Of a stretch of DNA of 64,000 bases, positions 1-64,000 are shown in pieces. The notes under the pieces are model-generated. The model was not told where the DNA came from and did not search any database. It worked only from the letters and a program-made list of their open reading frames with translations. The stretch comes from Prevotella sp. (GTDB taxonomy: Bacteria > Bacteroidota > Bacteroidia > Bacteroidales > Bacteroidaceae). The DNA lies in assembly GCA_017449675.1 (NCBI GenBank), contig JAFTFG010000010.1, positions 1-64,000 on the forward strand, given 5' to 3'. The translations under genes and the position numbers were made by a program. The stretch's first letter is position 1. Each line of letters begins with the position of its first letter.

Positions 1-1
1 G

Positions 2-598
2 GAAATGGCCACCTATCAGCAACTGAAGAAGAAAAGCCCGCGCAACGTGATGTGGATAGAGACCAACCCATGCACGGAGTTCTGGTTTCTGCTTCACTTT
101 CTGCCACAAATCACCACCAAGCACTATGAGACCTACGAGGACGTGTTGCCCGACTTGCAGCGCTATATGCCAGGGTATGAGAAGACGACCCGCTATTTCA
201 AGAAGAACAATCTGTATAAGTATCTGACGGAGCATGGCGACCTGCAGCGGGCCATCGGTTATGCCGAGGAACTAAGTCATCTGAGTGAGGCATCTCCTGA
301 AGATAAAATGGCATACAGTCAGATGCATTTGGTGTTTGAGTTGATAGCGTCGATGAATGAAGAAGAAGCGGATAAAAATGACCAAAAATCGGAAAAACAA
401 AATCGAAACAACGAAAATCGGCGGAAAATTATTGATTTTATCGCCGACAAAGAAATTTCAGATTCAAAATCCGTCTCAAAAGCCATCGGACTCAAGCCGT
501 CAAGAACCCGCGACTATCTGAAGCAACTCGTGGACGAGGGCATCCTTGAGATAGAAGGAGAGTATAAGAATAGGAAGTATAGGATAAAGAAAAAATGA
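2..598 (+). CDS. RloB-like protein, C-terminal part (5' end outside window)
   Basis: The frame is open to the left edge, so the Met at position 5 is probably internal and the gene is cut by the window. The motif NPCTEFWFLLHF near the start resembles the conserved NPCFExWLLLHF core of RloB-family proteins, which often accompany AAA ATPases (RloA/AbiL type) in phage-defence or accessory loci. After about residue 115 comes a charged Asn/Lys/Glu linker, then a C-terminal segment of about 60 residues (IIDFIADKEISDSKSVSKAI...) that looks like a winged helix-turn-helix. RloB membership is inferred from the motif; the role of the wHTH tail is unknown. Its partner, if any, lies outside the window. Confidence 0.6.
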   Translation, partial: EMATYQQLKKKSPRNVMWIETNPCTEFWFLLHFLPQITTKHYETYEDVLPDLQRYMPGYEKTTRYFKKNNLYKYLTEHGDLQRAIGYAEELSHLSEASPEDKMAYSQMHLVFELIASMNEEEADKNDQKSEKQNRNNENRRKIIDFIADKEISDSKSVSKAIGLKPSRTRDYLKQLVDEGILEIEGEYKNRKYRIKKK

Positions 599-617
599 AC
601 GTTGGCTCGGTTTTCTG

Positions 618-837
618 CTATTTCCCGTTCATCCATGCTATCAGTTCATTGGTGCCCCATATCACGATCACGATAAGGACGGGCATGCCAGCCACCAACC
701 AGAGGAAGGTCAGGTCATCATCCAAGAGGTGCTTCCCTGTATAATAGCCGAAGACGGTGAAAACAACCAACGCCACCTGTCATCATCGCCTTGTCAACCT
801 CTGATAGTTACCATTTCTCACGGTCTTTTTTCGTCAT
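618..837 (-). pseudogene. Decayed small membrane protein gene
   Basis: On the reverse strand an ATG at 837 opens with MTKKDREKW and then meets TAA. The same frame continues LSEVDKAMMTG. After a frame change near 780 the other frame reads VALVVFTVFGYYTGKHLL and on through a strongly hydrophobic stretch (MPVLIVIVIWG) to TAG at 618-620. Together these would make a protein of about 72 residues with a charged N-terminus and two hydrophobic segments. One stop and one frameshift interrupt it. I do not recognise the family. The two frames could also be unrelated by chance, but the codon choice in the second frame looks protein-like. Confidence 0.4.
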
Positions 838-860
838 CTATAAGAGGAAAGCATGCCACT

Positions 861-1020
861 TTAAGGGGTAAAGGATACCCCCTAAAGGGGTAAAAGAAGG
901 CACCTTTCTGGGTGAAAGTGCCCTACTTTTCGGTTGTCAGGCGCTCGGTGCTATTATTAGCAGCGGCCGCTGCTAATATTGGTAGCGATCGCTGCTATTA
1001 TCGGTAGCGGGCACTGCTAA
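861..1020. repeat. 22-bp-phased degenerate repeat array
   Basis: The stretch divides into seven consecutive 22-bp units starting at 861, 883, 905, 927, 949, 971 and 993. Units 1-2 share T(T/A)AAGGGGTAAA. Units 5-7 share TGCTA-N5-GTAGCG or close variants. The middle units are divergent. Several junctions form palindromes: 899-922 is a hairpin (GGCACCTTTC / GAAAGTGCC), and 955-978 is a perfect 24-bp palindrome centred on GCGGCCGC. The right end runs into the 3' end of the C10 peptidase gene, so that gene's last few codons and stop (998-1000) lie inside the repeat. Confidence 0.7.
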
Positions 1021-4000
1021 CCCTATCGCCTTTGAAAATAAAGCCATAGTCCTTCAGCATGGCCTTCGCCTCCCGCTCGTCCATCCGAGAACCGCTGGAC
1101 ATGATGATATTCACCATCATCACAATATCCGTCACATTGATCTCGCCATCCTTATTCACATCAGCCGCCGTCATGTTGAACGACGCATCCTCATGACCCA
1201 TGATCTTATTCACCGTAGCCACGATATCCGTCACATTCACCTCGCCGTCGGCATTGGCATCACCAGTGACTATAGGATCGATGCCGTCTGTGATGGTCAA
1301 TTCCAATGTTGGCATATTCAGACCTTCCAACTGATTGGCATTCTCATTCACCATCGTTACATTGGTTGCGACAGTATGTGTTCCATTTGTAGTAATCGGT
1401 GGCAATTCAATTGAGATGACTTCTGTTTCATTGGGTGCGAGTAAAGTATTGTATGTTTTGCTTTGCTTTTCACCTCCATCTACAGACCACTCTACCGTAT
1501 AGGAAGTAACGGTTTCTAAAGAACGGTTTCTTATAACTCCATTGATAATGATTCCGTTATCATTCGCTCTTTGTGAGCAAGCCGCAGAATTTCTTGCTTT
1601 GTTATTTGCCGATTCTAACTCACGTATAACAATACCCTCTGGTACATGATCTCCATCTATGGCAAAACGAAGGGGAAGAGGATGTGCAAATATCGTTGAA
1701 GGCCCCTCTTTATATGGACATTCTTTCACATAATCCCATTGGCCTGGAGTGGTATTCGTAACAGTGGGATCATTGCCCATCCAACGTCCCCATACTGCAT
1801 CAGGAACAAAAGTCATGTCAGCGTACGTGGCCCCAATGGCCCCCTTACGACCTACACCCACAAAAAGTTCCTCCCCTGTAATGGTGTATGGTTCATCAAA
1901 CTTAACAGTATTCCACGCTCCACGAACCACATCAAATGGTTGTTTTACTAAATAATCAGTTCCACGTTTTGTAATGAAAACATACTCATAACTGTCATCT
2001 CCACTATCATTGGTAGCCCGTGAAGGAGAATACACTTCAATAGACGTGATTTTACATCCTTTATAAGCCACTAAATCTTCTGGAGTAATACGCATAGCAA
2101 ACTCACTGTCCAAGTTACCGCGTTCACCTCTTGCGAATCCGTAACTTTCTGTTTTGTCACCATGACAGTATCCCCATTTTACGAATGAAGCACTTTGATT
2201 ATCGTCAGTGAGATTCCACTGCTTCCACGAAGAATTCTGATATAGCGGCAAGCAACCTTTAGGAACGTGGATGTTCACCTTAGGATTATTGGGAATCGGG
2301 GAATCAGCAGTATACCCTGCCACTTTGGGGGGCATAGACGTAGCAAAATAGACATCCGTCAATAATGGGAAATTATATTCATCGAAGCCACGGATATTAA
2401 AGTTCGGGACAATATTGGTAAATTTTATTGTTTTCAGACTCTTACAATAGGACAATGTGGGAGAGTAAGTAGCAACAGGGAACTCAATGCTTTCCAGTTT
2501 TGGACAATTCATGACAGTTATATAGTGCCCAGATTTCAAGTCAAGTTTTGTGAGATTAGGACAATCAATGACCTCAATAGCATTGTCGATAGCAGCAGAA
2601 AGAGTATGCAGGTCCTCGCATCCTACGAAAGGTGACAAACGTTCTTCCATTACCAAAAACTTTTTACCCTCATAATCAACAGTAAAAGGAATGACAATGT
2701 CACCACTGTATTTTTCTGTTAACTGATGTGGCAAAACATAGGCATAATTGTTACTAAACTGATAAACTAAGCCATAAGTGACTCCATTGATTTCCTGATA
2801 GCCATAATCCATATATTCACCATCCCAGTTATCAATAAAGTGTTCAAGGTAAAAGTTCTTTTCACCCACATGGGCAATTAAGTGGTTGGGGTTGGAGCCT
2901 GCAACCTTATGCCACTCTTCAGTTTCGTTATGGCGATATACAGGACAAACATAATACTCTCCCTTTGAAATGTTTCCAATAGAGACACTGTTAAAGTACA
3001 AAAAACCGTTATTAACCGGGAATTGTACCAACTGGGGGTCTACGACCTTCACCAGTTCGCTTTCACGATAAAATCCAATACCAACGTAGCAAGACGCATC
3101 ATAATCACAGAAGAATTCTCCATTGAATGAGATTGGAACTAAAAAATCTTCTGTTTCATTTGTGCGATAGGAACTTCTTTGCCATGATTCAAGCGAGTAG
3201 GCAATCACTATAGCGTCATCTTTTCTTGATGGGGCAGGCTCTATGTCGAAGAGCATTTCAGAGCCCCACGTTGGGAGAAATGGCATTACATCTTCTGTGG
3301 CTCCAGTAATCATGAAATAGCCATCGGCATCACCATCCCATCCCCAATTGATATGAAACATACCGTCTTGGTATCCGTCAACGATAAAAGCATGACCTGC
3401 GTTCATCGATTCGCTGTAGCCCGTATAGAATACTGGGCGGTTCTCTGCCAATTCTGAATAGACGGCTTCTTCCAGATGCTCGGCTTCAAATAACTTGATA
3501 AGCCAACTCTTGGTACTCTTACTATATCCGAAAACAGTTTTTAACGCCTCACTTGGTTCTCCTGCACCAGAGCCGTCCAACGTATAATTCATTTTTGAAG
3601 ATTGTCCACAATAAAGCATCAATCGTGCAATATCGTCATCAGACATATTCTCCCAGTTAAAAGATGTCGATTCCAATGCCGGCATGCTGATACCATTTTC
3701 TGTAGTATAGGCCTCTACGCTCGTTGTCTGTCCCTGCGGCCACTTCTTGTAGTTGATAATCTGGGCCATTGCTGTTGCCACACAACCTGTAGGACATTTT
3801 TCCCCATTTATTTCTGGACAGTAATTATTGTATGGAGCATGTTGTCCCCAATGGGTTGTTATCAGCGGCTCAATTTTAACAAAGTTGTTGGCACGACGCG
3901 GACTCCACCTTTTATTGACACCATAAACGTTCAAACTATCGATCATGTTGACGTAGCAACTCATGAGCCACTCCATATTGCATGGGATATTACGCATGTC

Positions 4001-4276
4001 AACATTTCCTTTATCCGAATAGCCCAATATCTCAGGCATACGGTCATCACCGGATACAATGACGAAGCCACCGTTATTCTCAACATTAAACACATAGTAT
4101 GCTTTGGTTTGAGTTTCTGCAGCAGGTGCTCGACGCAAGTTCTTCTGTTTGAATTGCTTGCCTTGCATAAATTGTTGTGCTTTCTGTAATGCCTGTTCTT
4201 CTGTCACTTCCCCAGCATTTATAACTAGGCTAGAGAAAAGACTAATTAGTAATAAGGTTAATTGTTTCATATCCAT
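998..4276 (-). CDS. Secreted C10 family (streptopain-like) cysteine peptidase with dockerin domain
   Basis: Protein of 1092 residues. Residues 1-22 form a signal peptide (MDMKQLTLLLISLF...NAG). A Spi/propeptide-like region follows (about 23-120), then the C10 catalytic domain: Gln145 in WGQ, nucleophile Cys165 in CPTGCVATAMAQ, and His295 in AGHAFIVDGY followed by INWGWDGDADGY. A BspA-like leucine-rich segment spans about 555-690, and a type I dockerin-like pair of calcium loops (DANADGEVNVTD, DVNKDGEINVTD) about 1005-1065. C10 enzymes are made as zymogens and cleave host or dietary proteins outside the cell. The dockerin pair suggests surface or complex attachment. No type IX sorting domain is evident. 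The last codons fall within a 22-bp repeat array. Confidence 0.92.
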   Translation of the reverse strand: MDMKQLTLLLISLFSSLVINAGEVTEEQALQKAQQFMQGKQFKQKNLRRAPAAETQTKAYYVFNVENNGGFVIVSGDDRMPEILGYSDKGNVDMRNIPCNMEWLMSCYVNMIDSLNVYGVNKRWSPRRANNFVKIEPLITTHWGQHAPYNNYCPEINGEKCPTGCVATAMAQIINYKKWPQGQTTSVEAYTTENGISMPALESTSFNWENMSDDDIARLMLYCGQSSKMNYTLDGSGAGEPSEALKTVFGYSKSTKSWLIKLFEAEHLEEAVYSELAENRPVFYTGYSESMNAGHAFIVDGYQDGMFHINWGWDGDADGYFMITGATEDVMPFLPTWGSEMLFDIEPAPSRKDDAIVIAYSLESWQRSSYRTNETEDFLVPISFNGEFFCDYDASCYVGIGFYRESELVKVVDPQLVQFPVNNGFLYFNSVSIGNISKGEYYVCPVYRHNETEEWHKVAGSNPNHLIAHVGEKNFYLEHFIDNWDGEYMDYGYQEINGVTYGLVYQFSNNYAYVLPHQLTEKYSGDIVIPFTVDYEGKKFLVMEERLSPFVGCEDLHTLSAAIDNAIEVIDCPNLTKLDLKSGHYITVMNCPKLESIEFPVATYSPTLSYCKSLKTIKFTNIVPNFNIRGFDEYNFPLLTDVYFATSMPPKVAGYTADSPIPNNPKVNIHVPKGCLPLYQNSSWKQWNLTDDNQSASFVKWGYCHGDKTESYGFARGERGNLDSEFAMRITPEDLVAYKGCKITSIEVYSPSRATNDSGDDSYEYVFITKRGTDYLVKQPFDVVRGAWNTVKFDEPYTITGEELFVGVGRKGAIGATYADMTFVPDAVWGRWMGNDPTVTNTTPGQWDYVKECPYKEGPSTIFAHPLPLRFAIDGDHVPEGIVIRELESANNKARNSAACSQRANDNGIIINGVIRNRSLETVTSYTVEWSVDGGEKQSKTYNTLLAPNETEVISIELPPITTNGTHTVATNVTMVNENANQLEGLNMPTLELTITDGIDPIVTGDANADGEVNVTDIVATVNKIMGHEDASFNMTAADVNKDGEINVTDIVMMVNIIMSSGSRMDEREAKAMLKDYGFIFKGDRVSSARYR

Positions 4277-4300
4277 TATAGATTTTAGTTGTTTTATTAC

Positions 4301-4399
4301 TCACTCCGATGACAAATTTATATAGATGCCCATGCGCTGCGCCGTTGCACCGATGGTCAGCGTTGCAAACTGAATCTGTGGAATGGTCGTTGTCGTCAT
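4301..4399 (-). CDS. Candidate 32-residue small protein upstream of the C10 peptidase
   Basis: A complete reverse-strand reading frame starts at ATG 4399 and stops at TGA 4301. The peptide begins MTTTTIPQIQFATLTIG and ends YINLSSE. It sits about 15-20 nt downstream of a Bacteroidota -7 box (TATCTTTG, 4427-4420) and 24 bp upstream of the peptidase start, so it would be the first reading frame of that transcript. Codon choice is ordinary. I do not know a family. It could be a leader peptide, a small secreted or inhibitory partner of the peptidase, or chance. Confidence 0.35.
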   Translation of the reverse strand: MTTTTIPQIQFATLTIGATAQRMGIYINLSSE

Positions 4400-4419
4400 G
4401 CAATCTAATATTTATGCTG

Positions 4420-4427
4420 CAAAGATA
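4420..4427 (-). promoter_or_regulatory. -7 promoter element for the C10 peptidase transcript
   Basis: Reverse-strand TATCTTTG fits TAnnTTTG. No good TTTG box is visible at the usual 19-20 bp upstream, so the call rests on one box and on its position before the peptidase and its small upstream reading frame. Confidence 0.45.
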
Positions 4428-4476
4428 ATAATTTTTAATTATTCATCGAATAAAACTAAGTAAAATCTTCACCTTA

Positions 4477-4770
4477 TTATATATCTGCCACCATCTCCCT
4501 CATCCGTTCTTTCAGGTCTCGCACATCCTCCAGTAGGTTCCAGACGGCATCCTCGGAGAGAACACCACGCTTCAGGTCTTGCGGGAGTCGACCTTCTGAA
4601 TCGGTGGTGAAGTCCTGCCTCCATGCATCACTACCGTAGTAGTCGCTCAACTGGCGGAGGGCATCCTGTGCCTCGGCATACTCGTCGAGGGCTGCCGAGA
4701 GACGCATTACAGCCTGTGACGCACGGTCGAGGCAACACTCCATCTGTTTGATTCGTTCTATCTGCTCCAT
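4477..4770 (-). CDS. DUF4298 family protein
   Basis: A small, helical, acidic protein. I take the start at Met 4770 (MEQIERIKQMECCLDRA), because family members begin close to this motif; the frame extends six codons further to 4788. The sequence shows heptad-like patterning (LDEYAEAQDALRQLSDYYGSDAWRQDF) followed by LPQDLKRGVLSEDAVWNLLEDV, the typical DUF4298 core and length. Function is unknown for the family. It stands alone on the reverse strand between the peptidase and ridA, with a possible -7 box (TATCTTTG on the reverse strand, 4842-4835). Confidence 0.8.
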   Translation of the reverse strand: MEQIERIKQMECCLDRASQAVMRLSAALDEYAEAQDALRQLSDYYGSDAWRQDFTTDSEGRLPQDLKRGVLSEDAVWNLLEDVRDLKERMREMVADI

Positions 4771-4925
4771 ACTAATCATCTTCAACAATGCTTCAGCCTC
4801 GGTTTGGCCTACTCTAATTTAACTTAACTGAAGACAAAGATACGAAATTATTTCCAATAATGTCGATATTTCAAAAGTTTTTCGTAATTTTGCTACTGGT
4901 TAATAAGACGATAAAAGAAGACAAG

Positions 4926-5300
4926 ATGAAAGCAATTAAAACAGAGAAGGCTCCTGCGGCTATCGGACCGTACAGCCAAGCGATTGAGACCAGCGGACTG
5001 GTGTTCGCCAGTGGACAACTGCCTATTGACCCTGCAACAGGGACTTTTCCCGAGGGGATCAAGGCACAGACGAGACAGGCGTTGACCAATGCAAAGGCAA
5101 TTCTGCAAGCGGCCGGACTCGACATGAAGAATGTAGTAAAGACCACTGTCTTACTGGCCGACATTGCAGACTTTGCCGAAATGAACGAGGTGTATGCGGA
5201 GTTTTTCACAGAGCCCTACCCTGCCCGTAGCGCCTTTGCCGTCAAGGCCGTGCCCAAGGGTGCCCTGGTAGAGATTGAGTGCATCGCTAGTAAGGAATAA
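4926..5300 (+). CDS. ridA: RidA family reactive intermediate (enamine/imine) deaminase
   Basis: Protein of 125 residues with the full YjgF/YER057c/UK114 pattern: APAAIGPYSQAI near the start, GLVFASGQLPIDP, and the C-terminal signature PARSAFAVKAVPKGALVEIECIA, which contains the conserved active-site Arg and Glu. RidA hydrolyses reactive 2-aminoacrylate and related enamines released by PLP enzymes such as threonine dehydratase, which protects other PLP enzymes. The frame extends 22 codons upstream, but homologues start at MKAIKTEKAPAAIGPYSQ, and a TAATTTTG -7 box (4885-4892) lies inside that extension, so ATG 4926 is chosen. A cytosolic trimer is expected from the family. Confidence 0.95.
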   Translation: MKAIKTEKAPAAIGPYSQAIETSGLVFASGQLPIDPATGTFPEGIKAQTRQALTNAKAILQAAGLDMKNVVKTTVLLADIADFAEMNEVYAEFFTEPYPARSAFAVKAVPKGALVEIECIASKE

Positions 5301-5319
5301 GTGATTACAATAGTAAGGA

Positions 5320-6438
5320 ATGATGCGAGCACTATTAATACTTACCGCTTGTTGGTTGACAATACCGACAACGGCACAAGAGCATTTACAAAGACAGGCG
5401 AGCGAGTCGAATGCAGGAAAGACGTTCACGACAGTGAGGGAGAACCCGATCACAAGTGTGAAGAACCAGTTCCGCAGCGGTACATGCTGGGACTATGCGA
5501 CGCTGGGGTACTTTGAGAGTGAGATCCTGCGGAAGACAGGACGGACATACGACCTCTGCGAGATGTTTGTGGTGAATAAGGATTACATGGACTGTGCCAA
5601 GCACTATGTACGGATGCACGGGTATAGTCAGATCTCGGAAGGCGGGTCGTGCGATGATGTACTGGAGGTCATCCGTCAGCATGGTATCTGTCCCGAACAG
5701 GCAATGCCGGCACCAGGTTCGCTGACAGGTGACTCGCTGGCGAACTTCAAGGTATTCTTCCCGTTATTGGAGCAAACGGTGAGGAATGCCGTGAGAAAAA
5801 ACGCCAAAGAACCCCTATCCCACTGGCAGGACTCGGTACAGACGGTGATCGAGCGATTTGTCGGACGCTGTCCAGATACTTTTGTCTATGAGGGAAAGAC
5901 CTATACGCCCCAGTCGTTCGCAGAAAGCCTGGGTCTGGACTTTGACGACTATGTGAGTCTGACGAGTTATCTGCATCATCCCTTTGGTAAGTGGTTCATC
6001 ATCGAAGCACCATATAAATGGCGGTTGAAACCGAGTTACAACATCCCCATCGAGCAATTGATGGAGGTTTTGGACAAAGCACTGGACGAGGGCTATACAG
6101 TGGCATGGGGCGGTGATGTAACAGGCAATTTCACACGGACCGGACTAGCGATGCTACCAGACAGTGTGATACCCACACAAGAACTGCGTCAGGAACAATG
6201 GGACAACTGGCGGTTCACGTATGACCACGTGATGCTGATTTACGGCAAGGCAGTCGATGAGCATGGCAAGCCATACTATATGGTGAAGAATTCGTGGGGT
6301 GAGTGCGGACTGTACAAGGGTATCTGGTATATGTCACGCGACTATATTCAACTAAACACAACCTACCTGTTCCTAAACCGTCATGCGTTGCCGAGGGAGT
6401 TGCATCAAGCACTGTCCGACCACACGATCCATGACTGA
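5320..6438 (+). CDS. Exported C1-type (aminopeptidase C / bleomycin hydrolase-like) cysteine peptidase
   Basis: Protein of 372 residues. The signal peptide is MMRALLILTACWLTIPTTAQ. The papain-like catalytic residues are visible: Gln and Cys in NQFRSGTCWDYA (about residues 46-57), His in YDHVMLIYG (about 303), and Asn in VKNSWGECG (about 322). The spacing and the long insertion between Cys and His resemble the C1B bleomycin hydrolase/PepC group rather than papain. The signal peptide points to a periplasmic or surface role in peptide breakdown. The gene starts 19 bp after ridA and is probably cotranscribed with it and with the next gene, 15 bp downstream. Confidence 0.88.
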   Translation: MMRALLILTACWLTIPTTAQEHLQRQASESNAGKTFTTVRENPITSVKNQFRSGTCWDYATLGYFESEILRKTGRTYDLCEMFVVNKDYMDCAKHYVRMHGYSQISEGGSCDDVLEVIRQHGICPEQAMPAPGSLTGDSLANFKVFFPLLEQTVRNAVRKNAKEPLSHWQDSVQTVIERFVGRCPDTFVYEGKTYTPQSFAESLGLDFDDYVSLTSYLHHPFGKWFIIEAPYKWRLKPSYNIPIEQLMEVLDKALDEGYTVAWGGDVTGNFTRTGLAMLPDSVIPTQELRQEQWDNWRFTYDHVMLIYGKAVDEHGKPYYMVKNSWGECGLYKGIWYMSRDYIQLNTTYLFLNRHALPRELHQALSDHTIHD

Positions 6439-6453
6439 CAGTTAACGGGTAAA

Positions 6454-7065
6454 ATGTTGAGCAACAACACAGTGACACCTATAGAATATCATCCGCTGGA
6501 ACCATTCCTACCAGAGAATGCACACGTGCTGTTCCTTGGTAGTTTTCCACCCCAGAAGAAACGATGGTGTATGGAATTCTACTACCCCAATTTCATCAAT
6601 GACCACTGGAGAATTGAGGGTGAGGTGTTTTATGGCGACCGCAACCATTTTGTACTTATCGACCAAAAGGTGTTCGACCGCAAGGCTATCATGACGTTTT
6701 GTAAGGAGAAAGGCATCGCATTCTACGACACGGCCACAGCCATACGTCGACTGAAAGACAATGCGTCAGATGAGTTCCTGGAGGTAGTGGAACCGACGGA
6801 TATCCGTGCTCTCCTAAGACAACTGCCCCACTGCGAGGCTATTGTCACTACAGGACAGAAGGCTACAGACACACTCTGCCAGTATTTCAATATCGAGGAA
6901 GGCCCGAGGGTGGGATCATCTATCACCATTCCAGAGATCAGCAATCATGACGGCCATGAGGTGCGACTTTATCGCCTACCCTCCTCTTCCCGTGCTTATC
7001 CGTTAGCATTCGACAAGAAAGTGGCTGCCTATCGCAATATGTTTGAGTTGGTAGGACTATTGTAA
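6454..7065 (+). CDS. Uracil-DNA glycosylase superfamily protein
   Basis: Protein of 203 residues. VLFLGSFPPQKKRWCMEFYYPN near residue 25 matches motif 1 of the UDG superfamily (GSxPG type), and RLPSSSRAYPL near residue 170 corresponds to motif 2 (LPSxSxAN type). VTTGQKATDTL is the central strand-turn seen in MUG-like and related glycosylases. Proteins of this group remove damaged or mismatched bases, but the exact substrate of this Bacteroidota branch is not known to me. It lies in a tight run between the C1 peptidase and the YgjP-like gene (11 bp spacing), probably one operon. Confidence 0.75.
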   Translation: MLSNNTVTPIEYHPLEPFLPENAHVLFLGSFPPQKKRWCMEFYYPNFINDHWRIEGEVFYGDRNHFVLIDQKVFDRKAIMTFCKEKGIAFYDTATAIRRLKDNASDEFLEVVEPTDIRALLRQLPHCEAIVTTGQKATDTLCQYFNIEEGPRVGSSITIPEISNHDGHEVRLYRLPSSSRAYPLAFDKKVAAYRNMFELVGLL

Positions 7066-7076
7066 AGAAGTCGGTA

Positions 7077-7625
7077 ATGGCCATTCAAGTGACATACAGG
7101 AGGACACGACGGCTGTCAATGCGCATCGTAAAAAATGGCGATGTACACGTGTCGGCACCTATCGGGATACCGAAGACCGAGGTGGAGCGATTCATCGAGG
7201 AACACCGTGAGTGGATAGTCAAGGCTCGGAAGAAAACACAAGAGTACCATGCAAAGCGGGAGGCATTCTACCATCAATTGCCACTACAGACCCGCATTCA
7301 GGTTGACGAGGCTAGTCAACGACTCGAAGCACTGATAGAGCCAATGGTTGAGAACCATTCACGACTGATGGGTGTCTATCCCTCACATATCTCTTATAAA
7401 GCCATGATCTCCCGTTGGGGGGTATGCAACGTCAAGGACAAATCCATCTGTTTCTCCATCTACCTCCTTCTCCTGCCAGAATGGTGCATCGAGCATGTTG
7501 TCGTCCACGAACTCTGCCACCTGCTGGAACCCAGCCACAACACCCGCTTCCACCTCCTCATGGACCGATACTTCCCCCGTTGGCGCGAGGCCCGGCGAGA
7601 GACAAAAATATTACACGCTAAATGA
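7077..7625 (+). CDS. YgjP-like (DUF45/M48-type) metallopeptidase
   Basis: Protein of 182 residues. The zinc signature is HELCHLLEPSHNTRFHLLMDRYFPRW: HExxH with a third His about ten residues later and the family's PxW ending. SRWGVCN upstream is the other conserved block (SRWGSC). These proteins are thought to be cytosolic WLM/SprT-related peptidases, and several family members are encoded beside restriction or repair genes; substrates are largely unknown. Here it follows the glycosylase-like gene by 11 bp. The start ATG at 7077 gives MAIQVTYRRTRRLSMRI, typical for the family. Confidence 0.85.
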   Translation: MAIQVTYRRTRRLSMRIVKNGDVHVSAPIGIPKTEVERFIEEHREWIVKARKKTQEYHAKREAFYHQLPLQTRIQVDEASQRLEALIEPMVENHSRLMGVYPSHISYKAMISRWGVCNVKDKSICFSIYLLLLPEWCIEHVVVHELCHLLEPSHNTRFHLLMDRYFPRWREARRETKILHAK

Positions 7626-7665
7626 AGAAAAAGTATGTTTTGCCGATTTTTTGCGAAATATTTAC

Positions 7666-7673
7666 TAACTTTG
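7666..7673 (+). promoter_or_regulatory. -7 promoter element for sod
   Basis: TAACTTTG fits TAnnTTTG and lies 27 bp before the superoxide dismutase start. An upstream TTTG ends at 7642, giving a slightly long spacer of 23 bp. Confidence 0.5.
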
Positions 7674-7700
7674 TCGGCATAATCACAAATAAACGAAGGT

Positions 7701-8315
7701 ATGAAAAAGTATGAGTTAATGGCACTGCCGTATGCAGCGGATGCGCTGGAGCCGGTAATAAGCAAAGAGACGATAGGCTTTCACCACGGGAAACACCTGC
7801 TGGCATATGTGAATAATCTCAATGGACTGCTTGAAAGGCTACGGGCAGGCGAGTTTGACTCGGGAATGGAGAGTTCTATGGCTGATTTGCCGTTGGAGGA
7901 AATTGTCAAGAAGGCAGATGGTGGCATACTGAATAATGCCGGGCAGATTCTGAACCACGAGATGTATTTCCAGCAGTTTACTGCGCCGAAAGCCGACAAC
8001 AAACCTATCGGAAAGATTGCCGAGGCTATCGCGAGAGACTTCGGCTCATTCGAAGCCTTCAGAGAAGAGTTCCTGAAGAAGGGAAGCACGCTGTTCGGCT
8101 CCGGCTGGGTATGGCTGTCGGCGGATAAAGACGGTAAGTTGGTTATCACCCAAGAGACGAATGCCGCCAATCCCGTACAACGTGGACTGAAGCCCCTGCT
8201 GACCTTCGATGTCTGGGAGCACGCCTACTATCTCGACTATCAGAACCGCCGTCCAGACCACCTCGCAGCCCTCTGGCAGATTGTCAACTGGGAAGTCGTA
8301 GAAAGCAGACTCTAA
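7701..8315 (+). CDS. sodB: Superoxide dismutase (Fe/Mn family)
   Basis: Protein of 204 residues, full length for an Fe/Mn SOD. Metal ligands are recognisable: His28 in TIGFHHGKH, His in ILNHEMYFQQF, and Asp and His in FDVWEHAYYLDYQNRRPDHL. It disproportionates superoxide in the cytosol. The metal (Fe, Mn or either) cannot be decided by eye. There is no signal peptide. It has its own -7 box, so it is likely monocistronic or heads the short run into the DNA alkylation repair gene 19 bp downstream. The symbol sodB is by family; the Bacteroides enzyme accepts both metals. Confidence 0.95.
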   Translation: MKKYELMALPYAADALEPVISKETIGFHHGKHLLAYVNNLNGLLERLRAGEFDSGMESSMADLPLEEIVKKADGGILNNAGQILNHEMYFQQFTAPKADNKPIGKIAEAIARDFGSFEAFREEFLKKGSTLFGSGWVWLSADKDGKLVITQETNAANPVQRGLKPLLTFDVWEHAYYLDYQNRRPDHLAALWQIVNWEVVESRL

Positions 8316-8334
8316 GAAATGAAGAATACAGGGA

Positions 8335-9141
8335 ATGACAAGGGCTTCGGAGATTATCGAATACATGGAGTCGCTGCAAGACGGAGAGCAGCGGATTCAC
8401 CTAATGCGGTTCTTCAAAACCGGGCCTGGTGAATATGGTGAAGGCGACGAGTTCTTAGGCATCAAAGTGCCACAGACACGAGAAGTGGTTAAACATGTGG
8501 CTCAGGGTTTTGCCTTGAAAGAAATTCCAGAACTGCTGATGTCCCAATGGCATGAAGTACGGCTTTGCGGCTTCCTCATCCTTGTTGACCAGTTTGAGCG
8601 ACTGGCCACAAAACGACTCGAACATGACGGGCAAGCCATCAAGAAACGCGACGAGATTGTCACACTATACCTGCAATATGCTGAGCAGGCTGACAACTGG
8701 GACTTGGTGGACTTATCGGTATATAAGATTTTAGGACACTGGCTGTTGCTGCCAACATACCTAGGAGGTGACGAGGCTAACATCTATACAGACTACAAGA
8801 GACAAGTTCTTGACGAACTCGCTGCCAGCAATTGTCTGTGGAAACAGCGCATGAGTATGGTCTGTACGTGGTACCCCTCCCACCACAACGATCCTTCATG
8901 GTGCCTGCGCTATGCAGAGATTCACCTACACCATCCTCACGACCTGATGCACAAGGCCGTTGGATGGATGTTGCGGGAAATGGGTAAAAATCATGCGGAT
9001 CTGCATCATGATTTCCTCCATCAGTATGCCTATAAGATGCCTCGCACCATGCTTCGCTATGCCATCGAGAAAATGACTGACGAGGAACGGAAATATTGGA
9101 TGAATTTAAAACCAACGACTATCACATCAGAAGATGATTAA
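8335..9141 (+). CDS. DNA alkylation repair protein (AlkD-like HEAT repeat)
   Basis: Protein of 268 residues, entirely helical. Family landmarks are FFKTGPGEYGEGDEFLGIKVPQTR near the N-terminus, WDLVDLSVYKILG in the middle (the conserved WD of AlkD), and the HKAVGWMLREMGK and PRTMLRYAIEKM helices near the end. AlkD-type glycosylases excise alkylated purines such as 3- and 7-alkyl adducts using stacked HEAT-like repeats without base flipping. The last 8 bp overlap the start of the sodium:alanine symporter, which suggests translational coupling of two functionally unrelated genes. Confidence 0.88.
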   Translation: MTRASEIIEYMESLQDGEQRIHLMRFFKTGPGEYGEGDEFLGIKVPQTREVVKHVAQGFALKEIPELLMSQWHEVRLCGFLILVDQFERLATKRLEHDGQAIKKRDEIVTLYLQYAEQADNWDLVDLSVYKILGHWLLLPTYLGGDEANIYTDYKRQVLDELAASNCLWKQRMSMVCTWYPSHHNDPSWCLRYAEIHLHHPHDLMHKAVGWMLREMGKNHADLHHDFLHQYAYKMPRTMLRYAIEKMTDEERKYWMNLKPTTITSEDD

Positions 9142-10531
9142 TATACTCAACCAAGTCAACGATGCACTGTGGGGCTACGTTATTATAGCAGCACTGATAG
9201 GTTGTGGACTATGGTTTACGTGGCGTACACGCTTCGTACAGTTCCGGATGGTGGGCGAGATGTTGCGTCTACTGACAGACTCCTCTGTAAAACCGCAAGG
9301 CAGTGAGAAACACATCTCATCGTTTCAGGCCTTCGCCGTATCACTGGCCTCACGAGTGGGAACAGGTAATCTGGCCGGTGTGGCAACTGCTATCGCCGTA
9401 GGCGGTCCTGGAGCCGTTTTCTGGATGTGGGTGATGGCACTGGTAGGCTCAGCAACAGCCTTTGTGGAGTCGACGCTGGGGCAACTGTTCAAGCAGCATC
9501 ACAAAGACTCGTTTATCGGCGGACCGGCCTATTACATCCAGCGCGGACTGCACTGCCGATGGATGGCAGTGCTCTTTGCCGTACTTATCACGGTGTCGTT
9601 CGGACTGGCAAATAATTCTGTACAGACCAATACAATCTGTGGTGCGATGGAAGGTGCCTTTGGATGGGATCCGATGATAACCGGTGTGGTACTTGCTGTG
9701 CTGACCCTCATCATTGTCTTTGGCGGCATTCAGCGCATCGCAAAGGTCAGTTCGGTACTGGTTCCCATCATGGCGGTAGGCTACTTCGTTTTGGCTGTGG
9801 TGGTCATCGTGATGAACATTCAGTTTATCCCCCATGTGTTGACAGTCATTGTGAAAAGTGCCTTCGGCCTGGAACAGGCGGTGGGTGGTACGTTGGGGGC
9901 AGCCATCATGAACGGTGTGAAACGTGGTCTGTTCAGTAATGAGGCCGGCGAAGGAAGTGCTCCCAATGCAGCGGCTACGGCAGCCGTCTCCCACCCTGTC
10001 AAGCAAGGTCTTATCCAAGCCCTGGGCGTGTTTACCGATACATTAGTCGTCTGCTCCTGTACAGCCTTCATCATCCTCATCAGCGGTCTCTATACCTCAC
10101 CAGAACTCAACGGCATCATGCTGACACAGGCCGCGCTGGAGTCGGAAGTCGGTTCATGGGGTCCCACTTTCGTCGCTGTCGCCATTTTTCTCTTCGCTTA
10201 CTCATCGATGATTGGCAACTACTACTATGGCGAGGCTAACGTACGCTTTATGACAGAAAACAGTATGATGATGACCACCTATCGACTGCTATCGGGCGGT
10301 GTCATGGTACTATTCGGTGCATGGACCACCTTAGAAGTGGTGTGGAGCATGATAGACCTCTGCATGGCTCTGCTGACGGCCTGCAATCTCGTAGCCATAG
10401 CACTGTTAGGCAAGTATGTCTTCCGTCTGCTCGACGACTATCGTAGCCAGAAACGACAGGGTATCAAAGAGCCTACGTTCCAGCGCAGCAAGTTACCGGA
10501 AATCGAACAAGACATCGAATGTTGGGAATAA
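9134..10531 (+). CDS. Alanine/glycine:cation symporter (AGCS) family protein
   Basis: Protein of 465 residues, a polytopic inner-membrane protein with about 10-11 hydrophobic segments. The AGCS signature GTGNLAGVATAIAVGGPGAVFWMW is at about residues 77-100, and NEAGEGSAPNAAATA is the second conserved block. These transporters bring in alanine, glycine or related amino acids with sodium. The ATG at 9134 lies inside the end of the preceding repair gene; homologues start near this Met (MINILNQVNDALWGYV). The C-terminal tail (YRSQKRQGIKEPTF...IECWE) is cytosolic. Confidence 0.92.
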   Translation: MINILNQVNDALWGYVIIAALIGCGLWFTWRTRFVQFRMVGEMLRLLTDSSVKPQGSEKHISSFQAFAVSLASRVGTGNLAGVATAIAVGGPGAVFWMWVMALVGSATAFVESTLGQLFKQHHKDSFIGGPAYYIQRGLHCRWMAVLFAVLITVSFGLANNSVQTNTICGAMEGAFGWDPMITGVVLAVLTLIIVFGGIQRIAKVSSVLVPIMAVGYFVLAVVVIVMNIQFIPHVLTVIVKSAFGLEQAVGGTLGAAIMNGVKRGLFSNEAGEGSAPNAAATAAVSHPVKQGLIQALGVFTDTLVVCSCTAFIILISGLYTSPELNGIMLTQAALESEVGSWGPTFVAVAIFLFAYSSMIGNYYYGEANVRFMTENSMMMTTYRLLSGGVMVLFGAWTTLEVVWSMIDLCMALLTACNLVAIALLGKYVFRLLDDYRSQKRQGIKEPTFQRSKLPEIEQDIECWE

Positions 10532-10556
10532 AAACACTAATTCAAATAATAGAACT

Positions 10557-10637
10557 ATGGACTGGATTCATATCATGGCTGTAGCAGTACTGATCATTCT
10601 AGGAGTGATTATCTACAGGAACAAAACGAACGGATAA
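10557..10637 (+). CDS. Small single-span membrane protein (26 residues)
   Basis: ATG 10557 to TAA 10637, 25 bp after the symporter. The peptide starts MDWIHIMAVAVLI, has one hydrophobic helix of about 17 residues, and ends in the polar, basic tail YRNKTNG. This is the size and layout of small membrane proteins that pair with transporters. Cotranscription with the symporter is likely because no promoter or terminator lies between. Function is unknown. Confidence 0.5.
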   Translation: MDWIHIMAVAVLIILGVIIYRNKTNG

Positions 10638-10704
10638 ACAGTATGTTTCTTTTGACACATAAAATGTCCGTTTTTGTATAAAGCATAAAAAACTGCACAA
10701 AAAG

Positions 10705-10736
10705 TTTGCAAATGTGCAGAGAAAGAGTTACCTTTG
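10705..10736 (+). promoter_or_regulatory. Bacteroidota promoter for the acyl-CoA synthetase pair
   Basis: TTTG at 10705-10708, a 20-bp spacer, then TACCTTTG at 10729-10736. The expected start of transcription near 10742 leaves a leader of under 20 nt before ATG 10760. Confidence 0.75.
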
Positions 10737-10759
10737 CACAAAATTTTGAAAATTGTGCA

Positions 10760-12418
10760 ATGAACGACATACCAAGTTTCAACTCCTATATCGTCAAGAC
10801 GATTAAGGAGAACTGGCTGCTCGACGCGCTAACGGACTATAAGGGTTCAACGTTACAGTATCACGACGTTGCCCGCAAGATAGAGAAACTGCATATCATG
10901 ATGAAGGCTGCCGGCATCGGGAAAGGTGACCGCATAGCAGTATGTGGGCGTAATTCGGCTCACTGGGCTGTAGCCTACTTGGCCACACTAACCTATGGAG
11001 CCGTCATCGTCCCTATCCTCCATGAATTCAATGGAGAGCAGATACACAATATTGTCAACCATTCAGAGTCCAAGTTGCTGTTTGTGGGAGATTATGTAGT
11101 TAATATCATAGATCCGAAGGAGATGCCCCACCTGGAAGGTATCTTTAACTTACCCGATTTCTCACTGCATACCTGCAGGAATGATGAGTTGATGAATGCC
11201 CGTGAGCACTTGAACCAATTGTTTGGCGAGAAATATCCGATGGCATTCCGTGCTAATCATATCGACTGGTACATAGATGATCCAGAAGAGTTATGTATGC
11301 TCAACTATACTTCTGGAACAACAGGATTCTCAAAGGGCGTGATGCTGCCTTATCGTGCCTTATGGGGTAATGTAGACTTCTGTATCAATAAGGTGGCCCC
11401 CCATATGCCTAAGTTCAGTCGGATGCTGAGTATCCTGCCTATGGCCCACATGTACGGACAGTCTATCGAGTTCCTGTTTGCCTTCTGTGCCGGATATCAC
11501 TTGTTCTTCCTGAACCGTCTGCCCTCCCCTGCCATTATTGCGGAGGCTTTCAAGGAAGTAAGGCCCCATCTGGTTGTTGCCGTTCCCCTGATTATCGAGA
11601 AGATTATCCGTAAGCGTGTCTTCCCTAAGATACAGAGCAATGCATTTAAGATATTATTACAGATGCCTGTCGTCTCTAAGAAGGTCAAGGAACGCATCTG
11701 TCAGGAGGTATATGCAGCCTTTGGCGGTGAGGCCTATGAGGTCATCGTAGGCGGTGCGCCCCTGAATCAAGAGATAGAGAAATTCCTGAAGGATATAGAA
11801 TTCCCTATTACCGTAGGCTATGGAACCACAGAATGTGCTCCCCTGATCACATATAGCGATTATCATGACTTTGAATCTGGCTCATGCGGAATGGCAGTAG
11901 ATCACATGGAGGTAAAGATTCTATCGAATGCTCCGCAGGAGATAGCCGGTGAGATTGTCACCCGTGGCACCAATGTCATGCTTGGCTACTATAAGAATGA
12001 GGAAGAGACACGAAAAGTACTGGACAGTGACGGATGGTATCATACCGGTGACCTCGCCACCATGTCAGTCGACGGACATGTGTTTATCCGCGGTCGGTCG
12101 AAGAACATGCTCTTAGGAGCCAACGGACAGAATGTCTATCCTGAGGAGATAGAAGACAAACTAGGTTCGATGACGATGGTCAACGAATGTATCATCGTAC
12201 AACGAGGCGACCATCTGGTGGCTCTGGTATTCCCCGACATGGACGAAGTCAGGGAGATGGGATTCACAGATGAAGACCTACAAGGTATTATGGAGCAGAA
12301 CCGTCAGCAACTAAACGATATGCTTCCGCCTTATAGCCGTATTCACTCTTTAGAAATCCGAGAAGAGGAATTCGAGAAGACCCCCAAAAAGAGTATTAAA
12401 CGTTATTTATATAAATGA
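10760..12418 (+). CDS. AMP-binding long-chain fatty acid-CoA ligase (copy 1)
   Basis: Protein of 552 residues from ATG 10760 (MNDIPSFNSYIVKTIKENW). The frame stays open upstream to 10706, but that extension overlaps the promoter and is absent from the paralogue. Adenylate-forming motifs are present: MLNYTSGTTGFSKGVMLPYRA (P-loop-like A3), VGYGTTECAPLI (A5), and WYHTGDLA with RGRSKNMLLGANGQNVYPEEIED (A7/A8). The final lysine is in EKTPKKSIKRYLY. It should activate fatty acids to acyl-AMP and then acyl-CoA in the cytosol or at the inner membrane. The tandem copy follows after 9 bp. Exact substrate is unknown. Confidence 0.88.
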   Translation: MNDIPSFNSYIVKTIKENWLLDALTDYKGSTLQYHDVARKIEKLHIMMKAAGIGKGDRIAVCGRNSAHWAVAYLATLTYGAVIVPILHEFNGEQIHNIVNHSESKLLFVGDYVVNIIDPKEMPHLEGIFNLPDFSLHTCRNDELMNAREHLNQLFGEKYPMAFRANHIDWYIDDPEELCMLNYTSGTTGFSKGVMLPYRALWGNVDFCINKVAPHMPKFSRMLSILPMAHMYGQSIEFLFAFCAGYHLFFLNRLPSPAIIAEAFKEVRPHLVVAVPLIIEKIIRKRVFPKIQSNAFKILLQMPVVSKKVKERICQEVYAAFGGEAYEVIVGGAPLNQEIEKFLKDIEFPITVGYGTTECAPLITYSDYHDFESGSCGMAVDHMEVKILSNAPQEIAGEIVTRGTNVMLGYYKNEEETRKVLDSDGWYHTGDLATMSVDGHVFIRGRSKNMLLGANGQNVYPEEIEDKLGSMTMVNECIIVQRGDHLVALVFPDMDEVREMGFTDEDLQGIMEQNRQQLNDMLPPYSRIHSLEIREEEFEKTPKKSIKRYLYK

Positions 12419-12427
12419 TTGAAGTAT

Positions 12428-14089
12428 ATGGAAAACGTTCCAAGTTTTAACCAGATTATTCAGCAGAGTATCATAGAGCACTGGGATATGGATGCTTTGA
12501 CAGACTACAAAGGTGCCACCCTGCAATTCCATGATGTAGCACGTAAGATTGAAAAGTTGCATATCCTGTTTGAGAACTGTGGTGTAGAGAAAGGCGACAA
12601 GATAGCACTCTGCGGACGTAATTCCAGCCAATGGGCCGTAGCCTTCCTGGCCACACTGACCTATGGGGCTGTTGCCGTTCCGATCCTTCATGAGTTCATG
12701 GCGGACCAGATCCATAATATCGTCAACCACTCCGATGCCAAGTTGCTCTTTGTGGGCGACCATGTAGCCACACAGATAGACCCCACGCAGATGCCTCATC
12801 TGGAAGGTATCATTAACAACCCAGACTACTCGCTGATGCTGTCACGTACGGATAAACTGACCTTTGCCCGGGAGCATCTGAACGAACTTTACGGTAAGAA
12901 ATTCCCTAAATATTTCCGTAAGGAACACGTACATTATTATATAGAGGAGAGTGGCGAGGAACTGGCGATGATCAATTACACTTCAGGAACAACGGGTTTC
13001 TCGAAGGGCGTGATGGTACCCTACCGTGCCTTATGGTCGAACTATGATTTTGCGGAACATGTGTTGGGTGAGATTATCAAGACCGGCGACCGTATCATCT
13101 CCATCCTTCCGATGGCACATATGTACGGTATGGCATTCGAGTTTATCTTCGAGTTTATGCACGGATGCCATGTCTATTACCTCAACCGCATCCCCTCACC
13201 AGCCATTATCGCACAGGCATTTGCGGAGATCAAACCAAAAATCATCATTGCCGTGCCTTTGGTCATCGAGAAGATTATCCGTAAGAAAGTATTCCCCAAG
13301 ATACAGAACAACCGCATGCGCCTGTTGCTGTCGATGCCCGTCATCTCGAAGAAAGTACGTCAGATGATTTGTAACGAGGTGGTGAAGGCTTTCGGTGGCG
13401 AACTCTACGAGGTGATTATCGGTGGAGCGGCCTTCAATCAGGAGGTAGAGTCATTCCTGAAGAAAATCGAATTCCCCTATACCGTCGGCTATGGGGCTAC
13501 GGAATGTGCGCCGATTATCTGTTATCGTGACTGGCATACCTTTGCGCAGGGCTCTTGCGGACAGGCAGCCTACCATATGGAGGTGAAGATCAATTCCGAA
13601 GACCCAGCCAACCGTCCGGGTGAGATTCTCGCACGTGGATTAAACGTGATGCTGGGATACTACAAGAACGAGGAGGCGACCAAGGAGACACTGGACGACG
13701 AAGGCTGGTATCATACCGGCGACCTGGGTACGATGGACTACGATGGTAACGTCTATATCAACGGACGAAGTAAGAACATGCTATTAGGTCCTAACGGTCA
13801 GAATATCTACCCGGAGGAAATTGAGGACAAACTGAACTCTATGACTCTGGTGGTAGAAAGTGTTGTCGTACAGCGTGACAACAAACTCGTAGGACTGGTA
13901 TATCCTGACTATGACGAGGCGAAGAACATGAACTTCAATGAGAATGACATCAAGAATGTCATGGAACAGAACCGCCAACAACTCAACGAGCAGTTGCCCG
14001 GTTATGAGAAGATAACAGAAATCGAGATAAGGACAGAGGAGTTTGCCAAGACACCTAAGCGTAGTATCAAACGATTCCTTTATACCTAA
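12428..14089 (+). CDS. AMP-binding long-chain fatty acid-CoA ligase (copy 2)
   Basis: Protein of 553 residues. The start is chosen at 12428 (MENVPSFNQIIQQSIIEHW) by alignment with copy 1; an in-frame ATG also exists at 12419. It has the same motifs as copy 1 (MINYTSGTTGFSKGVMVPYRA, VGYGATECAPII, WYHTGDLGTMDYDG, NGRSKNMLLGPNGQNIYPEEIED, and the catalytic Lys region AKTPKRSIKRFLY). The two copies align along their whole length, so this is an old tandem duplication, and the sequences have diverged enough to suggest distinct substrates or roles. A strong terminator follows. Confidence 0.88.
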   Translation: MENVPSFNQIIQQSIIEHWDMDALTDYKGATLQFHDVARKIEKLHILFENCGVEKGDKIALCGRNSSQWAVAFLATLTYGAVAVPILHEFMADQIHNIVNHSDAKLLFVGDHVATQIDPTQMPHLEGIINNPDYSLMLSRTDKLTFAREHLNELYGKKFPKYFRKEHVHYYIEESGEELAMINYTSGTTGFSKGVMVPYRALWSNYDFAEHVLGEIIKTGDRIISILPMAHMYGMAFEFIFEFMHGCHVYYLNRIPSPAIIAQAFAEIKPKIIIAVPLVIEKIIRKKVFPKIQNNRMRLLLSMPVISKKVRQMICNEVVKAFGGELYEVIIGGAAFNQEVESFLKKIEFPYTVGYGATECAPIICYRDWHTFAQGSCGQAAYHMEVKINSEDPANRPGEILARGLNVMLGYYKNEEATKETLDDEGWYHTGDLGTMDYDGNVYINGRSKNMLLGPNGQNIYPEEIEDKLNSMTLVVESVVVQRDNKLVGLVYPDYDEAKNMNFNENDIKNVMEQNRQQLNEQLPGYEKITEIEIRTEEFAKTPKRSIKRFLYT

Positions 14090-14097
14090 ATACAATG

Positions 14098-14123
14098 AGC
14101 GAGGAAAATTTCCTCGCTTTTTC
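14098..14123 (+). terminator. Rho-independent terminator after the acyl-CoA synthetase pair
   Basis: Perfect 10-bp stem AGCGAGGAAA / TTTCCTCGCT (14098-14118) with a minimal loop, followed by TTTTT. Confidence 0.9.
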
Positions 14124-14154
14124 TTTGTGCTTTCCGCTTTTTATGTTAATTTTG
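14124..14154 (+). promoter_or_regulatory. Promoter of the threonine operon
   Basis: TTTG 14124-14127, a 19-bp spacer, TAATTTTG 14147-14154. It begins in the T-tract of the preceding terminator. The leader of about 60 nt before thrA shows no Thr/Ile-rich attenuator peptide. Confidence 0.75.
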
Positions 14155-14220
14155 CAACGCCAATGGATGCAGCCCTGCTTGTCAAAGGGTACCATCTGGT
14201 AATATAAATTGCATAGAGAT

Positions 14221-16701
14221 ATGAAAGTAATGAAATTCGGCGGAACGTCCGTAGGTTCCGTAAAAAGCATTTTAAGCTTGAAAGAAATTGTGGAGGCAGA
14301 GGCTCGGACGCAACCTGTCGTAGTAGTAGTTAGTGCACTAAACGGTATCACTGATGCGTTGATAGCCACCTCGCAATTGGCGCTCAAGGGTGATGAACGG
14401 TGGAGAGAGGAATTCGATGCGATGGTGAACCGCCATCATCAGATGATTGACACCGTTATCCTTGACAATCAGAAACGCGTAGACTTATTCAATACAGTAG
14501 ACCAACTCTTCGAACAGTTGAAGAGTATCTACTATGGTGTGTTCCTCATTCATGACCTCAGCGGCAAGACACTCGATGCCATTGTCAGTTATGGTGAGCG
14601 CTTAAGTTCCAACATCGTGGCTGCTCTCGTCAAGAATGGTATGCGCATGAATGCCCGTGACTTCATCCGTACGGAGAATAAGAACGGCATCCATACCCTT
14701 GACTCAGAATTGACCGCAAAACTGGTAAAAGAGGCTTTCGGCCCAATATGTTGCTGCGGCACAGCAACCAACAAAACCATAGCCGTCGTACCCGGTTTCA
14801 TTGCCCGTGACCGTGACACCCACGAGACGACCAATCTCGGACGAGGCGGTAGTGACTATACAGCCGCTATCATCGCCGCTGCACTCGATGCGGAGATTCT
14901 GGAGATCTGGACGGATGTGGACGGTTTCATGACTGCTGACCCGAAAGTCATCAAGACCGCTTATACGATCAACGAACTATCCTATATAGAGGCCATGGAA
15001 CTTTGTAACTTCGGGGCCAAGGTCATCTATCCGCCAACGATATATCCCGTTTGTATCAAGAATATCCCCATCAGGGTGAAGAACACCTTCAACCCTGAGC
15101 ATCCTGGTACCCTCATCAAAGATAAAATCGAGGACGACATGAAACCCATCAAGGGTATCTCCAGCATCAAAGGGACAACGTTGATTACAGTCACCGGTCT
15201 GTCGATGGTCGGTGTGATTGGTGTCAACCGCCGTATCTTCACCACCCTCGCTAATAAGGGAATCTCTGTCTTCATGGTATCACAGGCTTCTTCCGAGAAC
15301 TCCACCAGTATTGGTGTACGTGACGAGGATGCAGAGGCTGCCGCCGAGGTACTGAACGCCGAGTTTGCCAAGGAGATCGAGACGGGTGCCATGTTCCCCA
15401 TGCAGGTAGAGAGCGGTCTTGCCACTATCGCTATTGTGGGTGAGAACATGAAACAGACACCGGGTATTGCCGGAAAGTTATTTGGTACCCTAGGACGTTC
15501 AGGTATCTCTGTAATCGCATGTGCCCAAGGTGCATCAGAGACAAATATCTCCTTTGTGGTTGACGGTCGCTTCCTCCGTAAGTCACTCAACGTACTGCAT
15601 GACTCCTTCTTCCTGTCGGAATACAAGGTGCTCAACATCTTCATCTGCGGTATCGGTACCGTAGGCGGTATGCTGCTGGAGCAGATCCGTACACAGCAGC
15701 AGTTCCTGATGCAGTCAAGACGTTTGAAACTGAATGTCGTAGGTATTTCCGATGTCGAGAACTTTGTCCTCGACCGTGACGGTATTGACTTGGATTATTA
15801 CGAGAAAACATTACGTGCCGGCTATCCCGCTAATACAGAGCATATGCGTGATGAGATCGTGAAGATGAATATCTTCAACTCTGTCTTCGTTGACTGTACG
15901 GCAAGCAAGCAAATCGCATCACTCTACCAGACATTCCTAGAGCATAACATCTCCGTGGTGGCAGCCAACAAGATTGCGGCTTCCAGTGATTACGAGAGTT
16001 ATATCAAACTCAAGCAGACGGCACGTGACCGTGGCGTGTGGTTCCGTTATGAGACAAACGTAGGAGCCGGTCTGCCAATCATTGGCACGATCAACGACCT
16101 TTGTAACTCCGGTGATAAGATTCTGAAGATTGAGGCTATCCTGTCAGGAACCCTGAACTTTATCTTCAACGAGATAGCCGCTGATGTACCCTTCTCAGAG
16201 ACTGTTCGTCGTGCTAAGGAACAGCGTTATTCTGAACCTGACCCACGTATCGACCTCTCTGGTACGGATGTGATTCGCAAACTGGTCATCCTGACTCGTG
16301 AGGCAGGCTATCAGGTAGAGCAGGCTGATGTGGAGAAACACCTCTTTGTTCCTGATGACTACTTTGAGGGAAGTCTTGAGGACTTCTGGAAACGACTGCC
16401 CGAACTGGATGCCGACTTCGAGGCTCGCCGTAAGGTACTGGAAGCAGAAGGCAAACGCTGGCGTTTTGTGGCAACGATGGAAGCCGATGAGAACAATCCA
16501 TCGTCGTTCAAGACCAGTGTGGCACTGAAGGAAGTACCGTCCGACCATCCGTTCTATCCCTTGGAAGGCTCTAATAATATCGTGCTATTGACCACAGAAC
16601 GCTATAAGGAATATCCCATGCTCATTCAAGGATATGGTGCCGGTGCTGCCGTGACTGCTGCCGGTGTGTTTGCCAACATCATGAGTATTGCTAATATATA
16701 G
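14221..16701 (+). CDS. thrA: Bifunctional aspartate kinase / homoserine dehydrogenase I
   Basis: Protein of about 826 residues from ATG 14221 (MKVMKFGGTSVGS). The N-terminal aspartokinase domain shows KFGGTSVGS and TTNLGRGGSDYTAA. Two ACT regulatory domains lie in the middle (about 310-460). The C-terminal homoserine dehydrogenase carries the NAD(P)-binding FICGIGTVGGMLLEQI and the catalytic block YSEPDPRIDLSGTDV. It performs the first and third steps from aspartate towards threonine and methionine; the ACT domains usually mean threonine feedback. Around 14750 the protein carries an unusual CCCGTATN stretch encoded by a palindrome also found in thrC (see findings). First gene of thrA-apgM-thrC. 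Confidence 0.95.
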   Translation: MKVMKFGGTSVGSVKSILSLKEIVEAEARTQPVVVVVSALNGITDALIATSQLALKGDERWREEFDAMVNRHHQMIDTVILDNQKRVDLFNTVDQLFEQLKSIYYGVFLIHDLSGKTLDAIVSYGERLSSNIVAALVKNGMRMNARDFIRTENKNGIHTLDSELTAKLVKEAFGPICCCGTATNKTIAVVPGFIARDRDTHETTNLGRGGSDYTAAIIAAALDAEILEIWTDVDGFMTADPKVIKTAYTINELSYIEAMELCNFGAKVIYPPTIYPVCIKNIPIRVKNTFNPEHPGTLIKDKIEDDMKPIKGISSIKGTTLITVTGLSMVGVIGVNRRIFTTLANKGISVFMVSQASSENSTSIGVRDEDAEAAAEVLNAEFAKEIETGAMFPMQVESGLATIAIVGENMKQTPGIAGKLFGTLGRSGISVIACAQGASETNISFVVDGRFLRKSLNVLHDSFFLSEYKVLNIFICGIGTVGGMLLEQIRTQQQFLMQSRRLKLNVVGISDVENFVLDRDGIDLDYYEKTLRAGYPANTEHMRDEIVKMNIFNSVFVDCTASKQIASLYQTFLEHNISVVAANKIAASSDYESYIKLKQTARDRGVWFRYETNVGAGLPIIGTINDLCNSGDKILKIEAILSGTLNFIFNEIAADVPFSETVRRAKEQRYSEPDPRIDLSGTDVIRKLVILTREAGYQVEQADVEKHLFVPDDYFEGSLEDFWKRLPELDADFEARRKVLEAEGKRWRFVATMEADENNPSSFKTSVALKEVPSDHPFYPLEGSNNIVLLTTERYKEYPMLIQGYGAGAAVTAAGVFANIMSIANI
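14750..14768. repeat. GTTGCTG/CAGCAAC palindromic mini-element, copy in thrA
   Basis: GTTGCTG, a 5-nt loop (CGGCA), CAGCAAC, followed by CAACAAA. Copies with the same stem and flank lie at 18323-18341 and 31667-31685. Here it is read in frame within the aspartokinase domain. Confidence 0.65.
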
Positions 16702-16732
16702 TTCCTATAGTTTCTATTGCTCCTATTGTTCA

Positions 16733-17944
16733 ATGAAGCACATTATTATATTAGGCGATGGCATGGCAGACCATCATGTCGCCAGACTGGGTAATAAGAC
16801 ATTGCTGCAGTATGCCCGTCCCGAATATATGGAAAGACTGGCTAAGGAGGGACGTACTGGACGACTCATCACTGTTCCTGAGGGATTTCCCCCGGGCTCG
16901 GAAGTTGCCAATACGGCAATCCTCGGCTATGATCTGAATAAGGTATATGAAGGGCGTGGCCCCTTGGAAGCCGCCAGTATCGGCTATGAGATGGCTGACG
17001 ACGACTTTGCCATCCGTTGTAATATCATCACACTGGAAGACGGGAAGATTATCACCCACAATGGCGGGAATCTGGAAACCGCTGATGCTGATGTGCTCAT
17101 CAAATACCTGAATGAGCACTTAGGTAATGACCGTGTGAAGTTCATCACGGGTATTCAGTATCGGCATTTACTTGTCATCAAGGGTGGCAACAAGCATATT
17201 ATCTGCAATCCGCCCCATGACCATCCCAACGAGGAGTGGCGACCATTGTTGGTGAAAGCGGAAATTCCTGAGGCACAGGAGACTGCCGACCTTATCAATG
17301 ACCTGATATTAAAATCACAGGAGTTACTTGCCAAGCATCCCTATAATATCGCCAAAGCAGCAAAGGGGGAGCGACAGGCAAACAGTATCTGGCCTTGGAG
17401 CGGAGGCTATCGCCCGTCTATGCAGACACTGATGGCACAGTACCCGCAGGTCAAGAGCGGTGCCGTCATATCTGCCGTCGACCTAATTCAAGGTATCGGA
17501 CGCTATGCGGGACTACGCATCATCAAAGTACCTGGTGCCACCGGTCTTGCCAACACCAACTACGAGGGCAAGGCTCAGGCTGCTATCGAGGCACTGAAGA
17601 AGGATGATTTCGTCTTCGTACATGTGGAGGCGACTGACGAGGCAGGTCATGACGGTGACCTGGACTTGAAACTGAAAGCGATTGACTACTTGGATAAGCG
17701 ACTCATCAAGCCCATCCTTGAGGCTATTGAGCAAATGGACGAGGACGTGTGTGTCGCTGTCCTCCCTGACCACCCCACTCCCGTCGAACTCCGCATCCAC
17801 GTCAACGAGCCTGTGCCGTTTATCATCTGGCACAAGGGAATCACACCTGACGAGGTGCAGCACTATGACGAGGAGAGTTGTGTGAGTGGCGGATACGGAT
17901 TGCTCCGACTGAATGAATTTATGAACGAACTGATGAAGATATGA
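16733..17944 (+). CDS. apgM: Cofactor-independent phosphoglycerate mutase-like protein, probable homoserine kinase analogue
   Basis: Protein of 403 residues from ATG 16733 (MKHIIILGDGMADH); the frame extends further but overlaps thrA. It belongs to the archaeal-type (ApgM) alkaline phosphatase superfamily: DGMAD metal site, PPGSEVANTAILGYD with the catalytic Ser, HVEATDEAGHDGD, and LPDHPTPVELRIH. The operon between thrA and thrC has no GHMP-type homoserine kinase (thrB), while this protein sits exactly where thrB is expected and overlaps thrC by 4 bp. Comparative genomics has proposed such proteins as functional analogues of homoserine kinase. That role is inference; true phosphoglycerate mutase activity is the alternative. 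Confidence 0.85.
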   Translation: MKHIIILGDGMADHHVARLGNKTLLQYARPEYMERLAKEGRTGRLITVPEGFPPGSEVANTAILGYDLNKVYEGRGPLEAASIGYEMADDDFAIRCNIITLEDGKIITHNGGNLETADADVLIKYLNEHLGNDRVKFITGIQYRHLLVIKGGNKHIICNPPHDHPNEEWRPLLVKAEIPEAQETADLINDLILKSQELLAKHPYNIAKAAKGERQANSIWPWSGGYRPSMQTLMAQYPQVKSGAVISAVDLIQGIGRYAGLRIIKVPGATGLANTNYEGKAQAAIEALKKDDFVFVHVEATDEAGHDGDLDLKLKAIDYLDKRLIKPILEAIEQMDEDVCVAVLPDHPTPVELRIHVNEPVPFIIWHKGITPDEVQHYDEESCVSGGYGLLRLNEFMNELMKI

Positions 17945-19266
17945 AATACTACAGTACAAACGGAAAGGCCCCCATAGCCGACCTGCAAAAAGCAGTAGTG
18001 AAAGGACTTGCCGAGGATCGTGGTCTCTATATGCCGGAGCGCATCAAACCACTGCCCAAAGAGTTCTTCGACACTATTGAGACCAAGAGTTTCCAAGAGA
18101 TTGCCTATACTGTCGCCGACGCTTTCTTCGGTGAGGATGTGGAGGCGGAGGCACTGAAGAGCATCGTGTATGACACCCTGTCATTCGACTGCCCTGTGGT
18201 AAAGGTCAAGGACAACATCTACACCTTGGAACTCTTCCATGGCCCTACCCTCGCCTTTAAAGACGTGGGGGCTCGTTTCATGGCAAGGCTGCTACAGTAT
18301 TTTATCCGTCGCAGTTCTACTGGTTGCTGTACCACAGCAACAAACCAGCAGGTCAACGTCCTCGTAGCCACTAGTGGCGATACGGGCAGTGCCGTTGCCA
18401 ATGGTTTCCTCGGCGTGGAGGGCATCCACGTCTACGTACTTTATCCCAAAGGAAAGGTGAGTAAGATACAGGAGAGTCAGTTTACGACACTCGGTAAGAA
18501 TATCACCGCCATTGAGGTGGATGGTGTCTTCGACGACTGTCAGGCGCTCGTGAAGTCGGCTTTCATGGACGAGGAACTGAACCGTCACATGAAACTGACC
18601 TCTGCTAACAGTATCAATGTAGCCCGCTTCCTGCCACAGGCTTTCTACTATTTCAATGCCTATGCACGGATGAAGGCTATGGGCAAGGCAGACCATCTGG
18701 TGATGTGCGTACCCAGTGGTAACTTCGGTAATATCTGCTCCGCTTTGTTCGGACATGAGATGGGACTGCCTATCAAGCGTTTCATCGCCGCCAATAATGC
18801 CAACGACATCTTCTATAAATACCTGCAGACGGGTAAGTATGAGCCCAAGGCCTCCGTACAGACACTCGCCAATGCCATGGACGTAGGCGATCCCTCTAAC
18901 TTCGCCCGTATCTATGACCTTTACGATAAGAGTCATGAGCGCATCACGGCACTGATTAGTGGTGCGACCTATAACGATGAGCAGATACGCGAGACGATGC
19001 GCCAGTGCTATGCCGAGACAGGATACATCCTCGATCCGCATGGTGCCTGCGGCTATCGTGCCCTGCAAGAAGGTCTCAAAGACGGAGAGGTCGGCGTGTT
19101 CTGTGAGACAGCACATCCCGCTAAGTTCAAAGAGACGGTAGACAGTATCATCGATGGTAATGTAGAGATACCCGAACGCCTTGCCGCCTTCATGAGAGGA
19201 CAGAAGCAAAGCGTGGAGATGACCAAGGAGTTTGAGGACTTCAAGCGCTTCCTGATGAGCCGTTAG
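17941..19266 (+). CDS. thrC: Threonine synthase
   Basis: Protein of 441 residues. PLP lysine in TLAFKDVGARFMARLL, the phosphate-binding turn ATSGDTGSAVANGF, SANSINVARFLPQ, and VPSGNFGNICSA all match threonine synthase. It converts O-phosphohomoserine to threonine in the cytosol. The ATG overlaps the apgM stop (ATGA). Between the PLP lysine block and ATSGDTG the protein carries an extra GCCTTATN segment encoded by the palindromic element described in the findings. The stop TAG shares bases with the stop of the convergent gene that follows, so the two genes overlap tail to tail by 4 bp. Confidence 0.95.
   Translation: MKYYSTNGKAPIADLQKAVVKGLAEDRGLYMPERIKPLPKEFFDTIETKSFQEIAYTVADAFFGEDVEAEALKSIVYDTLSFDCPVVKVKDNIYTLELFHGPTLAFKDVGARFMARLLQYFIRRSSTGCCTTATNQQVNVLVATSGDTGSAVANGFLGVEGIHVYVLYPKGKVSKIQESQFTTLGKNITAIEVDGVFDDCQALVKSAFMDEELNRHMKLTSANSINVARFLPQAFYYFNAYARMKAMGKADHLVMCVPSGNFGNICSALFGHEMGLPIKRFIAANNANDIFYKYLQTGKYEPKASVQTLANAMDVGDPSNFARIYDLYDKSHERITALISGATYNDEQIRETMRQCYAETGYILDPHGACGYRALQEGLKDGEVGVFCETAHPAKFKETVDSIIDGNVEIPERLAAFMRGQKQSVEMTKEFEDFKRFLMSR
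18323..18341. repeat. GTTGCTG/CAGCAAC palindromic mini-element, copy in thrC
   Basis: GTTGCTG, loop TACCA, CAGCAAC, then AAAC. It is read in the same frame as the thrA copy, giving CC-T-TATN in both proteins. Confidence 0.65.
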
Positions 19267-19988
19267 CGGACGGTCATGTGGAAGCAACCTTGCTTCACCT
19301 CATACTTGATATAACAGCGTCCCTGTTCCCGCATATCACGCAGGACCTCGCACAATACCCACTTGAGCGTATCGTCACGAACTGGCTGGGTGACAGGGTG
19401 ATACCGATTATAGCAAATGTCAAAAGTCGTGCCGAAGAGATGGCAACTGCGCTCCGTCGCATTACCATTTCTTCGGCGCAGTTTTTCCACATCCGACTCA
19501 GAGCGCAGCACACTGGTGACAATCAATTGGTTCAAGGGAACGCCCTTCACGTACAGACTGTCATAGAACGCCTTACCGATATCCTCCAAAAGGACAGCGG
19601 CACGAGGCACCAGATACGGGATGGAACTATATAGCGGGTCTACGTGATAATAGGGACTTGCTCCCACATACACCAGTTCCTTCTTGCGCATCTCCGCATC
19701 CTCACGGTTCTTCACAGGGCGCACTCCCCACTTCTCCGCCGCTACGATCTGCACCGCCTGACTGTCAGGAAATGACTCCTTATAATTACGAACACCCCAG
19801 ATACGGTGCTTCTTGCCATTGAATATTGGCTTTTGGCTATTTGCCATTAGTGCTTGACAGTTATCGACTATCAACTGTGAACGATTCTCACTCCCCCCAT
19901 TCACCCCAGGAAAAATCGCCCTCACTATTGCGAGTATTACTACCACAGTAGCGAATCCTAACAGATATTTATTCTTCGTTATCTTCAT
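19263..19988 (-). CDS. DUF5715 / M15-like membrane-anchored protein
   Basis: Protein of about 242 residues from Met 19988 (MKITKNKYLLGFATVVVILAIVRAIF), which gives an N-terminal membrane anchor; the longer frame to 20117 would place 43 unlikely residues before it. SVLRSESDVEKLRRRNGNAT followed by SCHLFGTTFDICYNRY resembles the SxHxxGxAxD zinc site of M15 D,D-carboxypeptidases, and GCFHMTV near the C-terminus could supply the last His. A periplasmic peptidoglycan-modifying role is inferred. It is convergent with thrC. The family assignment to DUF5715 is from memory and moderately sure. Confidence 0.65.
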   Translation of the reverse strand: MKITKNKYLLGFATVVVILAIVRAIFPGVNGGSENRSQLIVDNCQALMANSQKPIFNGKKHRIWGVRNYKESFPDSQAVQIVAAEKWGVRPVKNREDAEMRKKELVYVGASPYYHVDPLYSSIPYLVPRAAVLLEDIGKAFYDSLYVKGVPLNQLIVTSVLRSESDVEKLRRRNGNATERSCHLFGTTFDICYNRYHPVTQPVRDDTLKWVLCEVLRDMREQGRCYIKYEVKQGCFHMTVR

Positions 19989-20055
19989 TTTGGTTGCGAA
20001 GGTACACATTTTCTTTGTAAAAAGCGAAGGATTTAGGAATAAAAACAACAAAGAA

Positions 20056-20083
20056 ATATCTGTGGGACAATAAAACGAGGGGG
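20056..20083. repeat. Intergenic dispersed repeat, copy 1
   Basis: The run ATATCTGTGGGACA, one or two bases, then TAAACGAGGG recurs at 23930-23954. Both copies lie upstream of a promoter region, about 170 bp before the small peptide gene and about 80 bp before the phoH -7 box. Confidence 0.6.
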
Positions 20084-20122
20084 CAGATTTTGCATTTCTG
20101 CCTGCGAAGTCGCTCACGCTCA

Positions 20123-20149
20123 GCCGACTGAAAGCGAATTTTCGTCGGC
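20123..20149. repeat. Intergenic hairpin GCCGAC/GTCGGC
   Basis: GCCGACTGAAAGC ... GTCGGC. The first 13 bases also occur at 45843-45855 within a 22-bp repeat array, which suggests the same repeat family. A second small hairpin (GGCAGA/TCTGCC) lies just upstream at about 20082-20102. Confidence 0.5.
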
Positions 20150-20228
20150 ATTCTCTTAATCGAGACTTTCAAAATCTGCAAAACGAGTTTCAAAATTAGC
20201 AAAATCTTTCGTATCGGGCTGATTTTCT

Positions 20229-20258
20229 TTTGTCGTTTGTAGAATTTTATTACCTTTG
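20229..20258 (+). promoter_or_regulatory. Promoter of the small peptide gene
   Basis: TTTG 20229-20232, an 18-bp spacer, TACCTTTG 20251-20258, 40 bp before ATG 20298. Confidence 0.6.
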
Positions 20259-20297
20259 TGCCCAATAACGTAATCAAATATTAAAGACGCAAATACA

Positions 20298-20597
20298 ATG
20301 AAACGTAAAAACTATGAGAAACCGACGATGAATATCGTCATGTTTCAACAGCAAGCGCAACTGCTGGCTGGTTCTGAGGTCGGCATGAGTGGCGGCTGAA
20401 CACTCGGCGGTGGCTGGACCGACATTGTCGGCGATGCCTGGGGCGACAGCATCTATATGGTCATCTACACGAAGACAGGCGTTGAACCCAGTCTCTCGCA
20501 CTATTACCGTGCCGATACTTCCAGTGCTGCCACCAAAGAGCACTACAGGCAACTATCCATAGAATACCACGCCAAGTTTGAACACATAAAAGACTGA
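20298..20597 (+). pseudogene. Small peptide gene interrupted by an in-frame TGA
   Basis: From ATG 20298 the frame encodes 33 residues starting MKRKNYEKPTMNIVMFQQQ and ending GMSGG, then TGA at 20397-20399. The same frame continues open for 65 more codons (TLGGGWTDIVGDAWGD ... KFEHIKD) to TGA 20595-20597, with protein-like codon use. The N-terminus with its KPxMxIV...LL.GS pattern is like short Bacteroidota peptides of unknown role. Either the 33-residue peptide is the product, or a Trp TGG has become TGA in a 99-codon gene. A promoter precedes it and a membrane-bound AraC regulator follows 68 bp downstream. Confidence 0.5.
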
Positions 20598-20640
20598 CTA
20601 AAAATAATCGCATACAATTATGAAAATCCAATAATTTCTG

Positions 20641-20648
20641 TACCTTTG
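20641..20648 (+). promoter_or_regulatory. -7 element for the AraC-type gene
   Basis: TACCTTTG 17 bp before ATG 20666. The -33 region is weak (TTATG near 20618). Confidence 0.5.
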
Positions 20649-20665
20649 CAGAAAAACTATTAAAC

Positions 20666-21817
20666 ATGTACGATCAGATTCGGGAAGCCCCCCTTTATAT
20701 TATTCTTTACGCAATAGTGACTGCTATGGCCATGATGGCCAGTTGTTATCTGCTGTTCCGCCGGGCCAATGCCATCGCCCCTGATGTCACATCGCCAGCA
20801 CGTCTGCGCCGCTGGACAGGACTGTTCTTTGCAGCCACCGCATTGAATCATGTGTGGTATATGCCGATATTCTTCCTGTCCTCCAGCGAGGACATTATGA
20901 TGGCCGATTTTATTGGCGGGGTGCTTGACTCCTTGACGGTTTTTCCTTTGGCAATTATCGTATTGTTCGTCATGCTGCAAGACCGCAGGCGACCATTGTG
21001 GCCTGTTGCCGTAATGATGGCTCCGTTCGTTGTAGGAAAAGCGTGGTGTGTTGCCAGCCGTAGCTATGCCATCCTGCCGATAATATTGGGCTATGTCCTG
21101 TTGGTGGGCGCTGGATTAACTATATATTTTGTACGCGCATTGAGGCAGTACGGCCGTTGGCTGCGCGACAACTATGCCGACCTGGAGCACAAGGAGGTAT
21201 GGGAGAGTTTCGCAGTGCTGGGCATCATGCTGCTGGTGTTCGTTATCTATGCATATACCAATGATGGCCCGGTTTACCAATACGCCATGCTGATGATCGA
21301 TGTCTTACTGATCGGCTATCTCCTCTGGCGAGTGGAAACATTAAGCGACCTGAGCAACTCCCTTTCGCAGGATGTTCAAGTAGAATCAGATGATTCGTTG
21401 CTCATCCACACAGGTACCACAGAGAACGATGAAGATAACGCCCTCTCACTATCTATTCGCAATAACATCGAGCCATTATTAAAGCTGTATTGTGAGGAAC
21501 CGCATCTCTACCTGCAACATGACATTAATATTTCCCGACTCTCCAGAGAGATCGGTGTTAATCGTTTCTATCTCAGCCAGTATTTCTCCAGTCAGGGCAT
21601 GACTTACAATGACTATATCAACGATTTGCGAATCAATCATTTCATCAGCCTCTATCTCGAGGCTGTTGCTGCACATCGTATCTTCAATGTCCGGCAGTTA
21701 GCCCAGGAGAGTGGTTACCGCAGTTACAGTACTTTTAATAGTGTTATTAAACGCAAGACAGGAAAGTCGGTGACAGCTTGGATGAAAACGCTAAATGAAG
21801 ACCTTGGAGAATCCTAA
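20666..21817 (+). CDS. Membrane-anchored AraC-family transcriptional regulator
   Basis: Protein of 383 residues. The first ~230 residues contain six or seven hydrophobic helices (YIILYAIVTAMAMMASCYLLF, LFFAATALNHVWYMPIFFL, FPLAIIVLFVML, ILPIILGYVLLVGAGLTIYFV, VLGIMLLVFVIYAYT, YAMLMIDVLLIGYLL). The last ~110 form a double helix-turn-helix of AraC type (ISRLSREIGVNRFYLSQYF ... VRQLAQESGYRSYSTFNSVIKRKTGKSVTAWM). The layout suggests a one-component receptor that senses a ligand in the membrane or periplasm and binds DNA in the cytosol. Nearby candidate targets are the small peptide gene upstream and the carboxylesterase downstream; this is inference from position. Confidence 0.85.
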   Translation: MYDQIREAPLYIILYAIVTAMAMMASCYLLFRRANAIAPDVTSPARLRRWTGLFFAATALNHVWYMPIFFLSSSEDIMMADFIGGVLDSLTVFPLAIIVLFVMLQDRRRPLWPVAVMMAPFVVGKAWCVASRSYAILPIILGYVLLVGAGLTIYFVRALRQYGRWLRDNYADLEHKEVWESFAVLGIMLLVFVIYAYTNDGPVYQYAMLMIDVLLIGYLLWRVETLSDLSNSLSQDVQVESDDSLLIHTGTTENDEDNALSLSIRNNIEPLLKLYCEEPHLYLQHDINISRLSREIGVNRFYLSQYFSSQGMTYNDYINDLRINHFISLYLEAVAAHRIFNVRQLAQESGYRSYSTFNSVIKRKTGKSVTAWMKTLNEDLGES

Positions 21818-21948
21818 AGTTACGAAATAAGCAAAAAAGTTATGTAATCAGCAAAAATCACGACTCAGGACATGGGTCGTGATGCTATATTTAGGGAATT
21901 TTACTAATTTTGTAACACTTTTGTAATATAAACCCTAAAATTGTAATT

Positions 21949-23619
21949 ATGAGTAAAATGAAAAAGTGTATGATGGCTGCCACCCTCGTTTGCGGCACCA
22001 CAATGGCGGTCTCTTCATGTAGTGACAAAAACGACAACCCTGTTCCTACAGAACCTGAGACTGAGTATCCTAACAAGAAGATTACTGACGGCAATTATGA
22101 CAAGTCATTAGCCGTCAAGTGCATTAACGGAACGTTTGTCGGCAAGAAGGCCGAAAACAATGTCGTTGTTTACAAGGGCATACCGTACGTCGGCCAGCAG
22201 CCTGTAGGCAACCTACGCTGGAAAGCACCTGTGGACGTTGTTCCAGATGACAATGTCTATGAGGCTTACAACTATAGTAAAACGCCCGTTCAGTCGCCTG
22301 GCGATCCCGCTGTAGAATATGGTACGAGTGAGGAATGCCTCTATCTGAACGTATGGAAGTCAGCCGAGGATACTACGGTGAAGAAGCCTGTCATTGTATG
22401 GATTTACGGTGGTGGTTTCGAGGGAGGCGGAACGGCTGACCCACAGTATGATTGCTGCAACCTTGTGAAAGAGAACCCGGATGTCATTTTCGTCACCATC
22501 AATTACAGGGTCAGTTTCCTCGGCTTCCTGCACTTGTCCCATCTGCCTGACGGCAAAGATTACCAGGACGCATCGAATCTGGGACTCATGGATCAGATGA
22601 TGGCATTGAAGTGGGTAAACAAGAACATTGCAGCCTTTGGCGGCGACCCTGACAACGTGACCATCTGGGGCGAGTCGGCCGGCGCCGCAAGCTGTACTTT
22701 GCTTCCGCTGATCAAAGGCTCACATCAGTATTTCCATCGCATCATCGCACAAAGCGGTGCTCCCGGCCAGACGCGAAGCACGGAGCAGGCCATTGCCGTC
22801 ACGGACAATTTCATGAAGGAGCTCGGCTGCAAGACCGTCGCCGACCTGCTGAAAGTCAGCGCCAAGGATCTCACCGATGTATGGACAAAACTATACGGGT
22901 TCTACCAAGTGTACGGCATTCGCACTTTCCCGGAGAGAGACGGAAAATACCTGCCGCTGAACACGTGGGAGGCATATGCCAACGGAGCGGCGAAGGACAT
23001 CGAGATGCTTCAGGGCTGCAACAGGGATGAGATGAACACCTTCTTGGGTGGAATGGGCGTAGACACCTGGAACAAGTGGGCCAAAGGGCGCATCGAGGAG
23101 AAGTTGGCTTTGCTGACAGACCATGAGAAGGAACTGGTGGAGAGCTACTGCAACGACATCAAGGGAGAAAGTTACGAGGCTTCCGTCCGTCTCTGCAGCC
23201 AGTACATGTTCATCGCACCGCAAATCAGACTTTCGGAGGAGCAGACCAAGGCTGGCGGCAAGTCATATACCTATTTCTACACGCCCGAGTCAGCTATTCC
23301 ATTGATGAAAGCCGGACATGCGACAGAACTGCAGATTGTATTCGACCATCCGGAGTTGAACAGTCTTACGGGAAGGACCTACGATGAAAATTTCTGCAAG
23401 GCTATTCGAAAGATGTGGATTCAGTTCGCCAAGACTGGCAACCCGTCGCTCACAGCAGAGCAGTCGCCCACGGGCAAAGCCATCGAGTGGCCGCTCTACG
23501 ACACGAGCGAAAAGCCAGTGATGGTGCTCGATGAGCAAAACATTCATCTGGGCAAGGAGTCTGAGTTGAAGATTGTGGATTGGGAGAGAACCTACTTCCT
23601 GACCAACTATTATTTCTAA
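21949..23619 (+). CDS. Type B carboxylesterase, lipoprotein
   Basis: Protein of 556 residues. The N-terminus ends in a lipobox-like TTMAVSSCS, so it is probably a lipoprotein facing the periplasm or surface. Alpha/beta-hydrolase landmarks are YKGIPYVGQQPVGNLRWKAP, SEECLYLNVW, the oxyanion WIYGGGFEGGG, the nucleophile Ser in VTIWGESAGAAS, and the His region AGHATELQIVFD. Such enzymes hydrolyse carboxylic esters, for instance acyl or feruloyl esters on plant polysaccharides; the substrate is not evident. A TAATTTTG -7 box lies at 21905-21912. It may be controlled by the AraC-type regulator just upstream. Confidence 0.88.
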   Translation: MSKMKKCMMAATLVCGTTMAVSSCSDKNDNPVPTEPETEYPNKKITDGNYDKSLAVKCINGTFVGKKAENNVVVYKGIPYVGQQPVGNLRWKAPVDVVPDDNVYEAYNYSKTPVQSPGDPAVEYGTSEECLYLNVWKSAEDTTVKKPVIVWIYGGGFEGGGTADPQYDCCNLVKENPDVIFVTINYRVSFLGFLHLSHLPDGKDYQDASNLGLMDQMMALKWVNKNIAAFGGDPDNVTIWGESAGAASCTLLPLIKGSHQYFHRIIAQSGAPGQTRSTEQAIAVTDNFMKELGCKTVADLLKVSAKDLTDVWTKLYGFYQVYGIRTFPERDGKYLPLNTWEAYANGAAKDIEMLQGCNRDEMNTFLGGMGVDTWNKWAKGRIEEKLALLTDHEKELVESYCNDIKGESYEASVRLCSQYMFIAPQIRLSEEQTKAGGKSYTYFYTPESAIPLMKAGHATELQIVFDHPELNSLTGRTYDENFCKAIRKMWIQFAKTGNPSLTAEQSPTGKAIEWPLYDTSEKPVMVLDEQNIHLGKESELKIVDWERTYFLTNYYF

Positions 23620-23629
23620 TCGTCAAGAA

Positions 23630-23752
23630 CTATAAAATGAAAGAGTAAGAAATAAACTTCATTTTATCGACGATCAGTGCAATGCTCATCAACAGTATCG
23701 CGCACAGGGCTACTCCGTCCGTGCGGTCGCCGAAGAATAATTTCTCAAATCT
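23630..23752 (-). pseudogene. Possible remnant of a membrane transporter C-terminus
   Basis: On the reverse strand, an open stretch without a start codon reads KLFFGDRTDGVALCAILL, continues hydrophobic, and stops at TAG 23630-23632. It resembles the last helix of a DMT/EamA-type permease. No upstream coding sequence survives, so it would be a decayed fragment. Chance is possible. Confidence 0.25.
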
Positions 23753-23762
23753 TCAAGAATGA

Positions 23763-23802
23763 TATAATAGGGTGGCACTTACGTGGATGCCACCCTATTA
23801 TA
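23763..23802. repeat. Strong intergenic hairpin
   Basis: Perfect 15-bp inverted repeat (TATAATAGGGTGGCA and its complement) around a 10-nt loop. No T-tract follows on either strand, so it is not a typical intrinsic terminator, though it could act as an mRNA end. Confidence 0.7.
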
Positions 23803-23821
23803 CATTAGTAAAATGGCACTG

Positions 23822-23908
23822 CTCCCAGTTAATTCCCCGTCAACTCCCATATACAAAGACACAACTGGGAATCAACTGGGAGTCTGCTAGGAATTGACTG
23901 GGAGTTTC
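23822..23908. repeat. Four-unit repeat array, 22-bp period, with inverted halves
   Basis: Units start at 23822, 23844, 23865 and 23887 (22, 21, 22 and 22 bp). The first two begin CTCCCA. The last two begin CT(G/A)GGAAT and contain ACTGGGAGT. The first unit is the near-perfect reverse complement of the third (CTCCCAGTTAATTCCC against GGGAATCAACTGGGAG). Confidence 0.65.
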
Positions 23909-23929
23909 ATGACGGCTGTCATATCTGCT

Positions 23930-23954
23930 ATATCTGTGGGACATTAAACGAGGG
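23930..23954. repeat. Intergenic dispersed repeat, copy 2
   Basis: Matches 20056-20083 over ATATCTGTGGGACA and TAAACGAGGG. Confidence 0.6.
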
Positions 23955-24034
23955 AGAACTTGCAATATTCGCAAAATTTCTCACATCGACAAAAGAAATT
24001 CATTCCTTTTGTTCTCGTTTCATCGAAATTTTCG

Positions 24035-24042
24035 TAACTTTG
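24035..24042 (+). promoter_or_regulatory. -7 promoter element for phoH
   Basis: TAACTTTG. It lies downstream of the first in-frame ATG (24009), which shows that this ATG cannot be the usual start of phoH. Confidence 0.6.
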
Positions 24043-24068
24043 CAATCTCATTAAGAAATAACGTTATT

Positions 24069-25046
24069 TTGATAGAGAAGCATATTGTATTAGAGGATAT
24101 AGACCCCGTTGTTTTCTATGGAACGGGGAATGCCCATTTGCAGATGATGCGTGCCTTGTATCCCAAACTGAGGATTGTGGCTCGTGACAATGTCATCCGC
24201 ATCCTAGGCGATGAGGAGCAGATGGCAGCCTTCGAGGAGAGTGCCGAGAAGATGCGCCAGCATGTGCTGCGCTTCAACTCGCTGAAGGAGGAGGACATTC
24301 TGGATATCATCAAAGGACACCGCACAAAAGACGAGGTGCCAGAGGGAGTTGTATGCTACTCCATGTCAGGACGTGCCATCAAGGCACGGTCGGAGAACCA
24401 ACAGAGACTGATTGACGCCTACGAGCAGAATGACATGGTGTTCGCCGTCGGTCCTGCGGGAACAGGAAAGACCTATCTCTCTATCGCTCTTGCCGTGAAG
24501 GCTCTGAAGGACAAGACAGCGAAGAAGATCATCCTCTCCCGTCCTGCTGTGGAGGCTGGAGAGAAACTGGGATTCCTGCCTGGTGACATGAAGGACAAGA
24601 TTGATCCGTATCTGCAGCCACTGTATGACGCACTGGAAGACATGCTGCCACAAGTGAAACTACAGGACATGATGGAGAAACATGTCATCCAGATTGCCCC
24701 ACTCGCCTTTATGCGAGGCAGAACACTGAGCGACGCTGTCGTCATCCTCGACGAGGCACAGAACACTACTCCCCAGCAGATCCGTATGTTCCTGACCCGT
24801 ATGGGATGGAACACGAAGATGATTATCACGGGAGACATGACACAGATAGACCTGCCCCGTGAGCAGAAGAGTGGACTGGTGGAGGCATTACGCATATTAA
24901 AGGATATTGAGGGTATCGGTGTGGTGGAACTGGATCGTAAGGACATCGTACGCCACAAACTGGTGACTCGTATCGTCAATGCCTACGAACGATTTGACAA
25001 AGAGAAACAAAACAAAGATAACAATGAAAGCATTAACAAAGACTGA
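24069..25046 (+). CDS. phoH: PhoH family ATPase
   Basis: Protein of about 325 residues. I choose TTG 24069 as start: it gives [18 protein letters not shown], the usual beginning in Bacteroidales, and lies after the -7 box at 24035, whereas the ATG at 24009 is upstream of it. Walker A is [16 protein letters not shown]; Walker B is [23 protein letters not shown]; the PhoH block [16 protein letters not shown] follows. The family is a cytosolic P-loop NTPase linked to RNA metabolism and phosphate stress, but its exact task is unclear. The 3' end overlaps purC by 23 bp. First gene of a long forward cluster. Confidence 0.92.
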
Positions 25047-25977
25047 CTTCAATTTCGAAGGACAAAAGAGCGTTTACCACGGAAAAGTCCGTGACGTGTA
25101 TAACATCAACGACGACCTGATGGTGATGGTGGCCACCGACCGTATCTCGGCATTCGATGTCATTCTGCCAAAAGGTATTCCTTTCAAGGGACAGGTCCTC
25201 AACCAGATTGCTGCCAAGTTCCTGGATGCTACCAGCGACATCTGCCCGAACTGGAAACTTGCCACTCCCGACCCCATGGTGACTGTTGGTCTGAAATGTG
25301 AGGGTTTCCGTGTGGAGATGATTATCCGCAGCATTCTGACAGGTAGTGCCTGGCGTGAGTATAAGAATGGATGCCGTGAGTTATGTGGTGTGAAACTGCC
25401 TGAGGGCATGAAGGAGAATGAGCGTTTCCCCGAACCTATCATCACTCCTACGACAAAGGCTGACGAGGGTCATGACCTGAATATCTCCAAAGAGGAGATC
25501 ATCGCACAGGGCATTGTCAGTGCTGAGGACTATGCCGTGATGGAAGACTACACCCGTAAACTCTTTGCCCGTGGTCAGGAGATTGCCAAGAAACAAGGAC
25601 TCATCCTCGTAGACACCAAGTATGAGTTTGGCAAGCGTAACGGCAAGGTTTATCTCATTGACGAGATCCACACCCCCGACTCCAGCCGCTATTTCTATGC
25701 TGACGGCTATGAGGAGAAACTCGCCAAGGGTGAGCCTCAAAAACAACTCTCCAAGGAGTTCGTACGCCAATGGCTTATCGAGCATAACTTCATGAACGAG
25801 CCAGGACAGGTGATGCCCGAGATCACGGACGAGTATGCGGAGAGTGTATCTGACCGCTATATCGAACTCTATGAGCACATCATCGGTGAGAAATTCGAGA
25901 AGGCAAGTGACAACGACGATATCGCTGCCCGTATCGAGAAGAACGTAAGTGATTATCTAAAATCCAGGAAATCCTAG
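25024..25977 (+). CDS. purC: Phosphoribosylaminoimidazole-succinocarboxamide synthase
   Basis: Protein of 317 residues from ATG 25024 ([26 protein letters not shown]). SAICAR synthetase landmarks are [27 protein letters not shown], the [12 protein letters not shown] block, and [20 protein letters not shown]. It joins aspartate to CAIR in purine synthesis, in the cytosol. It overlaps phoH by 23 bp. The stop TAG (25975-25977) lies inside a short tandem repeat that fills the gap to the next gene. Confidence 0.96.
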
Positions 25978-26010
25978 GACAACCTAGGAAATCCTAGGAC
26001 AACCTAGGAA
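25967..26010. repeat. Helically phased CCTAGG tandem repeat
   Basis: An exact 20-bp unit occurs twice (25971-25990, 25991-26010). Each unit contains two CCTAGG palindromes, so CCTAGG starts at 25973, 25983, 25993 and 26003, exactly every 10 bp. The purC stop codon falls in the first unit, and the next gene starts 2 bp after the last. Confidence 0.9.
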
Positions 26011-26011
26011 T

Positions 26012-26743
26012 ATGTACCAGCAAGAGACGATCAAACCCTATCACAACGGAGAGAAAACCTCACAGGTGGAGCAGATGTTCGACAACATCGCCCCTACCTA
26101 TGACACGCTCAACCATCGTCTCTCATGGAATATCGACCGAGGATGGCGGAAGAAGGCGATACGTCAGTTACTGTCTTTCAAGCCACAAACCATCCTCGAT
26201 ATTGCGACAGGGACGGGGGATTTCGCCATCCTTGCGGCAGAGATGCTACACCCCAACCGACTTGTGGGAGCAGATATCAGTGAGGGCATGATTGAGATTG
26301 GATGCCAGAAAGTCGTACAGAAAGGTCTGCAAGAAGTTATTACCTTCGAGAAGGAAGACTGTCTGCACCTCTCATACGCTGACGAGACTTATGACGCTGT
26401 GACAGCAGCCTTCGGCATTCGTAATTTCTCTGACCTTGACAAAGGACTAAAAGAGATGTGCAGAGTGCTGAAAACCGGAGGGCATCTGAGCATTGTCGAA
26501 CTGACAACACCTGTCAAGTTTCCCATGAGACAACTCTTTCACATCTACTCCCATACGGTACTGCCTGTCTATGGCAGACTTATCTCCAGAGATACTGCCG
26601 CCTACTCCTATCTGACAAAGACCATTGAGGCCTTTCCTCAAGGAGAACAGATGGTCGGTATCTTGAAACAAGCCGGATTCAGGGAGGCTTCATTCAAGCG
26701 GCTGACTTTTGGTATCTGCACAATGTATTTTGCAACTAAATAA
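26012..26743 (+). CDS. menG: Demethylmenaquinone methyltransferase
   Basis: Protein of 243 residues of the UbiE/COQ5 family: [28 protein letters not shown] (family signature), the SAM-binding [26 protein letters not shown], and the second signature [26 protein letters not shown]. Bacteroidota use menaquinone, so the product should carry out the last methylation of menaquinone at the membrane surface (also annotated ubiE). The start is 2 bp after the CCTAGG repeat, which therefore occupies the ribosome-binding region. Confidence 0.94.
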
Positions 26744-26756
26744 AGGAAAAGAAATT

Positions 26757-27503
26757 ATGGACAAGTACGGACTTATTGGCTACCCGCTCGGGCACTCGTT
26801 CTCCATCAGTTATTTCAATCAGAAATTTCAGGACGAGAACATAGATGCTGTGTATGAGAATTTTGAGATTCCCAGTATTGACGCACTACCGGAAATACTA
26901 GGTTCCAATCCGGAACTGAAAGGACTCAATGTGACCATCCCCTACAAGGAGAAAGTGCTTCCTTTCCTCGACAGTATCTCTCCTGAGGCACGTGCCATCG
27001 GTGCTGTCAATGTGATCAGAGTCACACACAAGGGCAATAAGACCGAACTGAAGGGGTATAACTCGGATGTGATCGGTTTCACTAAGAGTATCGAACCCAT
27101 GCTCGACAAGAAATGGCATCAGAAAGCACTGATCCTCGGAACGGGTGGAGCATCCAAGGCTATAGACTATGGTTTGCGCAACCTCGGATTGGAGACAATC
27201 TTCGTCAGTCGCTACGAGCGTCCTGACACCATCCAGTATTGCAGTATCACTCCTGAGGTCATCAAAGAATATAATGTGATTGTCAACTGCACACCGGTGG
27301 GTATGTATCCCAAGACGGAAGAATGCCCTGACCTGCCCTATGAGGCAATGGATAGTCATACTATTCTTTATGACTTGATATACAATCCTGATGAGACACT
27401 CTTCATGAAGCGTGGAAAACAATATGGTGCCAATATCAAGAATGGTCTGGAGATGTTACTCCTGCAGGCTTTCTCTTCTTGGGAGTTCTGGCACGAGAAA
27501 TAA
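26757..27503 (+). CDS. aroE: Shikimate dehydrogenase
   Basis: Protein of 248 residues from ATG 26757 (MDKYGLIGYPLGHSFSISYFN), preceded by an AAAGGAAA stretch. The shikimate-binding SFS and the catalytic Lys in LNVTIPYKEKVLPF are present, as are the nucleotide-binding ALILGTGGASKAIDYGL and the C-terminal DLIYNPDETLFMKRGKQYGANIKNGLEMLLLQA. It reduces 3-dehydroshikimate in aromatic amino acid synthesis. It is slightly shorter than the E. coli enzyme, as usual in Bacteroidota. Confidence 0.95.
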   Translation: MDKYGLIGYPLGHSFSISYFNQKFQDENIDAVYENFEIPSIDALPEILGSNPELKGLNVTIPYKEKVLPFLDSISPEARAIGAVNVIRVTHKGNKTELKGYNSDVIGFTKSIEPMLDKKWHQKALILGTGGASKAIDYGLRNLGLETIFVSRYERPDTIQYCSITPEVIKEYNVIVNCTPVGMYPKTEECPDLPYEAMDSHTILYDLIYNPDETLFMKRGKQYGANIKNGLEMLLLQAFSSWEFWHEK

Positions 27504-27512
27504 ACAGACGAT

Positions 27513-28715
27513 ATGACGACGACTTTCATCTTTTTCCTCGGCTATATCGTCCTCCTATTGGGAGGAGGTTATGTCGTGACCCGAAAGTGGGACTATACCC
27601 CCACTACGGCATTGACCAAGAAGGCGTCGGACATTAACAGACTAACAAACCAATACAACGATGTCATTCATGCCTTAGAGGATGCCTTTGAAATGGATAA
27701 GGCGCAACAAGGCTGGTCCCTCTCCCGCTCCAGTATCAAACGAAAGTATTCCAAACGATATACCGCATTAGAGCGCGAGTACCAAAGGAAACGGCGTGCG
27801 ATGCTATATGCCTGGGAACAGATGAACCCTGCTTGGTGTAAGGCACGAAAGGCATGGGGTTGGGTCTATGTAATCGGTGTTATCAGTGCGATGGTATGTT
27901 GCTCGAGTTCCCTCCATTTCGAGAGAGAGTCCTCTCCGACAACTGTCATGAGTAGCACGGAGGAACGCTACTGGAATGCGGACAACATCCCCATTCCCCA
28001 TTTGCAGGATGCCAGTCAATATGTGTCTAATCCTGATAAGGTATTATCCCAAAGCACGGTAGATGAAATGAACCACACCTTACAACGACTGGACAAAGAG
28101 TTAAACATCGAGTCGGTCGTCATCGTTGTCAACCATATAGAGAACGATGACCCATTCCGTTTTGCCCAAGATGTGGGTAATAAATATGGTGTCGGCAGAA
28201 ACGACCGTGGACTGATAGTTGTCGTCGGCTATCAAGACCACAGCATCAATATCTCACCGGGCAGAAGTCTGGAAGGCGATTTGACAGATGCCGAATGTTA
28301 CCGTTTGCAACAGCGGTATGTCGTGCCGGCAATGCGTACGGAAATGCCTGACAGTGCGATGCTCTACCTAACGGAGGCGATCTTTGCGACCATGCAGAAG
28401 AAGGATCTTCCAGAGATGTCGTCCTTAACCAGTCAGCAAGACGAGATTGATGATGAGACGGCGATAATGATTGGGCTATATCTGTTTTTCCTTATTGTAT
28501 GGAGCATCATCTTTATACGCCTTAACCAGAAATATCACTGGTTGGGTATTACTGGTGCCACTAGCACGCTCCTTTCCAATCCTTTCTATGAGGCGGAATC
28601 CTCTGGTGGAGGATATGGCGGAGGCTTTGGTGGGAGTGGCTTCAGCAGTGGTAGCAGCGGAGGCAGTTTCGGCGGAGGAAGTTTTGGTGGCGGTGGTGCC
28701 ACCTCACGATGGTAA
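27513..28715 (+). CDS. TPM-domain membrane protein with glycine-rich tail
   Basis: Protein of 400 residues. An N-terminal membrane helix (TFIFFLGYIVLLLGGGYVV) and a second one (WVYVIGVISAMVCCSSSL) precede a TPM domain at about 165-290 (YVSNPDKVLSQSTVDEMN ... KYGVGRNDRGLIVVVGYQDHSINISPGRSLEGDLTDAECYRL). Then come a third helix (IGLYLFFLIVWSIIFI) and a Gly/Ser-rich, low-complexity C-terminus ending GGATSRW, as in YgcG-type proteins. TPM proteins are often next to LemA, as here. They may act on the envelope or in photosystem-type repair, but the bacterial role is unsettled. Confidence 0.82.
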   Translation: MTTTFIFFLGYIVLLLGGGYVVTRKWDYTPTTALTKKASDINRLTNQYNDVIHALEDAFEMDKAQQGWSLSRSSIKRKYSKRYTALEREYQRKRRAMLYAWEQMNPAWCKARKAWGWVYVIGVISAMVCCSSSLHFERESSPTTVMSSTEERYWNADNIPIPHLQDASQYVSNPDKVLSQSTVDEMNHTLQRLDKELNIESVVIVVNHIENDDPFRFAQDVGNKYGVGRNDRGLIVVVGYQDHSINISPGRSLEGDLTDAECYRLQQRYVVPAMRTEMPDSAMLYLTEAIFATMQKKDLPEMSSLTSQQDEIDDETAIMIGLYLFFLIVWSIIFIRLNQKYHWLGITGATSTLLSNPFYEAESSGGGYGGGFGGSGFSSGSSGGSFGGGSFGGGGATSRW

Positions 28716-28747
28716 TGGAAATATTAAACAACTAAAATAATAGGATT

Positions 28748-29335
28748 ATGAAAATCAGCAAATCACTTATCGCAATCATCGTAGTCGTTGTCGTTATCGG
28801 TGCTTGGGCTGCCAGTGCCTACAACGGGATGGTATCAGAACAGGAGAAGGCCACTACTGCATTGGCCAATGTACAGTCTACCTATCAGCGTCGTGCCGAC
28901 CTGATACCTAACCTGGTAGAGACCGTCAAAGGCTATGCCGCTCATGAGAAGCAGACCTTGGAGGATGTTGTCAATGCCCGCACGAAGGCTACCTCTATCA
29001 ACCTTGACGCAGAAAACCTGACTCCTGAGAAACTGAAGGAGTTCCAGCAGGCACAGGGAGAACTGGGCAGTGCCCTCGGTCGACTGATTGCCATTCAGGA
29101 GAACTATCCTGACCTGAAGGCTAATGAGAACTTCAAGGACCTGCAGGTACAGTTGGAAGGTACGGAGAATCGTATCAATGAGGCTCGCAATAGTTATAAC
29201 TTGGCCGTACAGAACTATAATGTCGTGATTCGCTCATTCCCCAAAAACATCTTCGCCGGTATCTTCGGCTTTGACAAGATGAGCAAGTTTGAGGCAGAGG
29301 CCGGAGCCGAGAAAGCACCACAAGTAAAATTCTAA
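28748..29335 (+). CDS. lemA: LemA family protein
   Basis: Protein of 195 residues. A single N-terminal membrane helix (SLIAIIVVVVVIGAWAASAYN) is followed by the conserved helical body: VSEQEKATTALANVQSTYQRRADLIPNLVETVKGYAAHEKQTLEDVVNART, then IQENYPDLKANENFKDLQVQLEGTENRINEARNSYNLAVQNYN. The location is inner membrane with a large soluble domain. Function is not known, though LemA and TPM proteins are genetically linked across bacteria. It lies 32 bp after the TPM gene and 5 bp before the purM-like gene. Confidence 0.94.
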   Translation: MKISKSLIAIIVVVVVIGAWAASAYNGMVSEQEKATTALANVQSTYQRRADLIPNLVETVKGYAAHEKQTLEDVVNARTKATSINLDAENLTPEKLKEFQQAQGELGSALGRLIAIQENYPDLKANENFKDLQVQLEGTENRINEARNSYNLAVQNYNVVIRSFPKNIFAGIFGFDKMSKFEAEAGAEKAPQVKF

Positions 29336-29340
29336 ACGAT

Positions 29341-30531
29341 ATGACAGACAACAGGTATATGATGCGTGGGGTCTCTGCCGCCAAGGAGGACGTACACGCC
29401 GCTATTAAGAATATCGACAAGGGAATCTTCCCACAGGCTTTCTGTAAGATTATCCCCGACATCCTGGGTGGTGACCCTGAGTATTGCAATATCATGCATG
29501 CAGACGGTGCAGGCACTAAATCCAGTCTGGCCTACATGTATTGGAAAGAGACGGGCGACCTCTCCGTATGGAAAGGTATTGCACAGGATGCTATCGTGAT
29601 GAATACCGACGACCTGCTCTGTGTGGGCGCTGTGGACAATATCCTTGTCAGTTCGACCATCGGACGTAATAAGATGCTCGTTCCTGGGGAGGTCATCTCT
29701 GTTATCATCAACGGCACCGACGAACTGCTTGCCGAACTGCGTGAGATGGGAATAGGCATCTATCCCACCGGCGGTGAGACGGCCGATGTGGGCGACCTCG
29801 TCCGCACCATCATTGTCGACTCTACCGTTACCTGTCGCATGAAACGCAGTGATGTCATCAACAATGCCAATATCCGCCCCGGTGATGTCATCGTCGGGCT
29901 TTCCTCTACAGGACAGGCAACTTACGAGAAGCGTTATAACGGCGGTATGGGAAGCAATGGCCTGACCTCCGCCCGCCATGATGTCTTCGCCAAATATCTT
30001 GCCGAGAAATTCCCAGAGAGTTACGATCATGCCGTACCCAATGAGTTGGTATATAGTGGTAAATACAAACTGACGGATGCGGTTCCACATGTTGATGTGG
30101 CACATCAACAAGCAAAACTGCCGGACATGGGGCAACTCGTGCTCTCTCCTACCCGCACCTATGCTCCCGTCATCAAGAAACTGTTGGATGAGTTGCGTCC
30201 AGAGATTCATGGCATGGTACACTGCACTGGCGGAGCCCAGACCAAGGTACTGCATTTCGTGAACGACAATTGTCGTGTCATCAAGGACAACATGTTCCCC
30301 GTCCCCCCACTCTTCCACGCTATCCATGAGTGCTCCGGTACTGACTGGAAAGAGATGTATCAGGTATTCAATATGGGCCATCGCATGGAGATCTATATCC
30401 GTCCGGAGATGGCAGATCAGGTCATCGCCCTCTCTAAGTTCTTCAACATCGATGCGCAGGTCATCGGACATATCGAGGAAGGACCGAAGAGTCTGACCAT
30501 CCAAAGCGAATTCGGAGAATTCAATTATTAA
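29341..30531 (+). CDS. purM: AIR synthase (phosphoribosylformylglycinamidine cyclo-ligase), Bacteroidota type
   Basis: Protein of 396 residues of the PurM/PurL superfamily: MRGVSAAKEDVHAAIKNID, MHADGAGTKSSLAYMYWKETG, DDLLCVGAVDNILVSSTIGRN, and PTGGETADVGDLVRTIIVDSTV in the ATP-binding half, then GDVIVGLSSTGQATYEKRYNGGMGSNGLTSAR. It would close the imidazole ring in purine synthesis, in keeping with purC nearby. It is longer than E. coli PurM (345 residues), typical for Bacteroidales, where databases often call it AIR synthase-related protein; the specific reaction is therefore a good but not certain inference. Confidence 0.85.
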   Translation: MTDNRYMMRGVSAAKEDVHAAIKNIDKGIFPQAFCKIIPDILGGDPEYCNIMHADGAGTKSSLAYMYWKETGDLSVWKGIAQDAIVMNTDDLLCVGAVDNILVSSTIGRNKMLVPGEVISVIINGTDELLAELREMGIGIYPTGGETADVGDLVRTIIVDSTVTCRMKRSDVINNANIRPGDVIVGLSSTGQATYEKRYNGGMGSNGLTSARHDVFAKYLAEKFPESYDHAVPNELVYSGKYKLTDAVPHVDVAHQQAKLPDMGQLVLSPTRTYAPVIKKLLDELRPEIHGMVHCTGGAQTKVLHFVNDNCRVIKDNMFPVPPLFHAIHECSGTDWKEMYQVFNMGHRMEIYIRPEMADQVIALSKFFNIDAQVIGHIEEGPKSLTIQSEFGEFNY

Positions 30532-30553
30532 TCTTCAATTTTAAATTCAGTAA

Positions 30554-31663
30554 GTGGACAATAACAGTATATTACAAAAACTCGACGGACTGGAGGCTCG
30601 TTTTGAGGAGGTATCAACATTGATTACCGACCCTAGCGTGATTGCTGACCAAAACCGTTTCGTGAAACTCACGAAGGAATATAAAGACTTGGGCGATATC
30701 ATGGATGCTCGCAAAAGGTATATCGCCTGTCTGAACAGTATCAAGGAGGCTAAGGACATTCTTGCCAACGAGGACGATGCCGAGATGAAGGAGATGGCAC
30801 GTGAGGAACTTGCCGAGAACGAGGCGTTGCAGCCTAAACTGGAGGAAGAGATCAAAATCGCCCTCATCCCGAAGGATCCTGAGGATGCGAAGAACGTACA
30901 GATGGAGATTCGTGCCGGGACTGGTGGCGATGAGGCTTGTCTTTTTGCCGGTGACCTGTTTAAGATGTACAAAAGTTTCTGCGACTCAAAGGGATGGCAA
31001 CTCGCTATCACCAGCGTCTCTGAGGGCGCTGTGGGTGGCTATAAAGAAATCGACTTTGCCGTCAGTGGCGCAGATGTCTACGGTACGTTGAAATACGAGT
31101 CGGGCGTTCACCGTGTACAGCGAGTTCCTGCCACCGAGACCCAGGGGCGCATGCACACCTCTGCCGCGACTGTTGCCGTACTGCCCGAGGCAGACAAGTT
31201 TGAGGTGCATATCAACGAAGGAGAAATCAAATGGGACACTTTCCGAAGCAGTGGCGCTGGTGGTCAGAATGTGAACAAGGTAGAGTCTGGTGTCCGTCTA
31301 CGCTATATGTGGAAGAACCCAAATACAGGCGAGACAGAAGAAATACTCATCGAATGTACAGAGACACGCGACCAACCCAAAAACAAAGAGCGTGCTCTCT
31401 CGCGCCTGTATACCTTTATATATGATAAAGAGCATCAGAAATACATGGATGATATTGCCTCACGTCGTAAGACGCTTGTATCTACAGGTGACCGCTCTGC
31501 AAAGATTCGCACCTATAACTTCCCACAGGGGCGTGTGACGGATCACCGCATCGGCTACACCACTCATGACCTGCAAGGTTTCCTAGGTGGTGACATCCAG
31601 TCAATGATAGACGCACTCACTGTTGCAGAGAACGCTGAACGGATGAAAGAATCAGAATTATAG
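30554..31663 (+). CDS. prfA: Peptide chain release factor 1
   Basis: Protein of 369 residues with a GTG start at 30554 (MDNNSILQKLDGLEARFEE). The GGQ loop is in FRSSGAGGQNVNKVESGVRL and the stop-codon reading PxT motif is in QRVPATETQGRMHTSAATVAV. Termination at UAA and UAG on the ribosome. The gene follows purM by 22 bp of AT-rich spacer. PrmC, the usual methyltransferase partner, is not in this window. Confidence 0.95.
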   Translation: MDNNSILQKLDGLEARFEEVSTLITDPSVIADQNRFVKLTKEYKDLGDIMDARKRYIACLNSIKEAKDILANEDDAEMKEMAREELAENEALQPKLEEEIKIALIPKDPEDAKNVQMEIRAGTGGDEACLFAGDLFKMYKSFCDSKGWQLAITSVSEGAVGGYKEIDFAVSGADVYGTLKYESGVHRVQRVPATETQGRMHTSAATVAVLPEADKFEVHINEGEIKWDTFRSSGAGGQNVNKVESGVRLRYMWKNPNTGETEEILIECTETRDQPKNKERALSRLYTFIYDKEHQKYMDDIASRRKTLVSTGDRSAKIRTYNFPQGRVTDHRIGYTTHDLQGFLGGDIQSMIDALTVAENAERMKESEL

Positions 31664-31666
31664 TAT

Positions 31667-31685
31667 ATTGCTGTGTCACAGCAAC
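31667..31685. repeat. GTTGCTG/CAGCAAC palindromic mini-element, intergenic copy
   Basis: ATTGCTG, loop TGTCA, CAGCAAC, then CAATTAAAC, between the prfA stop and pyrF. It shares stem, loop ending (CA) and flank with the in-frame copies in thrA and thrC. Confidence 0.6.
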
Positions 31686-31701
31686 CAATTAAACGAAGAA
31701 T

Positions 31702-32556
31702 ATGAACAGACAAGAACTGATACAACAGATAAAGGAAAAACAGAGTTTCCTATGTGTGGGTCTTGATACTGACCTGACGAAGATTCCACAGTGCATCATC
31801 GATGAGGCTAAGGCAAAGGACGGAGAGGAGTATATCTTCCGGGCTCTTTGTGAGTTCAACGCCCTTATCATTGATGCCACAGCACCCTATTGTGTCGCTT
31901 ACAAGCCCAACCTTGCCTTCTATGAGGCTTATGGTACAGACGGGCTTTTGGCTTTCGAGGCAACCATTGACTACCTGAAAGAAGAGTATCCCAACCACTT
32001 CATCATTGCTGATGCCAAACGTGGAGATATTGGCAACACCTCAAAGATGTATGCCAAGACCTTCTTCGAGGAGTATGACGTCGACGCACTGACCGTTGCC
32101 CCTTATATGGGTGAGGACAGTGTGACCCCCTTCCTCGGCTATGAGGACAAATGGGTTATCTTGCTCGCTTTAACGAGCAACAAAGGCTCATACGACTTCC
32201 AGTTGACGGAGGACAAAGACGGTGAGCGACTGTTTGAGAAAGTACTGAAAAAGAGTCAGCAATGGGGCAACGACGAGAATATGATGTACGTCGTCGGAGC
32301 CACCCAAGGCAAGATGTTCGAGGATATCCGCAAGGTAGCCCCCAACCACTTCCTACTCGTACCTGGTGTTGGCGCACAGGGTGGCAGTCTACAAGAGGTA
32401 TGCAAATATGGAATGACGAAAGACTGTGGACTATTGGTAAACTCCTCCCGTGGAATCATCTACGCCAGCAATGGCGAGGACTTCGCTGAGGTTGCCGCAC
32501 AGAAGGCAAAAGAACTGCAAGAGCAGATGGCGGAGGAAATAAGAAGAAAGATGTAA
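31702..32556 (+). CDS. pyrF: Orotidine 5'-phosphate decarboxylase (type 2)
   Basis: Protein of 284 residues of the longer PyrF subfamily. [13 protein letters not shown] near the N-terminus, [18 protein letters not shown], the catalytic [19 protein letters not shown], and [12 protein letters not shown] mark the barrel. It makes UMP from OMP, the last step of pyrimidine synthesis. The C-terminal helix is rich in charged residues ([23 protein letters not shown]). Last gene of the forward run; the next gene is convergent, 12 bp away. Confidence 0.95.
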
Positions 32557-32568
32557 GAAGGATGATTC

Positions 32569-33261
32569 TTACGGTAATGGTTTGACATAGCGCATCTCAC
32601 GAAGGATGCGCTTTTGTCTTTTCAAGACATAAGCACTCGGACGGACAGAGTTATAACGGCGAGGATTAGGCAAGGTAGCGGCTATCAAGGCACACTCCTC
32701 TTTCGTCAACTGGGCCGCCGTCTTATGAAAATGCCACTCTGCCACCGCATCGGCACCATAGATACCCTCCCCCATCTCTATCGAGTTCAGGTAAACCTCC
32801 ATGATACGCTGTTTTGACCAACAAAACTCTATCAAAACAGTGAAATACACCTCGAAACCCTTGCGAAGCCACGAACGACCAGGCCATAAGAATACATTCT
32901 TGGCGGTCTGTTGGGAGATGGTAGAAGCACCGAGTTTCCGCTTCTCCGGATGCTTCAGGTTACGAATGGCCGCATGCTCGATGGCCTTATAGTCGAACCC
33001 ATGATGATCCAGGAAACGGGCATCCTCACTGCCCATCACAGCCAATGACAAGGAGGGAGATATCTCCTCTAACGGTACCCAGTGATGATGTAATGTCAAC
33101 TCCTGACCGGCAGATGCCTGTTGTGCCACACGGATGAACATCAAAGGTGTAAACCATACAGGCATCCAACGTAACACAATAACAGAAAGGATAGTAGAAG
33201 CGAAAAACGCAACTACTATCCACATGAAAAATCGTTTAATCCTTTTCCAGAAAGCCTTCAT
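32569..33261 (-). CDS. mtgA: Monofunctional peptidoglycan glycosyltransferase
   Basis: Protein of 230 residues. One N-terminal membrane helix (FFMWIVVAFFASTILSVIVL) is followed by a GT51 domain: the catalytic Glu in LAVMGSEDARFLDHHGFD, the KLGASTISQQTAKNVFLWPGRSWLRKGFE motif, QRIMEVYLNSIEMGEGIYG, and AALIAATLPNPRRYN. It polymerises lipid II into glycan strands at the inner membrane without a transpeptidase domain. The start codon shares one base with the stop of the OmpA-family gene upstream (TAATG), so the two are probably coupled. Confidence 0.95.
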   Translation of the reverse strand: MKAFWKRIKRFFMWIVVAFFASTILSVIVLRWMPVWFTPLMFIRVAQQASAGQELTLHHHWVPLEEISPSLSLAVMGSEDARFLDHHGFDYKAIEHAAIRNLKHPEKRKLGASTISQQTAKNVFLWPGRSWLRKGFEVYFTVLIEFCWSKQRIMEVYLNSIEMGEGIYGADAVAEWHFHKTAAQLTKEECALIAATLPNPRRYNSVRPSAYVLKRQKRILREMRYVKPLP

Positions 33262-33929
33262 TACTGGAGAGTACCGGCCTCAGCCTTCTGAATCATCTCC
33301 TGGCTGGCATACATATAAACCTCCACGCGGCGGTTTTGTTGACGACCTGCTGCTGTAGAGTTGTCAGCAACGGGGTTGGTAGAACCCTGACCCTCTACAC
33401 TCTTGATCTGCTTGCTCTGTACACCGCAAGAACGCAGATAACTGCTCACACTATTGGCACGGTTGACAGACAACGGCTGATTAACTGCATCCGAGCCTAC
33501 ATTGTCAGTATGACCGATAATAGCCACATCACAATCCGTGTTAGAGTTCAATACACGAGCGAACTCAGCCAGCGAGTTCTTGGCCGATGTGCTCAGGTCA
33601 TACTTACCAGTGGCAAAGAGAATACCTGAATCAAAAGTCACCTTCACTGCATCCAGACCATTGGTGTCCTTCACGGTCTCCACCTGTGCGTTCTGCACCT
33701 GCTGAGCCTGTGCCTTGGCCTTATCCATCTTCTTACCAATGATAGCACCTGCACCAGCACCAACAGCACCGCCTACAGCCACACCGACTGCCGTATTACC
33801 GGCTATAGCACCGATGATACCACCCAACAAAGCACCACCACCGGCACCAATACCTGCACCCTTCTGAGTGTTGTTACATGCGAAAAGCATACCTACGCAG
33901 AGTAACAAAGAAACAATTTTAATCTTCAT
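33261..33929 (-). CDS. OmpA-family lipoprotein with glycine zipper
   Basis: Protein of 222 residues. The lipobox is in LLLCVGMLFACNN. A glycine-zipper segment (IGAGGGALLGGIIGAIAGNTAVGVAVGGAVGAGAGAIIG) spans about 28-68, and the C-terminal OmpA domain shows IIGHTDNVGSDAVNQPLSVNRANSVSSYL and GRQQNRRVEVYM. It should anchor the outer membrane to peptidoglycan. A reverse-strand -7 box (TATCTTTG, 33972-33965) lies upstream. Coupling to mtgA fits a joint role in the cell wall. Confidence 0.92.
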   Translation of the reverse strand: MKIKIVSLLLCVGMLFACNNTQKGAGIGAGGGALLGGIIGAIAGNTAVGVAVGGAVGAGAGAIIGKKMDKAKAQAQQVQNAQVETVKDTNGLDAVKVTFDSGILFATGKYDLSTSAKNSLAEFARVLNSNTDCDVAIIGHTDNVGSDAVNQPLSVNRANSVSSYLRSCGVQSKQIKSVEGQGSTNPVADNSTAAGRQQNRRVEVYMYASQEMIQKAEAGTLQ

Positions 33930-34016
33930 AGAACATTTTCGTTTAAATGGTTACAAATTTGTCGCAAAGATACAAATTAATTCATAATATCGTACCTCTA
34001 ATTGATAATTATTTCG

Positions 34017-34024
34017 TAATTTTG
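34017..34024 (+). promoter_or_regulatory. -7 promoter element for proS
   Basis: TAATTTTG 29 bp before the proS ATG. The -33 box is not clear. Confidence 0.45.
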
Positions 34025-34052
34025 CACCAAATTTTGAAAAATAAAGAAATTT

Positions 34053-35528
34053 ATGGCTAAAGAACTCAAAGATTTAACAAAGAGAGCAGACAATTATAGT
34101 CAATGGTACAACGACCTGGTGGTCAAGGCTGATCTCGCCGAACAGTCAGCCGTACGCGGCTGTATGGTCATCAAGCCCTATGGCTATGCCATCTGGGAGA
34201 AGATGCAACAGCAGTTGGACAAGATGTTCAAGGCAGAGGATGTGCAGAACGCCTATTTCCCCCTGCTCATCCCCAAGTCGTTCCTCAGTCGTGAAGCCGA
34301 ACACGTAGAGGGCTTTGCCAAAGAAGCCGCTGTAGTCACGCACTATCGACTGAAGGCTGCCGACGGCGGCGTAGTGGTAGACCCTGCTGCCAAACTGGAG
34401 GAGGAACTCATTATCCGTCCTACGTCAGAGACGATTATCTGGAACACCTATAAGAACTGGATTCACTCCTGGCGCGACCTGCCCTTGAAGTGTAATCAGT
34501 GGTGTAACGTGATGCGCTGGGAGATGCGCACCCGTCCTTTCCTACGTACCTCAGAGTTTTTGTGGCAGGAAGGCCATACGGCTCATGCCACCCGCGAGGA
34601 GGCCGAGGCTGACGCTCAGAAGATGGTGAAGGTCTATGCCAAGTTTGTTGAGGAATGGATGGCCGTTCCCGTGCTACAGGGTGTGAAGAGTGAGACAGAG
34701 CGTTTCGCCGGTGCCCTCGATACCTATACCATCGAGGCCATGATGCAGGACGGTAAGGCTCTGCAGAGCGGTACGTCCCACTTCCTCGGCCAGAACTTTG
34801 CCAAGGCTTTTGATGTCACCTATTTAAATAAGGAGAACAAACCGGAATATGTATGGGCCGCATCATGGGGTGTCTCTACCCGACTGATTGGCGCACTCAT
34901 CATGACCCATTCCGATGACAACGGTCTGGTATTACCTCCACGTCTGGCTCCTATCCAGGTGGTCATCATCCCCATCGCTACCAAGCCAGAGCAGATGGAA
35001 CTTGTCAACAAAGAGGTACAACCCATCATAAAGGAACTGCGCTCAAAGGGTATCAGTGTAAAGTTCGACGATGCCGACAACAAGCGTCCTGGTTTCAAGT
35101 TTGCCGACTACGAGTTGAAAGGTGTACCCGTTCGTCTGGTACTCGGTGCCCGTGATTGGGAGAACGGTACCATTGAGGTGATGCGTCGTGACACACTGGA
35201 GAAAGAGACCCGTCCTATCGAGGGCATTGCACAGTATGTGGAGCAATTGTTGGAGGACATTCAGAAGAACATCTTCGAGAAGGCCCGTAAATATCGTGAT
35301 GAGCATGTCTATGAATGCGACAACTACGAAGAGTTCAAGGAGAAAATCAAAGACGGTGGTTTCTTCCTCTGCCACTGGGACGGCACTGCTGAGACCGAGG
35401 CTCAGATCAAGGATGAGACACAGGCCACGATCCGTTGCGTCCCCTTTGCCTATGAACAGACACCTGGCACGGATATGGTCAGCGGCAAACCCTCCAAGCA
35501 CCGTGTCATCATCGCACGCAGTTATTAG
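34053..35528 (+). CDS. proS: Prolyl-tRNA synthetase (short, archaeal/eukaryote type)
   Basis: Protein of 491 residues without the bacterial editing insertion. Class II motifs: motif 2 in [28 protein letters not shown] and motif 3 in [29 protein letters not shown]. The anticodon-binding domain follows ([12 protein letters not shown] ... [26 protein letters not shown]), then a C-terminal zinc-type or tail domain ending IARSY. It charges tRNA-Pro. This form is standard in Bacteroidetes. A terminator follows 30 bp downstream, and its loop holds the -33 box of the rpsA promoter. Confidence 0.95.
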
Positions 35529-35556
35529 TATTTTACAAAAATTCAGTCATTTACGA

Positions 35557-35597
35557 AACTTCTGGTCAAAACATTTGGTAATGACCGGAAGTTTTTG
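35557..35597 (+). terminator. proS terminator
   Basis: 11-bp stem AACTTCTGGTC / GACCGGAAGTT (35557-35567 with 35583-35593, one G.U pair), 15-nt loop, then TTTG. The loop carries TTTG 35574-35577, which fits the -33 box of the rpsA promoter. Confidence 0.75.
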
Positions 35598-35605
35598 TAA
35601 TTTTG
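35574..35605 (+). promoter_or_regulatory. rpsA promoter
   Basis: TTTG 35574-35577, a 20-bp spacer, TAATTTTG 35598-35605. Transcription should start near 35611, leaving a leader of about 137 nt. Confidence 0.8.
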
Positions 35606-35610
35606 CAGCC

Positions 35611-35748
35611 GTTTATGCCCCAAAAGGGGGCAGTAGGTGCCAGAACAGGCGCTGACACCTATACATTATTAACCCATTAAACATGGTCTGATAAACGTCT
35701 GTTCAGATCTCGCCCCGACACATATAGGAAGGGCAACAAATCAATTTT
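35611..35748 (+). promoter_or_regulatory. Structured 5' leader of rpsA
   Basis: Three potential hairpins: TGCCCC/GGGGCA (35616-35632), TAGGTG/CACCTA (35634-35661) and TCTGA/TCAGA (about 35688-35708). A long leader before S1 is reminiscent of S1 autoregulation known in E. coli, but no named riboswitch or leader motif is recognised. Confidence 0.4.
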
Positions 35749-37530
35749 ATGTCAGAATTAACAAAGAACGTCCAGCCATTGAACGACTTCAACTGGGAAG
35801 AGTTCGAGAATGGAAGGGTAGCAAACGTCAGCAAGGAAGAACTTGACAAGGCTTATGATGAGACACTGAACAAAGTCAGTGAGCATCAGGTTGTCGACGG
35901 TACTGTGATCAGTGTTGACAAGAAAGAGGTAGTCGTTAACATCGGCTACAAGAGCGACGGTATCATCCCCGCTTCTGAGTTCCGTTACAACCCCGACCTG
36001 AAGGTAGGCGACACTGTAGAAGTGTATGTAGAGAACGCAGAAGACAAGAAGGGACAACTTGTACTGTCACACAAGAAGGCTCGCCTCTCTAAGAGTTGGG
36101 ATCGTGTTAACGCTGCTCTTGACAATGAGGAAATCGTTCAGGGTTACATCAAGTGCCGTACGAAGGGCGGTATGATTGTTGACGTATTTGGTATCGAGGC
36201 ATTCCTGCCCGGTAGCCAAATTGACGTTCACCCCATACGCGACTACGACCAGTTCGTAGGAACCACGATGGACTTCAAGATTGTCAAGATCAATCAGGAG
36301 TTCCGCAACGTCGTTGTTTCTCACAAGGCTCTTATCGAGGCTGAGTTGGAGGCACAGAAGAAAGAAATCATCGGCAAACTGGAGAAGGGTCAGATTCTCG
36401 AAGGTACCGTTAAGAACATCACGTCTTACGGTGTATTCGTTGACCTCGGCGGTGTTGACGGACTCATCCACATCACCGATCTCTCTTGGGGCCGCGTAGA
36501 CGATCCTCATAAGGTAGTAGAACTTGACCAGAAGATCAATGTCGTTATCCTCGACTTTGATGACGAGAAGAAGCGCATTGCTCTGGGTCTGAAGCAACTC
36601 ACCCCACATCCTTGGGATGCTCTGGATGCCGACCTCAAGGTGGGTGACCACGTAAAGGGTAAGGTAGTCGTTATTGCCGACTACGGTGCATTTGTTGAGA
36701 TTCAGCCTGGTGTAGAGGGTCTGATCCACGTATCAGAGATGTCATGGAGCCAGCACCTGCGTTCCGCTCAGGAATTTATGAAGGTGGGTGACGACGTAGA
36801 GGCAGTAATCCTGACCCTCGACCGTGACGAGCGTAAGATGTCTCTCGGTATCAAACAGTTAAAGGAAGACCCATGGGAGGCTATCGACGTGAAGTATCCT
36901 ATTGGCAGCAAGCACACCGCACGTGTTCGCAACTTCACCAATTTCGGTGTATTCGTAGAACTCGAGGAAGGCGTGGATGGTCTGATTCACATCAGCGATC
37001 TCTCTTGGACCAAGAAGGTAAAGCATCCTTCAGAGTTCACACAGGTTGGTGCAGACATCGATGTCATCGTACTTGATATTGATAAGGAGAACCGCCGTCT
37101 CTCTCTCGGCCACAAGCAGTTGGAAGACAATCCTTGGGATGTCTTCGAGGGTAAGTACACCGTAGGTTCTATCCACGAGGGTAAGATTACCGAACTGTTG
37201 GAGAAGGGTGCTGTAGTATCTCTCGACAAGGACGTTGAAGGATTCGCTACTCCTAAGCACCTCGTCAAGGAAGACGGTTCACAGGCTCAGCAGGGTGAGG
37301 TTCTGCCCTTCAAGGTAATTGAGTTCAACAAGGACTCCAAGCGTATCATCCTGTCTCACAGCCGTACCTTCGAGGATCCTCAGCGTGAGGAGAAGAAGGC
37401 TGCCGCTAAGAAGACACGCGCTGCCAAGAAGGACGAGGCTCCAAAGATTGAGAACGTCGCAGCAAGCACCACACTCGGTGACCTTGACGTGCTGGCTAAT
37501 CTGAAGGCACAGATGGAGAAGAGTGAGTAA
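35749..37530 (+). CDS. rpsA: 30S ribosomal protein S1
   Basis: Protein of 593 residues with six S1 OB-fold repeats, seen as repeated VxxxGxFVxLxxGVxGLIHxSxxxW segments (for example NITSYGVFVDLGGVDGLIHITDLSW, VIADYGAFVEIQPGVEGLIHVSEMSW, NFTNFGVFVELEEGVDGLIHISDLSW). The sixth repeat is more divergent (LLEKGAVVSLDKDVEGFATPKHL). An acidic N-terminus and a Lys/Ala-rich tail (KKAAAKKTRAAKK) flank them. It helps mRNAs bind the ribosome, which matters in Bacteroidota with their poor Shine-Dalgarno use. Promoter, long leader and terminator are all visible, so it is a single-gene transcript. Confidence 0.96.
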   Translation: MSELTKNVQPLNDFNWEEFENGRVANVSKEELDKAYDETLNKVSEHQVVDGTVISVDKKEVVVNIGYKSDGIIPASEFRYNPDLKVGDTVEVYVENAEDKKGQLVLSHKKARLSKSWDRVNAALDNEEIVQGYIKCRTKGGMIVDVFGIEAFLPGSQIDVHPIRDYDQFVGTTMDFKIVKINQEFRNVVVSHKALIEAELEAQKKEIIGKLEKGQILEGTVKNITSYGVFVDLGGVDGLIHITDLSWGRVDDPHKVVELDQKINVVILDFDDEKKRIALGLKQLTPHPWDALDADLKVGDHVKGKVVVIADYGAFVEIQPGVEGLIHVSEMSWSQHLRSAQEFMKVGDDVEAVILTLDRDERKMSLGIKQLKEDPWEAIDVKYPIGSKHTARVRNFTNFGVFVELEEGVDGLIHISDLSWTKKVKHPSEFTQVGADIDVIVLDIDKENRRLSLGHKQLEDNPWDVFEGKYTVGSIHEGKITELLEKGAVVSLDKDVEGFATPKHLVKEDGSQAQQGEVLPFKVIEFNKDSKRIILSHSRTFEDPQREEKKAAAKKTRAAKKDEAPKIENVAASTTLGDLDVLANLKAQMEKSE

Positions 37531-37556
37531 TCCCCCACTCTCCTGACAGAATAAGA

Positions 37557-37594
37557 ATGGGCTGCATCATTTGGATGCAGCCCATATTATTTTA
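37557..37594. terminator. Bidirectional terminator between rpsA and the DUF3127 gene
   Basis: Perfect 12-bp stem ATGGGCTGCATC / GATGCAGCCCAT (37557-37568, 37574-37585) with loop ATTTG, followed by ATTATTTTAT on the forward strand. It can serve both convergent genes. Confidence 0.85.
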
Positions 37595-37612
37595 TACCTC
37601 TAGAACTTAATC

Positions 37613-38002
37613 CTAAAAGGGCAGGTCATCAGCACTTCCCTCTCCTGCGGATTCCTGTGCCGGAGGAAATGGTGTGGCGGATTGCGGAGCGTCAGCCTGT
37701 GGAGCAGCATATGGAGCGGCGGCTGGAGCAGCACCACGAGCCACGTTATAAGCACGAATCTCATTGAACCAACGACCATTGTACTCATGGGCATCAATAT
37801 CGAAACTAACCGTTACTTCCTCTCCGTTCTGGATATTGAACTGCTTGATACGATCTTCTCCGAAGATACGGAAGACACACTTACGAGGATACTGACCGGG
37901 AACCTCTATCACATATTCCTGTGACATCCAAGGATTACCCGTACGTGAGGACACTCCACTATTTGCTGGGAGTACAGCAATAATCTTACCTGTTAAATCC
38001 AT
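37613..38002 (-). CDS. DUF3127 OB-fold protein with SSB-like acidic tip
   Basis: Protein of 129 residues. The first ~85 residues are a DUF3127 domain (MDLTGKIIAVLPANSGVSSRTGNPWMSQEYVIE ... VSFDIDAHEYNGRWFNEIRAYNV), a predicted OB fold common in Bacteroidota. A low-complexity Ala/Pro/Gln linker leads to ESAGEGSADDLPF. The ending DDLPF is nearly the DDIPF tip by which bacterial SSB recruits replication and repair proteins. The gene is head to head with dnaN. A single-stranded DNA-binding role is inferred from fold, tail and context; the protein is not the canonical SSB. Confidence 0.8.
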   Translation of the reverse strand: MDLTGKIIAVLPANSGVSSRTGNPWMSQEYVIEVPGQYPRKCVFRIFGEDRIKQFNIQNGEEVTVSFDIDAHEYNGRWFNEIRAYNVARGAAPAAAPYAAPQADAPQSATPFPPAQESAGEGSADDLPF

Positions 38003-38094
38003 AATAATTTATTCGTTATTAGTTGTTGATTTTACGTTTCAGATTGCGAAATTACGAAAAATACTTTTAATTTGAGAATATTTTACGGAATATT

Positions 38095-38126
38095 TTTGCA
38101 TTTGAATAAGTAATTTTGTATTTTTG
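38095..38126 (+). promoter_or_regulatory. dnaN promoter
   Basis: TTTG 38095-38098, a 20-bp spacer, TATTTTTG 38119-38126; an overlapping TAATTTTG lies at 38111-38118. Confidence 0.75.
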
Positions 38127-38167
38127 TAGTCAATTTGAATGACTTAAAACAAATAAACGAAATACTC

Positions 38168-39292
38168 ATGAGATTTACAGTATCCAGCACTGCGCTCAGC
38201 AGCAAACTCAACGCTCTTTCGAGAGTGATCAACAGCAAGAACTCCTTGCCTATCTTAGCAGACTTTTTGTTCGACATCCAGGACAACGTGCTTCATCTGA
38301 CTGCCTCTGACAGTGAGAATGTGATGAACACGCAATTAGAACTGACCGACTGTGACGGGAATGCCCGTTTCGCTATTGGTAACCACGACCTGTTGGAGGC
38401 CGTCAAGGGATTTTCCGAGCAGCCGATTACCTTTGATGTCAATCTGCAAGAGAATATGGCCAAGATCAGTTACCAAAACGGCCTATTCTCCCTACCTATT
38501 GAGAGTGCTGATGAATACCCACAGTCACAGGCTGTCGGCGAGAGTGCTCATGTAATCACGATCTCCAGCGATCTCCTGGCCGAAAACATCAACCGTTCAT
38601 TATTCGCAACAGCTCAAGATGAGTTGCGTCCTGTCATGAACGGTATCTACTTCGACCTGACTCCTGAGTGTCTGGCCTTGGTAGCCTCCGATGGTCACAA
38701 ATTGGTCCGCAATAAGATATTCGCCATTCAGAGTGAGCAGCCTGCCTCATTCATCCTTCCCAAGAAACCGGCTTCTCTATTGAAGAACCTGTTACAGAAG
38801 GACGGAGGGGACGTGGAGATTCGCTTTGACGAGCGTAATGCACAGATACGTTATGCTGACGGACAGATTATCTGTCGACTGATAGAGGGACGCTATCCGA
38901 ACTACAACTCTGTGATACCTCAAGGTAATCCCAATGTACTGACGGTCGACCGTCTGGCACTGTTGGCAGCCCTACGCCGTGTACAGCCATTCTCCAATGA
39001 CTCTAGCAACTTAATCCGTTTCCACGTGGAAGGCGGAACCCTTCAGTTGGACGCAGAGGACTATGACTTCTCCAAGACAGCCACAGAACGGATGTCATGC
39101 GACTACAACGGACAGCCTATGAGTATCGGTTTCAAGGGAGCATCTTTCATTGAGATACTCAGTAACTTCGATTGTCAGGAGGTCATTATTCAATTGGCTG
39201 ATCCTAGCCGCGCCGGTCTGGTCGTTCCCTCTGAACAGCCAGAAAACCAAGACGTACTGATGCTGATGATGCCTATGCTCATCAATGACTAA
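38168..39292 (+). CDS. dnaN: DNA polymerase III sliding clamp (beta subunit)
   Basis: Protein of 374 residues from ATG 38168 (MRFTVSSTALSSKLNALSRVINSKNSLPILADFLFDI); 11 upstream codons in the frame are unlike the family. Three clamp domains are recognisable: LHLTASDSENVMNTQLEL, the RSLFATAQDELRPVMNGIYFDL block, and the C-terminal VVPSEQPENQDVLMLMMPMLIND ending. It forms the ring that keeps DNA polymerase III on DNA. It heads the conserved Bacteroidales run dnaN - exonuclease - coaBC - DUF4835 - recN. Confidence 0.96.
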   Translation: MRFTVSSTALSSKLNALSRVINSKNSLPILADFLFDIQDNVLHLTASDSENVMNTQLELTDCDGNARFAIGNHDLLEAVKGFSEQPITFDVNLQENMAKISYQNGLFSLPIESADEYPQSQAVGESAHVITISSDLLAENINRSLFATAQDELRPVMNGIYFDLTPECLALVASDGHKLVRNKIFAIQSEQPASFILPKKPASLLKNLLQKDGGDVEIRFDERNAQIRYADGQIICRLIEGRYPNYNSVIPQGNPNVLTVDRLALLAALRRVQPFSNDSSNLIRFHVEGGTLQLDAEDYDFSKTATERMSCDYNGQPMSIGFKGASFIEILSNFDCQEVIIQLADPSRAGLVVPSEQPENQDVLMLMMPMLIND

Positions 39293-39303
39293 TCTCTTAG
39301 CGA

Positions 39304-40161
39304 ATGAAACTCAATTTACAGAAACCACTTGTCATATTTGATTTGGAGACCACGGGCCTTGACCTTGTCAAGGACCGTGTCATTCAAATATCCTATATCA
39401 AAGTCTATCCCGACGGGAAGGAAGAGCGAGGCAACCATCTCATCAATCCGGAGAAACCCATCCCTGAGGTGGTGGAAGCACTTACCGGTATTAAGAACAC
39501 TGATGTCAAGGACAAGCCCACCTTCAAGCAGATGGCCCAACAGTTATATCAGGTTTTTAGCGGTAGTGATATTGCCGGTTATAACTCCAATCACTTTGAT
39601 GTCCCCCTATTAGCAGAGGAATTCCTTCGTGCCGGTATTGACTTCGACTTCACAAAATGTCGTCTGATAGACGTTCAGACCATCTATCATAAGATGGAGC
39701 GCCGTAATCTGGCCGCTGCCTATAAGTTCTATTGCGGCAGGAAGATGGAAGAAGACTTCACGGCCCATCGCGCTGATGAGGATACGGAGGCCACCTATCG
39801 GGTACTTCAAGGACAGTTGGAGATGTATACCGCAGAGAAACAGGAAGACCCGGAGCGTGTCTTGCAGAATGACATGCAGTATCTCGCAGACTTCTCAAGG
39901 GCCAATAACAACATCGATTTTGCCGGGCGTATCGTATGGGGTGAACTCAAAGACCGGATGGGAAAGACAGTTGTCGACAAGGACGGCAATCCTGTCATGA
40001 CAGAAGTGTTCAATTTCGGTAAGCATAAAGGTGAACCAGTGACACAGGTATTACGCTATGACCCTGGTTATTACAGTTGGATATTGGCAGGTGACTTTAC
40101 CTATAATACCAAACAAGTTCTCACACGAATCCGTTTGCGTGAGAGTCAAATGAATGGATAA
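39304..40161 (+). CDS. 3'-5' exonuclease, DnaQ-like (DEDDh)
   Basis: Protein of 285 residues. Exo I is VIFDLETTGLDLVKDRVIQIS, Exo II is GYNSNHFDVPLLAEEFLRAG, and Exo III is HRADEDTEATYRVL, so all DEDDh catalytic acids and the His are present. A C-terminal extension (residues about 235-285, FNFGKHKGEPVTQVLRYDPGYYSWILAGDF) matches the small domain seen in exonuclease X-type proteins. It lies 11 bp after dnaN, so it is a good candidate for a proofreading or clamp-associated nuclease, although Bacteroidota also encode PolC/DnaE-linked exonucleases elsewhere. Confidence 0.88.
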   Translation: MKLNLQKPLVIFDLETTGLDLVKDRVIQISYIKVYPDGKEERGNHLINPEKPIPEVVEALTGIKNTDVKDKPTFKQMAQQLYQVFSGSDIAGYNSNHFDVPLLAEEFLRAGIDFDFTKCRLIDVQTIYHKMERRNLAAAYKFYCGRKMEEDFTAHRADEDTEATYRVLQGQLEMYTAEKQEDPERVLQNDMQYLADFSRANNNIDFAGRIVWGELKDRMGKTVVDKDGNPVMTEVFNFGKHKGEPVTQVLRYDPGYYSWILAGDFTYNTKQVLTRIRLRESQMNG

Positions 40162-40164
40162 GAC

Positions 40165-41358
40165 ATGCTGAAAGGGAAAAAGATCGTACTGGGAATTACG
40201 GGTTCCATAGCAGCATATAAGGCTTGCTATATCATTCGCGGACTCATCAAGGCCGGTGCTGAGGTACAGGTGGTTATCACTCCCGCTGGTAAGGAGTTCA
40301 TCACCCCCATCACACTCTCTGCCTTGACGCAGAAACCTGTCATTAGCGATTTCTTCTCCCAGCGTGACGGTACATGGCACTCCCATGTGGCACTGGGGCT
40401 CTGGGCTGATGCCATGCTGATAGCACCCTGTACGGCCTCCACCTTAGGGAAGATGGCGCATGGTGTTGCAGACAATATGCTCATCACCACCTATCTCTCG
40501 ATGAAGGCTCCTGTATTCATTGCTCCGGCTATGGATCTGGACATGTATCAGCATCCCACCACCCAAGAGAACCTCCGCAAACTACAGTCATTCGGTAATC
40601 AGGTGATAGAGCCGCAAAGCGGTTTTCTGGCCTCTGGACTGGAAGGCAAAGGACGTATGGAGGAACCAGAACAGATTGTAGCCTATCTGGACCGTGCCCT
40701 GTCTGCCACGACCCCGCTCACCGGTAAGAAGATTATGATTACGGCAGGTCCTACTTATGAGAAGATCGACCCTGTGCGTTTCATCGGCAACTACTCTAGC
40801 GGGAAGATGGGCTTTGCCCTCGCAGAGGAATGTGCGGCAAGAGGTGCCGAAGTCACCCTCGTCGCCGGTCCCGTATCCCTGAAGACCGAACATCCTAACA
40901 TCCGTCGCATTGACGTGGAGAGTTGCGAGGAGATGTATCAGGCGGCCACCCAGTCATTTACAGACAGTGATGCAGCCATTCTGTGTGCAGCCGTTGCTGA
41001 CTTCCGGCCAGAGACCGTGGCTGAAGAGAAAATCAAACGGGAGCATGACGACCTCGTCATCCGTCTGAAGCCCACCCACGATATTGCCGCAGAACTGGGT
41101 CGTCGGAAACGTCCCGACCAGGTATTGGTAGGTTTCGCCCTGGAGACCAACAACGAGGAAGTCAACGCCCATCACAAACTGGAGAAGAAGAATCTCGACT
41201 TCATCGTCCTGAACTCTCTCCGCCATGAAGGGACGTGTTTTCAATCTGACGAGAATCAGATCAGTATCATCTCCCCTACAGGACAGAAAGACTATGAGCG
41301 CAAGCCGAAGGATCTAGTAGCGGCAGACATCATCAACGAACTATCGGCAATCCTATGA
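40165..41358 (+). CDS. coaBC: Bifunctional phosphopantothenoylcysteine decarboxylase / phosphopantothenate-cysteine ligase
   Basis: Protein of 397 residues. The N-terminal flavoprotein domain shows GITGSIAAYKACYIIRGLIKAG, the catalytic His in GTWHSHVALGLWADAMLIAPCTASTLGKMAHGVADNML, and APAMDLDMYQHPTTQEN. The C-terminal ligase begins near residue 190 with KIMITAGPTYEKIDPVRFIGNYSSGKMGFALAEE and contains the KKNLDFIVLN block. Two steps of coenzyme A synthesis, in the cytosol. It starts 3 bp after the exonuclease stop and its stop overlaps the next ATG. Confidence 0.96.
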   Translation: MLKGKKIVLGITGSIAAYKACYIIRGLIKAGAEVQVVITPAGKEFITPITLSALTQKPVISDFFSQRDGTWHSHVALGLWADAMLIAPCTASTLGKMAHGVADNMLITTYLSMKAPVFIAPAMDLDMYQHPTTQENLRKLQSFGNQVIEPQSGFLASGLEGKGRMEEPEQIVAYLDRALSATTPLTGKKIMITAGPTYEKIDPVRFIGNYSSGKMGFALAEECAARGAEVTLVAGPVSLKTEHPNIRRIDVESCEEMYQAATQSFTDSDAAILCAAVADFRPETVAEEKIKREHDDLVIRLKPTHDIAAELGRRKRPDQVLVGFALETNNEEVNAHHKLEKKNLDFIVLNSLRHEGTCFQSDENQISIISPTGQKDYERKPKDLVAADIINELSAIL

Positions 41359-42254
41359 GAAAGTGTATCTGGCTATTCCTCTTCATATGCTGTTCGTTCA
41401 GTCTTCAAGCACAGGAACTGAATGCTAAGGTCACCATCAACCATGCCCAGATACAAGGTACGGATGCCAGTATCTTCGAAACGTTACAACAGTCGTTGGA
41501 GCAGTTTGTCAACGAACGGCAATGGACTGATTATCAGTTTCAAAAACATGAGCGCATCAACTGCAACTTCAATATCACCATTACCAAATACGACAAGGAT
41601 GCCAATCGTTTCGAGGCCTCGGCAATGATACAGGCTAACCGTCCTGTCTATCACTCTACCTATACCTCCACCTTATATAATAATAAGGATGACGATTTCC
41701 ATTTCGAGTATGCCCAGTTCGACCAACTGAATTTCCAAGAGGAGATGATTGACAACCAGTTGACGGCTCTCTTCGCCTATTACGCCTACCTCATCATAGG
41801 CCTCAACCTTGACAGTTTCTCACCCATGGGTGGCACCGATGTATTACAGCGTTGCCTGAATCTGGTCAACAACACCCAGAACCTGGGTTATACCGGATGG
41901 AAAGCCTTTGAGACCAGCCGTAACCGTTTTGCCATCATCAATGATTATCTTGACGAGGGTATGAAACCTATACGCCAGTTACAGTATGACTACTACCGTA
42001 CAGGACTTGACGAGATGGCGAATAATGCGGAACGAGGGAGAACCAATATCACTACGGCTCTCGAGAACCTCAAGCAAGCCCATGAGAACAAACCGTTGAG
42101 TCTGCTTCCGCAGATATGGACAGACTACAAACGGGATGAACTCGCCTCCATCTATCACGGAAAAGGAACCCAGAAAGAGAAGGAACAGGTCTATGATCTG
42201 CTCTTCTCTATCAATGCATCACAGAGTAATGCATGGGACAAAATTAAGAATTAA
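41355..42254 (+). CDS. DUF4835 family exported protein (PorD-like)
   Basis: Protein of 299 residues. The signal peptide is MRKCIWLFLFICCSFSLQAQ. The body (ELNAKVTINHAQIQGTDASIFETLQQSLEQFVNERQWT ... FYAYYAYLIIGLNLDSFSPMGGTDVLQR-type region) matches the Bacteroidota DUF4835 family at full length. I recall this family being annotated as the type IX secretion component PorD, but I hold that only tentatively. Periplasmic location is expected. It overlaps coaBC by 4 bp and precedes recN by 2 bp, a layout conserved in Bacteroidales. Confidence 0.82.
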   Translation: MRKCIWLFLFICCSFSLQAQELNAKVTINHAQIQGTDASIFETLQQSLEQFVNERQWTDYQFQKHERINCNFNITITKYDKDANRFEASAMIQANRPVYHSTYTSTLYNNKDDDFHFEYAQFDQLNFQEEMIDNQLTALFAYYAYLIIGLNLDSFSPMGGTDVLQRCLNLVNNTQNLGYTGWKAFETSRNRFAIINDYLDEGMKPIRQLQYDYYRTGLDEMANNAERGRTNITTALENLKQAHENKPLSLLPQIWTDYKRDELASIYHGKGTQKEKEQVYDLLFSINASQSNAWDKIKN

Positions 42255-42256
42255 GG

Positions 42257-43921
42257 ATGCTTAGACAACTATACATTAAGAACTTCACACTCATTGATGA
42301 GTTGGATATAGAGTTACGTCCCGGTTTCTCCGTCATCACGGGTGAGACGGGAGCCGGTAAGAGTATCATCCTCGGAGCCATCGGTCTGCTGCTTGGTCAA
42401 CGGGCTGACTCCAAGACAGTCAAGCAAGGTGCGGACCGTTGTGTGATAGAGGCCCATTTCGACCTGAGCAAGTATCAGTTAGAGGCATTCTTTACAGAGA
42501 ATGACATCGACTATGATGCCACCGACTGTATCATCCGTCGTGAACTCACAGCAGCAGGAAAGAGCCGTGCGTTCATCAACGACTCACCGGTAGCACTCTC
42601 ACAACTGAAAGAGTTGGGCGATATGCTGGTGGATGTCCACTCACAGCATCAGAACCTGCTACTGGGTAAACAGGACTTCCAGTTGGAGGTGGTTGATATC
42701 CTGGCCAAAGATCAGGAACTGTTGGCAGCATATCACTCCCTATACAGCGACTACCACGAGAAACAACGACAGTTGGAGGAGTTACGGGAGGAAACGGAAC
42801 GCAACCGACAGCACTTGGATTTCATACAGTTCCAATATGAAGAACTCGTCAATGCCCATCTGGAGGAAGAAGAACAAGACGAGTTGGAGCAGTTACGGGA
42901 GACGATGACCCATAGCGAGGATATCAAGACGGCACTCTATGAGGCACAGACCCATCTCTCTGCCGACGAGCAAGGTATCCTCTCCTTATTGCGTAAGTCA
43001 CTGGCAGCCCTCCGGTCGATAGCAACAGTCTATCCTGTCACACAAGAATGGACTGAGCGTATGGACAACTGTCAGATAGAACTCAAAGACATCGCTGAGG
43101 ATGTGGCTGCACAGTTGGAGACCGTTGATTTCGACCCCAGTGAGTTGGAGCGTATCAACCAGCGTCTCGACCTCTTATATGATCTCCAGAAGAAATACCA
43201 TGCAGAGGATGTGGCTGCACTCATCCGACAGTGCGAGGAACTGAAACGCCAGTTGAGCATAATAGAGAACAGTGATGAGACACTGGCTGCTCTGGAAACA
43301 GAGATAGCGACATTACAAGAGAAATGTCAACGCCAAGCCGACAAGATCACCAAACAGCGTCAACAGGCTGCCAAAGAGATTGAGAGACAGATGCTTGAGC
43401 GATTGGTCACCCTGGGGATGCCGCACGTCCGTTTTGAGGTGACACTACAGAAGAAGACACTGCGGAAGGACGGACAAGACGATATCTCCTTCCTGTTCAG
43501 TGCCAATACCTCCAGTCCACTGCAACCCATCTCGCAGGTGGCTTCCGGTGGTGAGATCGCACGTGTCATGCTCTCCTTGAAAGCGATGATTAGCGGTGCC
43601 GTCAAACTCCCCACCATCATCTTTGACGAGATAGACACTGGTGTCAGCGGGAAGATCGCTGAGAGGATGGCAGAGATCATGCAGGAGATGGGTGCTCACG
43701 ATCGACAAGTCATCTCTATCACCCACCTTCCACAGATTGCGGCTCTCGGAAGTACCCACTATCACGTATCTAAACAAGAGACCCCGTCAGGTACCACCAC
43801 ACAGATGCAACTCCTTAACATGGAGCAACGTGTCCGGGAGGTGGCCCAGATGCTGAGTGGCAGTGATATCACACCCGCTGCTATAGAAAATGCTAAAGAA
43901 CTATTAAAAATAGAGAACTGA
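42257..43921 (+). CDS. recN: DNA repair protein RecN
   Basis: Protein of 554 residues. The SMC-like ABC ATPase is split: Walker A at GFSVITGETGAGKSIILGAIGLLLGQRAD near the N-terminus, and the signature QVASGGEIARVMLSLKAM with Walker B TIIFDEIDTGVSG and HLPQIAALG near the C-terminus. Long coiled coils (about 160-370, rich in Glu, Leu and Gln) lie between. It acts early in double-strand break repair, holding ends together. VHSQHQNLLLG is the RecN family block after Walker A. Confidence 0.96.
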   Translation: MLRQLYIKNFTLIDELDIELRPGFSVITGETGAGKSIILGAIGLLLGQRADSKTVKQGADRCVIEAHFDLSKYQLEAFFTENDIDYDATDCIIRRELTAAGKSRAFINDSPVALSQLKELGDMLVDVHSQHQNLLLGKQDFQLEVVDILAKDQELLAAYHSLYSDYHEKQRQLEELREETERNRQHLDFIQFQYEELVNAHLEEEEQDELEQLRETMTHSEDIKTALYEAQTHLSADEQGILSLLRKSLAALRSIATVYPVTQEWTERMDNCQIELKDIAEDVAAQLETVDFDPSELERINQRLDLLYDLQKKYHAEDVAALIRQCEELKRQLSIIENSDETLAALETEIATLQEKCQRQADKITKQRQQAAKEIERQMLERLVTLGMPHVRFEVTLQKKTLRKDGQDDISFLFSANTSSPLQPISQVASGGEIARVMLSLKAMISGAVKLPTIIFDEIDTGVSGKIAERMAEIMQEMGAHDRQVISITHLPQIAALGSTHYHVSKQETPSGTTTQMQLLNMEQRVREVAQMLSGSDITPAAIENAKELLKIEN

Positions 43922-43922
43922 A

Positions 43923-45602
43923 ATGATGAAAAGAATACTGTTCCTTGTACCCTTTTACCTCTTTACCTTTATACCTCTGTTGGCCCAGAGTCCTTCCTGG
44001 ACATCCAAAGCCGTGAAGTCATTACTGACGGTGAAGACATTCTCCGCAGACGGTACACTCCTGGCCAGCAGTACTGGTTTCTTTATCGGTACAGACGGTG
44101 AGGCTATCAGCAGTTGTGCCCCCTTTATCGGGGCTCAGCGAGCCATCGTCATTGATGCCCAAGGCAAGGAATTCCCTGTCGAACAGATGCTCGGTGCCAA
44201 TGAAACCTACGATGTCGCTAAGTTTCAGGTAGCCGCCCGCAAGACCCCACCCCTTCCGATTGCCGACCATACGACAACAGGAAGCACGGTCTGGCTACTG
44301 CCCTATGCGGTCAAGAAGACACCATTATGTGTACAGGGTTCCGTCAGTCATGCAGAGGTTTTCAAGGACAACTACCAGTACTACACCCTACTGTTGAATG
44401 CGGAGGAGAGTCATATCAGCAGTCCTATCCTCAACCAGAACGGAGAGGTCGTGGGAATCCTCCAACCTGCTGCCGGTGAACAGAAGGGAACATCCTATGC
44501 CATCAGTGCCCGCTTTGCCGCTGACATGGCCGTCAACGGACTGAGTATCAACGATCCGGTATTGCGACAGATCGGTATTCCCATCGCTCTTCCTGACAAT
44601 GCGAAGGATGCCCAACTAGCCCTCTTCCTGGCATCTTCTTCCATGAAAGAAGACCAATATGTGAATATGGTAGATCGTTTCATCCAGAAATTCCCTAACG
44701 AGACAGACGGATATGTCTACCGTGCCCGTTTTCAGGCTGCCAAGGGAAACTTCGACAAGGCAGAGGAGGATATGCGACAAGCCCTGAAGGTGGGCGGTAA
44801 ACTGGATGATGTCCATTATCAATATGCGGATATCATCTATCAGAAGGAGGTGTACCAGAGCGACAAGCCCTATGGTGAATGGACCCTCGACAAAGCATAT
44901 AGTGAGTCGCAGGAGGCCTATCGCATCAACCCGATGGCCATCTACCTACAGCAACAGGCACAGATACGGTATGCACAGCAACAGTATGCGGAGGCCTACC
45001 GTCTCTATGAGCAACTGACTCATACAGACCTGCGCAGTGCCGATATTTTCTATGCGGCCTCACAGTGCAAGGCACAGTTGGGTGAGACAGACCAGCAACT
45101 GGCTCTCCTCGATAGTGCCGTCAACCAGTTTACTAAGCCATACGTCAAGACTGCGGCCCCCTATCTGCTGGCCCGTGCCCAGACGTTACTGGGTATGGAG
45201 AAATTCCGTCCTGCCGTCAGCGACTTCAACGACTATGCCTCACTGATGGGATCACAACTTGGTCCTCAGTTCTATTACAACCGTTTTCTCGCTGAGTCAG
45301 GTGGTCATCTCTATCAACAGGCACTGGATGATATCAAGAAAGCCATAGAACTGGCACCTACTGATCCGATGTGTCGAGCAGAACGGGCATCGCTGGAAGT
45401 ACGTGTCGGCATGTACAAAGAAGCCATCGAGACCGCCCAGCAACTAGTCCGCTTGTCACCCGAGATGGCAGACGGCTACCTCTTCCTGGGTCTTGCCCAG
45501 TGCCTCACCAACCAAAAGGCCGAGGGAGCCAAGAACCTCAACAAGGCGAAGGAACTCGGCAACGACCAAGCACAATCTCTGATTGACAAGTATGCGAAAT
45601 GA
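43923..45602 (+). CDS. Exported trypsin-fold and TPR repeat protein, catalytically degenerate
   Basis: Protein of 559 residues. The signal peptide is MMKRILFLVPFYLFTFIPLLAQ. Residues about 25-210 resemble a trypsin-like (DegP-type) domain: GTLLASSTGFFIGTDGEAISSCAPFIGAQ, then ETYDVAKFQV and ISSPILNQNGEVVGILQP. The catalytic His position reads SCAPF instead of TAAHV, and the GNSGGP nucleophile loop reads ISSPILN, so it is probably not a working protease. Residues about 230-555 are TPR repeats (for example KEAIETAQQLVRLSPEMADGYLFLGLAQC). A scaffold in the periplasm or envelope is the likely role. It starts 1 bp after recN. Confidence 0.78.
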   Translation: MMKRILFLVPFYLFTFIPLLAQSPSWTSKAVKSLLTVKTFSADGTLLASSTGFFIGTDGEAISSCAPFIGAQRAIVIDAQGKEFPVEQMLGANETYDVAKFQVAARKTPPLPIADHTTTGSTVWLLPYAVKKTPLCVQGSVSHAEVFKDNYQYYTLLLNAEESHISSPILNQNGEVVGILQPAAGEQKGTSYAISARFAADMAVNGLSINDPVLRQIGIPIALPDNAKDAQLALFLASSSMKEDQYVNMVDRFIQKFPNETDGYVYRARFQAAKGNFDKAEEDMRQALKVGGKLDDVHYQYADIIYQKEVYQSDKPYGEWTLDKAYSESQEAYRINPMAIYLQQQAQIRYAQQQYAEAYRLYEQLTHTDLRSADIFYAASQCKAQLGETDQQLALLDSAVNQFTKPYVKTAAPYLLARAQTLLGMEKFRPAVSDFNDYASLMGSQLGPQFYYNRFLAESGGHLYQQALDDIKKAIELAPTDPMCRAERASLEVRVGMYKEAIETAQQLVRLSPEMADGYLFLGLAQCLTNQKAEGAKNLNKAKELGNDQAQSLIDKYAK

Positions 45603-45635
45603 AGGGTTCAAACGGGACGTTTGAACCCTTCATTC
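45598..45635. terminator. Long hairpin at the end of the recN operon
   Basis: An 18-bp stem runs from 45597/45598 through TGAAGGGTTCAAACG, loop GGA, to its complement ending near 45635, and includes the stop codon of the TPR gene. There is no T-tract, so it may stabilise the mRNA end rather than terminate by itself. Confidence 0.55.
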
Positions 45636-45688
45636 ACCTCGAATGTAAGCCACATTTGAAACAAAAAAAGGTTACCCCTAGTAAAGGA

Positions 45689-45823
45689 TATAGTTAATCA
45701 CTCATTCCAATATAGTTTATCACTTGTTCCGATAATCCTTATACCCCTACTCTGATATTGGTTATACCCCCTAAATCCATATCGGAGTAAGTCATTAACT
45801 ATATCGGAGTAATATCGAGACCT
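45689..45823. repeat. Six-unit repeat array, about 22-bp period
   Basis: Units begin at 45689, 45711, 45733, 45756, 45780 and 45802 (22, 22, 23, 24, 22 and 22 bp). Each begins TAT or TAA. Units 1-2 share TATAGTT(A/T)ATCACT. Units 3-4 share TTATACCCC. Units 5-6 share TATCGGAGTAA and are in inverted relation to units 1-2. The TACCCCCTAAA motif also resembles the array at 861. Confidence 0.65.
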
Positions 45824-45846
45824 CTTTGGAACACAATCACATGCCG

Positions 45847-45890
45847 ACTGAAAGCCACTCAGTCGGTAACTGATTGCCTTTCAGTTGCCG
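45847..45890. repeat. Two-unit 22-bp repeat (ACTGA..GCC..CAGT)
   Basis: Two exact-length 22-bp units (45847-45868, 45869-45890), each ACTGA-N2-GCC-N3-CAGT, flanked by GCCGAC and GCCGACAG. The leading GCCGACTGAAAGC also occurs at 20123. Confidence 0.65.
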
Positions 45891-45971
45891 ACAGATTTTG
45901 GAACGAATTGCGAAAAACCTTTTTTATGCACCATTTTATGCAGGTGCCTCCTCCTTGCCACGAAGCCCGTA

Positions 45972-46067
45972 CCTTCGAGGGCAGGATGTGCCGCCTTCGA
46001 GGGTCGAAGGTACGGCCTCCGAAGGGAGGATGTAGGGGCTTCTTCCGTGAGGAGGCTCCTCACGGAA
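45972..46067. repeat. Repeat array, 22-bp period, ending in a 25-bp palindrome
   Basis: Units start at 45972, 45994, 46016 and 46039. The first two begin CCTTCGAGGG and the third CCTCCGAAGGG. Within them CGTACCTTCGA pairs with TCGAAGGTACG. The region ends in the perfect inverted repeat TTCCGTGAGGAG-G-CTCCTCACGGAA (46043-46067). No gene is seen between 45603 and 46278. Confidence 0.65.
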
Positions 46068-46278
46068 ATTAGCAACCTTATGACAACCTTGACGACCTCA
46101 AAAAGGTTGCAAAGCCAGTAGTTATCAGTGTTTTGTCAACCAGAATACCTTTTTCTTGAAAATATCTAGTAAGGTTTTATTCTTATCCCTTCGACCAAAA
46201 ACTGAAAGTTCGTGTCCTAAAGTGAATCACCAATCATCGACGAAGTCGCTTGCAAGACAAGAACCGTCATCCATTTTT

Positions 46279-47352
46279 CTATCCTGTTACTTTGAAGTAA
46301 AACACCTCATCCTCCTGCAAATCTGGACGATGGATCACGGCTCTCACATAGTCGTCCACCAAATGTCGCCAATCGTTGGGCTTCATGCTGTTGTATCGCT
46401 CTTGGAACATGCTGATACATACCGAGAGGATGTTCTTCATCATCGTACCGCCATCCATCTCCATCATATTGTGAATCAGTTTGCGAACCTCGGGATCATC
46501 GTTAACGTCCCGCAGTATGGCAGCCTCAGCCACAAATCTTATCTCCGTAGCCTTCTTCGACGATCTCTTTTTAGCAGGAGTGGCAACCTTTTGCAGTTCC
46601 TCCTTAAGTTCTTCAATTGTATAGGGAGGAGTCTTCCTATGTATCATATAGTGGCAATTAGGACAGACAGGAACCAAATCTTTTTCTACATCCAGTTGAT
46701 ATTCTTTTCCTATTGAAGAGATTGGTGTCAAGTGATGAACATGGATAAACCGCTTACCAATCTCTCCGTAGGTCGCTTCAAAGTCACAACCACAAACCAA
46801 GCACTTGTATCCTTTCTGCGCTACACACTCCCTACGTGCCTTTTGGTTGCGCTCATACTTATTGGCTTTTACTGTTATCAGTGCACCCTCATAGAGTTTC
46901 TCATCATCCTCTGGGTAGTCCACATCATAGACATCATCATTTACGATTTGCTTCGGATGGAGCAGGAACTCCAGCAATCCTTCGTCCTTACACTGCTGAA
47001 CCCCTTGCAGATTCCCCAGTAGCCCATGTTCATGCAGATGATGCAGAGAGAGAATGTCATCCGTATATTCCTCAATCAGTTTTAGTCTGGCATAGAACGA
47101 TGTGATACCGTGATAATATAGATCCTTGTCCGTCCAGAAATTCTCCTGCTCGAGTGCCTCGTCAAAGATTATCTTGGCCTTCACTACCTCCATCTTGTAG
47201 CGAATGCACTGCTCTGGCTTGGTCTTATAGATAAATACAATATCGCCTACCGCAAACTTATCCGTTCGCCAGTCTGCCATTCCGTGTTGAGCCTTAATCG
47301 CATCTCCGATACGGAACGTGCTGTCCTTACTTGGGGCTATCCAGTACTTCAT
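46279..47352 (-). CDS. EVE-domain / HNH endonuclease fusion
   Basis: Protein of 357 residues. Residues 1 to about 140 look like an EVE (PUA-like) domain: MKYWIAPSKDSTFRIGDAIKAQHGMADWRTDKFAVGDIVFIYKT. EVE domains read modified cytosine. An HNH nuclease follows (about 180-240): Cys184 and Cys187 in CLVCGC, the catalytic core FIHVHHLTPIS with His204-His207, and CPNCHYMIH with Cys230 and Cys233 for zinc. The C-terminal ~110 residues are a Lys-rich linker and a helical domain. The layout resembles modification-dependent restriction enzymes (McrA type). It is 5 bp downstream of the type III mod gene, so it is probably in that operon. Target specificity is unknown. Confidence 0.8.
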   Translation of the reverse strand: MKYWIAPSKDSTFRIGDAIKAQHGMADWRTDKFAVGDIVFIYKTKPEQCIRYKMEVVKAKIIFDEALEQENFWTDKDLYYHGITSFYARLKLIEEYTDDILSLHHLHEHGLLGNLQGVQQCKDEGLLEFLLHPKQIVNDDVYDVDYPEDDEKLYEGALITVKANKYERNQKARRECVAQKGYKCLVCGCDFEATYGEIGKRFIHVHHLTPISSIGKEYQLDVEKDLVPVCPNCHYMIHRKTPPYTIEELKEELQKVATPAKKRSSKKATEIRFVAEAAILRDVNDDPEVRKLIHNMMEMDGGTMMKNILSVCISMFQERYNSMKPNDWRHLVDDYVRAVIHRPDLQEDEVFYFKVTG

Positions 47353-47357
47353 ACAGC

Positions 47358-50003
47358 CTACATTTCAAGCACCTTTGTACTCTCTTCCCCAAACTGCGAG
47401 ACCACACGGACAGCGATCTTCTTGCCCTGTTCATATGGTATGGGTTCGCTCTTAAAGTCATAGAGCGTATCCCATATCTCATCGTTGAATTCCAATCGAA
47501 GGGTACGTTCAGCCTTCTTTTTGGCCAAGTCGCGGGCAACCGTGTCGAGACCTTTTCGCCAGGCTGCAAAGTCTTTCTTGTCGCCACCGCAGAAGTGTAT
47601 GCTGCGCACCTTGAACAGACCACCCGTATAGTTGTCGTCCATCTCCCAATAGGCGATATCGTTCACGTTGCGGGCTTTTACCTCGTCCTGTATTGGGTCG
47701 TACATATCCATACCGTTTATTTCCACATGACAGGTGCCATTGCCATCATTCACAAGACTGACGTCAGGCTCTCCGATGATGATAAACGAACCTGCCTTCT
47801 TATCCTTCTTCAACAGACCGTCTTGCAGCAGATCGTCACTCATACGCACCTTCGACACTTGGAACGTTCCAAAGTTATAGTCCTTATTCTCTCCAGACTC
47901 GATGGTATCTTCGAAAGAGAAGCCAAGAATCACGAGCCAGTTGGACTCATCCAAGTGCTGACGGAATGCACGAACGGCCTCATTCACGGCGTGCTTACTG
48001 ACGGTTCCAAACTTGGGGCCTATCATAAAATAGACACAATGCTCCTTTTCATCTTCTGCCTTATAATAGCCTTTGGCATTCAGATAAGGTTCGTCGAGAT
48101 GTTCCATTGAGTGCATCACCGCTTGTTGCTGCTTCACGCCATTACGAATACCGTTCGCCTTCAGATTATTAAAGATACGGTCAGTAAAGGCAGCATACTC
48201 ATCGTAGTCGTTTTGCTTGTCATTTAAACTCTCTGGCGAACTAACATCCAGGCTTTGCAAAGTCTCCACCGTAAATGGCCCACTCACACGGATACGCTTC
48301 TTGTCTTCTTCTGGCTGGTCGTAGAGCGTTTCTGGTTCTGAATCTGAACGTCCATTTGCCAAATCTTGCAGTTTTATATGTGGGATGCTTTTATATTTAA
48401 ATCCTTGCCTAATATTTGCTTGATTATCATCATGGAGTTTATAATAGGGTAGCAACGCAGTAATTAACCTTATTTTGGCAATGTTTAGCGCAATTCTACT
48501 GGTGTCAATTGTTATCCATCTTCGTCCCCATTGTTCTGCTACATAGGCCGTCGTGCCACTTCCACAAGTAGGGTCGAGAACTAAGTCGCCAGGATCTGTA
48601 GCCATTAATACGCATCTTTGAACTGGTTTTATAGCAGATTGGACTACGTATAGTTTTTCTCCTCCCATTTGATTTTGCCCAACTGTATCTGTCCATAGAT
48701 TGTTCAGAGGTTGAGCTGGAAAGTCATCGAAATAACGAACATATCCTAATCCTCCTTTTGATGAAACGTCAATCCTACGAAGCCTCTTTAGTCTTTTTAT
48801 TCCTTCTTCATTAGTCTTCCATACATTCCCACCTGGAACTTTATAGGTATTTCCTTCGAATTCTATGTCAAACCTGCCAATATCTCCTCCAGATTGAGAG
48901 GTAAGGTTATCCAACCCATATATTCTTGAATTATTAGGTCTTTGGTTGTAATCAAAAGATTTCCCTGTTTGTTTTTCCCAATCGGAAATGGACATTCTAG
49001 TTCCATCTTCTAATTCTATCTTTTTATAAGCAGAACTGCCTTCTCCACCAAATACTTTTTTAACAAAGAGGCCCCTGAATTTAAGATTGGGCTTGTCCTT
49101 TGCATACCATAATATATAATCGCATACCGATGCTGGAGCTTTCAGTTCATTGGGGCTACCTGCTCCTGTAGTCTTTTGATAAATAAGTTGGTCTACGAAG
49201 TTTTCGCTACCAAACACTTCATCCATCACGGAGCGTACTAGATGGACATTCGAATCCGAGATTTGCACAAAGCACGAGCCACTTTCTTTAAGCAACTCTC
49301 TTGCCATCACCAATCTATCTCGCAAATAAGTCAGATAACTGTGTATCCCCAATTCCCATGTATCACGATAAGCCTTTATCATCTCTGGCTCATTGGATAG
49401 TTCAGCATCTCTTGACTCATGAGCCATCTTTGGCTTGTTTATCATGATTTGCCAGTTTCCACCATAACGAATACCATACGGCGGATCAAAATAAATGCAT
49501 TGTACCTGCCCCTTCATCCCCTCGCGATTCAGCAGGGAGTTCATGACGAGCAGGCTGTCACCCTGTATCAGTCTGTTCTGCCAGTTGTCGCTATGTTTAT
49601 AGTAGCCAGCCAAACGTTCCAACTCATCATCCTCTTTGTCTTCCAAATCGCCAAAGAGGTCTAGTTGCAACTTGGCACTCTCGCTCTTATGCTCATGCAG
49701 TTCGTAGAGGTTGTCAATGATGGCCTCCGGGCGAATGTCCTCATGTTTATACAGGCTGCGGATGTCAGTCCGCAACTGGGGCATATAGTCAGGGGTATCC
49801 TCATCATCGTTCTTATACTTATTGAGCCAGTAGAGTTCCGGATCACGTCCGCGCTGGAACTCATGGCGGAAAACCTGATACTCACTCCACTCTGGCTTAC
49901 CGCTAATAGCCATTTGCTCCTCTCCCTGGTGGGCACTGTCGGGAATGGCTGCACGCTTATCGTCGTGCTTGATACTGGTAACGGGTCTATCGTATTTACT
50001 CAT
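47358..50003 (-). CDS. mod: Type III restriction-modification system DNA methyltransferase (Mod)
   Basis: Protein of 881 residues. Motif IV DPPYG is at about residue 172 (CIYFDPPYGIRYGGNW), and motif I is at about 480 (VLDPTCGSGTTAYVAEQWG), so the order is that of beta-class adenine methyltransferases with the target recognition domain between them. Residues about 190-470 are encoded by DNA clearly richer in A+T than the flanks, as if exchanged. The C-terminal 350 residues are a helical, less recognisable extension. Mod sets the recognition site and works with Res. It is separated from res by a toxin-antitoxin pair on the other strand. Confidence 0.92.
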   Translation of the reverse strand: MSKYDRPVTSIKHDDKRAAIPDSAHQGEEQMAISGKPEWSEYQVFRHEFQRGRDPELYWLNKYKNDDEDTPDYMPQLRTDIRSLYKHEDIRPEAIIDNLYELHEHKSESAKLQLDLFGDLEDKEDDELERLAGYYKHSDNWQNRLIQGDSLLVMNSLLNREGMKGQVQCIYFDPPYGIRYGGNWQIMINKPKMAHESRDAELSNEPEMIKAYRDTWELGIHSYLTYLRDRLVMARELLKESGSCFVQISDSNVHLVRSVMDEVFGSENFVDQLIYQKTTGAGSPNELKAPASVCDYILWYAKDKPNLKFRGLFVKKVFGGEGSSAYKKIELEDGTRMSISDWEKQTGKSFDYNQRPNNSRIYGLDNLTSQSGGDIGRFDIEFEGNTYKVPGGNVWKTNEEGIKRLKRLRRIDVSSKGGLGYVRYFDDFPAQPLNNLWTDTVGQNQMGGEKLYVVQSAIKPVQRCVLMATDPGDLVLDPTCGSGTTAYVAEQWGRRWITIDTSRIALNIAKIRLITALLPYYKLHDDNQANIRQGFKYKSIPHIKLQDLANGRSDSEPETLYDQPEEDKKRIRVSGPFTVETLQSLDVSSPESLNDKQNDYDEYAAFTDRIFNNLKANGIRNGVKQQQAVMHSMEHLDEPYLNAKGYYKAEDEKEHCVYFMIGPKFGTVSKHAVNEAVRAFRQHLDESNWLVILGFSFEDTIESGENKDYNFGTFQVSKVRMSDDLLQDGLLKKDKKAGSFIIIGEPDVSLVNDGNGTCHVEINGMDMYDPIQDEVKARNVNDIAYWEMDDNYTGGLFKVRSIHFCGGDKKDFAAWRKGLDTVARDLAKKKAERTLRLEFNDEIWDTLYDFKSEPIPYEQGKKIAVRVVSQFGEESTKVLEM

Positions 50004-50073
50004 TTTATATTGTTTTTATTTATTTATTCAGAAAATTGTCGTATCTTTGCAGCAGAAAAAAATAAAAGAAGTC

Positions 50074-50307
50074 ATGACAGCAATACAGATGAATGCCGAG
50101 ATTCTCCGCAATATGAGTATCATTGCAGAGGACGAGAACCTACTGAAGCGAGCAGCAAAATATCTGCGCAAACTTGTAGCAGAAAAGGAAGACCCTACTC
50201 TCTTCACAAAAGAAGAGTTCTTTGCCCGCATAGACAAGGCAAGGAAACAGCCTGGTAAACAATTTGTCAGCGTAGAGGAACTTGACCAATACATTCGCAA
50301 CCTATGA
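50074..50307 (+). CDS. Antitoxin of a YoeB/Txe-type module
   Basis: Protein of 77 residues from ATG 50074 (MTAIQMNAEILRNMSIIAEDENLLKRAAKYLRKLVAEKED). The frame runs upstream into the divergent mod gene, so the shorter start is preferred; a -7 box TATCTTTG lies at 50042-50049. An N-terminal oligomerisation/DNA-binding part and a C-terminal helix with FARIDKARKQPGKQFVSVEELDQYI match short Bacteroidota antitoxins of RelE/YoeB toxins. Its 3' end overlaps the toxin ATG by 4 bp. It should neutralise the toxin and repress the pair. Confidence 0.82.
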   Translation: MTAIQMNAEILRNMSIIAEDENLLKRAAKYLRKLVAEKEDPTLFTKEEFFARIDKARKQPGKQFVSVEELDQYIRNL

Positions 50308-50582
50308 GCCGCTATAGTGTTGAGATCAAGCCTCAGGCTCAAGAAGATCTTAAAGTGCTGAGCAAGAGCGAGCCCAAAGCCTATCGGAAGGCTCTTACAC
50401 TTATAGCAGAACTTTATGAACACCCTCAGACTGGTACAGGCAAACCTGAACAACTTAAGGGAGGCGGAGGTACATTGTGGAGTCGCCGTATCACTCAGAA
50501 GCACCGTCTGATTTACGAGATTATTGAAACAGTGGTGCATGTTGACGTACTGTCCGCTTACGGGCACTATGATGACAAGTAG
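50304..50582 (+). CDS. YoeB/Txe family mRNA interferase toxin
   Basis: Protein of 92 residues. SRYSVEIKPQAQEDLKVLSKSEPKAYRKALTLIAELYEHPQTGTGKPEQL and GGGTLWSRRITQKHRLIYEIIE are the RelE/YoeB core: the GTGKPE loop, SRRI with catalytic Arg, and HRLIYE. The C-terminus VLSAYGHYDDK carries the conserved YGHY of YoeB. It cleaves mRNA at the ribosome A site when free. The stop is 5 bp from the convergent stop of res, so the module is packed between mod and res. Confidence 0.9.
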   Translation: MSRYSVEIKPQAQEDLKVLSKSEPKAYRKALTLIAELYEHPQTGTGKPEQLKGGGGTLWSRRITQKHRLIYEIIETVVHVDVLSAYGHYDDK

Positions 50583-50587
50583 CCTAT

Positions 50588-53500
50588 TCATTGACTGATT
50601 GCTTTTAGAATCTCACTTTTCAACTGATCAATATCCTTGATCTCCAACAAATCCCAACGCCCGTAGGTCTTGAGATTGTTGGCTGCTGGAATCCAGTAGT
50701 CTTTCAGATAGTGGCGCTTTGCCTCTTTGTTACCTGAACCGTCGGCATCGAAGTCCTGACATTCTATGATCAGGTTTACGTCTTTGGTCTTAACAATAAA
50801 CGTTGGCAGATACTCCTTGTTCTCATCACCGACCACGTATGGGATACGGAAACCAAGATAGGTGTTCTTTACCCACGACTCTACACAGTCCATCTGGTCG
50901 AGCGTCTTGGCTGCTATCTGCTGCCAGGAGTTATCTTCTGCGATAATCAGGTTGACATGACTCTTCTGTGTAGGCCATACAGTCTTGTTCGTAGGACGAT
51001 AGACATGGGTGGTACTACCCTCTGGGTTATAGTAGTTGAGCACGGCGGATATTTCCTCATGGTCGGCGTTAGCCTGATGAACACCCTCCATAATACTGGC
51101 CAGCACGACCTTATAGTTCCAAAGCATCACCAGTCTTTTTTGTTCTGTGCTGCCATCACCGCCCACAATTTCTAACTGCTCATTATACCATGTCTCAACA
51201 ATCTTCTTGATATCAGGGAATTTCTGGAATTGCTGCCCATGCTCACGACTGGTGTAGTATTCACGTATCATCAGATGGGCAAAGTAGTAGACCACCTGAC
51301 TGTCGCGCAACTCCAAGTAGTCGGTCTTTAGCAACTTCTGATCACCATTGACAATAGTCTGCAAGACAGTTTCCGTAGGTATCTGATGGAAGTTGAGTTT
51401 GAACTTGGGCAGTCCTGTGAAGTCTGCCGTCAGCGTTCCTTCCACATTATCTGAGCGATACCCAGTAATCACAGGGAAGCGGATCTCCATCTTCTGGCGC
51501 TCAGGCAGGGCACGGATGATGGCCTTGGGCTTCTGAAGCTTTGTCACCACCGTCTTACCACCCTTGAAGGTGTTGAACGGCACACCGATGATACGGGCAT
51601 ATTCCGGTGGGAACTTATAGGTGACGTTCTCTGCGTTATATCTCTTCAAGTCTTTACGGTCAATCTCTTGCCCCAACTTATCGTAAGGTATCAGGTCATA
51701 ACTCTGACGACGCAAGGCACGACCTACCACCTGTTCGCACAGCAACTGACTGCCAAAGGCACGGATGCCACAGACATGGGTAACAGTATTGGCATCCCAG
51801 CCTTCCGTCAGCATCGATACACTGACCACGCACTTGATATCGCCACCCAACTTGCCAGGCTTACCAACAGTATTGACTACTTCACGCAGGATATCAGCAT
51901 CCGTCAGGTTGTCGGCTGAGCCAGCACCGTGCTGATTGGCATATTCGTGTTTGAAGTCTTCGATCTCCTTGGCGTATGCTTTTTTGAAGGCATCGTCGAT
52001 ACGTGTGGAGGCTTCATCGAGTGCTGAAGAGTCAATCAGTAAGGTGGGGAACTTCTCTTTGGGTAGGCCCATTGTGTCGTAGTTGGAGAACACGTCGAAG
52101 CGTCCATGCCGATAGCGAGGTTCACCATCCTCATTGACACCATCCTGATAGCCCGCAATGTCACGATAGACTTCATGGGAGACGGTAGTATTGTTGCAGA
52201 CCACGATTAAGACAGGAGGAGCCGTATAGAGCGTACCCATCGCTTCGTATGCCTGACGCAAGCCGCGATCATAGTCCTCATAGTCTTTCACAAACTGTTC
52301 TAAGGCTGTATTCAGAAGCGTCGGCAAGTTGGGAGCCTGAACTGCCAACTGACTGGTATCTACTTTGTCTTCCTTATCCTTTTTCTTCTGGGCACGGATG
52401 CCACGCTTAGGCAGTTTGTCTTTTATACTGTCGTAGATATTGCGCAGTTTAGGTTCATCCAAATCGGGTGTATTGTCGTAGGCTGGCAGATAGGGAATCT
52501 TTACCAATCCACTCTCAATGGCATCTACCAGACCGAAGTCGCTCACTACCCAGGGGAACAACGAATATTCAGGATAACCAGAACCTTTCAGGTAATAAGG
52601 CGTAGCCGAGAGGTCATAGACATGCTGGAGTTTATAGCCCAAGAGTTTCATCTGGCGCAGACCTTCGTACCAGACCATAGCCGTCTCGTTTTCCTGCTTG
52701 AGTTCAGAACGCTCGTCATCGTCCAGTTTGTCCTTTGTATTTCGTGGCAGGTAGCAATGGTGTGCCTCGTCGTTGATGACGATGATGCGTTTGCCTTTGA
52801 CGCCCTTTTCCAAGACACGACTGAGCAATACGCTGTAGTCTTCAGTTTCTTTCTGCTGTACCATCTCACCATCCTTCCAGACGATCTTTCCATCCATGGG
52901 TGAGGCATGTTTGCCTGAGAATACACGTGGCAGGAACTGCTGGTAGTTCACGATGGTGATGCTGGAATTCAAACCACCCAATTCCTTTTCAAACTGTGGA
53001 GGTATCAATCCACGCTGATGGTAATAGTCTGTACGTTCAAAGTTGTTGCTGCGCTGACTGAAGTCGAGTTGCAGTACGGCCAGACGGTCGCGGATCGTAA
53101 TGCCTGGCGCACAGAGCAGGAAGTGGTCGGCATAGTGGGTATCCATCGGATTTGCCCGTTTGTTCAGGTAGTTATAGAGTATCAGCATGGCCATCACCAC
53201 CGTCTTGCCTGTACCTGTCGCCATTTTGAAGGCAGTGCGGGGCAGCACATAGGCATCATCCTGTGACACCGTATGGCGACGCTCCAAGAGTTGGTTGATG
53301 ATGTAGTTGCCGATGTTGGGGTCACGCTCTGCTATCTCGTTCAGCCACACAGCCGTTTCTACAGCCTCTCGCTGACAGAAGAACAGACGGAGGTTTGCCC
53401 GTCGATCTTTGTTGTTAAACCAGAAATCGAGCAACTCCTTTGTGATGCGTGAAGCCTTGGGATAGCCAGCCTCTCGCCACTGTTTCACCTGACTGCGGAT

Positions 53501-53722
53501 TTCGTTGACAAACTCCGCATTGGGGTCAACGGAGGAGAATGCCTCTTGGGAAAACATACTCTTCTGTCCACGTTTCGGCACTATATTCACGTCATAGCCA
53601 AATGGACGTCGTCCGTTGATGACGGTTTCATAATCTATGTTACCGTTCATATCGGTGTCGTAGTAATACATAGGTTCCTCGTACGGATTGTTCAGTACGG
53701 GATTGTCATTGGATACCTGCAT
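50588..53722 (-). CDS. res: Type III restriction enzyme Res subunit (DEAD/DEAH helicase-nuclease)
   Basis: Protein of 1044 residues. Walker A is in AFKMATGTGKTVVMAMLILYNYL (about 170), the DEAH box in IIVINDEAHHCYLP (about 310), and motif VI QVVGRALRRQSYD (about 690). The C-terminal nuclease region shows EYLPTFIVK and LIIECQDFDADGSG, where a PD-(D/E)xK enzyme would have PDF and ExK; Thr and Gln at the two positions raise doubt about nuclease activity. It should translocate or switch on DNA and cut between two inverted sites with Mod. The start lies within the palindrome ATAAGCGCTTAT. Confidence 0.93.
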   Translation of the reverse strand: MQVSNDNPVLNNPYEEPMYYYDTDMNGNIDYETVINGRRPFGYDVNIVPKRGQKSMFSQEAFSSVDPNAEFVNEIRSQVKQWREAGYPKASRITKELLDFWFNNKDRRANLRLFFCQREAVETAVWLNEIAERDPNIGNYIINQLLERRHTVSQDDAYVLPRTAFKMATGTGKTVVMAMLILYNYLNKRANPMDTHYADHFLLCAPGITIRDRLAVLQLDFSQRSNNFERTDYYHQRGLIPPQFEKELGGLNSSITIVNYQQFLPRVFSGKHASPMDGKIVWKDGEMVQQKETEDYSVLLSRVLEKGVKGKRIIVINDEAHHCYLPRNTKDKLDDDERSELKQENETAMVWYEGLRQMKLLGYKLQHVYDLSATPYYLKGSGYPEYSLFPWVVSDFGLVDAIESGLVKIPYLPAYDNTPDLDEPKLRNIYDSIKDKLPKRGIRAQKKKDKEDKVDTSQLAVQAPNLPTLLNTALEQFVKDYEDYDRGLRQAYEAMGTLYTAPPVLIVVCNNTTVSHEVYRDIAGYQDGVNEDGEPRYRHGRFDVFSNYDTMGLPKEKFPTLLIDSSALDEASTRIDDAFKKAYAKEIEDFKHEYANQHGAGSADNLTDADILREVVNTVGKPGKLGGDIKCVVSVSMLTEGWDANTVTHVCGIRAFGSQLLCEQVVGRALRRQSYDLIPYDKLGQEIDRKDLKRYNAENVTYKFPPEYARIIGVPFNTFKGGKTVVTKLQKPKAIIRALPERQKMEIRFPVITGYRSDNVEGTLTADFTGLPKFKLNFHQIPTETVLQTIVNGDQKLLKTDYLELRDSQVVYYFAHLMIREYYTSREHGQQFQKFPDIKKIVETWYNEQLEIVGGDGSTEQKRLVMLWNYKVVLASIMEGVHQANADHEEISAVLNYYNPEGSTTHVYRPTNKTVWPTQKSHVNLIIAEDNSWQQIAAKTLDQMDCVESWVKNTYLGFRIPYVVGDENKEYLPTFIVKTKDVNLIIECQDFDADGSGNKEAKRHYLKDYWIPAANNLKTYGRWDLLEIKDIDQLKSEILKAISQ

Positions 53723-53732
53723 AAGCGCTTAT
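53721..53732. promoter_or_regulatory. 12-bp palindrome over the res start codon
   Basis: ATAAGCGCTTAT (53721-53732) is a perfect palindrome. A wider pairing of GCATAA (53719-53724) with TTATGC (53736-53741) is also possible. Both include part of the res start codon, so the site could be an operator or an mRNA hairpin that hides the start. Confidence 0.4.
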
Positions 53733-53751
53733 CGTTTATGCGCTGCTCTCT

Positions 53752-53985
53752 AAAAAACAAAAGCCTGACCTATAAACACAGAAACGTGGACGAAGTTCGC
53801 CCGCATTCCAGGTGTTTGGTCAGACCTTACAGGAAACAAATCAACGTCCACGCATATCGTGAACGTCTGCTTGTTTTACCTGTATTCTTCTGCGACCAAA
53901 CTTCGGAATGTCTAATAAACAGCAAACGCTTTAATTTTACCCACAAAAATACATCACCCACTTTCGCTAAAGCATTCGGGCAATG
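53752..53985 (-). ncRNA. Putative structured RNA with a long bulged hairpin (6S-like architecture)
   Basis: Reverse-strand RNA between dnaB and res. Nested pairings in forward coordinates: 53843-53852 with 53858-53867 (tip, 5-nt loop); 53834-53839 with 53871-53876; 53829-53833 with 53879-53883; 53815-53821 with 53894-53900; 53804-53809 with 53905-53910; 53795-53800 with 53922-53927. Internal loops separate the stems. Read on the reverse strand, three positions are G.U or U.G pairs that would be A/C mismatches on the forward strand, which argues for reverse-strand transcription. A -7 box TAAATTTG (53999-53992) precedes it, and a T-rich end (TTTTGTTTTTT, near 53762-53752) follows. The layout recalls 6S RNA, but no conserved sequence confirms it. 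Confidence 0.5.
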
Positions 53986-54016
53986 CATTGGCAAATTTAC
54001 AACTTATTTCTGAAAC

Positions 54017-54054
54017 AAAAAAGAAAAAGACAAGGATTTTGAATAAAATCCTTG
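54017..54054 (-). terminator. dnaB terminator
   Basis: Perfect 10-bp stem CAAGGATTTT / AAAATCCTTG (54031-54054), loop of 4 nt. On the reverse strand it is followed by TCTTTTTCTTTTTT. Confidence 0.9.
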
Positions 54055-54082
54055 CCTAGAATGTATGAAGGGAGACGGTGTG

Positions 54083-55621
54083 TCAGAAAGGAAGGGGACC
54101 ACTGTTATCGTAGTTATCAAAGGGTGACTGGTCGGCAGGATCATTCGGTTGTCCATTGACCCTGCTGGCAACAATCTCCCCTTCGTTCTCATTCCCCGTC
54201 GAGCGTTTATGACTACCCAGACGACTGTCCTCCGGATTCTCGAAACGTGTGAACTCACCACGGAAGGTCAGGAGGACATCACCTGTAGCACCCTTACGAT
54301 GCTTGGCGATGATAATCTGTGCCATACCGTGCAGGTCACGACCATTGTCATCCTGATAGATATGGTAATACTCAGGACGGTGGACAAAGAGTACCATATC
54401 CGCATCCTGCTCGATGGCTCCCGACTCACGCAAGTCTGACAGTTGCGGACGCTTACCCTCCAGTCCCTCACGGCTCTCCACACCACGATTCAACTGTGAG
54501 AGGGCAATGATAGGGATGTTCAACTCCTTGGCCAAGCCCTTCAGTGAACGACTGATTGTCGACACCTCTTCCTGACGACTGGAGAAACGCATACCATTGG
54601 CATTCATCAACTGTAAGTAGTCTATCATTATGATCTGTACGCCATGCTCACGTACCAGTCGGCGGGCCTTCGTCCGCAGTTCGAAGACGGAAAGGCCGGG
54701 AGTATCATCAATATACAGTGGTGCCCCCAACAGGTTCGTCACATTCTTATCCAGACGATCCCATTCGTCAGGATGCAACTGTCCGTTCAGAATCTTTGAA
54801 CCCTGTATCTCACAGACATTGGATATCAGACGGTTGACCAACTGGGTGTTACTCATCTCAAGCGAGAAGAACGCCATCGGCACCTGATAGTCGGCAGCAA
54901 TATTCTTGGCCATCGAGAGGGCGAAAGAGGTCTTACCCATCGCAGGACGACCGGCAACAATCACCAAGTCAGACGGTTGCCATCCACTGGTAAGATCATC
55001 CAGTTTATGATAACCAGTGGGCACACCCGTCAGTCCGTCTTTGTTAGCGGAGGCTTTCTGGATGACATCAATAGCATTCTTGATGACTGGGTCTATCTGC
55101 GTATAGTCCTTCTTCATATTCTTCTGCGAGAGTTCGAAGAGGGAACCTTCGGCCTCCTGCATCAGGTCATCGATATCAATGGTCTCATCGAAAGCCTTTG
55201 TCTCTATAAAACTCGCATAGGAGATCAACTGACGCGCCAGAAACTTCTGGGCGATGATACGGGCATGATACTCAACATTGGCAGATGATGCCACCCGTGA
55301 GGAGATTTCCGTCACATAGGCCGGTCCACCCACATCCTCCAAGTCACCCTGCTTGGCCAACTGCTCTGTGACCGTCCATACGTCAACAGGCTGTTCTTTC
55401 ATTTCCAATTCACGGATGGCCTCATACACCTTCTGGTTACGAGGCTCATAGAAACTCTCCGGATAGAGCATCTCACAGACAACGGTATAGGCATCCTTGT
55501 CAATCATCAAGGCACCCAGTACGGCCCGTTCTATCTCCGTAGCCTGCGGTTGTACATGGGCATAAGTGTTGTCTGTCTGCTGCGTTCTACGTGTTCTGCG
55601 CTGATTATTCTGTTCTGGCAT
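54083..55621 (-). CDS. dnaB: Replicative DNA helicase
   Basis: Protein of 512 residues. The N-terminal DnaB domain (ATEIERAVLGALMIDKDAYTVVCEMLYPESFY) is followed by the RecA-like helicase with Walker A GRPAMGKTSFALSMAKNIA, MIDYLQLMNANG, SQLNRGVESREGLEGKRPQLSDLRESGAIEQDADMVLFVHRPEYY, and the Arg finger region. The C-terminal ~45 residues are acidic and Asn/Asp-rich (NDPADQSPFDNYDNSGPLPF), as in Bacteroidales DnaB. It unwinds DNA at the fork. The start is chosen at 55621; it is directly preceded by a 14-bp repeat that fills the spacer to nadE. A strong terminator follows. Confidence 0.96.
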   Translation of the reverse strand: MPEQNNQRRTRRTQQTDNTYAHVQPQATEIERAVLGALMIDKDAYTVVCEMLYPESFYEPRNQKVYEAIRELEMKEQPVDVWTVTEQLAKQGDLEDVGGPAYVTEISSRVASSANVEYHARIIAQKFLARQLISYASFIETKAFDETIDIDDLMQEAEGSLFELSQKNMKKDYTQIDPVIKNAIDVIQKASANKDGLTGVPTGYHKLDDLTSGWQPSDLVIVAGRPAMGKTSFALSMAKNIAADYQVPMAFFSLEMSNTQLVNRLISNVCEIQGSKILNGQLHPDEWDRLDKNVTNLLGAPLYIDDTPGLSVFELRTKARRLVREHGVQIIMIDYLQLMNANGMRFSSRQEEVSTISRSLKGLAKELNIPIIALSQLNRGVESREGLEGKRPQLSDLRESGAIEQDADMVLFVHRPEYYHIYQDDNGRDLHGMAQIIIAKHRKGATGDVLLTFRGEFTRFENPEDSRLGSHKRSTGNENEGEIVASRVNGQPNDPADQSPFDNYDNSGPLPF

Positions 55622-55660
55622 TAAACGTTATACATTAAACGTTAAACATTTTACATTTAT
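55621..55660. repeat. 14-bp tandem repeat filling the nadE-dnaB spacer
   Basis: On the reverse strand ATGT(T/A)TAACGTTTA occurs twice in tandem and the dnaB ATG begins the next unit. A partial copy (AATGTAAA) precedes them. Nearly the whole 40-bp spacer is repeat. Confidence 0.75.
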
Positions 55661-55662
55661 TC

Positions 55663-57585
55663 TTATAGTGCTTCGCACTCTTTCAACCAAAGTGCACTGG
55701 AGGCATCACTCGGCATGCGCCAGTCACCACGAGGAGAGAGGCTCACGCTACCCACCTTCGGACCGTCAGGCAGACAAGAACGCTTGAACTGCTGGTTGAA
55801 GAAACGGCGGAAGAAGGTGGTCAACCATTTCTTGATCACTTCTTTCTCATATTTCTCCTTGAAGGCATTCGTAGCCAGGAAGAAGATCTTGGCAGGACGG
55901 AATCCGAAACGGAGGAAGTAATAGAGGAAGAAGTCATGCAACTCATAAGGTCCTACCAGATCCTCCGTCTTCTGTTTGATATTCCCCTCTGCATCAGCAG
56001 GAGTCAACTCTGGCGAGATCGGGGTATCGATAATATCCAGCAAGGTATCCTTCTGGGCTTTGAACGATGGCTGGCCGGCAATATACTTGATCAGGTATTG
56101 GATGAGTGTCTTGGGGATACTGGCATTGACACCATACATCGACATGTGGTCACCATTATAGGTAGCCCATCCGAGAGCCAGTTCCGAGAGGTCACCCGTA
56201 CCCACCACCATCGCATTGAGTTGGTTGGCCAGGTCCATCAGTATCTGCGTTCGCTCACGAGCCTGTGAGTTCTCATAGGTCGTATCATGCTTCTTAATAT
56301 CATGGCCGATATCCTCAAAATGCTGCTTCACGGCCTTGGCAATGGAAATCTCCATCTGTGAGATATTGAGGGTCTGCATGAGGGATGTCGCATTATCATG
56401 GGTGCGGTCTGTAGTACCAAAACCGGGCATCGTCACCCCAATGATTCCCTTACGGTCGAGTCCCAGTTTATCAAAGGTACGCACACATACCAATAAAGCC
56501 AGGGTAGAGTCCAGACCTCCACTGATTCCTAACACCACATGCTCACAATTCGTATGGACCAACCGCTTGGCCAGTCCTGCCGTCTGGATATTGAGAATCT
56601 CCTCGCAGGTCTCTTGCATCTCCTCTTCCTGGGGAATGAAGGGATGAGGATTGACTGGTCGCAACAACTGGAAGTCAGGCAGTTCCACCGCTTTACACTC
56701 CACCACATGAGCAATGGCATTCCGCTGGGCATTGATAAAGGTGGAATTGGTATGACGCTCTGTACGTAACCTGTCGACATCAATCTGCGTCACCTGCAAC
56801 TGTGGCTGGAAGGAATAACGCTCCCCTTCCACCAACAGACGACCGTTCTCAAAGATCATGGCATTACCACCATAGACGACATCCTGCGTCGACTCGCCAA
56901 AGCCACAGGAGGAATAGACATAACCACTGATTGTACGGGCACTCTGCTGAGCAATGAGGGAACGCAGATAACGATGCTTCCCGATCAACTCATCGCTCGC
57001 CGAACAGTTGAGGATGATATCTGCTCCTGCCATCGTCAGGTTATTACTGGGCGGTACGGGGGCCCATACATCCTCACAGATCTCCACGCCGAACTTCACT
57101 CCGCTATCCGTCTGGAAGATCATGGGCTCTGCGGATATCCTGACAGGAGTACCTGCCAGATAGAGATCCGTAGGATTCAGGTCTTGAGCCGAAGCGAACC
57201 AACGCTTCTCGTAGAACTCATTATAGTTAGGAAGGTAGGTCTTTGGCACCAAACCTAACAAGAGACCGCTCTGAATAACGGCAGCACAGTTGAGCAAGAG
57301 ACCGCCTACCTGTACGGGAAGGCCCACCACACAGATCACATTCAACTTATGGGTGAAGTCCAACAGGTTCATCAGTCCTTCCTCAGCCTTGGCCAGCAAC
57401 AGTTGTTCCTTGAAGAGGTCCTGACAACTATATCCTGTGATGGCGAGTTCCGGGAAGCAGAGCAGTTCTACACCCTGCCCTTCCGCATTGGCAATCAGTT
57501 TCTCAATCTCGAGTACGTTAAACTCGACATCGGCCACTTTAACGGCAGGCACGGCTGCTGCCACAGTAATCAGTCCATGTTTCAT
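55663..57585 (-). CDS. nadE: Glutamine-dependent NAD+ synthetase
   Basis: Protein of 640 residues. The N-terminal nitrilase-type glutaminase (about 1-270) shows catalytic Glu in LLCFPELAITGYSCQDLF, Lys in LVPKTYLPNYNEFYEKRWF, and the Cys region VEICEDVW with ILNCSAS. The C-terminal synthetase has the P-loop LGISGGLDSTLALLVCVRTFD, GTGDLSELALGWATYNGDHM, and RRFFNQQFKRSCLPDGPKVGSVSLSPRGDWRMPSDA. It makes NAD+ from deamido-NAD+, ATP and glutamine in the cytosol. It lies between queA (12 bp) and dnaB (41 bp), apparently one transcript. Confidence 0.96.
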   Translation of the reverse strand: MKHGLITVAAAVPAVKVADVEFNVLEIEKLIANAEGQGVELLCFPELAITGYSCQDLFKEQLLLAKAEEGLMNLLDFTHKLNVICVVGLPVQVGGLLLNCAAVIQSGLLLGLVPKTYLPNYNEFYEKRWFASAQDLNPTDLYLAGTPVRISAEPMIFQTDSGVKFGVEICEDVWAPVPPSNNLTMAGADIILNCSASDELIGKHRYLRSLIAQQSARTISGYVYSSCGFGESTQDVVYGGNAMIFENGRLLVEGERYSFQPQLQVTQIDVDRLRTERHTNSTFINAQRNAIAHVVECKAVELPDFQLLRPVNPHPFIPQEEEMQETCEEILNIQTAGLAKRLVHTNCEHVVLGISGGLDSTLALLVCVRTFDKLGLDRKGIIGVTMPGFGTTDRTHDNATSLMQTLNISQMEISIAKAVKQHFEDIGHDIKKHDTTYENSQARERTQILMDLANQLNAMVVGTGDLSELALGWATYNGDHMSMYGVNASIPKTLIQYLIKYIAGQPSFKAQKDTLLDIIDTPISPELTPADAEGNIKQKTEDLVGPYELHDFFLYYFLRFGFRPAKIFFLATNAFKEKYEKEVIKKWLTTFFRRFFNQQFKRSCLPDGPKVGSVSLSPRGDWRMPSDASSALWLKECEAL

Positions 57586-57597
57586 ATCTTTAATCTT

Positions 57598-58812
57598 TTA
57601 AGGTATCAATAGGGATGAATCACCATAACTCAGAAAACGGAAGTCGTGAGCCAAGGCGTAGTCGTAGATGCGCCGCCAGTCACCATTGACAAAAGCACTG
57701 ACCAGCAGCAAGAGGGTACTCTGCGGCTGATGGAAATTGGTGACGAGCATCTTGACAATATGATAACGATAACCAGGGGCTATGATAATCTGGGTGGAGG
57801 AATGGAGCGTGGTGAGCGCATGACGGTCCATCCAGTCTATCAAAGCCTGAAGGACAACTCTTACATCTTCCTTTTCACCTCTTCCATCATACGGCTCCCA
57901 CTGGTTGACATGCAACTCCTCTTCTGTGATATCGGGGTTGACCATCACTTTGAGACCCATATAATACAGGCTCTCCAATGTACGCACACTCGTCGTTCCT
58001 ACGGCGATGGCCCGGGCATCATGGGCTATCAGGCGCTCCAGCGTATGACGACGCACGGCAATATATTCCGTATGCATCTCATGACCTGCTATCGCCTCAC
58101 TCTTCACGGGGCGGAACGTACCAGCCCCCACGTGGAGGGTCAGTTCCTCCCGCTCAATACCATGTGCATCAAGATCGGCAAGGACCCGTTCCGTGAAATG
58201 CAGTCCGGCCGTCGGAGCAGCCACACTACCCTTGATCTTGGAGTACACCGTCTGGTAGGTCGTCTTGTCACTTTCCTGTGTCTCACGATTCAGATAGGGA
58301 GGAATAGGCAGTTCACCTATCACATCAATGATATCGGCAAAGGGCACGTCACCGTTCCACTCGAAATGGATCATCTGACTCGTTCCTTGTTCCCCAAGTC
58401 GTGATGCTTTAATTTCTAATTCCTCATTCCTAATTTCTAATTTGCGTATGAGTGCACCTTCCTTCCATTTCTTCAGGTTGCCCACCAGACAGAGCCATGT
58501 ACACTCCCCTCGGGTCTGAAACATCTGCTCATAATCCGCAGGGACTGCGGGCTCTAATAGGAATACCTCAATCAAAGCACCTGTGTCTTTATGGAAATGC
58601 AGACGGGCCTGGATCACCTTCGTATTGTTAAATACCATCAGGGCTTTGGACGGAAGATACTGGGGAAGGTTGTAGAACACATCCTCTCCTACCTCACCGC
58701 TCTTATATATCAGTAACTTCGAGTGATCACGCTCCGCCATGGGAAACTTCGCAATGCGCTCATCGGGCAATGCGTAGTTGTAATCACGTATCTGTATCTC
58801 TTTTGTATTCAT
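57598..58812 (-). CDS. queA: S-adenosylmethionine:tRNA ribosyltransferase-isomerase
   Basis: Protein of 404 residues. YNYALPDERIAKFPMAERDHSKLLIY at the start, NTKVIQARL, the GSVAAPTAGLHFTERVLADL signature (about 205-225), HVGAGTFRPVKSE, GTTSVRTLES and NFHQPQSTLLLLVSAF are family blocks. It transfers ribose from SAM to preQ1-tRNA in queuosine synthesis. An in-frame low-complexity piece (LEIRNEELEIK, coded near 58405-58445) sits in a variable loop and has the composition of intergenic spacer repeats. The promoter lies only about 10 bp before the start. Confidence 0.95.
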   Translation of the reverse strand: MNTKEIQIRDYNYALPDERIAKFPMAERDHSKLLIYKSGEVGEDVFYNLPQYLPSKALMVFNNTKVIQARLHFHKDTGALIEVFLLEPAVPADYEQMFQTRGECTWLCLVGNLKKWKEGALIRKLEIRNEELEIKASRLGEQGTSQMIHFEWNGDVPFADIIDVIGELPIPPYLNRETQESDKTTYQTVYSKIKGSVAAPTAGLHFTERVLADLDAHGIEREELTLHVGAGTFRPVKSEAIAGHEMHTEYIAVRRHTLERLIAHDARAIAVGTTSVRTLESLYYMGLKVMVNPDITEEELHVNQWEPYDGRGEKEDVRVVLQALIDWMDRHALTTLHSSTQIIIAPGYRYHIVKMLVTNFHQPQSTLLLLVSAFVNGDWRRIYDYALAHDFRFLSYGDSSLLIP

Positions 58813-58822
58813 AAAGCAGGGA

Positions 58823-58853
58823 CAAAGGTAGCATTATTCTCCTAAATTATCAA
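58823..58853 (-). promoter_or_regulatory. queA promoter
   Basis: Reverse-strand CTTG (58854-58851), a 20-bp spacer, TACCTTTG (58830-58823). Transcription should begin within about 4-8 nt of the queA ATG at 58812. Confidence 0.65.
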
Positions 58854-58902
58854 GAATTTAAGGAAAAAGTTACGGAGAAAATTGAAATTCTCTTCAACTC
58901 TT

Positions 58903-59463
58903 TCAGTAGTTTCTATTGCGGATGACTCGGCAAGGATTGCCTACTGCCACAGAATCGGAGGGAATGTCTTTTACCACCACACTTCCTGCACCAATGACAC
59001 AACGGTCGCCTATCGTTACTCCAGGACAGACCGTCACACCGCCCCCCAGCCAGCAGTCTTCACCAACAGTTATCGGAGAGCATCGCTCTATGGGCTTTCG
59101 GCGCTCGACGTAATCCATAGGATGATTCGGAGTCAGGAACTGGCAGTTCGGACCAATCTGGGTATTGGAACCTATGGTGATAATACCTCCGTCGAGCATG
59201 GTGCCGTTGTAGTTGATAAATACATTCTCACCCAGTTTGATGCCATGTCCGTGGTCGCAATGGAATGGTGGCGCTACCGTGGATGATTCAGGAATACCGG
59301 GAATCAAATCTTCTATCGTCTTCCTGTAGTCATCATCCTCTACAGTCATGGTTTGCAGTTTCGCACAAAGATGCTTGGCTTTGTAGTAACTCGCCAGACA
59401 TTCTTCGCTTGTAAAGTCGTAGAACTCTTCGCTGCGCATCTTTTCAAATTCTGTCATAGTCAT
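58903..59463 (-). CDS. Sugar O-acetyltransferase (maltose/galactoside acetyltransferase type)
   Basis: Protein of 186 residues. The N-terminal Mac domain (MTMTEFEKMRSEEFYDFTSEECLASYYKAKHLCAKL) is followed by a left-handed beta-helix with hexapeptide repeats (LDGGIITIGSNTQIGPNCQFLTPNHPMD, WLGGGVTVCPGVTIGDRCVIGAGSVVVKDIPSDSVAVGNPCRVI). The catalytic His is in FLTPNHP. It transfers acetyl from acetyl-CoA to sugars in the cytosol; the natural acceptor in this group is often unknown. The start may be at Met1 or Met3. Confidence 0.93.
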   Translation of the reverse strand: MTMTEFEKMRSEEFYDFTSEECLASYYKAKHLCAKLQTMTVEDDDYRKTIEDLIPGIPESSTVAPPFHCDHGHGIKLGENVFINYNGTMLDGGIITIGSNTQIGPNCQFLTPNHPMDYVERRKPIERCSPITVGEDCWLGGGVTVCPGVTIGDRCVIGAGSVVVKDIPSDSVAVGNPCRVIRNRNY

Positions 59464-59597
59464 GTCATTTACATAAATTCACTTAAAACTGAGCACAAAG
59501 ATGGTGCAAATCGAATGCAAAGAACTTGTTTTTGCTGAGATGCAGCCCATTTTCGCAACTTTTATTGCAAAAGTAATCATAAATGCCGTAAATTCGC

Positions 59598-59605
59598 TAT
59601 TTTTG
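59598..59605 (+). promoter_or_regulatory. -7 promoter element for the rhodanese gene
   Basis: TATTTTTG 25 bp before ATG 59631. The -33 box is unclear. Confidence 0.4.
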
Positions 59606-59630
59606 CAAAAAAAATGAGAATTATTAGGAT

Positions 59631-60014
59631 ATGAAGAAGATATTGACCTGTTTATTGGCTGTGCTAGGGCTGAATACTGCCTGTGGCCAACAGAACTTTG
59701 AGAACACCGATGTTCAGGGATTTGCAGAACTTATTGCAGATTCCAGTGTAGTTATCCTTGACGTAAGAACCGCTGCCGAATATGCGGAAGGGCATATTCA
59801 AGGGGCGATCCTCATTGACCAGGGACAGAGTGATTTTGTAGAGAAGGCAAAGGCAACACTCCCTACCGATAAGACTATTGCTGTGTATTGCCGTAGTGGT
59901 CGCCGTTCAGCCAATGCTGCCGGAAGACTGGCAGATGTCGGCTACAAGTGCGTAAATCTCAAAGGTGGTATCATGGCTTGGCAAGAAGCCAATATGCCTG
60001 TAACGATCAAATAG
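59631..60014 (+). CDS. Exported rhodanese-like domain protein
   Basis: Protein of 127 residues. The signal peptide (MKKILTCLLAVLGLNTACGQQ) may be a lipoprotein signal with Cys18. One rhodanese domain: VVILDVRTAAEYAEGHIQGAILIDQ, then the active-site loop YCRSGRRSANAAGRL with catalytic Cys, and NLKGGIMAWQ. It may carry sulfur or act in thiol redox chemistry in the periplasm. Single-gene unit; the downstream gene is on the other strand. Confidence 0.9.
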   Translation: MKKILTCLLAVLGLNTACGQQNFENTDVQGFAELIADSSVVILDVRTAAEYAEGHIQGAILIDQGQSDFVEKAKATLPTDKTIAVYCRSGRRSANAAGRLADVGYKCVNLKGGIMAWQEANMPVTIK

Positions 60015-60018
60015 AAGA

Positions 60019-60243
60019 CTATAATCGAAAGACCAGTATCTTATGGTAGCCGTCACGGGTCAGCGTCAGCATTGACAGGGCGATTTCCTTCATGTTGTTG
60101 GCCTGTCCCAGCAGACGAATAAGGGTCATCCTCGCCCTACGAAAGGTGAGGACGAGAAACCGCTGCTCTATGTGCGCCCAGCCAAGGGACGCAAGAGGAG
60201 TTTGCAGGCACCTTTCTCCCACTTTGCAGGCATCTTTCTCCAC
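60019..60243 (-). other. Uncertain open reading frame, possible gene remnant
   Basis: A 74-codon frame whose start lies in a 22-bp repeat. Its C-terminal part (FRRARMTLIRLLGQANNMKEIALSMLTLTRDGYHKILVF) has protein-like composition, but the first 20 residues come from repeat DNA. I recognise no family. It could be the tail of a lost gene fused to a repeat. Confidence 0.2.
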
Positions 60244-60244
60244 C
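60201..60244. repeat. Two-unit 22-bp tandem repeat
   Basis: Two adjacent 22-bp units (60201-60222, 60223-60244), both TTTGCAGGCA(C/T)CTTTCTCC with small differences at the end. The GGCACCTTTC motif also occurs at 899. Confidence 0.75.
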
Positions 60245-60293
60245 TACACATGGGAGGGGAGGTAAATTTGAATTTATGCTTGTCTACGTCGTG

Positions 60294-60386
60294 TTACTCT
60301 CCCCAATAAAATAATTTCATGAGTTTCTTCATGAACACAGTGAATGTGCCTTCTCGGGTGCCGTCAACATTCAAGATGATGCTCAT
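60294..60386 (-). CDS. Candidate 30-residue small protein coupled to the WbuC-MsrA gene
   Basis: ATG 60386 overlaps the stop of the WbuC-MsrA gene (ATGA), and the frame ends at TAA 60294. The peptide begins MSIILNVDGTREGTFTV and is basic and aromatic near the end (FMKKLMKLFYWGE). The 4-bp overlap suggests translational coupling. No family is known. Confidence 0.35.
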   Translation of the reverse strand: MSIILNVDGTREGTFTVFMKKLMKLFYWGE

Positions 60387-61291
60387 TTCTTCTCCTTTGC
60401 TTGTCTTGCAAACTCAAAGAGCGACTCTGGCAGGTGACAGTAGCCGGTAGGATTCTTGTCGAGATAGTTCTGATGATACTCTTCGGCTGAATAGTAATTC
60501 TGCAAAGGCTGTTTCTCTACAGCCAAAGACTCCTGATACTCTTTCTGTACCTCACTAAAAACCTTTTCGATAACAGGCAAATCTTCGTCGTTGGTATAAT
60601 AGATGCCAGTACGATAACGTGTTCCTTCGTCATGTCCCTGTTTGTTGAGACTGGTGGGGTCGATGGCCTTAAAGAACATCTGCAACAGAAATTCCAGACT
60701 GACCACATCGGGATTATACTTCACATGCACCGTCTCGGCATATCCTGTGGAGTCTGTATATACCTCTTTATACGATGGATCTGTCGTGTGTCCGTTGGCA
60801 AAACCAACAGACGTTTGCACAACACCCTCAATCTGTTTGAAGTAATGCTCTGTCCCCCAGAAACAGCCTCCTGCCAGATAGATGTCCTTGCCTTCCTTTA
60901 TCTCCAAGATACCATCCACCTCATGCTCTACAAATGGGCCTGCCTTACATTCGAGAAGTACACTGGGTTCAATGCACTCCAAACCATGCCATACATTCTT
61001 TGGAATATCCACCCCGTATGTGCCGTTATCCGGACTGATGACGCAAGAAGCGATAACCTCTCCTTGGTCATTGTAGGTTGACACTCTGACCTTTCCTTTC
61101 AGTATCACGAAAGTCTCGTCCTTGTCTGGATGGTGATGCACAGGGATGTATGTGCCTGGTTCTAGGGCATTGAGAAAACGGTGGCACTTGTCCAGAAGGC
61201 TCTGGTGGAAGTTGTAGTTCATCCTTAGTCGTGGCGACTGCTTCGCCTGTTCCACTACACCGTTAATCAGTTGGTCATTTATTATCTTCAT
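60383..61291 (-). CDS. msrA: WbuC-type cupin fused to peptide methionine sulfoxide reductase A
   Basis: Protein of 302 residues with two domains. Residues 1 to about 130 are a WbuC-type cupin: QSPRLRMNYNFHQSLLDKCHRFLNALEPGTYIPVHHHPDKDETFVILKGKVRVSTYND, with the metal-binding HHH...E set, and VDIPKNVWHGLECIEP. Residues about 137-302 are MsrA: IYLAGGCFWGTEHYFKQIEGVVQTSVGFANG with nucleophile Cys in GCFWG, YTDSTGYAETVHVKYNPDVVS, SLNKQGHDEGTRYRTGIYY and AEEYHQNYLDKNPTGYCH with a possible resolving Cys. It repairs Met-S-sulfoxide in proteins. WbuC proteins normally stand alone near O-antigen genes; the fusion is unusual. Confidence 0.9.
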   Translation of the reverse strand: MKIINDQLINGVVEQAKQSPRLRMNYNFHQSLLDKCHRFLNALEPGTYIPVHHHPDKDETFVILKGKVRVSTYNDQGEVIASCVISPDNGTYGVDIPKNVWHGLECIEPSVLLECKAGPFVEHEVDGILEIKEGKDIYLAGGCFWGTEHYFKQIEGVVQTSVGFANGHTTDPSYKEVYTDSTGYAETVHVKYNPDVVSLEFLLQMFFKAIDPTSLNKQGHDEGTRYRTGIYYTNDEDLPVIEKVFSEVQKEYQESLAVEKQPLQNYYSAEEYHQNYLDKNPTGYCHLPESLFEFARQAKEKK

Positions 61292-61454
61292 GTTATTCCA
61301 TTTTACTGTTACAGGGAGTCAGATTTGTTTGAGTTTGCGGGTGTAAAGGTACTAAAATTCTGCCTCATTTCGGTAAACACGGCAGAAGATTTCAGGATTA
61401 TTAGCGAAAAACGAGAAGATTACTTCTGAATCGGCAAAGAAAAAGAGGAGTAAA

Positions 61455-61486
61455 TTTGGGAGTTTGAGAAATTAAAGTTATCTTTG
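61455..61486 (+). promoter_or_regulatory. nth promoter, near-leaderless transcript
   Basis: TTTG 61455-61458, a 20-bp spacer, TATCTTTG 61479-61486. The nth ATG is at 61492, about where transcription should start. Confidence 0.7.
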
Positions 61487-61491
61487 CAAGG

Positions 61492-62127
61492 ATGAAACGA
61501 AAAGAACGATATGAGTACATCCTGAGATACTTCAGGGAGCAGATGCCTGAGGTACAAACGGAACTGGAATTCGGTAATGTATTCCAGTTACTGGTGGCTG
61601 TGATTCTGAGTGCACAATGTACGGACAAGCGTATCAATCAGGTGACTCCTGACCTGTTTCACCGTTTTCCTGATGCCAAGGCCATGGCACAGGCAGAGGC
61701 GGAAGACGTGTTGGAGTATATCAAGAGTGTCTCCTACCCCAATGCCAAGGCAGACCATCTGGTAAAGATGGCACGGATGCTGGTGGAGAGGTATGACGGG
61801 GAGGTTCCGACAGACATGAATGCCTTGCTTGACCTGCCCGGAGTAGGTAGGAAGACGGCCAATGTGGTACAGAGCGTTGCTTTCGGGAAGTCAACGATGG
61901 CGGTAGACACCCATGTATTCAGGGTGAGTCATCGTTTAGGGCTGGTGGGTAAGAAAGACGACACCCCCTATAAGGTGGAGCAGATGCTAGTCAAAAACAT
62001 ACCCGAGGAAGATATCCCTCGGGCACATCATTGGTTATTGCTACACGGACGCTATGTCTGTACCTCTCGCAGTCCGCACTGTAGTAAATGTGATCTTAGT
62101 GGCGTTTGCCCATCGGCTTCCCTTTAG
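61492..62127 (+). CDS. nth: Endonuclease III
   Basis: Protein of 211 residues. The helix-hairpin-helix LLDLPGVGRKTANVV holds the catalytic Lys, and MAVDTHVFRVSHRLGL the catalytic Asp. The C-terminal iron-sulfur loop is Cys-X6-Cys-X2-Cys-X5-Cys in VCTSRSPHCSKCDLSGVC, so the enzyme is complete. It removes oxidised pyrimidines and nicks the abasic site. The 3' end overlaps the convergent Spy-like gene by 32 bp. Confidence 0.96.
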   Translation: MKRKERYEYILRYFREQMPEVQTELEFGNVFQLLVAVILSAQCTDKRINQVTPDLFHRFPDAKAMAQAEAEDVLEYIKSVSYPNAKADHLVKMARMLVERYDGEVPTDMNALLDLPGVGRKTANVVQSVAFGKSTMAVDTHVFRVSHRLGLVGKKDDTPYKVEQMLVKNIPEEDIPRAHHWLLLHGRYVCTSRSPHCSKCDLSGVCPSASL

Positions 62128-62539
62128 AAGCCTGCCATCCTTTCATCATCTTACGGTGGAAGCGGTTCTCCGCATTGATAGCCTGATAGACCTTAGAAGC
62201 AGGTATCTCCTTGATCATCTTGTTATGATATTTCTGCTCCAACTGTTTGGCTTCAATAGTTAACTTATCACACAGTACAATGGTCTCGGCAGCAGCCTTG
62301 TCATCCGCAGGCTTACTCTTACCAGCCTGCCGCATACGGCGATAGATATCACGTTGTTTCTGATGCAGTTCCCTGAAGAGCGGGAAGAACTTCTTAGCCT
62401 CCTCGTCAGTCAACTTAGCCTCCTTCGTGACAAAAGCCTCCAAATCAGCCTCGAACTTCTCAGGAGAGAATTTCTTTTCCTGTGCCATCGTGATGGTCGT
62501 TACCATCAGAAGAGTCCATAAAACAAATACCTTCTTCAT
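62096..62539 (-). CDS. Small exported Spy/CpxP-like helical protein
   Basis: Protein of 147 residues. The signal peptide MKKVFVLWTLLMVTTITMAQ is followed by a helical, charged body: FSPEKFEADLEAFVTKEAKLTDEEAKKFFPLFRELHQKQRDIYRRMRQ. The LTDEEAKKFFPLF pattern is common to Bacteroidota periplasmic proteins encoded after ECF sigma/anti-sigma pairs and resembles Spy/CpxP chaperone-like folds. It is third in the order sigma, anti-sigma, this gene, and probably cotranscribed. Its last 32 bp overlap nth tail to tail. Function is inferred from context only. Confidence 0.7.
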   Translation of the reverse strand: MKKVFVLWTLLMVTTITMAQEKKFSPEKFEADLEAFVTKEAKLTDEEAKKFFPLFRELHQKQRDIYRRMRQAGKSKPADDKAAAETIVLCDKLTIEAKQLEQKYHNKMIKEIPASKVYQAINAENRFHRKMMKGWQASKGKPMGKRH

Positions 62540-62550
62540 ATACCTTCTTT

Positions 62551-62895
62551 TTAGTTATCAGCCAGACATGCATAGATCTCAGCATTGTCAAGCATCGCAT
62601 AATCGGCAGCCTCATCCATATAAGTCTCCGATACGGCAGCAATCTGTGGTGTCTCGACAGGCTCATCGGCTGTCATTCTGGAGAAATAGACTGTCACGCA
62701 GAAGACTGCCACCAAAAGACATGCAGCAGCATACATCCAGGGACGAAGCAGTACACGCTTGGCCACCGGCTTCTGCTCACGTTCCGGCAACATAGCCATC
62801 ACCTGATTGGCAAAGTCATCGAAATAACCCTCCGGAACACGGAAAGGATTCTCTTTCGACATCCGTTCTCTGAGTATATTCTCCTCATTCATCAT
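62551..62895 (-). CDS. Membrane protein next to the ECF sigma gene, probable anti-sigma-like partner
   Basis: Protein of 114 residues. A cytosolic N-terminus of about 46 residues (SKENPFRVPEGYFDDFANQVMAMLPE) precedes one membrane helix (WMYAAACLLVAVFCVTVYF) and a short periplasmic part. The NPFxVPEGYFDxF motif is typical of small Bacteroidota proteins encoded just after ECF sigma factors. By size, topology and position it is a candidate anti-sigma factor, although no zinc or ASD motif is visible. A start at Met2 is possible. Confidence 0.7.
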   Translation of the reverse strand: MMNEENILRERMSKENPFRVPEGYFDDFANQVMAMLPEREQKPVAKRVLLRPWMYAAACLLVAVFCVTVYFSRMTADEPVETPQIAAVSETYMDEAADYAMLDNAEIYACLADN

Positions 62896-62937
62896 CTTTC
62901 TGCTTTTGTTTCTTTGACGTTACTGATGTAAAATAGT

Positions 62938-63486
62938 TTAATCACGTTGCTTAAAAAAATCGGAGATCTTCTTCACGGCAAAATGGTAGGATGCTTTCAA
63001 GGAACCCTCGGAGGTATTGAGGATCTTACTCATCTCGCTATATTTCATCTCCTCGTAATAACGGAGGGTGAATACGGTACGCTGTACTTCCGGCAACTGT
63101 GCGACGGCTTCCTGTAACTGAGCCTCTGTCTCATCTCCATCAAAATACTGATCAGCCATCAGTGTGCCAGCAACTCCTTTCATATCATCCACGCTCATAT
63201 CAGAGAGGTGTTTCTGACGACGCACAAAGTCAAGACTCTCGTTGACAGCGATACGGTAAAGCCAAGTAGATATCTTGGCATCTTTGCGAAAAGAATCGAT
63301 ATTCGCCCAGGCCTTCAACATCACATTCTGCATCACGTCATTGGCATCCTCGTGAGTGAGAACGATACGGCGAACATGCCAATACAGTTGTTCACTATAC
63401 TGGCGTACCACCTGCTCAAAAGCCTTCCGCTGCGTGGCAGGGTCAGAGAGCATCTCTATCAATTGCTTCTCGTCAACAGGGGTCAT
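62938..63486 (-). CDS. ECF-type RNA polymerase sigma-70 factor
   Basis: Protein of 182 residues. Region 2: EQLYWHVRRIVLTHEDANDVMQNVMLKAWANIDSFRKDAKISTWLYRIAVNESLDFVRR. Region 4: VAQLPEVQRTVFTLRYYEEMKYSEMSKILNTSEGSLKASYHFAVKKI. It directs RNA polymerase to envelope or stress promoters; the targets are unknown. The start codon overlaps the stop of the L,D-transpeptidase gene by 1 bp (TGATG), so sigma output is tied to that gene's translation. The anti-sigma-like and Spy-like genes follow downstream. Confidence 0.93.
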   Translation of the reverse strand: MTPVDEKQLIEMLSDPATQRKAFEQVVRQYSEQLYWHVRRIVLTHEDANDVMQNVMLKAWANIDSFRKDAKISTWLYRIAVNESLDFVRRQKHLSDMSVDDMKGVAGTLMADQYFDGDETEAQLQEAVAQLPEVQRTVFTLRYYEEMKYSEMSKILNTSEGSLKASYHFAVKKISDFFKQRD

Positions 63487-64000
63487 CAGATAAACTTCTT
63501 GAGATGATTCCAGACAGACTGGTCATATCCATAGACATCCGGATAGGTCTGAATCTGTCCGTTCTGGTCAGGATAAAGCGTATAATATATAATATAAAGA
63601 GGTACGTGAGGCTTCACCGGCATATAACTCACTAACTTACGAGGCAACTTACGGCCGTTCTCATCCTCATCAAGAGCATGAGAGCGTACATAGTCCCTAC
63701 CCTTTTCCGTCACTGGCGGAATATCCATAGAGATGCGGATCTGATCCAACGTCCAGGCATCGATATCTCCCAAGAGGAAATGAGCAAGATCAAAAGGACG
63801 CTGTACACGGACACAGCCATGAGACACCCCACGCCATGCGTTTTGGAAAAATGCCGGAGTGGACGTGTCATGCAGGTATACTGAGAAATTATTCTTGAAT
63901 CGGAACACGATACGTCCCAATGAATTGCCTCGTCCACCATTCTGCGACACACGATACTTACCACTTGCCAGCATCGCACGTGACACACTTTGGATAGCGA
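63486..64000 (-). CDS. L,D-transpeptidase (YkuD/YcbB type), C-terminal part
   Basis: The gene runs off the right edge; at least 171 C-terminal residues are present. The YkuD domain shows FSVYLHDTSTPAFFQNAWRGVSHGCVRVQRPFDLAHFLL, with catalytic His and Cys in SHGCVRV. A C-terminal extension (PLYIIYYTLYPDQNGQIQTYPDVYGYDQSVWNHL) is of the YcbB/LdtD type, where it follows the catalytic core. It makes 3-3 cross-links or attaches proteins to peptidoglycan in the periplasm. Translational coupling to the ECF sigma gene links the wall enzyme with a stress regulator. Confidence 0.9.
   Translation of the reverse strand, partial: AIQSVSRAMLASGKYRVSQNGGRGNSLGRIVFRFKNNFSVYLHDTSTPAFFQNAWRGVSHGCVRVQRPFDLAHFLLGDIDAWTLDQIRISMDIPPVTEKGRDYVRSHALDEDENGRKLPRKLVSYMPVKPHVPLYIIYYTLYPDQNGQIQTYPDVYGYDQSVWNHLKKFI

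Follow-up and report, generated by a model that had tools for sequence, protein, structure and literature searches.

A 39-bp REP-like repeat within Prevotella enzyme genes and its probable RAYT-type partner

In a 64,000-nucleotide stretch of Prevotella DNA (the window), one and the same palindrome lies in frame in thrA and in thrC. What is this sequence, and how did it come to stand within the coding regions of two enzymes? Translated coding palindromes that are inserted in unrelated genes are known from Rickettsia as RPE-1, and a likeness by description extends to the small dispersed repeats of cyanobacteria, which are very short dispersed repeats. The first-pass annotation had proposed a palindromic mini-element inserted in frame and likened it in principle to the Rickettsia elements, and this proposal is supported. 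We consider it highly probable that the four copies found in the window are members of a 39-bp REP-like repeat family, likely mobilised by RAYT-type (Y1/HUH) transposases that carry the same repeat in frame; the mobility of the element we infer. New with respect to the annotation are the unit of about 39 bp, compensated core changes, the use of two reading phases and the RAYT gene bearing the element.

Copies in the window and the repeat unit

The core GTTGCTGNNNNNCAGCAAC occurs without mismatch at 14750-14768 (thrA) and 18323-18341 (thrC), and a third copy, which had likewise been described, is present with one mismatch at 31667-31685 between prfA and pyrF. A scan of the window for this core with up to two mismatches gave four matches against 0.18 expected, a number reached by 0 of 100 shuffles, which bears out the earlier view that chance is unlikely. 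The fourth copy, GTTGATGTGGCACATCAAC at 30091-30109 inside purM, was absent from the annotation. The genes and elements concerned are as follows.

14221..16701, + strand: thrA, bifunctional aspartate kinase/homoserine dehydrogenase, host gene (NF006959, 1012 bits, above cut-off; ATG chosen as start, the ORF list beginning at TTG, 14209)
14741..14779, + strand (- strand matches too): 39-bp REP-like element in thrA, core 14750-14768 (34.6 bits, E 9e-8)
16688..17944, + strand: ORF between thrA and thrC, which we take to be phosphoglycerate-mutase-like; the loop that follows PPHDHPNEEWRPLLVK is free of the element here and occupied in relatives
17941..19266, + strand: thrC, threonine synthase, host gene
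18314..18352, + strand (- strand matches too): 39-bp REP-like element in thrC, core 18323-18341 (38.7 bits, E 4.6e-9)
29341..30531, + strand: purM, host gene of the fourth copy (TIGR00878, below its cut-off)
30082..30120, + strand: 39-bp REP-like element in purM, core GTTGATGTGGCACATCAAC (34.6 bits)
31656..31694, - strand: 39-bp REP-like element in the prfA-pyrF spacer (29.7 bits)

Both exact copies encode CC-x-TATN in their long ORFs, as had been read, the elements translating as PICCCGTATNKT in thrA and SSTGCCTTATNQQ in thrC, and the purM element uses the other reading phase (VPHVDVAHQQAKL). At least 11 element copies are present in the window's own genome (a palindrome without the tail, L002, was left out of this count).

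The unit measures about 39 bp, or 13 codons, and comprises the 19-bp palindrome and conserved feet. In a logo of 48 further copies, thrA and thrC excluded, information spans -9 to +11 around the core, with A.AC...AC.G 3' of the palindrome and a weaker GT...G 5' of it; the A-rich flank noted earlier is thus real, although the copies were oriented by their A-rich tail, which biases the logo in favour of the tail signal. The foot positions G-Y-N-K and A-N-A-C correspond to GTNT on the other strand. Of 90 palindromes, 21 were dropped for failing the flank score, and 10 of 69 were excluded prior to alignment A1. In a single-contig genome, two copies lie head to tail at a spacing of exactly 39 bp. 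The elements are patchily distributed within the genus and rare outside the family: the pattern is present in 66 of 200 genus genomes (reversed-pattern control, 0), and a covariance model finds 38 of 251 genomes in the family, in 8 of 30 genera.

A RAYT gene bearing the same repeat

Among the host genes of the element, a divergent RAYT (REP-associated Y1/HUH transposase) surfaced. Motifs, family profile and structure search agree on its single-Tyr Y1 and HUH core: MPDH[LFM]H and YLxDNP occur in 11/11 aligned proteins, the NCBIfam profile REP_Tyr_transpos (NF047646) matches 11/11 (best E 1.5e-10; 40.8 bits for the first member against a cut-off of 80), and for a weak model (pLDDT 53.7) the top 29 Foldseek matches are all transposases, mostly titled ISDra2, IS608 or IS200, 11 matches having E <=0.001 and the E. 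coli RAYT-REP complex 4er8 standing at rank 31. The RAYT profile had no match among PDB sequences, and the C-terminal domain of about 110 residues received no identity from the low-confidence model and Foldseek. Some relatives carry the source name 'REP element-mobilizing transposase RayT'.

The element is found in 29 of the 30 best RAYT loci, a figure that is partly ascertained since the profile was seeded with element-bearing genes. It lies 108-211 nt 3' of the HUH motif and within the RAYT ORF in 28 of the 30, as scored by HUH distance and ORF; in the 11 aligned proteins, for which the Tyr position was established, the element-coded stretch falls between the HUH and Tyr motifs. Palindrome stems of at least 8 occur at HUH+80..+180 in 36 of 47 RAYT genes, against 0-4 of 47 in each of seven other intervals. 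A second element stands near the gene end in 19 loci (15 across the stop or 0-19 nt past it, one at 129 nt, three inside the ORF end), and the gene is accordingly flanked by repeat copies, as in a REPtron.

Gene and repeat also go together across genomes. Of the 200 genus genomes, 53 hold both, 13 of the 66 with the element hold no RAYT, 54 hold RAYT kin with no pattern match and 80 hold neither (p 8e-8, kinship of genomes being ignored). Moreover, each RAYT comes with its own repeat type: dispersed GTANTAC and GTGNCAC copies number 14 and 6 in 8 genomes with a GTANTAC RAYT, against 1 and 20 in 10 genomes with a GTGNCAC RAYT (p 1.4e-5, again regardless of kinship), 7 of 41 copies running contrary to the rule. 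Of 30 genomes, this comparison left out G195 (both RAYT types; 1 GTANTAC and 4 GTGNCAC copies), G171, G040 and G047 (other RAYT types; 1 GTGNCAC copy each) and 8 that match neither pattern, together with all copies within RAYT loci. Rare cores are common to copies within one locus at L201 and L214. The window's own genome, 54% complete, is among the 13, no RAYT having been found in it; that of a close relative, L063, has RAYT loci with both core types of the window's genome, the one with the window's core type being a fragment with one in-frame stop.

A classical Y1_Tnp (PF01797) was rejected as partner, being present in 7 of 10 genomes rich in the element and in 5 of 10 without it; a palindrome scan near eight PF01797 genes found no element.

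How might such a transposase spread the repeat? By analogy with known RAYTs, it would recognise the hairpin on single-stranded DNA via the foot, and would cleave and rejoin it, putting copies at new sites. Since the unit amounts to 13 codons and in most cases has no stop in two or more phases, copies that land in surface loops would be tolerated, the protein staying functional and the copy persisting, and other copies would be lost. Insertion seems to cost the target loop some of its own sequence.

We therefore regard repeat and transposase as a REP-RAYT-like system, one whose feet are non-canonical and which differs from published families in motifs and foot. REPs within genes and within RAYT genes are described for other families (PMC6006769, PMC3733652). 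TnpA-REP/RAYT subclass 2.4, known from Cyanobacteria and Bacteroidetes, is alike in that REPs flank the RAYT gene and lie also in its frame between the HuH and Y motifs, and in that double-foot palindromes exist; it differs in its motifs, NH[IFV]H and YIxNNP standing where all 11 aligned proteins here have DH[LFM]H and YLxDNP, in its foot (GT[AG]G/C[TC]AC against GTNT/ANAC) and with respect to the C-terminal domain described above (PMC6006769). Canonical GTAG REPs have GT[AG]G at the hairpin foot, where GTNT stands here. GTAG- and CGTC-tagged REPs share palindromes of 20-40 bp, some of them genic and in frame, whereas in our copies neither GTAG nor CGTC stands immediately at the foot (PMC3733652). 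The CGTC class, which includes Rickettsia RPE-4 and RPE-6, is defined in that account by CGTC directly by the stem at one end, AT first stem pairs and a CCA-like tail; in the present repeat the stem starts GTTGC, and what comes closest to the tag is a CYGT of the other strand, 8-11 nt away from the stem on its outer side. Rickettsia RPE-1, similar in being translated and in having unrelated host genes within a single lineage (PMC3733652), is longer and belongs to another phylum, and is set apart by description rather than by sequence comparison.

GTAG and CGTC REPs are mostly intergenic in the same account, and REPs are usually described between genes, whereas the copies here are genic as often as random positions and sit in central enzymes, with hairpins that change in step with the transposase. 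Both the recognition of a repeat by its own RAYT and the conversion of short mobile DNA into protein would thereby become open to test in one system.

The same loops in related species

Hosts of the element across species are ThrA, ThrC, PurM, PurL, acetylornithine-type carbamoyltransferase, pyrroline-5-carboxylate reductase, MnmG and valyl-tRNA synthetase; with the middle ORF and many unrelated genes occupied as well, the pathway shared by thrA and thrC, on which the annotation had remarked, carries little weight. Loops were located via protein anchors, whether or not they contained a palindrome. A palindromic stem of at least 7 is present in 10 of 53 cases for ThrA (7 of 60 loops were unread), 14 of 56 for the middle ORF and 9 of 81 for ThrC (window included, two of the nine being the window's and its 98% relative's), against 5 of 419, 3 of 448 and 4 of 647 equal-length control segments 200-500 nt away. 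Most orthologues therefore do without these residues, as the annotation had it. In the predicted ThrC model (mean pLDDT 65.8) the insert sits between helix 106-125 and strand 138-143, residues 128-134 having pLDDT <50, and PurM is 8 residues longer at the element site than the solved PurM 3mdo; the pattern was readable in 25 of 120 PurM loops. The PurL linker is so variable that an insertion call is impossible.

Filled ThrA and ThrC loops exceed short ones by 18-24 nt, less than the 39-nt element, so that native loop sequence was replaced in part: the element stands, a clean insertion finds no support. Among the pairs compared, none with near-identical flanks revealed a recent insertion event; where one partner had a short loop, flank identities reached at best 95% (far) and 89% (near). 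In related species these loops are filled in a scattered manner, a ThrA tree of 52 rows requiring 9 changes for 10 filled rows, the same as with shuffled labels. Conceivably, though we advance this only tentatively, the RAYT lineage has turned the REP into a translation-proof 13-codon cassette that repeatedly overwrites the native sequence of the same permissive loops in core enzymes; a single selfish repeat would then be a natural loop-swapping engine, with the transposase gene as repository of the hairpin version in current use.

Alternatively, filled alleles may go back to one or a few events and have passed from species to species through homologous exchange of short thrA and thrC stretches, with no repeated transposition into the loop. 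The scattered occupancy would also follow from this, the same loop and register recur in many species, and the thrA region is mosaic, the ThrC of L063 being 98% identical to the window's and its ThrA only 71% around the loop. By 60-nt flanks, four filled alleles (window, L066, L092, L139) out of the 11 among 53 rows have another filled row as their nearest, but the remaining 7 have one that lacks the element, the flanks being short and diverged, and filled alleles vary in core (AATGGCATT, GACTCAGTC, CTGTGNCACAG). Such exchange is possible, if unlikely. At thrA, the flanks of the window and L063 are too diverged for a fine-scale comparison.

Ten copies at one ThrA site (L085 left out of the count) have two-sided core changes at pairs 2, 3, 6, 7 and 8. 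Template-switch correction of imperfect palindromes is known in other systems, and if it restored symmetry here, compensated cores in neutral-looking loops would need no selection by a transposase. As it leaves the conserved feet, the spread, the RAYT linkage and the matched core types unexplained, we think this improbable, and return to mobilisation by a RAYT as the preferred reading.

Hairpin, reading phase and peptide

Might selection maintain the repeat as a regulatory or binding site, for a DNA-binding dimer or as an mRNA hairpin? The palindromic 19-bp core of fixed length, the conserved feet and the predicted hairpins of the four window copies (-8.9 to -13.5 kcal/mol) would suit such a role, and in genome G434 the prfA-pyrF spacer and a glycosyltransferase-like gene are occupied too. 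Against this, 134 of the 200 genus genomes, many of them 99% complete, lack a pattern match, core letters vary with pairing kept, the host genes are unrelated and the repeat accompanies RAYT genes, all of which makes a regulatory site very improbable.

Two of the three reading phases are mostly used. Of 80 coding copies, 39 read CCxxTATN, 37 read VAVxQQQ and 4 are in phase 2, against 22.8 expected there, in a count that pools pattern-, palindrome- and model-found copies rather than a random sample, includes non-independent sites common to several species and had 3 of 69 rows dropped beforehand. The skew is consistent with purging of copies that would read LL[CW]HSN. Selection on the cysteine-rich CCxxTATN peptide would suit the first phase and the near disuse of phase 2, but is hardly credible given the 37 copies in the other phase and a ThrA site at which the peptide varies (CCCGTATN, CCNGIATN, CCDSVATN, SRNSVAAH) while the DNA remains palindromic. 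Since orthologue loops are short, otherwise filled or equipped with different self-complementary cores, it is the palindrome and not the peptide that is conserved.

A check for further dispersed families found ACAGGAGTCAGGAG in two of five genomes, with no more than two copies in each. Other repeats seen in the same loops are CTCTCAC, GACAGGAGTCAGGAG, TTCAAAG and ACTAGT runs.

In-frame copies of a 39-bp palindromic element

The first-pass annotation had described a palindrome in thrA and thrC and a third, intergenic copy between two genes that we take to be prfA and pyrF; these names, like that of the middle ORF between thrA and thrC, are presumptive. All three copies are present, and a pattern search of the window allowing up to two mismatches revealed a further one in purM:

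14750-14768, element core in thrA, GTTGCTGNNNNNCAGCAAC, exact
18323-18341, element core in thrC, GTTGCTGNNNNNCAGCAAC, exact
30091-30109, element core in purM, two symmetric changes relative to GTTGCTGNNNNNCAGCAAC
31667-31685, element core in the prfA-pyrF spacer, one mismatch to GTTGCTGNNNNNCAGCAAC

Chance is indeed an unlikely source, as the annotation had argued: only 0.18 matches would be expected where four are seen, and four were never reached in 100 shuffles. An unrelated repeat occurs three times at 941-1020 with 22-nt spacing and GCAGCGGCCGCTGC-type palindromes.

In the logo of 48 copies, all located outside thrA and thrC, information covers the 19-bp core, the 9 nt preceding it and the 11 nt following it, giving a unit of 39 bp or 13 codons, and in the single-contig genome G434 two copies lie head to tail at a spacing of exactly 39 bp. 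Among 59 aligned copies the inner stem is paired in 98.9% of cells, with both-side changes at 5 of 8 stem pairs; because these copies were picked as palindromic, loops read by protein anchors provide the stronger test. There, a palindrome with a stem of at least 7 was found in 10/53 ThrA, 14/56 middle-ORF and 9/81 ThrC loops, against 12/1514 control segments in all, the loop counts including some palindromes outside this family, such as that of middle-ORF locus L115.

A search of the window's own genome (G000; 1.8 Mb, 54% complete) added further copies. By pattern search, the element reads SCCDTATS in an N-acetylornithine-type carbamoyltransferase, DCCDTATN in PurL and VAVTQQQA in a TolC-like protein. 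A covariance model yielded 21 matches over the two strands, representing eleven places among the matches listed, and added copies, including some in what are presumably pyrroline-5-carboxylate-reductase-like and glycosyltransferase-like genes, named by likeness. NCBIfam scores exceed the family cut-offs for thrA, thrC and PurL and fall short of them for the carbamoyltransferase, the TolC-like protein and purM. At the element, the carbamoyltransferase exceeds the solved 1js1 by 10 residues and the window's PurM exceeds the solved 3mdo by 8. Host proteins would presumably tolerate the element.

Clear ORFs contain 80 of the 106 distinct copies, the remainder being unclear (22) or non-coding (4). 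Random positions in these loci are coding in 73.7% of cases, implying that the element does not avoid genes. The phases CCxxTATN, VAVxQQQ and the third occur 39, 37 and 4 times, versus 30, 27 and 23 expected if all stop-free phases were equal, a skew that appears firmer than it is because sites shared between species were counted. Further hosts include MnmG, valyl-tRNA synthetase, pyrroline-5-carboxylate reductase, a membrane-fusion protein and, labelled from domains, an NRPS and a GltD-like protein. The third phase (SLSLCHSDKL) is used in a glycosyltransferase-like gene at both L165 and the G434 locus L171. At six loci (L033, L038, L046, L050, L051, L183) the element forms, as judged by eye, the hydrophobic stretch of an N-terminal signal-peptide-like sequence (VCCCxTAT).

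Origin of the filled loops

Among 80 thrC loci of Prevotella and its relatives, the loop in ThrC varies extremely, being short and plain or holding the element palindrome, compensated variants thereof (GTTGCGACTCAGTCGCAAC, GTGGCTGTGCCACAGCCAC) or unrelated short repeats; the ThrA and middle-ORF loops behave in the same way. Since species without the palindrome carry other short repeats there, the ThrC loop seems to collect tiny repeats in general. Runs of CTCTCAC, TTCAAAG, ACTAGT and GACAGGAGTCAGGAG occupy palindrome-free ThrC loops at L064, L067, L069, L071, L082, L106, L115 and L124.

How might filled loops have arisen? The proposal that the segments are insertions stands only in part: filled loops are longer, by 18 nt than the short loops of sister pairs such as L077/L090 and L101/L123 and by 24 nt than the shortest loops, but this gain falls short of the 39-nt element. 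Native loop sequence is therefore absent from filled alleles, so that merely losing the element would not regenerate short loops, which favours repeated gain, or else allele exchange. A ThrA tree (52 rows) from which the loop was left out requires 9 occupancy changes for 10 filled rows, the same as with shuffled labels. For filled rows, the closest 60-nt flanks are those of another filled allele in 4/11 cases and of an element-free row in 7/11. Across 14600-20060 the relationship between the window and L063, the locus of a close relative, is a mosaic, with identities of 93% over a stretch with thrC, 83% over another and 71% around the ThrA loop.

A divergent RAYT linked to the element

One host gene recurs: 13 matches represent nine distinct genes, all of which have element-like sequence in a common position, and the product combines hallmarks of Y1/HUH transposases (MPDH[LFM]H and YLxDNP) with a C-terminal domain. 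NCBIfam REP_Tyr_transpos hits every one of the 11 aligned members of this REP-associated transposase (RAYT) group (best E 1.5e-10; first member 40.8 bits, cut-off 80), and Pfam Y1_Tnp matches 8/11 weakly. For a low-confidence model, the best 29 structural matches are all transposases, mostly titled ISDra2, IS608 or IS200; rank 31 goes to the E. coli RAYT-REP complex. Of the 30 best RAYT loci, 29 carry the element; it lies inside the ORF 108-211 nt past the HUH motif in 28, and 19 have a further copy near the gene's end. A palindrome with a stem of at least 8 occurs at HUH+80..+180 in 36/47 RAYT genes, some with cores unreported by the covariance model.

The pattern was found in 66/200 genomes of the genus, including G000, and in 20/86 of the best ones; covariance-model positives number 38/251 genomes (8/30 genera) in the family and, at E <= 1e-4, G000 and 2/294 others in the order. 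In the 200 genus genomes, element and RAYT kin co-occur in 53, with element alone in 13, RAYT kin alone in 54 and neither in 80 (p 8e-8, treating genomes as independent of kinship); for close RAYTs only, the counts are 26, 40, 9 and 125. Dispersed copies share the core type of their genome's RAYT: where the latter is GTANTAC (8 genomes), there are 14 GTANTAC and 6 GTGNCAC copies (five of the six exceptions from G033), and where it is GTGNCAC (10 genomes), 1 and 20. No RAYT was found in the 54% complete G000. The L063 genome, whose ThrC is 98% identical to the window's, has a RAYT locus in fragmentary form that carries the window's core, as well as a complete RAYT locus with a GCTGCGACC.. core, the type of two other G000 copies (L166).

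Element and divergent RAYT constitute a REP-like family with its own RAYT lineage, in which the RAYT probably cleaves the hairpin and the element probably transposes. PMC3733652 and PMC6006769 already describe REPs that lie in frame within genes, and others in frame within RAYT genes, placed between the HuH and Y motifs; the present system differs from those in its foot, its motifs and its C-terminal domain. Titles and abstract starts, with few subscription journals, yielded no description of it in literature on Prevotella palindromic repeats, REPIN and RAYT, nor in that on RAYT in Bacteroidetes or intragenic RAYT. In the RAYT proteins (L057:1575-2582, L170:1146-2159) the conserved C-terminal domain (VLVSPAISKGEKA..PLIYLQENG) follows the HUH core at residues ~225-335, and its fold may be Rossmann-like, to judge from weak Foldseek matches to ShosA and PpnN (E 0.05).
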